From an uncultured Clostridia bacterium (lineage in GTDB: Bacteria > Bacillota > Clostridia > Tissierellales > Peptoniphilaceae), in assembly GCA_945916025.1 (NCBI GenBank), contig CAMEGD010000002.1, forward strand, positions 1-36,023: DNA of 36,023 nucleotides, given 5' to 3'. The notes below the pieces were generated by a model. That model saw only the letters and a program-made list of their open reading frames with translations, made no database searches and was not told the origin of the DNA. The translations under genes were made by a program, and so were the position numbers. The first letter of the stretch is position 1. The number at the start of each line of letters is the position of its first letter. Positions 1-36,023 of the stretch are shown here, piece after piece.

Positions 1-548
1 ACAACTTTCAAGATGGACGTATTGTTATATTTGAAATGGCAGAAAACCTAAGTTTAGACTTAGTTAGAAAGTCTTATTTAACTAATCATATTTCCATAAA
101 TATTTCCTATGACAGGGGGAACTTTTATGATGAAAATATTTTAAAAAACTACAAGGGAGAGAGTAAGCTAGATTCTTATGGGAGGAAAGTTCCCAAGTCC
201 AGTAGGGGTTCTTGTCCTTTAATTGAATATACTTCATCTACAAGCCTTCTTACTAGAGAAGTTCTAAGGACCTATGATAGGGTCTGTAACAAAGACCTTC
301 TAATAAGGAAGATTTCAATTAGCTTTAATAACCTTTTAAGTAAAAAAGACTACAAGGCTAAGCCAAAGCAAATCAATATGTTTTCTGCCAGCAAGGTAAA
401 GACTTATTCAGATGAAGAGAAAGTTCAAAATACCATTTTAAAAATCAAAGAAAAATATGGAAAAAATGCCATACTAAAGGGGACGAATTTTGAAAAAAGA
501 GCTACAGGAAGGAAAAGAAACCAGCAGATAGGAGGTCATCAGTCATGA
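1..548 (+). CDS. Y-family DNA polymerase (UmuC/DinB-like), C-terminal part
   Basis: The reading frame is already open at base 3, so the gene starts outside the window and only about 180 C-terminal residues are seen. They match the little-finger and C-terminal region of Firmicute UmuC/ImpB-type translesion polymerases. Visible marks are the LVRKSYLTNHISINISYD stretch, a DSYGRKVPK segment, the TSSTSLLTREVL segment and the ending KNAILKGTNFEKRATGRKRN with QIGGH. The protein copies damaged DNA and is normally induced by the SOS response. The stop overlaps the next start (ATGA), so it is translationally coupled to the YolD-like gene, the usual pair in Firmicutes. The catalytic palm is outside the window and cannot be checked. 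Confidence 0.88.
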   Translation, partial: NFQDGRIVIFEMAENLSLDLVRKSYLTNHISINISYDRGNFYDENILKNYKGESKLDSYGRKVPKSSRGSCPLIEYTSSTSLLTREVLRTYDRVCNKDLLIRKISISFNNLLSKKDYKAKPKQINMFSASKVKTYSDEEKVQNTILKIKEKYGKNAILKGTNFEKRATGRKRNQQIGGHQS

Positions 549-928
549 TAAAATCTTTTTTATACCAGGATATAATAAACTTAAAAAGGCCGAAATCTAA
601 TCACGAAAAAATGTCTATAATAAATAGGGCTGCCCAGTTTGCTCCTTTTGCAGCCTTAAGCGGTCACGATGAAGCCATAATGGAAAGTGGAATTTTAAAA
701 TTTGAAAGGATTGAAATCAGTGAAGATAAGAGGTTTTTAATTGATATTAAGTTAAAGGACCTTCTTAAAAATAGGTCCAAAAAGTCTATTATAACCTACT
801 ATCAGGAAGATTTTTCTACCTATACTAGTGTAGAAGATGGGATTGACTCTTATGATGTATACAATGAAGAAATAAAACTTAGGGGAGGGACTATAATTAG
901 GTTAGATGACATATACGACATTGACTAA
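545..928 (+). CDS. YolD-like family protein
   Basis: This 127-residue protein carries the YolD-family signature near residues 22-42 (MSIINRAAQFAPFAALSGHDEAI). The usual family form is M(S/T)xxDRAAQFAPFAALTGYDEAI. The rest is small, soluble and charged with no membrane segment. YolD-like proteins sit beside Y-family polymerases in many Firmicutes and are thought to act as UmuD-like partners, but the biochemical role is not settled. Here the start codon overlaps the polymerase stop by four bases, and an AGGAGG ribosome site lies inside the end of the polymerase gene. That supports a two-gene operon. Confidence 0.85.
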   Translation: MIKSFLYQDIINLKRPKSNHEKMSIINRAAQFAPFAALSGHDEAIMESGILKFERIEISEDKRFLIDIKLKDLLKNRSKKSIITYYQEDFSTYTSVEDGIDSYDVYNEEIKLRGGTIIRLDDIYDID

Positions 929-936
929 TTTTTAGT

Positions 937-965
937 TTGAAATTTTTTGTGGCAAGTGGTATGAT
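937..965 (+). promoter_or_regulatory. Sigma-A type promoter for queT
   Basis: TTGAAA (937-942) and TATGAT (960-965) are separated by 17 bases. They lie just downstream of the yolD-like stop and about 30 bases upstream of the queT start. The short leader has no recognisable preQ1 riboswitch. Confidence 0.6.
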
Positions 966-996
966 AAGGGGCAATTAAATTTTTAGAAGGAGTATT

Positions 997-1449
997 ATGA
1001 ATTCAAAAGATATTTCAAGACAGGCTATTTTAATTGCCTTGTTTTTCATACTAATAAACACAAATCCAATAGGATGGGGTGTCCTACAGTTTAGAATTGG
1101 GGAAGCTTTAACTGTAATCCCATTTTTTAATAGGAAGTATACCTTTGCTATGATTATTGCAAGTGGCCTTGCCAACATTTTTTCTCCTTTGGGAGCTTTA
1201 GATGTTCTTGTAGGTCTTTTATGTAGTTCGATTACTTATGCTATTAGTAAGCACATTGAAAGTCCAAGGATAAATGCACTAGTTTTTTCTGTTGTATCAG
1301 GTATAATTGTATCCTTTTTATTATTAAAGGTATACAATGCGCCCTACATTCCTTCTTTCTTTTCAATATTTTTTAGTGTTTTAGTAATAACTATGGTTGG
1401 TGTAAGTATTTTTAAGATACCTGCAGTTAATAAAATTATAATGGAATAG
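997..1449 (+). CDS. queT: QueT-family queuosine-precursor transporter (ECF S component)
   Basis: This is a 150-residue integral membrane protein with about five hydrophobic segments and no soluble domain. The segment GVLQFRIGEALTVIPFF at about residues 28-44 is the hallmark of the QueT family, which usually reads LQxRxSEALTxLPxF. The next segment (AMIIASGLANIFSPLGALDVLVG) also fits. QueT proteins are substrate-binding S components that work with shared ECF energising subunits (EcfA/EcfA'/EcfT) to import queuine or preQ1; none of those subunits is encoded nearby. An AAGGAG ribosome site sits before the ATG, and the gene has its own promoter, so it is probably monocistronic. The family call is firm; the exact substrate is inferred from the family. 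Confidence 0.85.
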   Translation: MNSKDISRQAILIALFFILINTNPIGWGVLQFRIGEALTVIPFFNRKYTFAMIIASGLANIFSPLGALDVLVGLLCSSITYAISKHIESPRINALVFSVVSGIIVSFLLLKVYNAPYIPSFFSIFFSVLVITMVGVSIFKIPAVNKIIME

Positions 1450-1460
1450 GTAAAAAGCTA

Positions 1461-1489
1461 TTGACAAAATAAAGTCTAGAGAGTAAGAT
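1461..1489 (+). promoter_or_regulatory. Promoter of the pyr operon
   Basis: A full consensus -35, TTGACA (1461-1466), is followed after 17 bases by TAAGAT (1484-1489). It begins 11 bases after the queT stop and precedes the attenuator leader, so transcription should start near 1496. Confidence 0.8.
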
Positions 1490-1507
1490 AGCATATGAAA
1501 AAAAAGA

Positions 1508-1538
1508 CCTTTAATTTAAACCTGTGAGTTTAAAAAGG
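1508..1538 (+). promoter_or_regulatory. PyrR-binding loop (anti-antiterminator) of the pyr leader
   Basis: The loop CCTGTGAG (1521-1528) matches the PyrR recognition loop CCNGNGAG. It is closed by TTTAAA on both sides (1515-1520 and 1529-1534), with a lower stem CCTT/AAGG (1508-1511 and 1535-1538) separated by an unpaired TAA. In Bacillus-type control, UMP-bound PyrR stabilises this hairpin so that the downstream terminator forms when pyrimidines are plentiful. PyrR itself is not encoded in this window. Confidence 0.75.
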
Positions 1539-1585
1539 ATAACATATTTCCATTAGAGAAATTTCTCGTTATCCAAGATTTTTTT
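1537..1585 (+). terminator. Attenuator terminator of the pyr leader
   Basis: GGATAAC (1537-1543) pairs with GTTATCC (1568-1574). An inner GAGAAATTTCTC hairpin lies between them and a T-rich run ends at 1585. It lies between the PyrR loop and the pyrB ribosome site and shares its first two bases with the PyrR hairpin, as expected of a switch. Confidence 0.78.
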
Positions 1586-1607
1586 AAAAAGAAAAGGAGA
1601 AAAGATA

Positions 1608-2540
1608 ATGTTAAAAGGAAGACATTTAGTTACACCTGACGATTTATCTATTGAAGAAATTTTTGAATTAATGGAGCTTGCTCAAGATATTATTAAGAGT
1701 CCAGATGATTATTCTACATTTTGTAAGAATAAACTTTTAGGGACTCTTTTTTTTGAACCTTCAACTAGGACAAGATTGAGTTTTGAAGCTGCCATGTTAA
1801 GACTAGGAGGATCCATAATTGGATTTTCTGAAAGTGGTTCTTCTTCTACAGCAAAGGGAGAAAGTCTAATCGACACTATAAGAACTGTTGGTTGCTATAG
1901 TGATATTATTGCTATGAGACATCCTCAAGAAGGCTCAGCAACATTAGCTAGACAATATTCTTACGTGCCTATTATTAATGCAGGAGATGGAGGCCACTAC
2001 CACCCAACCCAAACTCTAACAGATTTACTAACAATTTTAGAAACTAAGGGAACCTTCGGAAACCTAAATATTGGACTATGTGGAGACCTAAAGTTTGGTA
2101 GAACTGTTCACTCTCTATTAAAGACTATGAACAAGTACAAAAACAACAAGTTTTATTTAATATCACCTGAAGAACTAAAGATACCAAATTATGTAATGAA
2201 GTTGACTTTTGATGAAGGGGCAGACAATTTTGTTGAAAATGAAAGACTTGAAGAAGTTATTTCTGAACTTGATGTTTTGTATATGACAAGGGTTCAAAAG
2301 GAAAGATTCTTTAATGAAGCTGATTATGTAAGACTAAAAGACTCTTATATCCTATCACCTGAAAAACTTAAGGCAGCAAAAGAGGATATGATAATTCTAC
2401 ATCCACTACCAAGGGTAAATGAAATTGAACTTGAAGTAGACAAGGACCCAAGGGCAAAATACTTTGACCAAGCTAGGTACGGAATGTTTGTTAGAATGGC
2501 ACTAATTATGAAATTATTGGGGGTAGAAAAGAATGCTTAG
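1608..2540 (+). CDS. pyrB: Aspartate carbamoyltransferase catalytic subunit
   Basis: PyrB joins carbamoyl phosphate and aspartate to give N-carbamoyl-aspartate, the committed step of pyrimidine synthesis. The 310-residue length is typical. The carbamoyl-phosphate site STRTR is at residues 52-56, the loop STAKGES with its lysine is at about 80-86, HPTQ is at 132-135, and the C-terminal [10 protein letters not shown] segment is present. An AAGGAG ribosome site precedes the ATG. It is the first gene of the operon behind the PyrR-type attenuator. The following pyrI gene overlaps its end by eight bases, so the enzyme is expected to be the allosteric catalytic/regulatory complex rather than the bare trimer. 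Confidence 0.97.
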
Positions 2541-2958
2541 AATTACAAGTCTAAAAAAAGGAATAGTTATTGACCATATAAAACCAGGAATGGGTTACAA
2601 GATTTTTAAATTACTCGAACTTGATGAAGCTGATTGTAGAGTAGCTCTAATTATAAATGCTGACAGTGAAAAACTAGGCAGAAAAGACCTTATAAAAATA
2701 GAAAATGAAATAGACCTAGATTTACAAGCACTTTCTATCTTAGATGAAAACTTAACTATAAATATTATTGAAGATGAAAAAATTACTAGAAAAATTGAGC
2801 TAAATTTACCAGAGGAATTTGAGGATATATTTTCTTGTAAAAACCCAAGATGTATTACAAATAGTGAAAGAAATATTCCTAACAAGTTTAAGCTTTTAGA
2901 TGAAAAGAAGAAACTATATAAGTGCGAGTATTGTGATCACTTTTTAGAAGTTGAGTAA
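2533..2958 (+). CDS. pyrI: Aspartate carbamoyltransferase regulatory subunit
   Basis: This 141-residue protein has the PyrI layout: an N-terminal nucleotide-binding domain (about 1-95, with the early segment [17 protein letters not shown]) and a C-terminal zinc domain. Four cysteines at 102, 107, 131 and 134 form the CX4C...CX2C zinc site that contacts PyrB. Binding of CTP or ATP to the N-terminal domain tunes the activity of the catalytic trimers. The gene starts inside the end of pyrB, so translational coupling probably keeps the two subunits in balance. All key features are intact. Confidence 0.95.
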
Positions 2959-2959
2959 A

Positions 2960-4138
2960 ATGACTACTTTATTAATTAAAAACATTCAAATAACAGACTA
3001 TAGGGGCTCACAAATTTCAGATGTCCTTATAGAAAATGAAAGAATAAAAAAAATAGGCCCTAGTTTAGAAGGGGCTGATACTATAATAGACGGCATGGGC
3101 AAAGTCCTAATGCCCTCTTTTATAGATTTACATGCCCATTTTAGAGATCCTGGCCTTACCTATAAGGAAGATATAGAAACCGGTTCTATGGCAGCCTTAA
3201 AAGGGGGTTATACCCATGTTTTTGCTATGGCTAATACTAAGCCAGTTTGTGACAACAGGGAAACGTACGATTATATAATTAATAAGTCCAAGGACCTAGA
3301 CCTTATAGATTTATATCAAAATTACGCTGTAACTAAGGGACTAGAAGGAAGACAACTTTCAAACTTTGATGAAATTAAGGGACTAAAATTTATTTCAGAT
3401 GATGGCAAGGGGATATTATCAAATCACATGATGTATCAAGCTTGTTTAAAAGCAAAGGAAAAGGGTGTTGGCATAATGGTTCACGCTGAAGACCCAGAAA
3501 TTTCTCCTTATGATTACAGGATTGCAGAAGATATTATAACCTTAAGGGATATTTATCTATCAAAAATTACAGGTTGCAACATTCATTTTTCACACGTGTC
3601 CACTAAGGGCTCAACTGATTTAATCAGAAAGGGAAAAGCAGAAGGAGCAAATATTACCTCTGAAACAACTCCACATCACCTATTTTTCTCAGACATGGAT
3701 TATAGGGTAAATCCTCCAATTAGGACAGGAAATGATGTAGATGAACTTGTAAAAGGGCTATTAGATGGGACAATAGATGCCATATCTACAGACCACGCTC
3801 CTCACTCAAAGGAAGACAAGGAAAAGGGTTCACCAGGAATGATTGGTCTAGAAACGGCCTTTTCAGCCCTATATACTAGCCTAATTTCTAACAAAAAACT
3901 TACCTTAGAAGATTTATCAAGGGTAATGAGTTATAATCCTGGTAATATTTTAAAAATTGACCATGGGAAAATAGAAGAAGAACAAGTAGCCAACCTAGTA
4001 ATAGTAAATTTAGATACAAAATGGGAAGTAAAAAAAGATGACTTTGCTTCCAAGAGTAAAAACTCTCCTTTTATAGGACAAGTCCTAGAAGGAAGGGTGG
4101 AAGCTACAATTAGAAAAGGAAAGATTTGGAGATTTTAA
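2960..4138 (+). CDS. pyrC: Dihydroorotase
   Basis: PyrC cyclises carbamoyl-aspartate to dihydroorotate at a zinc site. Counting from the ATG at 2960 (392 residues), the metal motif DLHAHFRDP is at about 56-64. Further ligand candidates are H175 in VHAED, H209/H212 in IHFSHVS, and the late motif STDHAPHS. All fit class I dihydroorotases, and the length is normal. A TTG at 2951 in the same frame overlaps the pyrI stop. The ATG is preferred because the extra residues are not conserved in character and the sequence before the TTG is a poorer ribosome site, but either start is possible. Confidence 0.95.
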
Positions 4139-4995
4139 TGATTATAGATAAACTTTATGAAAGAGTTAAGAATAATAGTTTTGTTTGTGTAGGACTAGAT
4201 ACAAATTTTGATATTTTGCCAGATACTTTAAAAAAAGAAGGAATATGTGATGGAATCTTTAAATTCAACAAGGAAATTATAGATTCCACCCATGACTTAG
4301 TAGCAATTTACAAACCACAAATTGCTTACTATGAAGCCTTTGGCTTAGAAGGTCTAAAGGCCTATGTAAAGACCTTAGATTATCTAAGGGACAAGGACCT
4401 ACTAACTATAGGAGATATAAAAAGAGGGGACATTGCAGATACTGCAAAAATGTATGCCAAGGCCCACTTTGAATCAGAATTAAGAACAGACTTTATAACC
4501 TTAAATCCTTACATGGGTTTTGATTCAATAGAACCATATCTTCCATATTTAGAAAGTAAAGAACATGGAGTTTTTGTCTTACTTAGAACTTCTAACAAGG
4601 GAGCAAAGGATATAGAATATCTTGAGCATAAGAAAAGACCGCTATACTACACAATTGGAGACAAACTTCAAGAGATGGGAAAAGACTTTGTTGGAAAGTG
4701 TGGTTATTCATCTTTAGGGATGGTCACAGGTGGAACTTACAATGATGAAGCTAAAGAAATAAGAGACTTATACAAAAATACTTTTTTCTTAATTCCAGGT
4801 TATGGAGCTCAAGGAGGTAAGGCAGAAGATATTAGAACTTACCTAAATGACTATAACGGTGGAGTAGTAAACTCTTCTAGAGGAATTATTAATAACTACA
4901 AAAAGTATGATGACGGAGAAAAAAACATTGGCAAATATGCTAGACAAGCAGTAATAAGTATGAAAGAGGATATTTATCTAAATGAAACAATATGA
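4138..4995 (+). CDS. pyrF: Orotidine 5'-phosphate decarboxylase (long type)
   Basis: PyrF decarboxylates OMP to UMP, the last step of the pathway. The protein is 285 residues from the ATG that overlaps the pyrC stop by one base (TAATG), with GGAG six bases upstream. The longer in-frame TTG start at 4126 lacks such a site. The catalytic D-x-K-x-x-D pattern appears as [11 protein letters not shown] (93-98 core). VGLDTN near the N-terminus and [15 protein letters not shown] are typical of the longer pyrF subfamily found in Clostridia and Actinobacteria. The C-terminal segment GYGAQGG...VVNSSRGI is the phosphate-binding part. Confidence 0.95.
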
Positions 4996-5713
4996 AAAGA
5001 GAAAAGTTCTTTCTAATGACCATATTGGAGAAAATGTCTACAAAATGGTTTTAGAAGGATGCTTTCAAGGGATACCTGGACAATTTTATATGCTTAGAAA
5101 CTGGGAAAATGATCCTATACTTTCTAGGCCCTTGGGGCTAGTAGATGTAGGTGAAAATACAGGAACCTTTTTGTATATGGTAATGGGAAGGGGAACTGAT
5201 AATTTTTCAAAAATAAAGGCAGGTTCTGATATATCTGTTTTTGGCCCAAGGGGAAATGGATTTATCCTAGGAGATTATAAGAAAGTAGCCATAGTATGTG
5301 GAAGCGTTGGAATAGCTCCTATGAAATATTTAGCAAGAAACCTAGACTGCGAGATTGACTTGTATGCAGGTTTTAGAGAGTTTGATTTCTTTACAGAAGA
5401 ATTTGAGGGACTAGTAGACAATATATATATTTCTTCAGACAATGGAATGGTAGGTTTCCATGGAAATGTTCTAGGACTTATGGAAGAAGTTGGAAAGGAA
5501 TACGACATGATTTATGCTTGTGGACCAATCCCAATGTTAAAGGCTCTTTCAAACAACCTAGACAGGGAAAAATTACAACTATCTATGGAAGCTCACATGG
5601 CGTGTGGCTTTGGTGCGTGTCTAGGATGTGGAATAAATACTATCCATGGAATACAAAGGGTCTGCCATGATGGTCCAGTATTTTTTGCAAGTGAGGTAGA
5701 CTTTAATGCTTAA
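4982..5713 (+). CDS. pyrK: Dihydroorotate dehydrogenase B, electron-transfer subunit
   Basis: PyrK binds FAD and a [2Fe-2S] cluster and passes electrons from the PyrD flavin to NAD+. The 243 residues show the FAD-binding RPLGLVD segment at about 49-55, a nucleotide-binding VCGSVGIAP at about 105-113, and the cluster cysteines 208, 213, 216 and 228 in the order CX4CX2CX11C. The gene starts inside the last codons of pyrF and overlaps pyrD by eight bases. The presence of PyrK shows that the neighbouring PyrD is the NAD-linked class 1B enzyme. Confidence 0.95.
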
Positions 5714-6602
5714 GACAGACTTATGTGGAAAAATATTAAAAAATCCTGTTATTGCAGCTTCAGGAACCTTTGGAAATGGGAGAGAATTTTCAGAACTAAT
5801 AGATATAAATAAGCTTGGAGGAATTTGTTCGAAGGGAGTAACTTTAAATAAAAAAGAAGGAAATCCTGGTCAAAGAATCCACGAAACATATTCAGGAATT
5901 ATGAACAGTATTGGACTACAAAATCCATCAGTAAAAGGATTTATGGAAAAAGACCTAGATTTTATGCAGTCCTTTGATACAGAAGTCTTTGTAAATTTAG
6001 GGGGCAACACCCTAGAGGAATATGTCCAAGGTGCAAAACTTTTAGAAAATACCAAAATAGACTTTATTGAACTTAACATATCTTGTCCAAACGTAAAAGA
6101 AGGGGGCATGGCCTTTGGGCTAAATTGTCAAGATGCCTATCTAATTGTATCAGAAGTAAGAAAGGCTACCACTAAAAAGCTAATGGTAAAACTAAGTCCA
6201 AATGCTAACAACTTAGTAGATGTGGCAGTTGATTGCCAAAGGGCAGGGGCAGATGCCTTGTCCCTAGTGAATACTTTTAACGCCTTAGCCATTGATATAT
6301 ATAGGAGAAAACCTGTATTTGAAAATGTTACAGGTGGTTTGTCAGGACCATGTATAAAACCAATTGCCCTTAGAATGGTAAGAGATGTTTATAAAAATGT
6401 TAAGATTCCAGTTGTTGGATTAGGTGGAATAATGAACTACAAGGATGCCATAGAATTTATAATGGCAGGGGCAACAGCTATTCAAGTAGGTACAGCAAAT
6501 TTTGTAAATCCAAATGTAATGATAGAAATTATTAATGGTATGGAAGATTTTATAGTATCTCAAGGAATAAAATCCTTAGATGAAATTAGGGGGATAATAT
6601 AG
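5706..6602 (+). CDS. pyrD: Dihydroorotate dehydrogenase B, catalytic subunit
   Basis: This 298-residue FMN enzyme oxidises dihydroorotate to orotate. The catalytic cysteine of the class 1 enzymes is C127 in [24 protein letters not shown] and NSIGLQNP form the orotate/FMN pocket, and the phosphate-binding GLGGI...[12 protein letters not shown] motif is near the C-terminus. There is no membrane helix, as expected for class 1. It overlaps pyrK by eight bases, so the two subunits are probably co-translated. Confidence 0.96.
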
Positions 6603-6607
6603 AAAAT

Positions 6608-7177
6608 ATGAAAGATTTAAAAGAAATGTTAAAAGACAGTGGAGCCTTCTTAGAAGGACACTTTTTGTTATCATCAGGAAAACACAGCGATGGCTACGTT
6701 CAATGTGCAAAAGTGTTAATGTATCCAGATAGGGCAGAAGAAGCCTTAAAACCAGCAGTTGAAAAATTAAGAAACTTAGACATAGACTATGTAGTTGGAC
6801 CTGCTATGGGTGGAATTATAGTAAGTTATGAAGTGGCCAGACAACTAAATAAACCTTCTATGTTTACAGAAAGAGAAAATGACATAATGACCCTTAGAAG
6901 GGGATTTAGCATAGAAGAAAACTGCAAGATTTTAATAACAGAAGATGTAGTAACTACAGGAAAATCATCTATGGAAGCTATTAAGGCATTAGAAGGCTAT
7001 AATGTTGAAATTGTAGGAATTGCCTGTTTAGTAAATAGAAGTGGCAAGGAAGAATTATTTGGTCACAAGATTTATTCTTCCATTGACCTAGATATAAAAT
7101 CCTATGACCCAGAAGAATGTCCTCTTTGTAAAGAAGGATCTGAAGTTGTAAAACTTGGTAGTAGAAAGAAGTTTTAA
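6608..7177 (+). CDS. pyrE: Orotate phosphoribosyltransferase
   Basis: PyrE attaches ribose phosphate from PRPP to orotate, giving OMP for PyrF. The 189-residue length is normal. The PRPP-binding motif ILITEDVVTTGKS occupies about 108-120. GPAMGGI (64-70) and the FTEREN flexible-loop region fit the family. It starts six bases after pyrD; the upstream G-rich stretch is only a fair ribosome site. C-terminal CPLCKEG adds a possible cysteine pair. This completes the UMP branch except for carbamoyl-phosphate synthase. Confidence 0.95.
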   Translation: MKDLKEMLKDSGAFLEGHFLLSSGKHSDGYVQCAKVLMYPDRAEEALKPAVEKLRNLDIDYVVGPAMGGIIVSYEVARQLNKPSMFTERENDIMTLRRGFSIEENCKILITEDVVTTGKSSMEAIKALEGYNVEIVGIACLVNRSGKEELFGHKIYSSIDLDIKSYDPEECPLCKEGSEVVKLGSRKKF

Positions 7178-7212
7178 ATAGGATATAATACTATTAGTAG
7201 AGGAGGTAAATT

Positions 7213-7935
7213 ATGTATTCAAAACTTTTAAAAGAAAAGGGACTAATCAATTACATTAGCGGGTCAGAATTTACCATTAGAACAAAGCTAATAGGTTCAA
7301 AAATCAAAGACGAAGTAGAAGAAATATTACAAATCATGGGAGAAAAGCCAGAAGAAATATATTCAGCAGGCCAAGTCCATGGAGATGTAATAAAGTATTG
7401 TAGTGGATATACTGGAAAGGAATACATCTTTGGAAGGGTATTTCATGATACAGATGGTTTGATAACTGACAAGGAAAATATAGCCTTATTAATAAAATTT
7501 GCAGATTGTACTCCAATTATCCTATACGACCCACTAAAAAAGGTCCAAGCAGCATTACATTCAGGCTGGAGGGGGACTGTCCAAGAAATAGGCAGAAAGG
7601 CAATTGAACTAATGGAAAAAGACTACGGGTGTATGAAAGAAAATATTTATGCCTATCTTGGTCCATCTATAGATATGGAAAATTACGAGGTTGGTGAGGA
7701 AGTCTACAATGCCTTTAAGAACTTTAAAAATAGGGATAACTTTTTTAAGAAAAAAGGAGACAAGTATTTATTAAGTATGATAGATGCCAACTTAGACCTT
7801 TTAGTAGAAAATGGTATAAAGAAAGACAATATAGAAGTTTCTAGAGAATCCACATATAAAAACTTAAGCCTAAATTCAGCTAGAAGAGATAAGGAAAACT
7901 ACAAACTAAACTCAATAATTACAATTATGAAATGA
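7213..7935 (+). CDS. pgeF: PgeF-like purine nucleosidase/laccase-domain protein
   Basis: This 240-residue protein belongs to the YfiH/DUF152 family, once called polyphenol oxidase or laccase domain. The three conserved metal-site residues are H56 (in QVHGD), C99 (in FADCTP) and H116 (in LHSGWRGT). The DTDGLIT and YLGPSI segments are also typical. Family members have been linked to peptidoglycan editing and to purine nucleoside phosphorolysis; the sequence cannot tell which applies. An AGGAGG site precedes the ATG. The gene is 35 bases behind pyrE and ends at a strong terminator, so it is probably the last gene of the pyr transcript. A TATAAT at 7184-7189 lacks a convincing -35. Confidence 0.88.
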   Translation: MYSKLLKEKGLINYISGSEFTIRTKLIGSKIKDEVEEILQIMGEKPEEIYSAGQVHGDVIKYCSGYTGKEYIFGRVFHDTDGLITDKENIALLIKFADCTPIILYDPLKKVQAALHSGWRGTVQEIGRKAIELMEKDYGCMKENIYAYLGPSIDMENYEVGEEVYNAFKNFKNRDNFFKKKGDKYLLSMIDANLDLLVENGIKKDNIEVSRESTYKNLSLNSARRDKENYKLNSIITIMK

Positions 7936-7975
7936 TAAAAAAAGCCTAGGGAATATAAGTCCCTAGGTTGTTTTT
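7936..7975. terminator. Bidirectional terminator between pgeF and the lipoprotein gene
   Basis: CCTAGGG (7945-7951) pairs with CCCTAGG (7961-7967). An A-run lies on the left and a T-run on the right, so the hairpin can stop transcription from both converging genes. Confidence 0.85.
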
Positions 7976-8726
7976 AGCTTTGACCAATCATATTTACATT
8001 TCCTTGGCCTTGGTAGTAAATTCTTTCATTAAAGTTACTACCGTCATATTCAAATATCTTAAAGTTTAAAAAGGCCGACCCTTCTTCTAAAAGGCTTATT
8101 TTTAAAATATCATCTTCAAAAAAGACATTTATCTTAATTTTTCCAAGTTGCACCCTTTGATCAAATAGTAGGTAGTCTCCATCCTTTGAGCTGGCTAAAA
8201 GAACGAACTTGTGGTTATCATCATACATAAATACGCCATTGTCATCCTTTTGAGCATCTATATATATGGAAACACTTAAGATATCCTCCGAAAAGCCTTC
8301 AAGACTAAGGTTGTAGTACTCATTTAAACCTTCTAAGTTGTACTTATCACTTAGGGATATTACATTTACAATTGGATTTTCTTCAGTTACTTCAGCTTCT
8401 ATTTCTTCTTCTACCTCTTGAAGATTTGAAACTTCTACAATGTCATTTTGATCATTATAAGTTAAGGTAATGTTTTGGCCCTTCTTTAGGTCCATAAAAT
8501 CTTCATAGGAAGAAGCATCTAACTTTAAGACTTCATTTTCACTTAAAACTTCTACGTACTTAATATCATTTTCTACATAAGTTGAACTTATACTTCCACT
8601 TACAGTTTTCAAATCTTGGACATCCTCAACACTTTCAGTATTTTCATTTGTAGGCTTTGTGTTAGAACTTGGACTTTGACATCCTACAAGAAAGACTAAT
8701 GTTAATATTAATAATAATTTTTTCAA
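7974..8726 (-). CDS. Lipoprotein of unknown function
   Basis: The 250-residue product begins with a short positive stretch, a hydrophobic run and the lipobox LVGC with the cysteine at residue 16, so it should be a surface lipoprotein. After a Ser/Thr/Asn-rich linker there is a small beta-rich module (about 40-105) and then, beyond an acidic Glu-rich linker, a second beta-rich domain to the end. I recognise neither domain. A GAGGTGA ribosome site precedes the start. It is transcribed alone on the minus strand and converges on the pyr operon terminator. Confidence 0.75.
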   Translation of the reverse strand: MKKLLLILTLVFLVGCQSPSSNTKPTNENTESVEDVQDLKTVSGSISSTYVENDIKYVEVLSENEVLKLDASSYEDFMDLKKGQNITLTYNDQNDIVEVSNLQEVEEEIEAEVTEENPIVNVISLSDKYNLEGLNEYYNLSLEGFSEDILSVSIYIDAQKDDNGVFMYDDNHKFVLLASSKDGDYLLFDQRVQLGKIKINVFFEDDILKISLLEEGSAFLNFKIFEYDGSNFNERIYYQGQGNVNMIGQS

Positions 8727-8805
8727 AATTTATTCACCTCATTTGTTTATATTTAATAGTATAATAGAAAATAGTTAAAAAAATATAACAAAATGGCAAC
8801 AAATA

Positions 8806-8834
8806 TTGTATTTTTCTTTCCTTTAACTTATTAT
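8806..8834 (+). promoter_or_regulatory. Possible citG promoter
   Basis: TTGTAT (8806-8811) and TATTAT (8829-8834) are 17 bases apart. The predicted start of transcription would be only about eight bases before the coding region, leaving room for the GGAGG site and little else. Confidence 0.4.
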
Positions 8835-8848
8835 ATAGACTGGAGGAA

Positions 8849-9712
8849 ATGGTGGAGGAAATTATTAAAAGAATAAGCCTACTAGGCCAGAAGGCTCTGA
8901 TTTATGAAGTGTTACTAAGTCCAAAGCCAGGTTTGGTAGATAGGGACAATTCCGGGTCTCACAAGGACATGGACATATATACTTTTATGGATTCTATCTT
9001 GTCTTTAAGTGATTATTTTTATTTATCCCTTAGAGAGGGTTGCATTTTTAAAGAAAAAGACTATTCCAATTTATTCAAAAAAATAAGACCCCTTGGTATT
9101 GAAGCTGAAAAACAAATGTATAAGTCAACTAAGGGAATAAACACCCACAAGGGGGCAGTGTTTATTTTTGGAATACTATGTAGTTCAATTGGGTCCTTAC
9201 TGGCAAATAAGGAAGTCTTAACTATAGATGGGATTTTAGAAAGGTCTAAGGAAATATCTAAAGACATATTAGATGACTTTTATGGAGTAGAAAACAAAGA
9301 AAATCTAACTTATGGTGAAAGACAGTTTTTAGACTATAAGATTTTAGGTATAAGGGGAGAAGCCTATAGTGGATTTCCCTCTATAAAAGAATCCTATGGT
9401 GCCTTTGTAGATAATATAAACAAGGGATATTCTGAAAAAGTTGCCCTAGGCCAAAGTCTGATTTATTTAATGGAAAACTTAGATGATTCTAATATAATTG
9501 GACGAAAAGGTAGAGATGGACTTGAAATTGTAAAAGATCAGGCTAGGAAAATCAAGGCCCTAGGAGGATATACAAATTCTTCAGGTTTAAAGGGAATTTT
9601 AGAAGCTGACCAAGTGCTTATTTCAGAAAACATTAGCCCAGGTGGATGCGCTGATTTAGCAGGAGCAACCCTATTTTTGTACTGGGTTATTAAGGACATA
9701 AATAATTTGTAA
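8849..9712 (+). CDS. citG: Triphosphoribosyl-dephospho-CoA synthase (CitG/MdcB family)
   Basis: The 287-residue protein shows the CitG family signatures LLSPKPGLVDRDNSGSHKDM (about 22-41), GINTHKGAVF (about 91-100) and GARGEAYSGFP-like KILGIRGEAYSGFPS, plus the C-terminal SPGGCADLAGATLF. These enzymes make the prosthetic-group precursor of citrate lyase or malonate decarboxylase from ATP and dephospho-CoA. No citrate lyase or malonate decarboxylase gene is nearby, so the partner must be elsewhere or absent. The start is ambiguous: GGAGG at 8842-8846 is only two bases from the ATG at 8849 but five from an in-frame GTG at 8852, which may be the real start. Confidence 0.88.
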   Translation: MVEEIIKRISLLGQKALIYEVLLSPKPGLVDRDNSGSHKDMDIYTFMDSILSLSDYFYLSLREGCIFKEKDYSNLFKKIRPLGIEAEKQMYKSTKGINTHKGAVFIFGILCSSIGSLLANKEVLTIDGILERSKEISKDILDDFYGVENKENLTYGERQFLDYKILGIRGEAYSGFPSIKESYGAFVDNINKGYSEKVALGQSLIYLMENLDDSNIIGRKGRDGLEIVKDQARKIKALGGYTNSSGLKGILEADQVLISENISPGGCADLAGATLFLYWVIKDINNL

Positions 9713-9735
9713 TGAATGTATATAAATGATATTAT
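9707..9735 (+). promoter_or_regulatory. Possible promoter for the LCP gene leader
   Basis: TTGTAA (9707-9712, overlapping the citG stop) and TATTAT (9730-9735) are 17 bases apart. A transcript from here would carry a leader of about 90 bases including the hairpin at 9774-9821. Confidence 0.45.
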
Positions 9736-9759
9736 TTGTATATTAATGAGGTTTTAAGA

Positions 9760-9786
9760 ATGAAGAACAGGGTTCCCAATACCTAA
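9760..9786 (+). CDS. Possible 8-residue leader peptide
   Basis: The short frame encodes MKNRVPNT. GAGG at 9748-9751 lies eight bases before its ATG. Its last codons and stop form the left arm of the hairpin at 9774-9821. That is the arrangement of ribosome-controlled attenuators, where a stalled ribosome blocks hairpin formation. It may equally be chance, since frames this short are common. Confidence 0.25.
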   Translation: MKNRVPNT

Positions 9787-9821
9787 TAAAGATAAAATAA
9801 TTTTAGGTAAGGGATCTTTTT
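9774..9821 (+). terminator. Terminator-like hairpin before the LCP gene
   Basis: TCCC (9774-9777) plus TACCTAA (9780-9786) pair with TTAGGTA (9803-9809) plus GGGA (9811-9814). TCTTTTT follows directly. It either ends the citG transcript or attenuates the LCP-fni transcript if the promoter at 9707-9735 is real. Confidence 0.65.
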
Positions 9822-9833
9822 AAGGAGAAATGA

Positions 9834-10805
9834 ATGAAAAGTAGATTTTTAGTATCTTTCTTAATTGCTCTTTTAGTTTTTGGAAGTGCCTATGCATGGG
9901 CCTGGTCAAAACTAGAAGGTGGTTTTACTGTTGCACAAGCTATAGAAGAAGAAGCTGGAGTGGAACAAGTTGAAAACATTGAAGAAGGAAATGAAATTGA
10001 ACAAATAGACCTACATGAAATATTTTTTATTTTAGTAGGAGTTGATACAGCAGATGTAAAAAGCATAAGAGTAGGAGAAAATGGCCAAACTGGAATTAGA
10101 TCAGACACCATGATTCTTTGTAAGGTAAACTTTGACGATGGTTCAATAAAGATGATGTCCTTGCCTAGAGACTCTAGAGTTCCAGTAAGGGGAAGCCTAG
10201 ACAAGTTAACCCATGCCCATTCCTATGGCGGTATGAAACTCTTATTACAAACAGTAAGGGATTTTACTGGCCTAGATGTGGATTACTATGTAAGAGTAGA
10301 CTATAGAGCTGTTGAAAAAATAGTAGATGCAATTGGAGGAGTTGAAGTCGACATTCCTAAAAAAATGCACTATGAAGATACAACAGCTGGAAAAGAACTA
10401 ATAGTAAACTTTGAGCCAGGTGTTAAAAAACTTGATGGACAAGATGCTATAAGATTCTTAAGATATAGGTCTTATTCTGATGGAGATATAGATAGGGTTA
10501 AGATGCAACAATACTTCTTAACAGAATTAATAAAACAAACCCTTACACCTAGAAATATTTTAAGACTCCCAAGATTACTTGATGTTTATTCATCATATAT
10601 AGATACAAATATGGATACTTCCATGGTATTTTCTGGAATAAAAATGGCTGGAAACTTAAACAGTGAATTAATTCAAACTGCAACACTGCCAGGAGAATTT
10701 TTAGACTTAGATGTTAGTTATTGGAAAGTATACGAGCCTGGAGCAGATGCCTTAATAGAAGAGTATTTTGGAAACTATTTAATGACAGAAAGTGAAGGAC
10801 AATAA
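9834..10805 (+). CDS. LytR-CpsA-Psr (LCP) family wall-polymer ligase
   Basis: The 323-residue protein has one N-terminal membrane anchor (about 4-24), an acidic linker, and an extracellular LCP domain. The domain marks are ILVGVDT, RSDTMIL (about 92-98), SLPRDSRVPV, KLTHAHSYGG, and the late DGQDAIRFLRYR...DIDRVKMQQYF. LCP proteins transfer lipid-linked wall teichoic acids, capsule or similar glycopolymers onto peptidoglycan, acting outside the membrane. The arginines and aspartates that bind the pyrophosphate are present. An AAGGAG site lies before the chosen ATG; an ATG four bases earlier is out of frame. The stop overlaps the fni start (TAATG). Confidence 0.93.
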   Translation: MKSRFLVSFLIALLVFGSAYAWAWSKLEGGFTVAQAIEEEAGVEQVENIEEGNEIEQIDLHEIFFILVGVDTADVKSIRVGENGQTGIRSDTMILCKVNFDDGSIKMMSLPRDSRVPVRGSLDKLTHAHSYGGMKLLLQTVRDFTGLDVDYYVRVDYRAVEKIVDAIGGVEVDIPKKMHYEDTTAGKELIVNFEPGVKKLDGQDAIRFLRYRSYSDGDIDRVKMQQYFLTELIKQTLTPRNILRLPRLLDVYSSYIDTNMDTSMVFSGIKMAGNLNSELIQTATLPGEFLDLDVSYWKVYEPGADALIEEYFGNYLMTESEGQ

Positions 10806-11818
10806 TGAGACAATCTAGAAAACAAGAGCACTTAGAAAATTATCTACTTTCTTCTCACAAAAGTTCAAATTTATTTGATGAAATTTTTATTGGACATAAG
10901 TCTATTACAGACAAAAAATTTGAAGATGTAGATACTTCTATAGAATTTTTAGGCAAGAGAATTTCCTTTCCATTTATGATTAATGCAGTAACTGGTGGAA
11001 ATGACTATGCCAATGAAATAAACAAAGACCTAGCTAGAATTGCCAATGAACTAAACATTCCTATGGCTGTAGGTTCTCAAAAAGTAGCCCTTGAAGAAAA
11101 AGAGACTAGGGAGTCCTTTGAAATAGTAAGAGAAATGAATCCAGATGGACTTATAATATCTAACCTTGGAGCCTTATGTACCTTAGAAGAAGCTAAAGAA
11201 GCAGTAGAAATGCTAAATTCAAATGCAATTCAGCTTCACCTAAATCTTGCTCAGGAATTAGTTATGCCTGAAGGGGATAGGGACTTTACAGAAATGAAAG
11301 AAAGTATAGAAAGTGTAGTAAATGGACTTGATATACCAGTTATCCTTAAAGAAGTTGGAACTGGGATATCCAAGGATGTAGGAAATGACCTTTATAACTT
11401 AGGGGTTAGGTATATAGATTGTGCTGGCAAAGGTGGTTCAAACTTTGTAGAAATTGAAGACCTTAGAGATCCTGGACTAGATGCCAGTGAACTATACGAT
11501 TGGGGGATTCCATCTGCCTTAAGTCTACTTGAAGTTTTGAGTCTAAAAAAAGACGACTTATTTGTAATATCAAGTGGTGGAATTAGAACTTCTACTGAAA
11601 TTGCTAAATCTTTAGTAGTAGGTGCAAACTTGTGTGCAGGTTCAGGAGAAATAATAAACTACCTGATTAGAGGAGGCTATAATCTAGCCTTAGATTATGT
11701 AAAAAACTTAAGGCATAAATTCCAGATAATTATGATGTTATTAGACGTTAGTAAGGTAGAAGACCTTAAAAAAGTAGATTACAAAGTAGTTGGAAGATTA
11801 AGAGAGCTTATAGGTTAA
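10805..11818 (+). CDS. fni: Isopentenyl-diphosphate delta-isomerase, type 2
   Basis: This FMN- and NADPH-dependent enzyme interconverts IPP and DMAPP. The 337 residues include the N-terminal RKQEH motif (5-9), NAVTGG, the AVGSQK segment, QLHLNLAQE with the catalytic glutamine region, LKEVGTGIS, and the C-terminal phosphate-binding SSGGIRTS and GANLCAGSG motifs. Type 2 isomerase usually goes with the mevalonate pathway, which hints that this bacterium uses that route; no other pathway gene is in the window. Its start overlaps the LCP gene stop by one base. Pairing an isoprenoid gene with a wall-polymer ligase may reflect undecaprenyl-lipid supply (inference). Confidence 0.95.
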   Translation: MRQSRKQEHLENYLLSSHKSSNLFDEIFIGHKSITDKKFEDVDTSIEFLGKRISFPFMINAVTGGNDYANEINKDLARIANELNIPMAVGSQKVALEEKETRESFEIVREMNPDGLIISNLGALCTLEEAKEAVEMLNSNAIQLHLNLAQELVMPEGDRDFTEMKESIESVVNGLDIPVILKEVGTGISKDVGNDLYNLGVRYIDCAGKGGSNFVEIEDLRDPGLDASELYDWGIPSALSLLEVLSLKKDDLFVISSGGIRTSTEIAKSLVVGANLCAGSGEIINYLIRGGYNLALDYVKNLRHKFQIIMMLLDVSKVEDLKKVDYKVVGRLRELIG

Positions 11819-11824
11819 ATATTT

Positions 11825-11865
11825 ATAACAAGGTTGTAACTTAAAGTAGGTCTAGGCCTTGTTAT
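11825..11865. repeat. Inverted repeat after fni, possible weak terminator
   Basis: ATAACAAGG (11825-11833) is a perfect complement of CCTTGTTAT (11857-11865) with a 23-base loop. No T-run follows on either strand, so terminator function is uncertain. Confidence 0.45.
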
Positions 11866-11885
11866 ATTAATATATAGAAGGATTT

Positions 11886-12017
11886 GTGGGTTTTGGTGGC
11901 AGTATGTATATAGGTTTTTTAGTAGCTGTAATAGTATTTTTAATTACAAAGAATTTTATATATAGCGGATCTATTTTTCTTGCCATCTTTTTTTATAAAA
12001 ACCACATAGATAAGTAG
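11886..12017 (+). CDS. Small membrane protein of 43 residues
   Basis: A GTG at 11886 is preceded by GAAGGA with good spacing and opens a 43-codon frame. It encodes one long hydrophobic stretch in two halves (around YIGFLVAVIVFLITK and IYSGSIFLAIFFYK) and ends in a short charged tail. An in-frame ATG at 11904 would give 37 residues. The frame ends seven bases before the next gene, so it is likely co-transcribed with the C39-like peptidase. I recognise no family. The ribosome site, hydrophobic pattern and tight spacing are the only support. Confidence 0.5.
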   Translation: MGFGGSMYIGFLVAVIVFLITKNFIYSGSIFLAIFFYKNHIDK

Positions 12018-12024
12018 GTAAAAT

Positions 12025-12645
12025 ATGGGCTACTATAAGCTAAATTCAGAAAAAGACAAAAAATTCTTAGAGATAATAGAAGAGGACAAGACCTTTTATG
12101 GAGGTCAACAAAAATGGCATGGAAGGAAAAGCAAGGTTATAAATGGATGTGGACCTGTATCTTCAGCAAATATCCTAGCCTATCTTTCTATCAAAGACCC
12201 TAAATACAAAAACCTTTATAGTGGGGATTTTACTAGGGAAGACTTTAAAAACTTTCAACTTGAAGTTTATGACTTTATAAGTCCAGGGCTTCTAGGTCTA
12301 ATTAGCATTAATAAGTTTGTAAATAAGACTTTAGAATACGCCCATAAAAAAGGGGTTGACTTAAAATACCAGAAGTTAATTTCTCGAAATAAAAACTTTA
12401 ATTATCTTTCATCTTATAATTTTATTATTAATGCTCTATTAAAGGACCTTCCAGTAGCAGCTTTTAATCTAGACCCTAGAAAAAACCTTGATTTTTCTTG
12501 GCACTGGCTTGTAATTACTGGAATATATGAAGAGAATAATAAAATCAGACTAATAGTATCTTCTTGGGGAAAGAGATTTGATATAGACTTTTTTGACTAT
12601 TATAAGTCTATGAAGTTTGGTGGAGGGTTAGTTTATTTTTATTAA
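12025..12645 (+). CDS. C39-like cysteine peptidase family protein
   Basis: The 206-residue protein has a probable catalytic cysteine C42 in INGCGPVSSAN, with glutamines at 28-29 that could form the oxyanion hole. A histidine H160 in WHWLVITGI is followed by strands ending VSSWGKRFDID. This cysteine-then-histidine layout is that of C39-like/papain-fold peptidases. There is no signal peptide or export helix, so it may be cytoplasmic or act with the small membrane protein encoded just upstream. It could also be a non-proteolytic member of the fold. The substrate is unknown. Confidence 0.65.
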   Translation: MGYYKLNSEKDKKFLEIIEEDKTFYGGQQKWHGRKSKVINGCGPVSSANILAYLSIKDPKYKNLYSGDFTREDFKNFQLEVYDFISPGLLGLISINKFVNKTLEYAHKKGVDLKYQKLISRNKNFNYLSSYNFIINALLKDLPVAAFNLDPRKNLDFSWHWLVITGIYEENNKIRLIVSSWGKRFDIDFFDYYKSMKFGGGLVYFY

Positions 12646-12682
12646 TTTTACAATTTGCAAACTATAAAGCTAAAAAATTATG

Positions 12683-12688
12683 TATAAT
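12683..12688 (+). promoter_or_regulatory. -10 box before degV
   Basis: A perfect TATAAT lies 29 bases before the degV start. No good -35 sits 16-18 bases upstream (TTGCAA at 12655-12660 is 22 bases away), so the assignment rests on the -10 alone. Confidence 0.4.
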
Positions 12689-12717
12689 ATATATGTTATT
12701 TTTCTTTGGAGGAATTT

Positions 12718-13614
12718 ATGATAAAAATTTTTACAGATTCATCTTCAGACATACCAAAGGGAGTTCTTGATAAATACAAGATAGACGTTCTTCCAATTGG
12801 TATTATGCAAGATGAAAAAGAGTATACTATTGGACAAGACATAGACTCTAATTTACTTATAGAAAAAATGAAGGAAGGACAAGATTTTAAAACATCCCAA
12901 GTAACAAGGGCCCTTATTTATTTTAATATAGAAAAATATATTAAGGAAGGTTATCAAGTTATTTATCTACCCCTGTCGTCAGGTATTTCAGGTACCTATA
13001 ACAACGCCTTAGGGGCTAAGGAAGACTTGCTAAAAGTATATCCAAATGCCCAAATAGAAATTGTAGATTCCAAGAGTGCAACTTACGGTCATGGAATTGT
13101 TACAATAAAGGCTGCTATTTTAGCTGAAAAAGGTTATGGCATTAAGGAAATTATTACTAAATTAAATGATATTATAGAAAACCAAATTCACCTATTTACA
13201 GTTAATGACTTAGAATACCTTTTTAGAGGGGGAAGACTTTCAAAATCTTCAAAAATTATTGGTGGCCTATTAAATATATTACCAATCTTATATATTGAAA
13301 GAAAAGAAGGAAAAATTATTTCAATAGACAAGGCTAGAGGAAAAAAAGCCTTCTTAAACAAGGTAAAACAACAGGCTAATAAACTATCAAAGACTGGAAC
13401 ATTTAATAGTAATCAAAGTGTGGTAATCGCCCATGCTGATTGGGAAGAAATGGCTGAAGATACTAAGGAATTTTTTATAAATGACTTGGGAGTAAAAAGA
13501 GAAAATGTTCATATTAGAGAATTAGGCTGTATAATAACAGCACATACAGGACCGGGAACATTGACAATATTCTTTAGTAGTGACCCTGGAGAACTTAATA
13601 CTTTTGATATATAA
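12718..13614 (+). CDS. DegV family fatty-acid-binding protein
   Basis: The 298-residue protein matches DegV/FakB proteins, which bind fatty acids and present them to the kinase FakA for phosphorylation. Visible motifs are FTDSSSDIP (5-13), KTSQ, the loop YLPLSSGISGTYNNA, VDSKSATYGHG and YLFRGGRLSKSSKIIGGLLNI. The C-terminal HTGPGTLTIFF is typical. The ATG at 12718 has GGAGG five bases upstream; the frame could be extended to a TTG at 12706, but that lies in front of the ribosome site. It is flanked by its own -10 box and a terminator, so it is likely monocistronic. Confidence 0.92.
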   Translation: MIKIFTDSSSDIPKGVLDKYKIDVLPIGIMQDEKEYTIGQDIDSNLLIEKMKEGQDFKTSQVTRALIYFNIEKYIKEGYQVIYLPLSSGISGTYNNALGAKEDLLKVYPNAQIEIVDSKSATYGHGIVTIKAAILAEKGYGIKEIITKLNDIIENQIHLFTVNDLEYLFRGGRLSKSSKIIGGLLNILPILYIERKEGKIISIDKARGKKAFLNKVKQQANKLSKTGTFNSNQSVVIAHADWEEMAEDTKEFFINDLGVKRENVHIRELGCIITAHTGPGTLTIFFSSDPGELNTFDI

Positions 13615-13667
13615 GATTCTATTATCCTACAACATATAGTTTGGGAGGTAGACAGGAAAACTTATAC

Positions 13668-13713
13668 AAAAAACTTAGGACCTTATGAAAGTACATAAGC
13701 TTCTAAGTTTTTT
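13668..13713 (+). terminator. Terminator after degV
   Basis: AAAAACTTAG (from 13669) pairs with CTAAGTTTTTT (13703-13713). An inner CTTATG/CATAAG stem extends the hairpin and the T-run is at its end. The rest of the 287-base gap up to 13901 contains no clear gene. Confidence 0.75.
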
Positions 13714-13901
13714 ATTGTCTAAATAACAAGGCTTTTGGGCATCTGTCCAATGTGTAAGAATACTGAAAGTATGGAATTCTAATCATGGGAATATAAGATT
13801 AATAAAATAATAAAAGAAAAAAGCAAAAAATTACATGTATATATAAATGACTATTTGATATTATTCAATTATGAAAACGTTTTTAATTTAGAGGTGAGAA
13901 G

Positions 13902-15437
13902 GTGAATATTCTATATATAGATATTGAAGATAAGACAGTTAAAGAATTTATCTTGAAACTTGCAGATTCAAGAATAAATTTTATTAATTATGGTTCAAGT
14001 GATATGGAAATAAATGATTTTTCGGTAGTTATATATTCTAACTTTATGAGAAATGAGAGTAGATTAAAAAAATTAAGAGGTTTAAATCGAAACTCAAAAT
14101 TTATTTACATATTAGATCATTATAAAAATGATACTATTCAAAAAGCTATAAACGCACAGCTAGTAGATTATCTATATTTTAAAAATGAAAATTATGTAGA
14201 GAAAGTAGTAGAAATACTGAATACAAAAAATAACAACAAAATACTAGATGCTAAAGTTGAGAACAAAAGTTTAAATATGGCTAAATCAATGGTCACTTCT
14301 TTTTATATTTATAATTTAATATATGGTGACATGAAGAACCTTGATATGCTAATAGACTTAGTAGAAAAATACAACTTAGAAATAAATCCGAATCTATCCA
14401 TAGTATTGATGATTGACAATTTTTGGGAAGAAGTAAGGTTTTTAGACAACAAAAATAGATATGAAATAAAAAAAGAGTATCTTGATTTTGTTAATTATTT
14501 TATAGATAAAAATAATATCCAAGCCATAGCAAGCACTCTATTTGGGACAGATAAAATTACAATTCTATTAAACATAGATAAAGACAATCAGAAAGATTCC
14601 ATAAAGTATAGTACTAAATTAGCTATTAAGTTAAAAGAATATATTAATTTAAAAGCTAAGCATACTGTAACCATTGGTGTTGGTTCTATATTCCAAAATC
14701 CAAAATATTTATGGAAGTCATATGAAGAAGCTTTTAAATCTTTAGATTATTCTTTTTATCTTGGCTCAGACAAGGTAATTCATTTTGAAGAAACTAAAGA
14801 TCTAACAATTTATAACGATGCTAATAAAAATAAACTGCCACAGTCATCTGCCATGGGGATAATGATAACTAATGGACTTTATAAAGAAAGAAAGTATACA
14901 GATAGGGAAGCATCGATTATTGTTACTGGATTTTCAGCAGTTGCTATAACATTTATGATAGTAGTAGCAGATAATCTTGGATTTACTTCTATGTGGAATA
15001 CATTCTTTGCATCAGCTTTAGTAGTTACATTCTTGACAACAGCTATAACTGCAAGATTAAGGCCTTTGTCTAAAATGAATGATACTTATTATAACAATAT
15101 GCCAGCTAATATAGATGAAACGCGCCAAGGAAATGTAATTAAAAGTGCTATTGATGAAGATTTTAAAGTATGCTATGAAGTACCACCACTACACATCAAT
15201 ATATTAAATTATCTAAAAGATGCTTTTGAATTAGTTTTGGAATATCTTCCCAACTTAATGTCAATAGGCTTGGCTGGTTTGCTCCTAGCAGAATATACCC
15301 CTTTATTTGATTATTTGGGATATATTTTCTATCCTATAACTTTAGCTCTTAGAATTCCTGAACCATTACTTGCAGCTAAAGCTACAATATTGGGATTAGC
15401 TGAGATGTATTTACCGGTATTATTGCTGAAGTTATAG
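13902..15437 (+). pseudogene. Fused remnant: regulator without HTH joined to truncated YjiH protein
   Basis: The 511-codon frame is a join of two unrelated genes. Residues 1-310 resemble the receiver-like and central sensor domains of YesN/AraC-type regulators. They have a degenerate receiver (about 1-107) and a central domain ending VTIGVGSIFQNPKYLWKSYE, but the expected C-terminal AraC DNA-binding domain is missing. From about residue 312 (near base 14835) the sequence is the middle and C-terminal part of a YjiH-type nucleoside-recognition membrane protein, with YTDREASIIVTGFSAVAI, RPLSKMNDTYYN, LLLAEYTPLFDYL and LGLAEMYLP. The YjiH N-terminal helices are gone, and its end is lost where the frame meets a flavin reductase fragment. 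GAGGTG precedes the GTG start. Function is unlikely; a real fusion protein cannot be excluded. Confidence 0.72.
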
Positions 15438-15622
15438 GAATACATTTAGCTGATGAATTTATAGGAGAAGACGACAAAATTGACATTGTAAAAATAGGAC
15501 CTGTTGCAAGACTAGGTTATTTAGACTTTACTGTAGTAGATAACAGTTTTACTATGGATACACCAAAAATTGACGAAAAGTTTCAAGAATTAGTAGACGT
15601 TGGATTAGAGGGTAAAGCTTAA
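15416..15622 (+). pseudogene. Flavin reductase family, C-terminal remnant
   Basis: Beginning in the last codons of the YjiH remnant but in another frame, 68 codons read GIIAEVIGIHLADEF, then DKIDIVKIGPVARLGYLDFTVVD and end in GLEGKA. The pattern 'EVIGIHLADE...DKID..K..PVARLGYLDYTVVD' is that of flavin reductase-like FMN-binding proteins. The N-terminal two thirds, with the flavin site, is absent and there is no start codon or ribosome site, so this is a broken gene. It is the third gene fragment in a row here. Confidence 0.65.
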
Positions 15623-15641
15623 TTCTATTAATTATAAAAAT

Positions 15642-15674
15642 AAGGACCTTATGGGAAACCATAAAGTCCTTTTT
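15642..15674. terminator. Bidirectional terminator
   Basis: AAGGAC, one mismatch, TTATGG pairs with CCATAA, one mismatch, GTCCTT around a GAAA loop. A T-run follows on the plus strand and an A-rich stretch precedes it. It separates the remnant genes from the convergent ATPase gene. Confidence 0.8.
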
Positions 15675-15686
15675 ACTTGGAGTTAA

Positions 15687-17129
15687 CTATCTAAAAGTCT
15701 TTTTTATTGAACCTAAAACGCCTCTTGCTATGTCTCTTCCTACTTGTCTACTAAAGGAATAGACGGCAGAACTAATCATCTTTCCAATCATATTGTCTCT
15801 AGGTGATTTAGTCTTTTCTTCTATCTTTTTAAGTTCTTCTGCCTTTACTATACTAGCTTCTTCATCAAACCTCTTGGCAAGTAATTCATAAGCAGATTCT
15901 CTATCTAGGGAATCCATATATTTTTCCCTTAAATAAGAAGAATTTACTATTTCTTTAGATTCATCTAAAGTTAAAGGCACAAAGGAAGACTTAGGTGGAT
16001 ATATAAGCCCCTTAACTACTGGAGTAGGGGAACCTGATTCGTCTAGGGTAGAAAAAATTGCTTCCCCAGTTCTTAGGTTTTGTATTTCACCTTCTAAGTT
16101 GAAGGAATCATTTTGTCTTAGACCTTGGGATATTTCCTTGATTGTTCTAATTTCCCTTGGAGAAAAGGCTCTTAGTTGGTGAATAATTTTAGTTCCTAAT
16201 TGGGAAGATACTTCGTCAGGAATATCCATTGGATTTTGGGTTACAAAGAAAACTCCAACTCCCTTAGACCTAATTAACTTAACAACTTGTAAAACTTTTT
16301 CTAGCAAGACCCTTGAACCGTTATTAAACAATAAGTGGGCTTCATCAAAGAAAAATACTAGTTTTGGAAACTCCCTGTTACCAACTTCTTCTAATTCTTC
16401 ATATAACTCAGACAAAAGCCAAAGTAAGAAAATAGAATACATTGTAGGGTTATTTACTAGCTTTTTACTAGATAGGATATTAATTATTCCCTTGCTGTCT
16501 TTTTCTCTTATTAAGTCAGTAATTGAAAGAGAAGGTTCATTAAAGAAAAAGTCTCCCCCTTGGTCTTCTAAAAGTAAGACTTTTCTTAATATAGCTGAAA
16601 TGCTTTGGCTAGTAACATTTCCATATTCTTTAGAAACTTCTTTTTTATTCTCATCAATATATCTTAATATAGATTTAAGGTCTTTTAAATCTAATAGGAG
16701 CATTCCTTCTGAATCGGCGATTCTAAAAGCTATATTTATGACTCCTTCTTGGGTGTCGTTTAGTCCAAGAATCTGTGACAATAGTAGTGGTCCTAATTCT
16801 GAAAGACTTACCCTAAGTGGAAGTCCCTCTTTTCCATAGACATCCCAAAGTTCAACTGGAAAGCTGGAAAAGTCCATACTTACTTCCAGCTCTTCAACTC
16901 TATCTTCTAAGTTATCCATAACCCCAGCTTTAGAAAGGTTACTAAGGTCTCCTTTTACGTCTGCTAAAACTACAGGAATACCTAATTCTGAAAAGGCTTC
17001 TGCTAGAACCTTTAAGGTTACAGTTTTCCCAGTACCTGTGGCACCACATATTAAGCCATGTTGATTTAATTTTTCAGTAAGTATACTTAAGTCTTCCTTG
17101 TCCTTGTTTTTTCCAAATACTATTTTCAT
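15687..17129 (-). CDS. HerA-like ATPase (DUF853 family)
   Basis: The 480-residue protein belongs to the DUF853/YjgR group of HerA-FtsK-type ATPases. Walker A is GATGTGKT at 29-36 and Walker B is LVFFFDEAH at about 257-265. The sensor region FFVTQNPMDIPDEVSSQLG and the arginine-bearing KIIHQLRAFSPRE follow. The N-terminal segment is short and there is no nuclease or membrane segment. HerA-like proteins form hexameric DNA pumps; the cellular role of this subgroup is not established. No NurA partner or defence gene lies beside it. The start has AAGGGA upstream and a plausible minus-strand promoter. Confidence 0.88.
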   Translation of the reverse strand: MKIVFGKNKDKEDLSILTEKLNQHGLICGATGTGKTVTLKVLAEAFSELGIPVVLADVKGDLSNLSKAGVMDNLEDRVEELEVSMDFSSFPVELWDVYGKEGLPLRVSLSELGPLLLSQILGLNDTQEGVINIAFRIADSEGMLLLDLKDLKSILRYIDENKKEVSKEYGNVTSQSISAILRKVLLLEDQGGDFFFNEPSLSITDLIREKDSKGIINILSSKKLVNNPTMYSIFLLWLLSELYEELEEVGNREFPKLVFFFDEAHLLFNNGSRVLLEKVLQVVKLIRSKGVGVFFVTQNPMDIPDEVSSQLGTKIIHQLRAFSPREIRTIKEISQGLRQNDSFNLEGEIQNLRTGEAIFSTLDESGSPTPVVKGLIYPPKSSFVPLTLDESKEIVNSSYLREKYMDSLDRESAYELLAKRFDEEASIVKAEELKKIEEKTKSPRDNMIGKMISSAVYSFSRQVGRDIARGVLGSIKKTFR

Positions 17130-17157
17130 AAAAGTTCCCTTCTTTTCTAATATTAGG

Positions 17158-17187
17158 TTTATATTTTTGTTATCTATATTCTATCAA
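17158..17187 (-). promoter_or_regulatory. Promoter of the HerA-like gene
   Basis: On the minus strand TTGATA (17182-17187) and TATAAA (17158-17163) are 18 bases apart, about 30 bases before the start codon. Confidence 0.5.
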
Positions 17188-17264
17188 AAAAACTAGTAAG
17201 GGCAAATATTAATTTATTAATAGCCTTTCATCTTAATAATATAGCTAAGAAAATTTAAATATGT

Positions 17265-17270
17265 TATTAT
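17265..17270 (+). promoter_or_regulatory. -10-like box at a possibly leaderless gene
   Basis: TATTAT ends seven bases before the ATG of the TPR gene, so transcription would start at or next to the start codon. The -35 region is weak. Confidence 0.3.
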
Positions 17271-17276
17271 TTATAT

Positions 17277-18173
17277 ATGAAAAATTACAATAATGATTTA
17301 GATAAATTAATTTTAGAAGCTGAAAAACATAGGCATAATAAGGACTATCTTTTGTCTATAGACCTATACAAAGAGGCTTTATTTTTTCTTGAAAATGGAG
17401 AAAAAATAGAAGTCTTATTTAATCTTGCAGATGTTTATGGGGAAGTGAAAAACTTTGTAGGTGCAAACTTAGTCTACAATGAGATAATTGAAATAGACCC
17501 ACTAAGTAGCGGCGCCTGGTACGGGATAGCCTTTACCAACGAAATTTTAAATAATGACATATATATTTCTTTAGATGCTTACGAAAAGGCTATTGAACTA
17601 GACCCAGCCTACAAGGAAGCCTATTATTATGCAGCTACAATTTATGGTGATTTGGAAAATTATCCTAAGTCCATTTCTTATTTGGAAAAAGTAATTGAAC
17701 TAGACCCTGAAGACTATGTTGCCTATAATGACCTTGGTTCTATTTATGAAAGTCAGAAGGATTACAAGAAAGCTAAGAGTTATTTAGAAAAGTCAATTTC
17801 TATAAATGATCGTTATTATCTTTCTTATTTCAATTTAGGTGTAGTTCATAAGCAGATGGGTGACCATGAAAAAGCTATAGAGTATTATGAAAAAGCTAAG
17901 AATCTTTCAGATTCTAGGTTTATTTACCTCAACATGAGTGCGATTTATATAGAAGATAATAAATTAGATGAGGCCATAAAGATTCTTACTGAGGGAATTA
18001 AGGAAAATGGACACTATATTTTATATTATAATAGAGCTTGTTCTTATAGGAAATTAGGCAAAATTGGTCTGGCTCTAAAAGATTTTGAAGAAGCCTATAA
18101 TCAAGATGACAAAGTATCAGACTGGGCAAAAAACGACCCAGACTTAAAAGATATTATTAAGGAGTATTTATGA
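17277..18173 (+). CDS. Tetratricopeptide-repeat protein
   Basis: The 298-residue protein is almost entirely TPR units of about 34 residues. Examples are SLDAYEKAIELDPAYKEAYY, SISYLEKVIELDPEDYVAYN, KSYLEKSISINDRYYLSYF and AIEYYEKAKNLSD, about seven or eight repeats in all. There is no signal peptide, so it is a cytoplasmic scaffold or adaptor. The start has no visible ribosome site; the bases before the ATG are only A and T, and no alternative in-frame ATG lies nearby. The stop overlaps the map start (ATGA), so the two are coupled. The partner cannot be deduced. Confidence 0.85.
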   Translation: MKNYNNDLDKLILEAEKHRHNKDYLLSIDLYKEALFFLENGEKIEVLFNLADVYGEVKNFVGANLVYNEIIEIDPLSSGAWYGIAFTNEILNNDIYISLDAYEKAIELDPAYKEAYYYAATIYGDLENYPKSISYLEKVIELDPEDYVAYNDLGSIYESQKDYKKAKSYLEKSISINDRYYLSYFNLGVVHKQMGDHEKAIEYYEKAKNLSDSRFIYLNMSAIYIEDNKLDEAIKILTEGIKENGHYILYYNRACSYRKLGKIGLALKDFEEAYNQDDKVSDWAKNDPDLKDIIKEYL

Positions 18174-18919
18174 TAATTTTAAAGACAGATGAACAAATAG
18201 AAAAAATGCATAAGGCAGGAAAGCTTTTAGCATCAGTCCACAGAGAACTTAGAAACATTATTAAACCAGGTGTAACTACCATGGAACTAGACCAGTTTGT
18301 AGAAAACTATATAACTGAAAGGGGAGCTTATCCAGAACAAAAGGGATACAACGGCTTTCCTTATTCAATATGTGCCTCTATCAACGATGAGATTTGTCAT
18401 GGTTTTCCAAGAAATGAAAAGCTAGTTGAAGGTGACATCTTAACGGTAGATATGGTGGTAAATTTAGATGGTTATCTTGCTGATTCTGCTTGGTCTTATG
18501 GAGTTGGAGAAATTTCTAAGGAAAAACAGGATTTACTTGATGTTACAAAAGAGTGCCTTTACAAGGGGATAGAACAAGTAAAGGTTGGAAATAGGCTAGG
18601 TGATATTGGCCACGCCATCCAATCCTATGCAGAGTCATTAGGATATTCAGTTGTGAGAGATTTCATTGGTCATGGAATAGGAAAAGATATGCACGAGGAA
18701 CCCCAAGTATTACACTATGGAAGACCTGGTAGAGGTTTAAGACTTATGGAAGGCATGGTCTTTACAATTGAACCAATGATAAATATTGGAAAGTACAACA
18801 TAAAAATGGACGACAATAAGTGGACAGCTAGAACTATAGACGGGAAAATGTCCGCTCAATACGAACACACACTAGCCTTGACTAAGAATGGAGTAATTAT
18901 TTTAACTGCTCAAGACTAA
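18170..18919 (+). CDS. map: Methionine aminopeptidase, type I
   Basis: Map removes the initiator methionine from nascent proteins. All five metal ligands are visible: D94 and D105 in ILTVDMVVNLDGYLADSAW, H168 in IGHGIGKDMHE, E201 in FTIEPM and E232 in YEHTLALT. H77 in CHGFP is the conserved substrate-side histidine. At 249 residues it is the short type I form without an N-terminal zinc or SH3 extension. The start overlaps the TPR gene stop, an unusual neighbourhood since map often sits with adk, secY and infA. Confidence 0.96.
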   Translation: MIILKTDEQIEKMHKAGKLLASVHRELRNIIKPGVTTMELDQFVENYITERGAYPEQKGYNGFPYSICASINDEICHGFPRNEKLVEGDILTVDMVVNLDGYLADSAWSYGVGEISKEKQDLLDVTKECLYKGIEQVKVGNRLGDIGHAIQSYAESLGYSVVRDFIGHGIGKDMHEEPQVLHYGRPGRGLRLMEGMVFTIEPMINIGKYNIKMDDNKWTARTIDGKMSAQYEHTLALTKNGVIILTAQD

Positions 18920-18927
18920 GGAGGAAA

Positions 18928-20298
18928 ATGAAAAGACAAGTAAATTTACTATCTGGGGATATAAAAAGTTCCCTCATAAAAATGAGTATACCACTAATGG
19001 GTATATCCTTTGTCCAAATAACTTATAATTTAGTTGATATGTTTTGGCTAGGGCGTTTTAGTGATGAGGCAGTAGCAGCTGTAGGAACTGCAGGCCTTGT
19101 AAATTATATAGGTAACTCTTTAGCCATGGTGGGTAGAGTGGGGGCAGCTACTTGGATTGCCCAATCTTACGGCAGGGGAAATTATAAGGACACAAAGGCC
19201 TATATTGAAAGTGGAATAAAGGTAAATATTGCAATTTCTATTTTTTATACTATATTTGCTTTTTTAATGATGGAAACTTTTTTAGGCTTTTTTACTTTAA
19301 CAGAAAACGTAAAAAACTATGCTGTTGAATACTTACTTATCCAAATTTCAGGGATGGTGATAGTCTTTCTAAACCCTATGTTTGCAGTAACTTACAATAG
19401 TATTGGAAATAGCATGACCCCTTTTAAACTAAGCTTAATAGGTCTAACGATGAACTTCATCTTAGATCCTATTTTTATATTTGTTTTTAAAATGGGAGTT
19501 ACTGGTGTAGCCTTAGCAACAATAGGAGCACAACTTTGTGTCTTATTAGCCTATTTATATATTACAAAAAAATCCAGTAACTTTTTAGGAGATGTAAGGA
19601 TAATATCCAAACCAGAAGTTAAAAAGATTATAGATATTTTATTTATTGGATGGCCAGCCTCTGTCCAAAGTACAGCCATGGCCCTAATAGCAGTAGTATT
19701 AAATACCTTCATTTCAAAATTTGGTCCAATGCCAATGGCTGTATATTCTTTAGGAATTCAGATTGAATCTATATGCTGGATGACAGCAGATGGATTTTCT
19801 GTAGCTGTGTCTTCATTTATGGGCCAAAACTTAGGGGCACAAAACTATGAAAGACTCAAAAAAGGGTATAAAGAAAGTGTAAAAATTTTTATAACCATTG
19901 GCCTTATAGCTATGGTAATTCTCACCTTGTTTGGAGAAAACCTAATTGCCTTATTTATTCCTGAGGACCCATTAGCTCACAAGGAGGGGGGAAAACTTTT
20001 GAGGATAATGGGACTTTCTGAAATACTTATGGCTTTAGAAATTGGCATTAACGGAGCTCTAAATGGAGTTGGATTAACAAAATTTCCAGCTATTAATGGG
20101 CTTTTTGGAAACTTATTAAGAATTCCAATTTCCTTATTTTTAATTCCATATTTGGGATTAAGTGGAATTTGGATAGCCATAAGCATTACAATGGCTCTAA
20201 AGGGCCTATCAGCAATAATTGCCTATGGTTTTATTAGAAAGAAGACAGACGGATTTAGACAACTTTCGTATAGGAGGAACTTAGATGAGACAACTTGA
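18928..20298 (+). CDS. MATE family multidrug/metabolite exporter
   Basis: The 456-residue protein has about twelve membrane segments in two homologous halves. MATE hallmarks are [36 protein letters not shown] near the N-terminus and the matching [19 protein letters not shown]-like segment ([13 protein letters not shown]) opening the second half. [22 protein letters not shown] corresponds to the family's GQ-N-GA pattern. It exchanges Na+ or H+ for organic compounds; the substrate is unknown. AGGAGG lies four bases before the ATG. The end overlaps the cyclophilin gene by 14 bases. Confidence 0.94.
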
Positions 20299-20884
20299 TA
20301 AACCTACAATAGGTGAACAAATAGCAATAATTTCCACAAACCATGGAATAATCAAAGTAAGATTATTTGAAGACGAGGCTAAAAAAGCAGTGGAAAACTT
20401 TAAAGGTCATAGTTCTAATGGATACTATGACAATACTACCTTCCATAGAGTAATTAAGGACTTTATGATTCAAGGTGGAGATCCTGAAGGAACAGGTTTA
20501 GGTGGAGCTAGTATTTGGGGAAAACCATTTGAAGATGAGTTTTCAATTAACTTAAGACATTTTTACGGAGCCTTATCAATGGCCAATTCAGGACCAAATA
20601 CAAATGGATCCCAGTTTTTCATAGTTCAAGGATCTAAAATTGGTCCAGATATAATTGGACAAATGAAAGATTTAGGAAAAGACAATGGATTCTCAGATTC
20701 AGTAGTAGAGGCTTATGAAGAACTAGGTGGAGCCTACTGGTTAGATGGAAAGCACACAGTATTTGGCCAAGTCTTTGAAGGAATGGAAGTAGTTGAAGAA
20801 ATAGTAAATGTAGAAACAGACTTTAGAGACAAACCAAAGGATCCTATTATTATCCAATCAATTATTATTGATAATTTTAGATAA
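20285..20884 (+). CDS. Cyclophilin-type peptidyl-prolyl isomerase
   Basis: The 199-residue protein catalyses cis-trans proline isomerisation. The cyclophilin core is complete: [19 protein letters not shown] with the catalytic arginine, the substrate-pocket segment [19 protein letters not shown], and [15 protein letters not shown]. It has no signal peptide, so it is cytoplasmic. An insert around residues 120-155 lengthens the loop before the final strand, common in Firmicute members. An AGGAGG site lies inside the end of the MATE gene, and the overlap suggests coupled expression. Confidence 0.95.
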
Positions 20885-20905
20885 TATGTAAAAATTTCAA
20901 AAAAG

Positions 20906-20934
20906 GTTTTCATCTTTTCATTATGTGGTATATA
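20906..20934 (+). promoter_or_regulatory. Promoter of the csbD-like gene, possibly stress-sigma type
   Basis: GTTTTC (20906-20911) and TGGTAT (20926-20931), 14 bases apart, resemble the sigma-B type GTTTAA/GGGTAT pattern with three mismatches. The same stretch also gives a poor sigma-A reading, TTTTCA with TATATA 16 bases later. CsbD of Bacillus subtilis is a sigma-B gene, which makes the first reading worth testing. Confidence 0.35.
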
Positions 20935-20969
20935 AGAACTAATACATTAACTTGAAAGGAGAGTATTTT

Positions 20970-22364
20970 ATGAACAAGGATATTCTAAAAGGTAAATGGA
21001 GTCAAATAACCGGTACCATCCAAAAAAAATGGGGACAAATAACAGATGACGAATTAACCAAGATTAAAGGGGATACAACTCGTTTTAAAGGTATTCTTCA
21101 AGAAAAATATGGATATACAAAGCAAGAAGCTGAAAATATGTATAACGAAGTTTTTGACATGGGTAACAGTGTAAAAGATTCAATTGTCGACAAAAAAGAT
21201 GACCTTGTAGATAAAGGACAGTCCTTTAAAGACAAGGTTGATGCTAAAAAAAGAGAATTAATTGAAAATAAGGGATCATTTAGGGATAGAATTCCTGGAA
21301 ATGAATACCTTACAGACAAGCAGATAATTGAAAAAAGAAATGAAGAAATTAGAACTTATAGAACCAAAGAACGAATCGAAGATAGGTATTTTCCTAGAAA
21401 TGGACTTGAAAAAGAAGATTCTTTATTAGAATGTGAAGATATCCAAGGACTTGCAAAAAACAGGGAAAAAAATGAAAAACTAATAGGTGAAAATATGAAA
21501 AGAAATGAATATTTAGAAGACAGAGACCTTGATAGAGATGAAAGAATACTTGAAGAGGATAAAGTATTAGACGAAGAATTAAAAGATGTTGATAACTTAA
21601 TAGGTAAAAGAGTATTAGTAGACAAGTACTTTGAAGAGGATGCTACAGATGATTACATTGAATTAGGAAATAAGCCGAGAGAAGCTGCACCTGATGAAGA
21701 AGTAGTTACAGGAAAGAAAATATTAATAAATAGACATTTTGAAGATGACCCTACTGATGATTATGTTGAAGTAGGACAAGGAAGCCTTAAGGACAAAAGA
21801 ACAGTTGATGATAGAGAGATTTTTGAAGATACTCTAGTTAACAATGAGGCTGAATATTTTGTAGAAGAAGACCATCTTGAAAGACCTGAAAGATACTTTG
21901 AAGAAGATGACTCAATCTTAATTGGTGATAGAAGGGACAATGAAACTTTCACAGTAACCCATAAAGAAACTCTTGTAGACCATGACTTAGATGATGATCT
22001 TGAATATGACGAAGAAGACATGTTATATGGAAAAGCGGAATATGAAAGAGACTTATTAAGTGGAAAAGACGTAGCCTATGAAACTGAGTTTGATGGTTTA
22101 AATAAGGGAGACGAAGACTTGTTCGAAGAAGAAAACAACTTAACAAATGAAAATCTTTATGAAGTTGAAGTGTTAGATGAAGAAGATTTGCTTTTAGAAG
22201 AAGATGTAGCTAAAAGAGATATTAAAAAAGAAGATTTAAAGACAAAAGAAGAATTAGAAGAATCTCTTTTAAGGGACGAAAAAGATCAAAGGATTGATGA
22301 AGATTTTTATAGAGAAGTAGGAGAAGCTACTGCCTATATCAAAGAAGAAAATCAAATTAAGTAA
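20970..22364 (+). CDS. CsbD-like protein with a long acidic repeat tail
   Basis: From the ATG at 20970 (AAGGAGAG upstream) the protein has 464 residues; an in-frame TTG at 20952 is rejected because it precedes the ribosome site. Residues 1-62 are a CsbD domain (ILKGKWSQITGTIQKKWGQITDDEL, then GDTTRFKGILQEKYGY). CsbD proteins are normally only 60-80 residues, small general-stress proteins of unknown action. The rest, about 400 residues, is highly charged and rich in Glu, Asp, Lys and Arg. It has no membrane segment and contains two 22-residue repeats. It is probably largely disordered or extended. The gene stands alone between its own promoter and a strong terminator. I know no function for the tail. 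Confidence 0.85.
   Translation: MNKDILKGKWSQITGTIQKKWGQITDDELTKIKGDTTRFKGILQEKYGYTKQEAENMYNEVFDMGNSVKDSIVDKKDDLVDKGQSFKDKVDAKKRELIENKGSFRDRIPGNEYLTDKQIIEKRNEEIRTYRTKERIEDRYFPRNGLEKEDSLLECEDIQGLAKNREKNEKLIGENMKRNEYLEDRDLDRDERILEEDKVLDEELKDVDNLIGKRVLVDKYFEEDATDDYIELGNKPREAAPDEEVVTGKKILINRHFEDDPTDDYVEVGQGSLKDKRTVDDREIFEDTLVNNEAEYFVEEDHLERPERYFEEDDSILIGDRRDNETFTVTHKETLVDHDLDDDLEYDEEDMLYGKAEYERDLLSGKDVAYETEFDGLNKGDEDLFEEENNLTNENLYEVEVLDEEDLLLEEDVAKRDIKKEDLKTKEELEESLLRDEKDQRIDEDFYREVGEATAYIKEENQIK
21603..21776 (+). repeat. Two 22-residue protein repeats in the CsbD-like gene
   Basis: Residues 212-233 (GKRVLVDKYFEEDATDDY start) and 248-269 (GKKILINRHFEDDPTDDY start) are clear copies 36 residues apart, differing mostly by conservative changes. 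Both end in (I/V)E(L/V)G. Confidence 0.8.
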
Positions 22365-22375
22365 GTAAATTAGCC

Positions 22376-22413
22376 AAACACCTAAGAAAAAAGTATTTCT
22401 TGGGTGTTTTTTT
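22376..22413 (+). terminator. Terminator after the csbD-like gene
   Basis: AACACCTAAGAAA pairs with TTTCTTGGGTGTT (22396-22408) around a short loop, one position being a G-U pair, and a seven-base T-run follows. Confidence 0.88.
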
Positions 22414-22433
22414 GTAAATACTAAAAAAAAGTG

Positions 22434-22462
22434 TTGACATTTCACTTTGACCCATATATAAT
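22434..22462 (+). promoter_or_regulatory. Promoter of the met transport operon
   Basis: TTGACA (22434-22439) and TATAAT (22457-22462) match the sigma-A consensus perfectly with a 17-base spacer. Transcription should begin near 22469, at the 5' end of the T-box leader. Confidence 0.88.
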
Positions 22463-22469
22463 TCATATA

Positions 22470-22740
22470 TATTTAATATTTACTGGGATGAGGAGAGTAC
22501 TATTAAATTGATCCTTACAGAGACATTTCGGTTGGTGAGAGAAATGGGAGAGATTAATAGGAAAATGGCCTCTGAGTATTTGTACCGAGACATTTTTGTT
22601 TAGGCTACAACAGGAACTCCTGTTATAGAGTTAAGGGTATGTTTGTACCCTGTGAGGTCTTTTTAGTGATAAAAAGATAAATTAAGGTGGTAACACGTAG
22701 TTTTAGCTTTCGTCCTTTTTAGGGATGGAAGCTTTTTTTT
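22470..22740 (+). promoter_or_regulatory. T-box leader with methionine specifier
   Basis: The 411 bases between the csbD-like gene and metN hold a promoter and this leader. Stem I has the AG-bulge-type GGTTGGTGAGAG (from about 22530) and, on its 3' side, the specifier context GAAAATGGCC with ATG at 22565-22567, a methionine codon. The T-box proper is AAGGTGGTAACACG (22684-22697), slightly different from the common GGGTGGTACCGCG. Its TGGT would pair with a tRNA ending ACCA, suited to tRNA-Met. A terminator (22705-22715 with 22723-22733, then eight T) follows. Uncharged tRNA-Met should open expression of metNIQ. Confidence 0.85.
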
Positions 22741-22775
22741 GTTTCTATTCCAGTAAAATATCAAAGGAGTAAATA

Positions 22776-23783
22776 ATGATTAGGGTAGAAAATTTAGTTA
22801 AAGAATATTATTTAAAAGACAATGTATTAAGGGCTGTGGATGATATTTCATTTAATGTAAGTAAGGGGGAAGTTTTTGGTTTTATTGGACTTAGTGGTGC
22901 AGGTAAGTCAACCCTTGTTAGGTGCCTAAATAAGCTGGAAGAAAAAACTTCAGGTGACATTTATATTGATAATACAGATATTTCCATATTAAATGAAAAA
23001 GAATTACTGGAAATTAGAAGAAGTATAGGAATGATTTTTCAAAATTTTAATTTATTTAAACAAAGGACAGTATTTGAAAATATAGCATATCCATTAGAAC
23101 TTATAGGAATTTCAAAAAATGAAATAAGAGAAAGAGTAAATGAAATACTCGACTTTGTTGGATTGACTGACAAAATCAATTCTTATCCAAGGGAACTATC
23201 AGGTGGACAAAAACAAAGGGTAGCCATAGCAAGGGCTTTGTCAACAAGACCAAAAATATTACTAAGTGATGAGTCCACATCTGCCTTAGACCCAAAGAAC
23301 ACAGATCAGATTTTGAAATTATTAAAGGATTCTGTAAAGGCCTTTGATATGACAGTTATTATGATAACCCATCAAATGGAAGTTGCAAAAAATATTTGTG
23401 ACAGGATAGCTGTACTGGACAAGGGAAGGATTATAGAAACTGGAACTGTTGAAGAGGTATTTAATAATCCAAAGACGGAAATGACCAGGTCTTTAATAAG
23501 GGCTCTTCCAGATGAAGCTGAAGATATTATTTTAGATAGGAATAGTTTTAAAGGAACCCTACTTCACCTAAATTTTGGACCTTCTACAGTGAAGCTTCCA
23601 ATTATAAATAATTTAATTAAGAATTCAAATGTAGTAGTAAATATTTTATCTGGAAATATTTCTACTATTTCTTCTAAATCCACTAGTGGATACTTAACAG
23701 TAGAACTAGTTGGAGATAAGGAGGAGATAGACAAAGAAATAAGAAATTTAGAAAATCAAAATGTAGGAGTTGAAAGATTATGA
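22776..23783 (+). CDS. metN: Methionine ABC transporter ATPase
   Basis: The 335-residue protein powers D/L-methionine uptake. Walker A is GLSGAGKS (38-45), the Q-loop is MIFQNFNLF, the signature is LSGGQ (141-145), and Walker B is ILLSDE (161-166) followed by ALDP and MITHQ. Residues after about 260 form the NIL regulatory domain that binds methionine and inhibits transport when the cell is replete. AAGGAG lies before the ATG. The gene follows a methionine T-box and overlaps metI by four bases. Confidence 0.96.
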   Translation: MIRVENLVKEYYLKDNVLRAVDDISFNVSKGEVFGFIGLSGAGKSTLVRCLNKLEEKTSGDIYIDNTDISILNEKELLEIRRSIGMIFQNFNLFKQRTVFENIAYPLELIGISKNEIRERVNEILDFVGLTDKINSYPRELSGGQKQRVAIARALSTRPKILLSDESTSALDPKNTDQILKLLKDSVKAFDMTVIMITHQMEVAKNICDRIAVLDKGRIIETGTVEEVFNNPKTEMTRSLIRALPDEAEDIILDRNSFKGTLLHLNFGPSTVKLPIINNLIKNSNVVVNILSGNISTISSKSTSGYLTVELVGDKEEIDKEIRNLENQNVGVERL

Positions 23784-24430
23784 TTAATAGTTATTTAAAA
23801 ATAGTGTTGCCAGCCCTACCAGAGACATTGATTATGGTCTTAGTATCATCTTTAGTGGGAGTGATTTTTGGACTTCCTCTAGGGGTTTTATTATATATTA
23901 GCAAAGAGGGAGGCCTAAAAGAAAACAAAAGAGTTTATAGGTTTTTCGATGCATTTATAAATGTGTTTAGGTCATTACCCTTTATTGTATTAATGCTAGT
24001 TCTAGTACCACTTACTGTATTGTTAGTTGGAAAAAGAATTGGCTTAAAGGCCGCTATAGTACCCCTTTCAGTTTCAGCTATACCCTTTATAGCTAGGTTA
24101 ATTGAAGGAGACTTGTCTGAGGTAGACAAGGGGATTATTGAAGCAGCTAGGTCTATGGGTTCTTCTGTAAAAGACATTATTAAACTTGTCATACATGAAG
24201 CTAGTCCAAAATTAATATCATCAGTTACTATGACTGTTATTAGCCTAGTTGGACAATCTGCTATTGTTGGAACAATAGGTGGAGGCGGCTTGGGAGATGT
24301 TGCTTTAAGATATGGTTATCAGAGAAATGAAATAGATATCCTATGGATGTCTTGTATAACCATTATCTTGATTGTACAATCTGTACAATTTGTTGGAATG
24401 AATGTATCTAGAAGTCTAGATAAAAATTAG
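23780..24430 (+). CDS. metI: Methionine ABC transporter permease
   Basis: This is a 216-residue inner-membrane protein with five hydrophobic segments. The EAA-type coupling loop EAARSMGSSVKDIIKLVIHEASPKL is present at about 121-145. The C-terminal QSAIVGTIGGGGLGDVALRYGYQR is diagnostic of MetI. It forms the channel with MetN. Ribosome site and overlap with metN indicate one transcript. This gene is intact, but its substrate-binding partner downstream is broken. Confidence 0.95.
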   Translation: MINSYLKIVLPALPETLIMVLVSSLVGVIFGLPLGVLLYISKEGGLKENKRVYRFFDAFINVFRSLPFIVLMLVLVPLTVLLVGKRIGLKAAIVPLSVSAIPFIARLIEGDLSEVDKGIIEAARSMGSSVKDIIKLVIHEASPKLISSVTMTVISLVGQSAIVGTIGGGGLGDVALRYGYQRNEIDILWMSCITIILIVQSVQFVGMNVSRSLDKN

Positions 24431-24440
24431 GGAGGAAATT

Positions 24441-24992
24441 ATGAAAAAGAAGTTGTTAGCATTATTATTAGGATTTAGTTTATTATTGGTTGCATGTAAC
24501 AATCAAAGTGACACAGATGCAAATGCAGAGGCAGAAAAAACTGTAAGTGAAAATGAAGTAGTACATGTAAAAATCGGTACATCACCAACACCGCATGGGG
24601 AGATTGTAGAAGCTTTAAAGGATAAGTTTTTGGAAGAAAATATTGAAGTTGAAGTTATTAATTTTGATGATTATGTACAACCAAACTTAGCCTTATCTGA
24701 TGGAGACCTAGACTTAAACTATTTCCAACATCTTCCATATTTAGAAAGTTTTTCTGCAGATCACAACTTAGACTTAGTAGGACTTGGACAAATCCATGTA
24801 GAACCTTTAGCCTTGTACTCAGAAAAATATGAATCAGTTGAAGACATTGAAGATGGAGCAGAGATTTTAATACCAAATGACCCTTCTAATGGGTCTCGTG
24901 TCATAATTATGACAACGGCAAATAGTAACGATAGAATCAGGCTTTCCAGCCCTCTACAAAAAAATAAAAATATGTATTGGTGTGCTTTTTAG
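24441..24992 (+). pseudogene. metQ: MetQ methionine-binding lipoprotein, truncated by an element
   Basis: The first 153 codons are normal MetQ: a lipoprotein signal with LLVAC (C19), VKIGTSPTPHGEIVEA, FDDYVQPNLAL, DLNYFQHLPYL and EDGAEILIPNDPSNGSR. MetQ proteins should continue from here as GSRALxLLxxxGLI for another 110-120 residues, including the rest of the binding cleft. Instead the frame runs through about 30 unrelated residues (VIIMTTANSNDRIRLSS...) to a stop at 24992. The switch happens at 24897-24899, exactly where a 16-base palindrome begins and the mobile-element genes follow. The protein should not bind methionine, so the MetNI transporter lacks its usual partner unless another copy exists. 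Confidence 0.85.
24899..24914. repeat. Perfect 16-base palindrome at the element/metQ junction
   Basis: TGTCATAATTATGACA is fully self-complementary and starts where metQ homology ends. It may be the core or arm of the recombination site, or an operator for the first element genes. Confidence 0.6.
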
Positions 24993-25027
24993 AGTAATTA
25001 TGGCACATGATTGTTCTAAAAAGCACA
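24980..25027. repeat. Imperfect inverted repeat near the element's left end
   Basis: TGTGCTTTTTAGA (24980-24992) is repeated in reverse complement as TCTAAAAAAGCACA ending at 25027, with one extra A. The left arm contains the stop of the truncated metQ frame. No T-run follows, so this is more likely a binding site or mRNA structure than a terminator. Nothing coding was recognised between 24993 and 25056. Confidence 0.55.
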
Positions 25028-25056
25028 TCAGTATGAACTAAAAATAGGAGGGGCAA

Positions 25057-25338
25057 ATGAGATTGATCTTAAAAATAATCCTATTTCCTATATCTTTAAT
25101 ACTGTCAATTTTGAAGTATATTTTACTTTTCGTATTGAATGTGGGAACGTGGATATTAAATATTATTTCTGGATTGATAGCTATAGGGGCAATTGCGTCT
25201 TTTATAAATGGCGAAACAGAATTAGGGATTATTGCAGTTGTTTTAGCACTGTTATTTAGTCCTTATGGATTGCCATATATAGCGAGTAAATTAGTCATAG
25301 AAATAGAAAGTTTGAATCTAAAAATCAAAAGTATTTAA
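25057..25338 (+). CDS. CD1845-like small membrane protein of conjugative elements
   Basis: The 93-residue protein is mostly hydrophobic. It has a long N-terminal stretch (about 3-50, two or three segments), another segment at 55-77 and a short charged tail. It resembles the CD1845-type proteins encoded just before repA in Tn1549-like elements, and the position here agrees. AGGAGG lies before the ATG and a terminator follows, so it has its own short transcript. Role unknown. Confidence 0.6.
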   Translation: MRLILKIILFPISLILSILKYILLFVLNVGTWILNIISGLIAIGAIASFINGETELGIIAVVLALLFSPYGLPYIASKLVIEIESLNLKIKSI

Positions 25339-25363
25339 TAACAATTAAATCAGGATGTAAGAA

Positions 25364-25397
25364 GACGATAGAAATTAAAAATCTATCGTCTTTTTTT
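25364..25397 (+). terminator. Terminator before repA
   Basis: GACGATAGA (25364-25372) and TCTATCGTC (25382-25390) form a perfect 9-base stem with a T-run directly after. It isolates the RepA gene from upstream transcription. Confidence 0.85.
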
Positions 25398-25419
25398 GTG
25401 CCTGGGAAGGAGTAGATAG

Positions 25420-26169
25420 ATGAATTTCGATTATTTTTATCATCGTGAAAGCGAAAAATTTAGTTTCTATATTTTACCTAAGCTTTTAATCTACGATGAT
25501 TTATTTAAGGAATTATCTTCAGATGCAAAAGTACTTTATGCATGTTTGTTAGATCGTATGGATTTATCTAGTAAAAATGGATGGCGTGATAGGGATGGCA
25601 GAGTGTTTATTATATTTACGATAGAAGAGATTATGGAATCTCTAAACAAATCAAATAAAACAGCGGTGAAAATTATTAAAGAACTTGATGATATAGGGCT
25701 AATACAAAGAAAAAGACAGGGACTAGGAAAGCCGAATTTAATATATGTTATGGATTTTATGACACCATTTTTACCCGAGTGTAAAAGTTACACTTCAGAA
25801 ATGAAGAATCTACACTCCAGAAGTGTAAAAAGTACATTTCAAGAAGTGAAGAAAGTACAAGGAACTAATACTAATAATAACAAGACTGATATTACTAAGA
25901 CTGATTTGAACAATGGTAAAAAAGCCTTTGGCACTTTCAATAATGTTTATTTATCAGCTGAAGAATTAAAAAGGTTAAACGAAACTATAGGTTTACGATT
26001 AGAAAACTATATTGAACGCTTATCGACTTACCTAAAAAGTACAGGAGGTCATTACAATGACCATCACGCAACAATCTTATCTTGGTTTCATAAAGATCAA
26101 GGTAGTAAAAACAATGTAGGGAATAACATTCCAACCAATGATGATTACAGCAAAGGAGACTATTTATGA
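25420..26169 (+). CDS. repA: RepA-N type replication initiator
   Basis: The 249-residue protein opens with the RepA-N domain: FSFYILPKLLIYDDLFKELSSDAKVLYACLLDRMDLS, then GRVFIIFTIEEIMESLNKSNKTAVKIIKELDDIGLI, a winged-helix DNA-binding region (about 12-112). A C-terminal part after a Thr/Asn/Lys-rich linker resembles the DnaB/DnaD-like end of such proteins. In conjugative elements RepA-N proteins support replication of the excised circle. AAGGAG precedes the ATG. The stop overlaps the next gene (ATGA). Confidence 0.88.
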   Translation: MNFDYFYHRESEKFSFYILPKLLIYDDLFKELSSDAKVLYACLLDRMDLSSKNGWRDRDGRVFIIFTIEEIMESLNKSNKTAVKIIKELDDIGLIQRKRQGLGKPNLIYVMDFMTPFLPECKSYTSEMKNLHSRSVKSTFQEVKKVQGTNTNNNKTDITKTDLNNGKKAFGTFNNVYLSAEELKRLNETIGLRLENYIERLSTYLKSTGGHYNDHHATILSWFHKDQGSKNNVGNNIPTNDDYSKGDYL

Positions 26170-27008
26170 TTAAAAGAATTTTACTAGGTGAAATTGAATA
26201 TCCATTTAATGAGGAAAAGGAAGAGTATGTAGATGGACATGTTTACTGTAAAGAATGTGGGGAGCAACTCGATAATAATCAGATAGAACTTTTTGGAGAT
26301 AGATATGTTTTTAGAAAAAAGTGCTTATGTGAAAGAAAAAGAGAAGAAGAATATGAAAGACACCAAAGGCAAGTTCGTATAGGAATGTTAAAAGAATCCT
26401 GCTTTAAGTCTCCAATGCAAGGAACATATAAATTTGAGAATTTTAAGGGAGATAAAACAAATGCTTACACCGTTGCTCTAAACTATGCCAAAAACTTTAA
26501 AGAGATGAGGAATGACAATATCGGACTATGCTTCTTTGGGCCAGTAGGTAGTGGAAAATCTTTTTTAGCCTCGTGTATTGCAAATTACTTGATGGAAGAA
26601 GAGATGATGACGGTGAAGATGAGAAACTTTGCTGAGATTATTAATGAACTACAAACGGGTGGTTTCAGCCTAGATAAAAACAAATACATTGACTCCTTTA
26701 CGAATGTGCCACTTTTAATTCTAGATGACTTAGGTATTGAAAGAGATACAGCTTATGCAAAAGAGCAAGTTTATAACGTAATAAATAGTAGGTATCTAAA
26801 GCAAAAGCCAACAATCATTACAACGAATCTACCTTGGGAGCGGATAAGCGAAACAAAAGAAAGTCTAGAATATCAAAGGATTTATTCAAGAATTGTAGAA
26901 ATGTGTATCCCAGTTCAAGTAAATGCAGAAGATTATAGAAAAACAATAAACAAATCAAAGTTAGAACGATATAAAGAACAGCTTACGAAAAGAGGTGATG
27001 AAAGTTGA
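26166..27008 (+). CDS. DnaC/IstB-like helicase-loader ATPase
   Basis: The 280-residue AAA+ protein has an N-terminal zinc-type cluster (C28, C31, C53, C55). Walker A is GPVGSGKS (125-132), Walker B is LLILDDLG (183-190), and the sensor segment PTIITTNLPW and an arginine-finger region follow. These are features of DnaC/DnaI helicase loaders. It directly follows repA, overlapping it by four bases, so the two probably form the element's replication module. Confidence 0.9.
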   Translation: MIKRILLGEIEYPFNEEKEEYVDGHVYCKECGEQLDNNQIELFGDRYVFRKKCLCERKREEEYERHQRQVRIGMLKESCFKSPMQGTYKFENFKGDKTNAYTVALNYAKNFKEMRNDNIGLCFFGPVGSGKSFLASCIANYLMEEEMMTVKMRNFAEIINELQTGGFSLDKNKYIDSFTNVPLLILDDLGIERDTAYAKEQVYNVINSRYLKQKPTIITTNLPWERISETKESLEYQRIYSRIVEMCIPVQVNAEDYRKTINKSKLERYKEQLTKRGDES

Positions 27009-27490
27009 TTAATGAGGATATATCAAACAAAACAGTTAGTATGCAAGTTCGAGCAAGTGAAAAAATGATGGATCAGCTTCTAAAAACTCTTAAAAAAATG
27101 CAAGAAGAATCTAAAAAACATGGGGGTCTTGAAAAGTACCTTAAGCAAGAAGGTAATGAAGTAAAACTAAAAGATATGGTAAAAAGAAGTCAACTTGAAG
27201 AAATCCCTGTTAAAGAAGCTGAGCTTAAAGAGCTAAAGAAGGAATTGAATAAATACGGAGTTAAGTTTTCTGTTATGAGAGATAAAGAGAGTGGAAACTA
27301 TAACGTGTTCTTTCAAGCAAAGGATACTAAGGTTATGGATCTAGCTTTTAATAAGGCGTTACAAAAAGCAGAACAGAAGCATGACAAGAAAGAATCTGTT
27401 CACAAACAAATTAATGAATTCAAAGAAAAAATTAAAGAGACTATCACCAATGACCAAGTTAAAAATAAACACAAGGAGCAAAGCCTATGA
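27005..27490 (+). CDS. PcfB family (DUF3801) protein
   Basis: The 161-residue protein fits PcfB/DUF3801, a conserved neighbour of the VirD4-type coupling protein in Gram-positive conjugative elements. Visible are an N-terminal helix-rich region and the core VKEAELKELKKELNKYGVKFSVMRDKESGNYNVFFQAKDTKVMDLAFNKAL, followed by a Lys-rich tail. In pCF10, PcfB helps present the relaxosome to the coupling protein PcfC. The start is a TTG overlapping the previous stop, with GAGGTGA six bases upstream. Confidence 0.78.
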   Translation: MINEDISNKTVSMQVRASEKMMDQLLKTLKKMQEESKKHGGLEKYLKQEGNEVKLKDMVKRSQLEEIPVKEAELKELKKELNKYGVKFSVMRDKESGNYNVFFQAKDTKVMDLAFNKALQKAEQKHDKKESVHKQINEFKEKIKETITNDQVKNKHKEQSL

Positions 27491-28215
27491 GTAGTATCAT
27501 GCAATATAATAATAAAGAATTTGGAGAACTCACTGTTATTGAAAAAGACGGTGAGTTTTTCTTTATAGGAAAAGAAGTAGCAGAGAAGCTAGGATATTCA
27601 AATACAAGAGATGCTTTAAGTCGTCATGTTGATGAATCAGATAAGGGCGTCGGGAAACACGACACCCTTGGAGGCAAACAATCTTTTATCGTTATAAATG
27701 AGTCTGGACTTTACTCCCTAATTCTATCTTCCAAACTTCCTTCAGCTTTAAGATTTAAACATTGGGTGACAAAAGAGGTTCTTCCAAGTATTAGAAAAAA
27801 TGGAGGATATATCTCAAATCAAGAAAACTTGTCAAACGAGGAAATTCTAGCAAAAGCAATGTTGGTTGCAAACAATGTAATAAAGGAAAAAGCGGACAGG
27901 ATAAAAGAGCTTGAGCCTAAAGCCAATTACTACGATCAACTAGTAGATAAGAATCTACTTACTAACTTTAGGGATACTGCTAAACAACTAAATATACCAC
28001 AAAAGGCATTTATTGATTTTCTACTAGAGAATGATTTTCTATATCGAGATAAACATCAGAAGCTACTACCTTATTCTAGAAAAAATAACGGCTACTTTGA
28101 AGTCAAGGAATGGGTTAGTTTAGATGGTCATTTGGTTGGTATTCAAACAATGGTGACTCCTAAAGGAAGAAACTACTTCCTAGTCTTGTTAGGAGGTGGT
28201 TTAAGTCGTGATTGA
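27487..28215 (+). CDS. Bro-N / KilA-C phage-antirepressor-like protein
   Basis: The 242-residue protein combines a Bro-N domain (about 8-112: FGELTVIEKDGEFFFIGKEVAEKLGYSNTRDALSRHV and KQSFIVINESGLYSLILSSKLPSALRFKHWVTKEVLPSIRKNG) with a KilA-C-type domain (about 145-240). Such proteins are antirepressors in phages and are a regular member of the Tn1549 left module between PcfB and VirD4, where they probably regulate the element. Its end overlaps the VirD4 start by eight bases. Confidence 0.9.
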   Translation: MSSIMQYNNKEFGELTVIEKDGEFFFIGKEVAEKLGYSNTRDALSRHVDESDKGVGKHDTLGGKQSFIVINESGLYSLILSSKLPSALRFKHWVTKEVLPSIRKNGGYISNQENLSNEEILAKAMLVANNVIKEKADRIKELEPKANYYDQLVDKNLLTNFRDTAKQLNIPQKAFIDFLLENDFLYRDKHQKLLPYSRKNNGYFEVKEWVSLDGHLVGIQTMVTPKGRNYFLVLLGGGLSRD

Positions 28216-30409
28216 TAAAATATTTAAGGATATTAAAGGACTAATCAAAATAGATAGTCCAAAAGACTTTCTCATTAATTGGATGCCTTATATCCTTATC
28301 TTCTACATTGGGAATATTTTTTCCAAACATGTTGCTTCCTATGTTGGAGGGGATGTTATAGATAGGATATTAATAGCTATCCTCGAAGTTAATACTATGA
28401 GTCTTCTTCCAATTTTTAAGACTAATGACTTAATAGTAGGGTTAGTCTTGTCAGGCCTTGTAAAGTTAATTGTTTATTCTAAAGGGAAAAACGCTAAGAA
28501 GTTTAGGCAAGGTGAAGAATATGGTTCAGCAAGATGGGGAACTAAAAAAGATATTGAACCTTACATTGATGAAAAGTTTGAGAACAATGTTCTTCTGACA
28601 CAAACTGAAAGACTTACCATGGACTCAAGACCGAGCAATCCCAAATATGCAAGAAATAAAAATGTTATGGTCATTGGTGGTTCAGGCTCAGGTAAAACGA
28701 GATTCTATGTAAAACCTAACCTCATGCAAATGCACTCATCCTATATTGTCTATGTAGGAACTCAAACTATTCAACCAGGAATTGAAGATATGCTCAGAGA
28801 AAAAAACGATGGCGGGAAGCCTGTAAGATGGGCTAGCTTACAGAGATCAGGATCTAACAGCAGAAGATTTGAAGGTCCTACGATGTTCTATCCAATATTT
28901 TTTAATAAAGATGACAAATCTTTTCATTCTACTGGAGAATCTTTACCGTTGAATCTAGATAGAAATACTGTGATAGCTCCAGAAGGAACTATAGCGGTGT
29001 TTCCACTTGGTCGTAATAATGATGAAAGAAATTGGCAGTTATCACAGAAAACGTTCAATGAAAGGTTATCTAGAGGGTTCGTCAAGTTTGGAAAATGGAA
29101 TGAGGCTAAAAACTCAAGAAGCATCAGTTATTTGTCTACTGGCGTTATAAATAGAATAGCTAGTGGTGAGTTAAAAATCTTGGGCTATGAACAGGATGGC
29201 GCAGCAATTATTGAAAATGTAAGCACTATTAGACCTGTATCAACATGGAATAAGCCAACTCATAGTGCTAGTGAATATGGTTCCAGTCTCTTAAATCATA
29301 TCATGCCAGATAGAAAATTTCCTTTTCCTAAGTCATTATACGCTGTTGCTGACACATTGAAATTTTTTGTTTCCAATAAAAAAGATGCATTAATCCTTGA
29401 TTTTTTTGCGGGCTCTGGGACAACGGCTCATGCAGTTAATTTATTGAACAAAGAAGATGGTGGCAAGAGACAATCAATTATGGTAACAAATAATGAAGTT
29501 TCAGTTGATGAATCTAAATCACTAAAGAAAAAAGGATTTAATCCAGGTGATATAGAGTGGGAGGATTTAGGCATAGCTCATCATATAACTTGGCCAAGAA
29601 TTAAATGTTCAATTCTTGGCATTGATACTGTCGGCTCACCCTTAACTGATACCTATAAAATAACAAGAAAAAAACAAGTTCTGGTTCCACGTAAAATTAA
29701 GAAGATTGATTATGTAACCCCAGAGACACTAGATACTGTCACTAAGCGAAAAAACTTTGTGTCAAATCTTAATTCTAAATACTCAGACTTGGCTCAAAGT
29801 CTTGTGAAAAAAGATGAACCTTTTATTGTTTCTGACGAACATTCAACAACTATTATATTTGATATCGAATATTTAGAAGAATGGTTGAATGAGATAGAGG
29901 GAAAAGACCATATTCAAAACTTTTTAATCATTACAAATAACAATAAAGAATTTAATAATATTAAGGATAAAGTTGCTGATTTAATGGGCGAGAATCAAAG
30001 TATTATAGAAGAAGAATTACCAATGTCAAAAGGTTTCGATACTAATGCGATTTTCTTTAAGTTGGGGTTTCTTGACAAAAATAGCGTTGCAATCGGAAAA
30101 CAACTTAGTGAGTTATTACCATTACTATGGATGAAAGCTGGTTCAGTAGGGGAATGTCCTTCTATAGGAGAGAATGAAAATGTAGATGCTTTAATTTATC
30201 CTAAAAATAAATTCGGAATTCTGATTAAAGAAAATAGATTTGCGGATTTCAAAAATGAGTTAGATGAGTATCCTGAAATCAATACAGTATTTATAGTTAC
30301 TGATTCAGACGAAGGCTATGTTGAAATGTCTTCATTATTGGAGGTTAAACAAACATTTCAACTTTACAAAGACTATTTAGATAATTTTAGGATAAATATT
30401 AGGAGGTAA
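28208..30409 (+). pseudogene. In-frame fusion of VirD4 N-terminus with type III-like Mod C-terminus
   Basis: The 733-codon frame begins as a VirD4/TraG coupling protein. Two membrane segments (about 22-40 and 74-90), EYGSARWGTKKDI and Walker A GGSGSGKT (157-164) with RFYVKPNLMQMHSSYIV are seen. VirD4 proteins continue TDPKGT with Walker B; here that is lost after about residue 181 (near base 28750). The rest is the C-terminal half of a type III/beta-class adenine methyltransferase: motif X-like FPFPKSLYAVADTL (371-384), motif I LDFFAGSGTTAHAV (397-410), and a Mod-type C-terminal region. The catalytic DPPY motif, which lies before motif I in this class, is absent. Both activities should be lost. 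GTG start after AGGAGGTGG. Confidence 0.8.
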
Positions 30410-30412
30410 ATA

Positions 30413-33211
30413 ATGAAATTAGAACTTTTTCCATTTCAGGATACAGCATTGAATAATTTGCGAAAGAAAACAGCGGAGGCAATGTATTTTTTTGAACGTA
30501 CAAACTCATCACAAATAATATCATTTACAGCACCTACGGGTGCTGGTAAAACAATAATCATTACAGCTTTAATTGAAAAGATATTTTTTGGAGATGCTGA
30601 TTATCCTGAACAACCAGAAGCAATCTTTGTTTGGCTTTCGGATTCTCCTGAGTTAAATGAACAATCTAAACAAAAAATTGAAACAAAGTCTGACAAAATA
30701 AAACTCAATCAATGTATAACGATTGAAAATGAAAGCTTCGATCAAGAATTCTTAAGTGATGGACATATATACTTTTTGAATACTCAAAAGTTATCATCTT
30801 CTAGTAACTTAACAAAATATGGAAATAATAGGGAATATACTATATGGGATACTATTCGAAATACAGCGGAGTCTAAGTCCGATAGGCTTTATTTTATAAT
30901 AGATGAAGCCCATAGAGGAGCAAAAAGCAGAGATAGAGCTGAGGCGACCTCTATTATGCAGAAATTTATTAAAGGTAGCGTAGTAGATAGTATAAAATCT
31001 ATGCCTTTAGTTATAGGAATGTCAGCAACTAGTGAAAGGTTTAATACTTTAATTGCAGGAACAAGCTCATCGATTCATAACGTAGTAGTGCCAATCGAGG
31101 ATGTTAGAGCGTCCGGCTTATTAAAGGAAAAAATAATTATTACCTATCCAGATGAATCTGATGCTAATAAGGACATGGCGGTTCTACAGGCTGCAACAGA
31201 TGAGTGGAAAAGGAAATGGGATCATTGGTATCAGTATTGCACAGAACAACACTATTCACATGTAAATCCTGTATTTGTGATTCAAGTCAAGAACAGAAAG
31301 GGAGATAGAATATCAGAGACATCTCTTGATGAGAGTTTACTGCAAATTGAAAAAAGACTAGATTATAAGTTTAAATTTGGCGAAGTTGTTCATTCTTTTG
31401 GAGATATAAATGGAAGTTTGCAAGTAAATGGTTTAAAAGTGCCATACATTGAACCCTCAAGAATAAACGACAATCGCAATATAAGAATAGTGTTTTTTAA
31501 AGAAAGCCTATCCACAGGATGGGATTGTCCTAGAGCAGAAACAATGATGTCATTTAGAAGTGCAAATGATTCCACTTATATAGCTCAGTTATTAGGTAGA
31601 ATGGTCAGAACTCCTAAGCAAATGCGTATTCAAGTAGATGAAACATTAAATGATGTTTATTTATTTTTGCCACATTTTAATCAGAATAATGTTGATAAAG
31701 TAGTCGAAGCATTTCAATCTTCTGAAGGTGATTCTGTTCCAGCAGAAGTTGAAGGTCAAAAGATTGGAGTACTTAGCTATGAGACTTGGACAGTTAAACC
31801 GGTAAATAAAGCTAATAGAAAACCTAAAAACATATCAGGTCAATTGCAATTCGAACCTGAATCTTCTAACGAAAAGAAAGATCCAACAAATCAACCAGAT
31901 GACATTGTTTTATTGCCACTTTGTGAAAAAGATGAAGTAAACAATCTTCCTGATTTAAGACCAACTCCTGAAGAGATTCATGAGCAAAGGAATAATTCAG
32001 ATGAGGGCCAGGAAGCAGAACCAGATAATGATGTTTTTGATGTCGACACTGACGTAATTGATAGGGAAGAAATTACAAAATTTATTAATGAAAGTGGTTT
32101 GCTAACCTATCAAGTTAGAAAAGTTCAAATTACGAACTATTTAGCATCATTATTTAAGTTATCTAGGCTACTCTTACAATCTAATTTAGATCTTAGCGAA
32201 AACGAAAGAATAGTAGAAGAAATTGTTGAAATAATATGTGCGTATATACAGAAACTCAAGAAAAATAATGATTATAGTAAATTAAAAAAAGAACTACTCG
32301 AATTTAGATTAAATAAAAAAGTTTTGGATGTATTTGGAGAAGAAATAGAAGATGAAGGCTTAGGTGGACTATTTTCAAGCTCTAACATTGATGTTGAGCG
32401 TCAATTTAGACAAGCTGAAGCTAAATTAAATAACGAAGGAATTGGTCAAAGATATGGTCAGAAATATTTTGAAATTAATGATCCTGACGAGTACAAAATA
32501 CATGTGATCTTATTTGCATTTGACAAGAACAATATTGATTATTTACATGAGTATGCAAAAGAAAAGTTTCACGAATTGAATGATAAGTTCAGAAGATATA
32601 TTCCTACTCTTCCAGAAGTTTTTCAAAATCAATATGAAAAAATTTCTTCTAACTCAGATAAAGTAAGCCAACATAATTTTAGATTACCTGCAACAATAAG
32701 TGTAGAATCTAAACCAGATTATAAATCATATGAAGATCATCTATTAGTTAATCAGAGCACGGGTGTAGCTCATGTAAATTTAAATGATTGGGAGGAACAA
32801 GTTTTAGAAGAAGAGAGAAAAAGGGATGATTTTGTGTGTTGGTTGAGGAATCCGTCGAGAAAACCTTGGGCCTTGCAGATTCCATATGAAATAGATAATG
32901 AGACAAAACCAATGTACCCTGATCTTATTATTATTAGAAAAGATCCTGTTTTAAAGTATGTTGTTGACATTATAGAACCACATGGACAACATCTCGCAGA
33001 TAATGTTGGAAAAGCAAAAGGATTAGCAGAATATGCCAGACAAAATCCTGGTTTGGGAAGAATTGAGCTTGTACGCATTGTCGATAGTCCTAGTAAAAGA
33101 ACAATATTTCTTCGCTTAGACATGGCTAAAACTAAAATAAGAGATAAGGTGTCTAAGATTAATACTTATGAAGAATTAGAAAACCTATTTAGAAATTATG
33201 GAAACAAATAA
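30413..33211 (+). CDS. Type III restriction Res-type helicase-nuclease
   Basis: The 932-residue protein is a superfamily 2 helicase of the type III Res kind. Walker A is APTGAGKT (40-47), DEAH is at 164-167, GMSAT at 202-206, a SLSTGWDCPRAE segment comes before motif VI, and motif VI is QLLGRMVRTP (392-401). The C-terminal domain has the nuclease-like pattern PD (836-837), then D852 and E855 in VDIIEPHG. The canonical lysine of PD-(D/E)xK is not present. AGGAGG lies before the ATG, three bases after the Mod fragment. The gene looks intact, so the helicase may be expressed without a working methyltransferase. Confidence 0.88.
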   Translation: MKLELFPFQDTALNNLRKKTAEAMYFFERTNSSQIISFTAPTGAGKTIIITALIEKIFFGDADYPEQPEAIFVWLSDSPELNEQSKQKIETKSDKIKLNQCITIENESFDQEFLSDGHIYFLNTQKLSSSSNLTKYGNNREYTIWDTIRNTAESKSDRLYFIIDEAHRGAKSRDRAEATSIMQKFIKGSVVDSIKSMPLVIGMSATSERFNTLIAGTSSSIHNVVVPIEDVRASGLLKEKIIITYPDESDANKDMAVLQAATDEWKRKWDHWYQYCTEQHYSHVNPVFVIQVKNRKGDRISETSLDESLLQIEKRLDYKFKFGEVVHSFGDINGSLQVNGLKVPYIEPSRINDNRNIRIVFFKESLSTGWDCPRAETMMSFRSANDSTYIAQLLGRMVRTPKQMRIQVDETLNDVYLFLPHFNQNNVDKVVEAFQSSEGDSVPAEVEGQKIGVLSYETWTVKPVNKANRKPKNISGQLQFEPESSNEKKDPTNQPDDIVLLPLCEKDEVNNLPDLRPTPEEIHEQRNNSDEGQEAEPDNDVFDVDTDVIDREEITKFINESGLLTYQVRKVQITNYLASLFKLSRLLLQSNLDLSENERIVEEIVEIICAYIQKLKKNNDYSKLKKELLEFRLNKKVLDVFGEEIEDEGLGGLFSSSNIDVERQFRQAEAKLNNEGIGQRYGQKYFEINDPDEYKIHVILFAFDKNNIDYLHEYAKEKFHELNDKFRRYIPTLPEVFQNQYEKISSNSDKVSQHNFRLPATISVESKPDYKSYEDHLLVNQSTGVAHVNLNDWEEQVLEEERKRDDFVCWLRNPSRKPWALQIPYEIDNETKPMYPDLIIIRKDPVLKYVVDIIEPHGQHLADNVGKAKGLAEYARQNPGLGRIELVRIVDSPSKRTIFLRLDMAKTKIRDKVSKINTYEELENLFRNYGNK

Positions 33212-33242
33212 GGAAGTAGTTTTCATCTCTCCACTTCCTTAT
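33208..33242. repeat. Inverted repeat between the convergent Res and relaxase genes
   Basis: ATAAGGAAGT (33208-33217) is the exact complement of ACTTCCTTAT (33233-33242). The Res stop is in the left arm and the relaxase stop is in the 15-base loop. It could terminate both genes, although T-runs are lacking. Confidence 0.5.
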
Positions 33243-34554
33243 CCATATAATTCTCATAGTTTTTCTTATATTGAACCAGCTCAGAAAATAAATCATTTGA
33301 CGTAGAATACTCTTGCATAAGGGTATTCTTTTTTTCTTGGAATTGATCAAGTTCTTTAAGAATATCCTTAGATTTTGGAACAGAGTCATAGGTTTCAATT
33401 ATAGCTTTAGAGGCAATAGTATAGAGTTTTAGTTCAGCAGAATATTCCTTGGCGAAATTCTCGTCATTAGGGTTAGCTTTATGATATTTATAATGTTCTC
33501 GGTACTCTCTGATTGTTTCCACTTGCTCCATCGTTTCAGATAGCTTTTCCATATTAGATTCGATATCTTTAATTTCGTCTAGAAGACCTTGTCTTTCGTC
33601 TGCTATCTTTTGAATATGTTCTTCTAGTTCTTGCTTAGAATTAATCCCAAGTTGACGTATAGCGATAACAGAATCAGCCATAGTTTTTAGGTTATGCTTA
33701 TTAGCCCAGAACTCGTATCCTTTACTGGATTTAATCTTTTCATTGTTACTAATATTGATTACTTTGCCTACTCTTTGCTTGATAGCGGGGCGATGACTTT
33801 GAACAGATTCTTGGAGCCTTTCTTTTAATCTTTCTTCCGTATAATCATCACCTATTGTTTTAGCACGAGTAAATCTTTGCTTATCTTTATGTCTGAAAGC
33901 TATGTGCTTACCATGTTTAATTTCATAACCTAACTCAGACATTCTCTTTAGAAAATCTTCCCAATTTTGAGCTTGTTTAAGCATACGATCGATATCAAAT
34001 TGTAGCTTGGATTTCCATGAAGTTCCTTGCTTAGCCTGCTGAAATTCATACCAAGACTTTCCTTTAGTCTTATACCTTCTTTTATAGCTTTCGTAATAAG
34101 TATCAATAACGGATAGCTTGTTTTCTCTACATAATTCATCACTTCGGGTTCTAATTTGATGATAAGTCTTGTAGTTAGCTCGATAGCATTTAACTGTGAC
34201 CATATTGACATGATTAAAGATGATATGGTTATGAATATGGCCACGATCCAAATGGGTAGCTATGACATACTCATACTCGTTTTTCAGATGTTTTTCACAG
34301 AGTTCTTGACCAATTCGGTGAGCAGTTTCTGCATCAGTTTCTCCTGGAAAGAAGGATTGAATTAAGTGCTGGGCTAAAACTGTTCCCTGAACATTGTTAG
34401 CTTCTCGAGTTTTTAGAAAAGAAGTGTGGGCAGTAATTGGATTGCACATAAAACCTGAGACCAGAATTTGGTCGTTGGTTTTTTCATCCTTTGAGATATA
34501 GTCAATAGCCAAATTAAGTGTTGATTTTATTGGATGAATTTTTGTAATTGCCAT
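33223..34554 (-). CDS. MobP-type relaxase
   Basis: The 443-residue protein nicks and carries the transferred strand. The metal-binding HIHNHIIFN motif is at 106-114 within THLDRGHIHNHIIFNHVN. Near the N-terminus LNLAIDYISKDEKT offers Tyr19 as the likely nucleophile. After about residue 280 the protein is coiled-coil-like (ELEEHIQKIADERQGLLDEIKDIESNMEKLSETMEQVE). This is the relaxase of Tn1549-like elements, and the length looks complete. It lies two bases after mobC with GGAGGA at the mobC end, so they form one operon. Confidence 0.92.
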   Translation of the reverse strand: MAITKIHPIKSTLNLAIDYISKDEKTNDQILVSGFMCNPITAHTSFLKTREANNVQGTVLAQHLIQSFFPGETDAETAHRIGQELCEKHLKNEYEYVIATHLDRGHIHNHIIFNHVNMVTVKCYRANYKTYHQIRTRSDELCRENKLSVIDTYYESYKRRYKTKGKSWYEFQQAKQGTSWKSKLQFDIDRMLKQAQNWEDFLKRMSELGYEIKHGKHIAFRHKDKQRFTRAKTIGDDYTEERLKERLQESVQSHRPAIKQRVGKVINISNNEKIKSSKGYEFWANKHNLKTMADSVIAIRQLGINSKQELEEHIQKIADERQGLLDEIKDIESNMEKLSETMEQVETIREYREHYKYHKANPNDENFAKEYSAELKLYTIASKAIIETYDSVPKSKDILKELDQFQEKKNTLMQEYSTSNDLFSELVQYKKNYENYMDKEVER

Positions 34555-34556
34555 GC

Positions 34557-34910
34557 CTATTTTCCTCCATCCGAAGCTCTATTTAGAAGTAATGAATGTA
34601 TTAGCCAAATTTCTTTTGATATGGCATCAATATCTTCTCTAATGCTTTTTATATCATCACGATAGATAACGCTTGTTTGATTAGCGTGTTTTGCAATTTG
34701 ATTTATATTGTTTGTGGCATTAGATAGTAGCCATTGAATATTTCTGAAAGGTTCAAGATCAACAGTATAAATTTCTTTTTCCATAACGCATTTTCTAATA
34801 AAATGAGCCATCGTTTTACTATTTGTCATCTTCATTTTCTCCCTGAACAAGGCCAGTTCTTCATCGTTCAGGTAGATTTTTAATTGATTTTTTCGACTTC
34901 TATTTTCCAT
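34557..34910 (-). CDS. mobC: MobC relaxosome accessory protein
   Basis: The 117-residue protein begins RSRKNQLKIYLNDEELALFREKMKMTNSKTMAHFIRKCVM, a ribbon-helix-helix-like DNA-binding start. It continues with the MobC core (NIQWLLSNATNNINQIAKHANQT and a final helix with IWLIHSLLLN). MobC proteins bind and open oriT for the relaxase. The ATG at 34910 has AGGAGG five bases upstream. A longer frame to a GTG at 35033 would translate the oriT repeats and a terminator and is rejected. Confidence 0.88.
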   Translation of the reverse strand: MENRSRKNQLKIYLNDEELALFREKMKMTNSKTMAHFIRKCVMEKEIYTVDLEPFRNIQWLLSNATNNINQIAKHANQTSVIYRDDIKSIREDIDAISKEIWLIHSLLLNRASDGGK

Positions 34911-34942
34911 TTCTTCCTCCTGTTTTTTGTATTTTCGGGGTA

Positions 34943-35037
34943 TTAGGGTGCTCCCTAACAAGTTAAAATTGAATAAAAAAAGAAGCAGTCCGAGTTGGTC
35001 TGCTTCATCAATTTTTCGCAAGTGGGTACTCACTTGC
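34943..35037. other. Putative origin of transfer (oriT)
   Basis: Between mobC and the AlbA_2 gene lie nested short inverted repeats. TTAGGG-TGCT-CCCTAA is at 34943-34958, GAAGCAG/CTGCTTC at 34982-34988 and 35000-35006, and GCAAGTG-GGTACT-CACTTGC at 35018-35037. Their place upstream of mobC-relaxase is where oriT sits in this element family. The nick site cannot be assigned by eye. Confidence 0.55.
34975..35006 (-). terminator. Terminator of the AlbA_2-type gene
   Basis: Read on the minus strand, GAAGCAG and CTGCTTC form a 7-base stem followed by seven T. It would stop transcription from the upstream minus-strand gene before mobC. Confidence 0.65.
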
Positions 35038-35088
35038 TATGCTTGCTACTAAATATAAACGTGTAGAAAGCGTTAAGCTTATTTACCT

Positions 35089-36023
35089 TTATTGTTTTGA
35101 TATAAAACTAAATTTTTCTTCTATTGGATTATTATTGTTATCATATAGGCTTGAGGAATCAACACTGAAAATATTAGCAAAGTTATTAAAAATAGGGAGC
35201 ATTCTTTCTTCAAATGATTCAAGGATATTCCATTTAATAATAGGAAGGCGAATTAAGTTTTTTTTGATTGCTTTTCCGCGATTAAATCCATAATAAGTAG
35301 TAGAATATTTATCCCTAACATTTAATAGGGTTAAAGTAATAAAAAATGATGTCCCTAAATCTAATTCAGATAATGCTTTGCAATAAATATATATTTTTTC
35401 GGCAATTAATTTTTCTAATTGATCCCAATGATAGATTTCTAAAGGATTTTCATCTCTAAAATCATTTAACAACCTAATTTCACCTGCTTCAAGTTTTCCA
35501 TCTGTAAATATTTGTAGGTATGAAGAAAATCCGTTATGGTTTGTCTCATATGTTTTCATTAGACCATCAGCATTATAGTATGAGTAATTACTATAATCAG
35601 GAGAAATAACACTTAAAGCTCTGTTATTATAGCATTTTTTCAAATCTATAAAATTAGAAACATCTAATGACCATTCAGGTATTACGTGAAGTATTAGGGA
35701 AGAACGTTCAGATAAGGACTCATCAATTTCAGAATCTAAGATAGTCGAAATTCTATCTGTGATAAAGTTATATATCTTTTGCTGTGTGATCTCTAATTCG
35801 GAAAACCCATTTTTCAAATCAGAATATCTCATTGGTCGAGATTCATTTCCATTACGTTTATAAAATTTGTGTTCACCATCATCAAATGCATGAGGTCTTA
35901 ATATGCTTTTGGGGATTTCAATAACAATACAGTTATCATTATTTACTACGACATGGTGGAGTTTAATACCATAAATAGCAGGAACTGTTTTTGTAGCTAT
36001 TTTATTTCGGAAAGATTGTTCCC
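35089..36023 (-). CDS. AlbA_2 (Schlafen-like) domain protein, C-terminal part
   Basis: The minus-strand frame is open to the window edge, so the start is missing; an internal ATG at 35832 is not the real start. The first visible residues (KIATKTVPAIYGIKLHHVVVNNDNCIVIEIPKSILRPHAFDD, then HKFYKRNGNESRPM) match the end of an AlbA_2 domain, with the IPKS...PHAF and FYxRxGNxxRPM patterns. The remaining 250 residues are an unrecognised helical region. AlbA_2 proteins bind nucleic acid and often belong to regulators or phage-defence genes. Its location next to oriT and across from the Res-type helicase suggests element cargo. Confidence 0.7.
   Translation of the reverse strand, partial: EQSFRNKIATKTVPAIYGIKLHHVVVNNDNCIVIEIPKSILRPHAFDDGEHKFYKRNGNESRPMRYSDLKNGFSELEITQQKIYNFITDRISTILDSEIDESLSERSSLILHVIPEWSLDVSNFIDLKKCYNNRALSVISPDYSNYSYYNADGLMKTYETNHNGFSSYLQIFTDGKLEAGEIRLLNDFRDENPLEIYHWDQLEKLIAEKIYIYCKALSELDLGTSFFITLTLLNVRDKYSTTYYGFNRGKAIKKNLIRLPIIKWNILESFEERMLPIFNNFANIFSVDSSSLYDNNNNPIEEKFSFISKQ

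Follow-up and report, generated by a model that had tools for sequence, protein, structure and literature searches.

The window, by which we mean the whole stretch of DNA analyzed (36,023 nucleotides), is the entire contig C2 of a 1.32-Mb draft genome that comprises 130 contigs and is approximately 65% complete. Genes of the MetN and MetI type precede a mobile element that interrupts metQ (24441..24992, forward strand, profile match), which is cut at about profile position 116. Of the 236 profile positions, the window retains 1-116, and the remaining half of the gene (positions 106-236, matched at 13661-14053) lies at the end of contig C28 (L096, about 13658-14056). A T-box leader (Rfam RF00230) was observed upstream of the split metQ at 22476-22720. 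The left terminus of the element, TCTCGTGTCATAATTATGACAA (24894..24915, forward strand), has a 22-base imperfect inverted counterpart on C28, the right terminus TCTCGTGTCAAGCTAATGACAA, with which it agrees at 18 of 22 positions. Contig C2 ends inside the element, before the right terminus, while C28 ends 48 nt into the other end; the right arm, the expected site of an integrase, is absent from the assembly.

The left part of the element carries a module of genes identified by Pfam as a RepA_N protein, an IstB-like/DnaA-like ATPase, a DUF3801 (PcfB) protein, and a BRO/ANT protein (25420..28215, forward strand). The order and orientation of these genes are identical in integrative conjugative elements (ICEs) of the same bacterial family (G002, G010, G021, G100, and G106). 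A 33-base hairpin that leads into a T run, GACGATAG...CTATCGTC TTTTTTT, precedes repA at 25366-25397; the same hairpin, 97% identical, occurs at a different place in the ICE of a relative (L053, 10848-10880) and is probably a shared terminator. At the other end of the window, a MobA/VirD2-like relaxase gene (33223..34554, reverse strand; Pfam Relaxase, 3.4e-34) is convergent with res at a distance of about 12 bp and is followed by a gene for a MobC/NikA-like accessory protein (34557..35033, reverse strand), which was assigned by profile match and occupies the same position in relatives. The relaxase shares up to 66% identity with its counterparts within the family. The MobC-MobA operon likewise lies on the opposite strand in the family ICEs, and the relative orientation of virD4 and relaxase is that seen in the window. 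Of the features expected of an ICE, the element possesses a relaxase and defined termini in a split target gene (metQ, on C2 and C28) and lacks a complete coupling protein with a secretion ATPase, as its VirD4 is truncated.

The gene under study, res (30413..33211, forward strand), is an ORF with an ATG start that encodes a type III-like restriction subunit of 932 amino acids, with a helicase core and a C-terminal nuclease-like domain. Similarity to ResIII (Pfam, E = 3.6e-17) and a REase_III call by PADLOC support this assignment. The SF2 helicase motifs are intact, as had been proposed in a sequence-only reading of the locus: GAGKT at residues 43-47 (30539..30553, forward strand; invariant in alignment A2), DEAH at residues 164-167 (30902..30913, forward strand; residue-level motif check), SAT at residue 204, and QLLGRMVR at residue 392. 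The same reading had noted that the C-terminal site departs from PD-(D/E)xK, and this also holds. The PD of the nuclease site (P836 and D837; 32918..32923, forward strand) is invariant in alignments A1, A2, and A3 and aligns with the PD of canonical Res proteins, while the (D/E)xK position is occupied by E855-P856-H857 (32975..32983, forward strand), which is invariant in 17 sequences and aligns with the ETK of canonical Res. The nuclease motif of the enzyme is therefore PD...EPH.

The ORF directly upstream of res (28208-30409) is, in the assembled sequence, an in-frame VirD4-Mod fusion of 733 codons, with res beginning three bases downstream. Its first ~180 residues (28208..28747, forward strand) are the N terminus of a VirD4-type coupling protein of the CD1115 family (NCBIfam NF045973, residues 127-181) with the Walker A motif GGSGSGKT. 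This part is 69% identical at the protein level to an Aerococcus VirD4 and about 73% identical at the DNA level to elements carried by dozens of genomes within the same bacterial family, with the similarity ending at about position 28744. A DNA comparison against uninterrupted virD4 genes from relatives and against the mod genes from nine relatives places the virD4/mod junction at 28740..28752 (forward strand). Microhomology at the junction is estimated from these related genes at a few bases at most, around TATTGTC. The remainder of the ORF (28748..30409, forward strand) corresponds to Mod from about residue 256 of ~700; it retains FFAGSGTT (motif I) and the C terminus and has lost DPPY (motif IV) and the N terminus, so that the adjacent DPPY and FxGxG motifs of a type III Mod are reduced to FFAGSGTT alone. 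In the EcoP15I Mod, DPPY is found at residues 123-126, and residues 263-384 make up the recognition domain (PMC4490356). By analogy, the lost part would take in the N-terminal domain and reach halfway through the methylase domain, and the break would lie near the start of the recognition domain. In addition, an insert of ~80-100 residues precedes the C-terminal domain (residues 484-600 of the ORF) and is missing from most close relatives.

The adjacent methyltransferase had earlier been described as deprived of its catalytic half. The loss is real and DPPY is indeed absent, but simple truncation does not describe the protein, as a VirD4 N terminus that had gone unnoticed is fused to it in frame. 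A plain truncation of Mod or a new start codon was rejected on the same grounds.

Relatives of Res were found at 19 loci in other genomes, most of them (at least 15) 52-53% identical over the full length, and none were found in viral contigs. Every full-length close relative carries PD...EPH, and D837, D852, E855, P856, H857, and K867 are invariant in the alignments. More distant homologues on plasmids of Deinococcus, Halomonas, Citrobacter, Xanthomonas, Micrococcus, Rhodococcus, and others carry (E/D)PH. When Res is aligned with canonical type III Res proteins (one alignment; L024-L026 and L086), its E855 and H857 coincide with the E and the K of ETK, respectively. Judged from these alignments, Res is a member of a type III Res subfamily with His in place of Lys and not a damaged enzyme. 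This Lys-to-His branch spans Bacillota, Actinomycetota, Pseudomonadota, and Deinococcota. A member at L017 (4518-7419) is broken by a frameshift or stop into ORFs of 857 and 108 amino acids and adjoins a full Mod.

The methyltransferase partners of these enzymes are generally complete. A full-length Mod of 656-733 amino acids with DPPY and FAGSG lies directly before Res at all 17 close-relative loci for which upstream sequence is available, which answers the question raised previously of whether homologues sit beside a full Mod. The Mod family of the relatives matches solved type III-like Mods (7dsu, 6k0w, and EcoP15I 4zcf), and the Mod-Res pair presumably works as an ordinary type III restriction system, provided that the His site cleaves. 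A Butyrivibrio locus (L004, 1819-5997) contains two full-length Mods in tandem before a single EPH-type Res. The earlier suggestion that EPH is peculiar to the Res of the window is contradicted by these data, as the motif is family-wide and occurs beside full Mods. For the same reason, degradation of the site to EPH after loss of Mod was rejected as an explanation: relatives with a full Mod carry it too.

A predicted model of the isolated C-terminal domain is alpha-beta (pLDDT 81, pTM 0.77), with a helix-strand order compatible with a PD-(D/E)xK core and the motif at the end of a strand. Fold searches that used the C-terminal half or the isolated domain returned Cas4, Holliday junction resolvase, TnsA, and SSO0001, all weakly (E >= 0.01); many of the matches are PD-(D/E)xK relatives, with unrelated folds mixed in. 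A PD-(D/E)xK fold is thus likely for the modeled domain. A sequence search of the PDB with Res, both as a single sequence and as a profile, gave no match. In the EcoP15I crystal structure, the nuclease domain is disordered (PMC4490356), so it offers no direct template for the Res domain.

The sequence-only reading had allowed for a conserved lysine elsewhere in the fold. Such a residue exists, as K867 (33011..33013, forward strand) is invariant and is placed by the model on the next helix, at residues 83-96 of the domain; the ExK column itself, however, holds His throughout the subfamily. From its position and conservation, K867 could stand in for the catalytic lysine. This possibility is weakened by the alignment with canonical type III Res proteins, as they have a lysine in the K867 column as well. 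We tentatively propose, at somewhat short of even odds, that a type III branch found over several phyla uses PD...(E/D)xH, with His alone or together with the helix lysine K867 replacing the catalytic Lys, and is either an active nuclease or a cleavage-dead defense that binds DNA and slides along it. A motif scan for PD-(D/E)xK would score the enzymes of this branch as dead, yet full Mods mostly adjoin them.

Comparison with related ICEs indicates how the arrangement in the window could have arisen. In the window, virD4 and the relaxase gene are only 4.5 kb apart, whereas in related ICEs the distance is ~32 kb (G100), 43 kb (G079), 48 kb (G002 and G021), or 60 kb (G106), and the interval is filled with secretion genes and defense cargo. 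In G100, the cargo slot before the relaxase contains restriction- and methylase-type genes, the last of which ends 19 bases from the relaxase gene. On loci L054 (12684-18915) and L058 (2-1479), the contents of this slot differ between elements and include restriction/methylase-type genes, an AAA ATPase, and others. The relaxase-side slot of the family ICEs is therefore variable and often holds defense genes. In G063, a genome of the same family in a single contig, an intact Mod (703 amino acids) and an EPH Res are convergent with a relaxase remnant, and a second Mod-Res pair is found elsewhere; in G021, another type III pair lies between virD4 and the relaxase gene.

As judged from the relatives, an intact ancestor would have carried the rep-ATPase-pcfB-BRO-virD4 genes, then tens of kilobases of secretion genes, then a cargo slot with a type III Mod-Res pair, and finally the relaxase and MobC genes on the other strand. 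A single deletion from about codon 180 of virD4 to about codon 256 of mod would remove the secretion genes together with the catalytic half of Mod and leave a VirD4-Mod chimera, fused in frame, ahead of an intact res. We accordingly read the locus, with a probability of roughly 0.58, as a decayed ICE in metQ in which one deletion took the 5' half of mod along with the secretion genes, so that Res has no functional Mod and is probably inactive. This reading is based on the full Mod that precedes Res in relatives, on the start of the ORF being a CD1115-family VirD4 whose similarity ends at ~28744, on the 32-60 kb between virD4 and relaxase genes in relatives, and on the cargo slot beside the relaxase with the pairs of G063 and G021. 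It also draws on the absence of the lost segments from the assembly and on the split metQ, whose inverted termini mark the ends of the element.

Not all of the evidence points toward decay. No long repeat that would explain a deletion is present at the junction, and the Mod remnant and Res show no further decay, with no stops in about 553 and 932 codons, respectively, so that the event must be either very recent or not biological. The VirD4-Mod join could instead be an artefact, arising from a chimeric amplification or library molecule or from misassembly of an intact ICE in which virD4 and mod are complete and the type III system may work. The fragmented and incomplete state of the draft, the ending of C2 inside the element and of C28 just within its other end, the undamaged reading frames on both sides of the join, and the intact pairs held by relatives are all consistent with this explanation, to which we assign an appreciable probability, well below one-half. 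Against an artefact, searches of the draft assembly (~65% complete) recovered neither the 3' half of virD4 nor the 5' half of mod, and a search with intact ICE DNA recovered no secretion genes. As absent genes may simply be missing from a draft of this completeness, their absence is weak evidence. The reading frame is also kept all the way between the native start codon of virD4 and the native stop codon of mod, which would occur by chance in one case in three, and the possible homology at the join is too short for an ordinary assembler join. Assemblers seldom join sequences over so few shared bases. Given this short overlap and the failure to find the missing parts anywhere else in the draft, a real deletion is placed somewhat ahead of a chimeric join, and we infer that the join is biological. 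Within the genus of the window, no intact ancestor that carries this exact Mod-Res pair in this ICE was found.

If the deletion is real, the consequences for Res can be considered from other type III systems, in which a Mod dimer recognizes the DNA and Res supplies the ATPase and nuclease (PMC4490356), and in which Mod stabilizes Res and shields it from proteolysis (PMC3874151). As both site recognition and Res stability depend on Mod, the Res of the window, by analogy, should be inactive and not toxic in the absence of a competent Mod. It had been argued from the sequence that a restriction enzyme without its modification partner should be toxic or inactive; inactivity is what we expect, while the toxicity paradox, given the dependence on Mod, finds no support. 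Indeed, pairs with an intact Res and a broken Mod occur elsewhere in the subfamily, which also speaks against such a paradox: Mod is N-terminally truncated (221 amino acids, no DPPY) on plasmids of Citrobacter (L083) and Klebsiella (L097) and frameshifted on plasmids of Halomonas (L082) and Xanthomonas (L084), and the Res in all of these is of the EPH/DPH type. The truncated-Mod form is apparently common to several plasmids, and Res may persist after loss of Mod.

A Mod supplied in trans from elsewhere in the genome could keep Res active, as the related EcoP1 and EcoP15 alleles are documented to complement each other (PMC3874151) and a third of the genome is missing from the draft. We consider this very unlikely, as a search of the draft with a full Mod of this family matched the window locus alone, and the other two N6_N4_Mtase matches in the genome are below the family cutoff and unmatched by this Mod. 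The second Mod that had been suggested as worth looking for was not found in the draft (~65% complete). The neighboring Mod itself cannot be catalytic.

The chimera itself could also be functional, with a membrane-anchored VirD4-Mod acting together with Res, for example, in blocking or cutting incoming conjugative DNA at the membrane. The in-frame fusion with native start and stop and res three bases downstream, the lack of decay over 733 and 932 codons, and the retention of Mod motif I and C terminus would fit such a role. However, DPPY and the Mod N terminus are lost, and VirD4 is cut just after its Walker A motif, so that its ATPase is also broken. Furthermore, when the fused DNA was searched against 100 family genomes, no second copy of the fusion turned up, and the exact junction sequence had no match in viral contigs. 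A functional chimera is thus very improbable.

Overall, what is seen locally is a defective copy of a system of a known kind and most likely a dead remnant. It illustrates how a restriction system can be disarmed when the mobile element that carries it suffers a deletion in which Mod is lost and Res stays intact; this loss should be harmless, given that a type III Res relies on Mod. Locally, this is ordinary decay, and only the branch with PD...(E/D)PH is mildly novel; this conserved site is the part worth following up.

Both aspects can be set beside known systems. A precise deletion of secretion genes has been described for dICE_Ssal39-01_fda of Streptococcus salivarius (PMC7563491). That element and the one in the window both have recognizable termini, have kept the relaxase, and lack secretion genes. 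In the window, however, the deletion endpoint lies inside the cargo and produces a virD4-mod chimera, and the integrase end was not recovered. For Helicobacter pylori modH, an inactive res occurs with a mod that is kept (PMC3230613). One half of a type III system is broken in both cases, but the direction is reversed in the window, where Mod is broken and Res is intact.

For the nuclease site, the closest parallels are variants of PD-(D/E)xK in which the lysine has been substituted or has migrated. Those named in the examined parts of PMC1189080 and PMC1913061 have Asn, Gln, an acidic residue, Thr, or Arg at the lysine position. Like Res, the variants in these parts keep the acidic residues on predicted core strands, have the lysine column substituted, and carry a conserved lysine on the following helix. 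A histidine at this position of type III Res was not described in the same parts of these two papers, nor was a description found in the papers examined in a small search.

Compared with systems of the EcoP15I/EcoP1I type, the locus and its relatives share the mod-res gene order with a spacing of about three bases. The Mods of the relatives are, like those of EcoP15I and EcoP1I, of the beta class, with DPPY followed by FxGxG, whereas the window copy is without DPPY and the N terminus. Likewise, the Res proteins of both groups combine an SF2 helicase core with a C-terminal nuclease-like domain, but the (D/E)xK site of the EcoP15I/EcoP1I type is replaced by (E/D)PH throughout the branch to which the Res of the window belongs.
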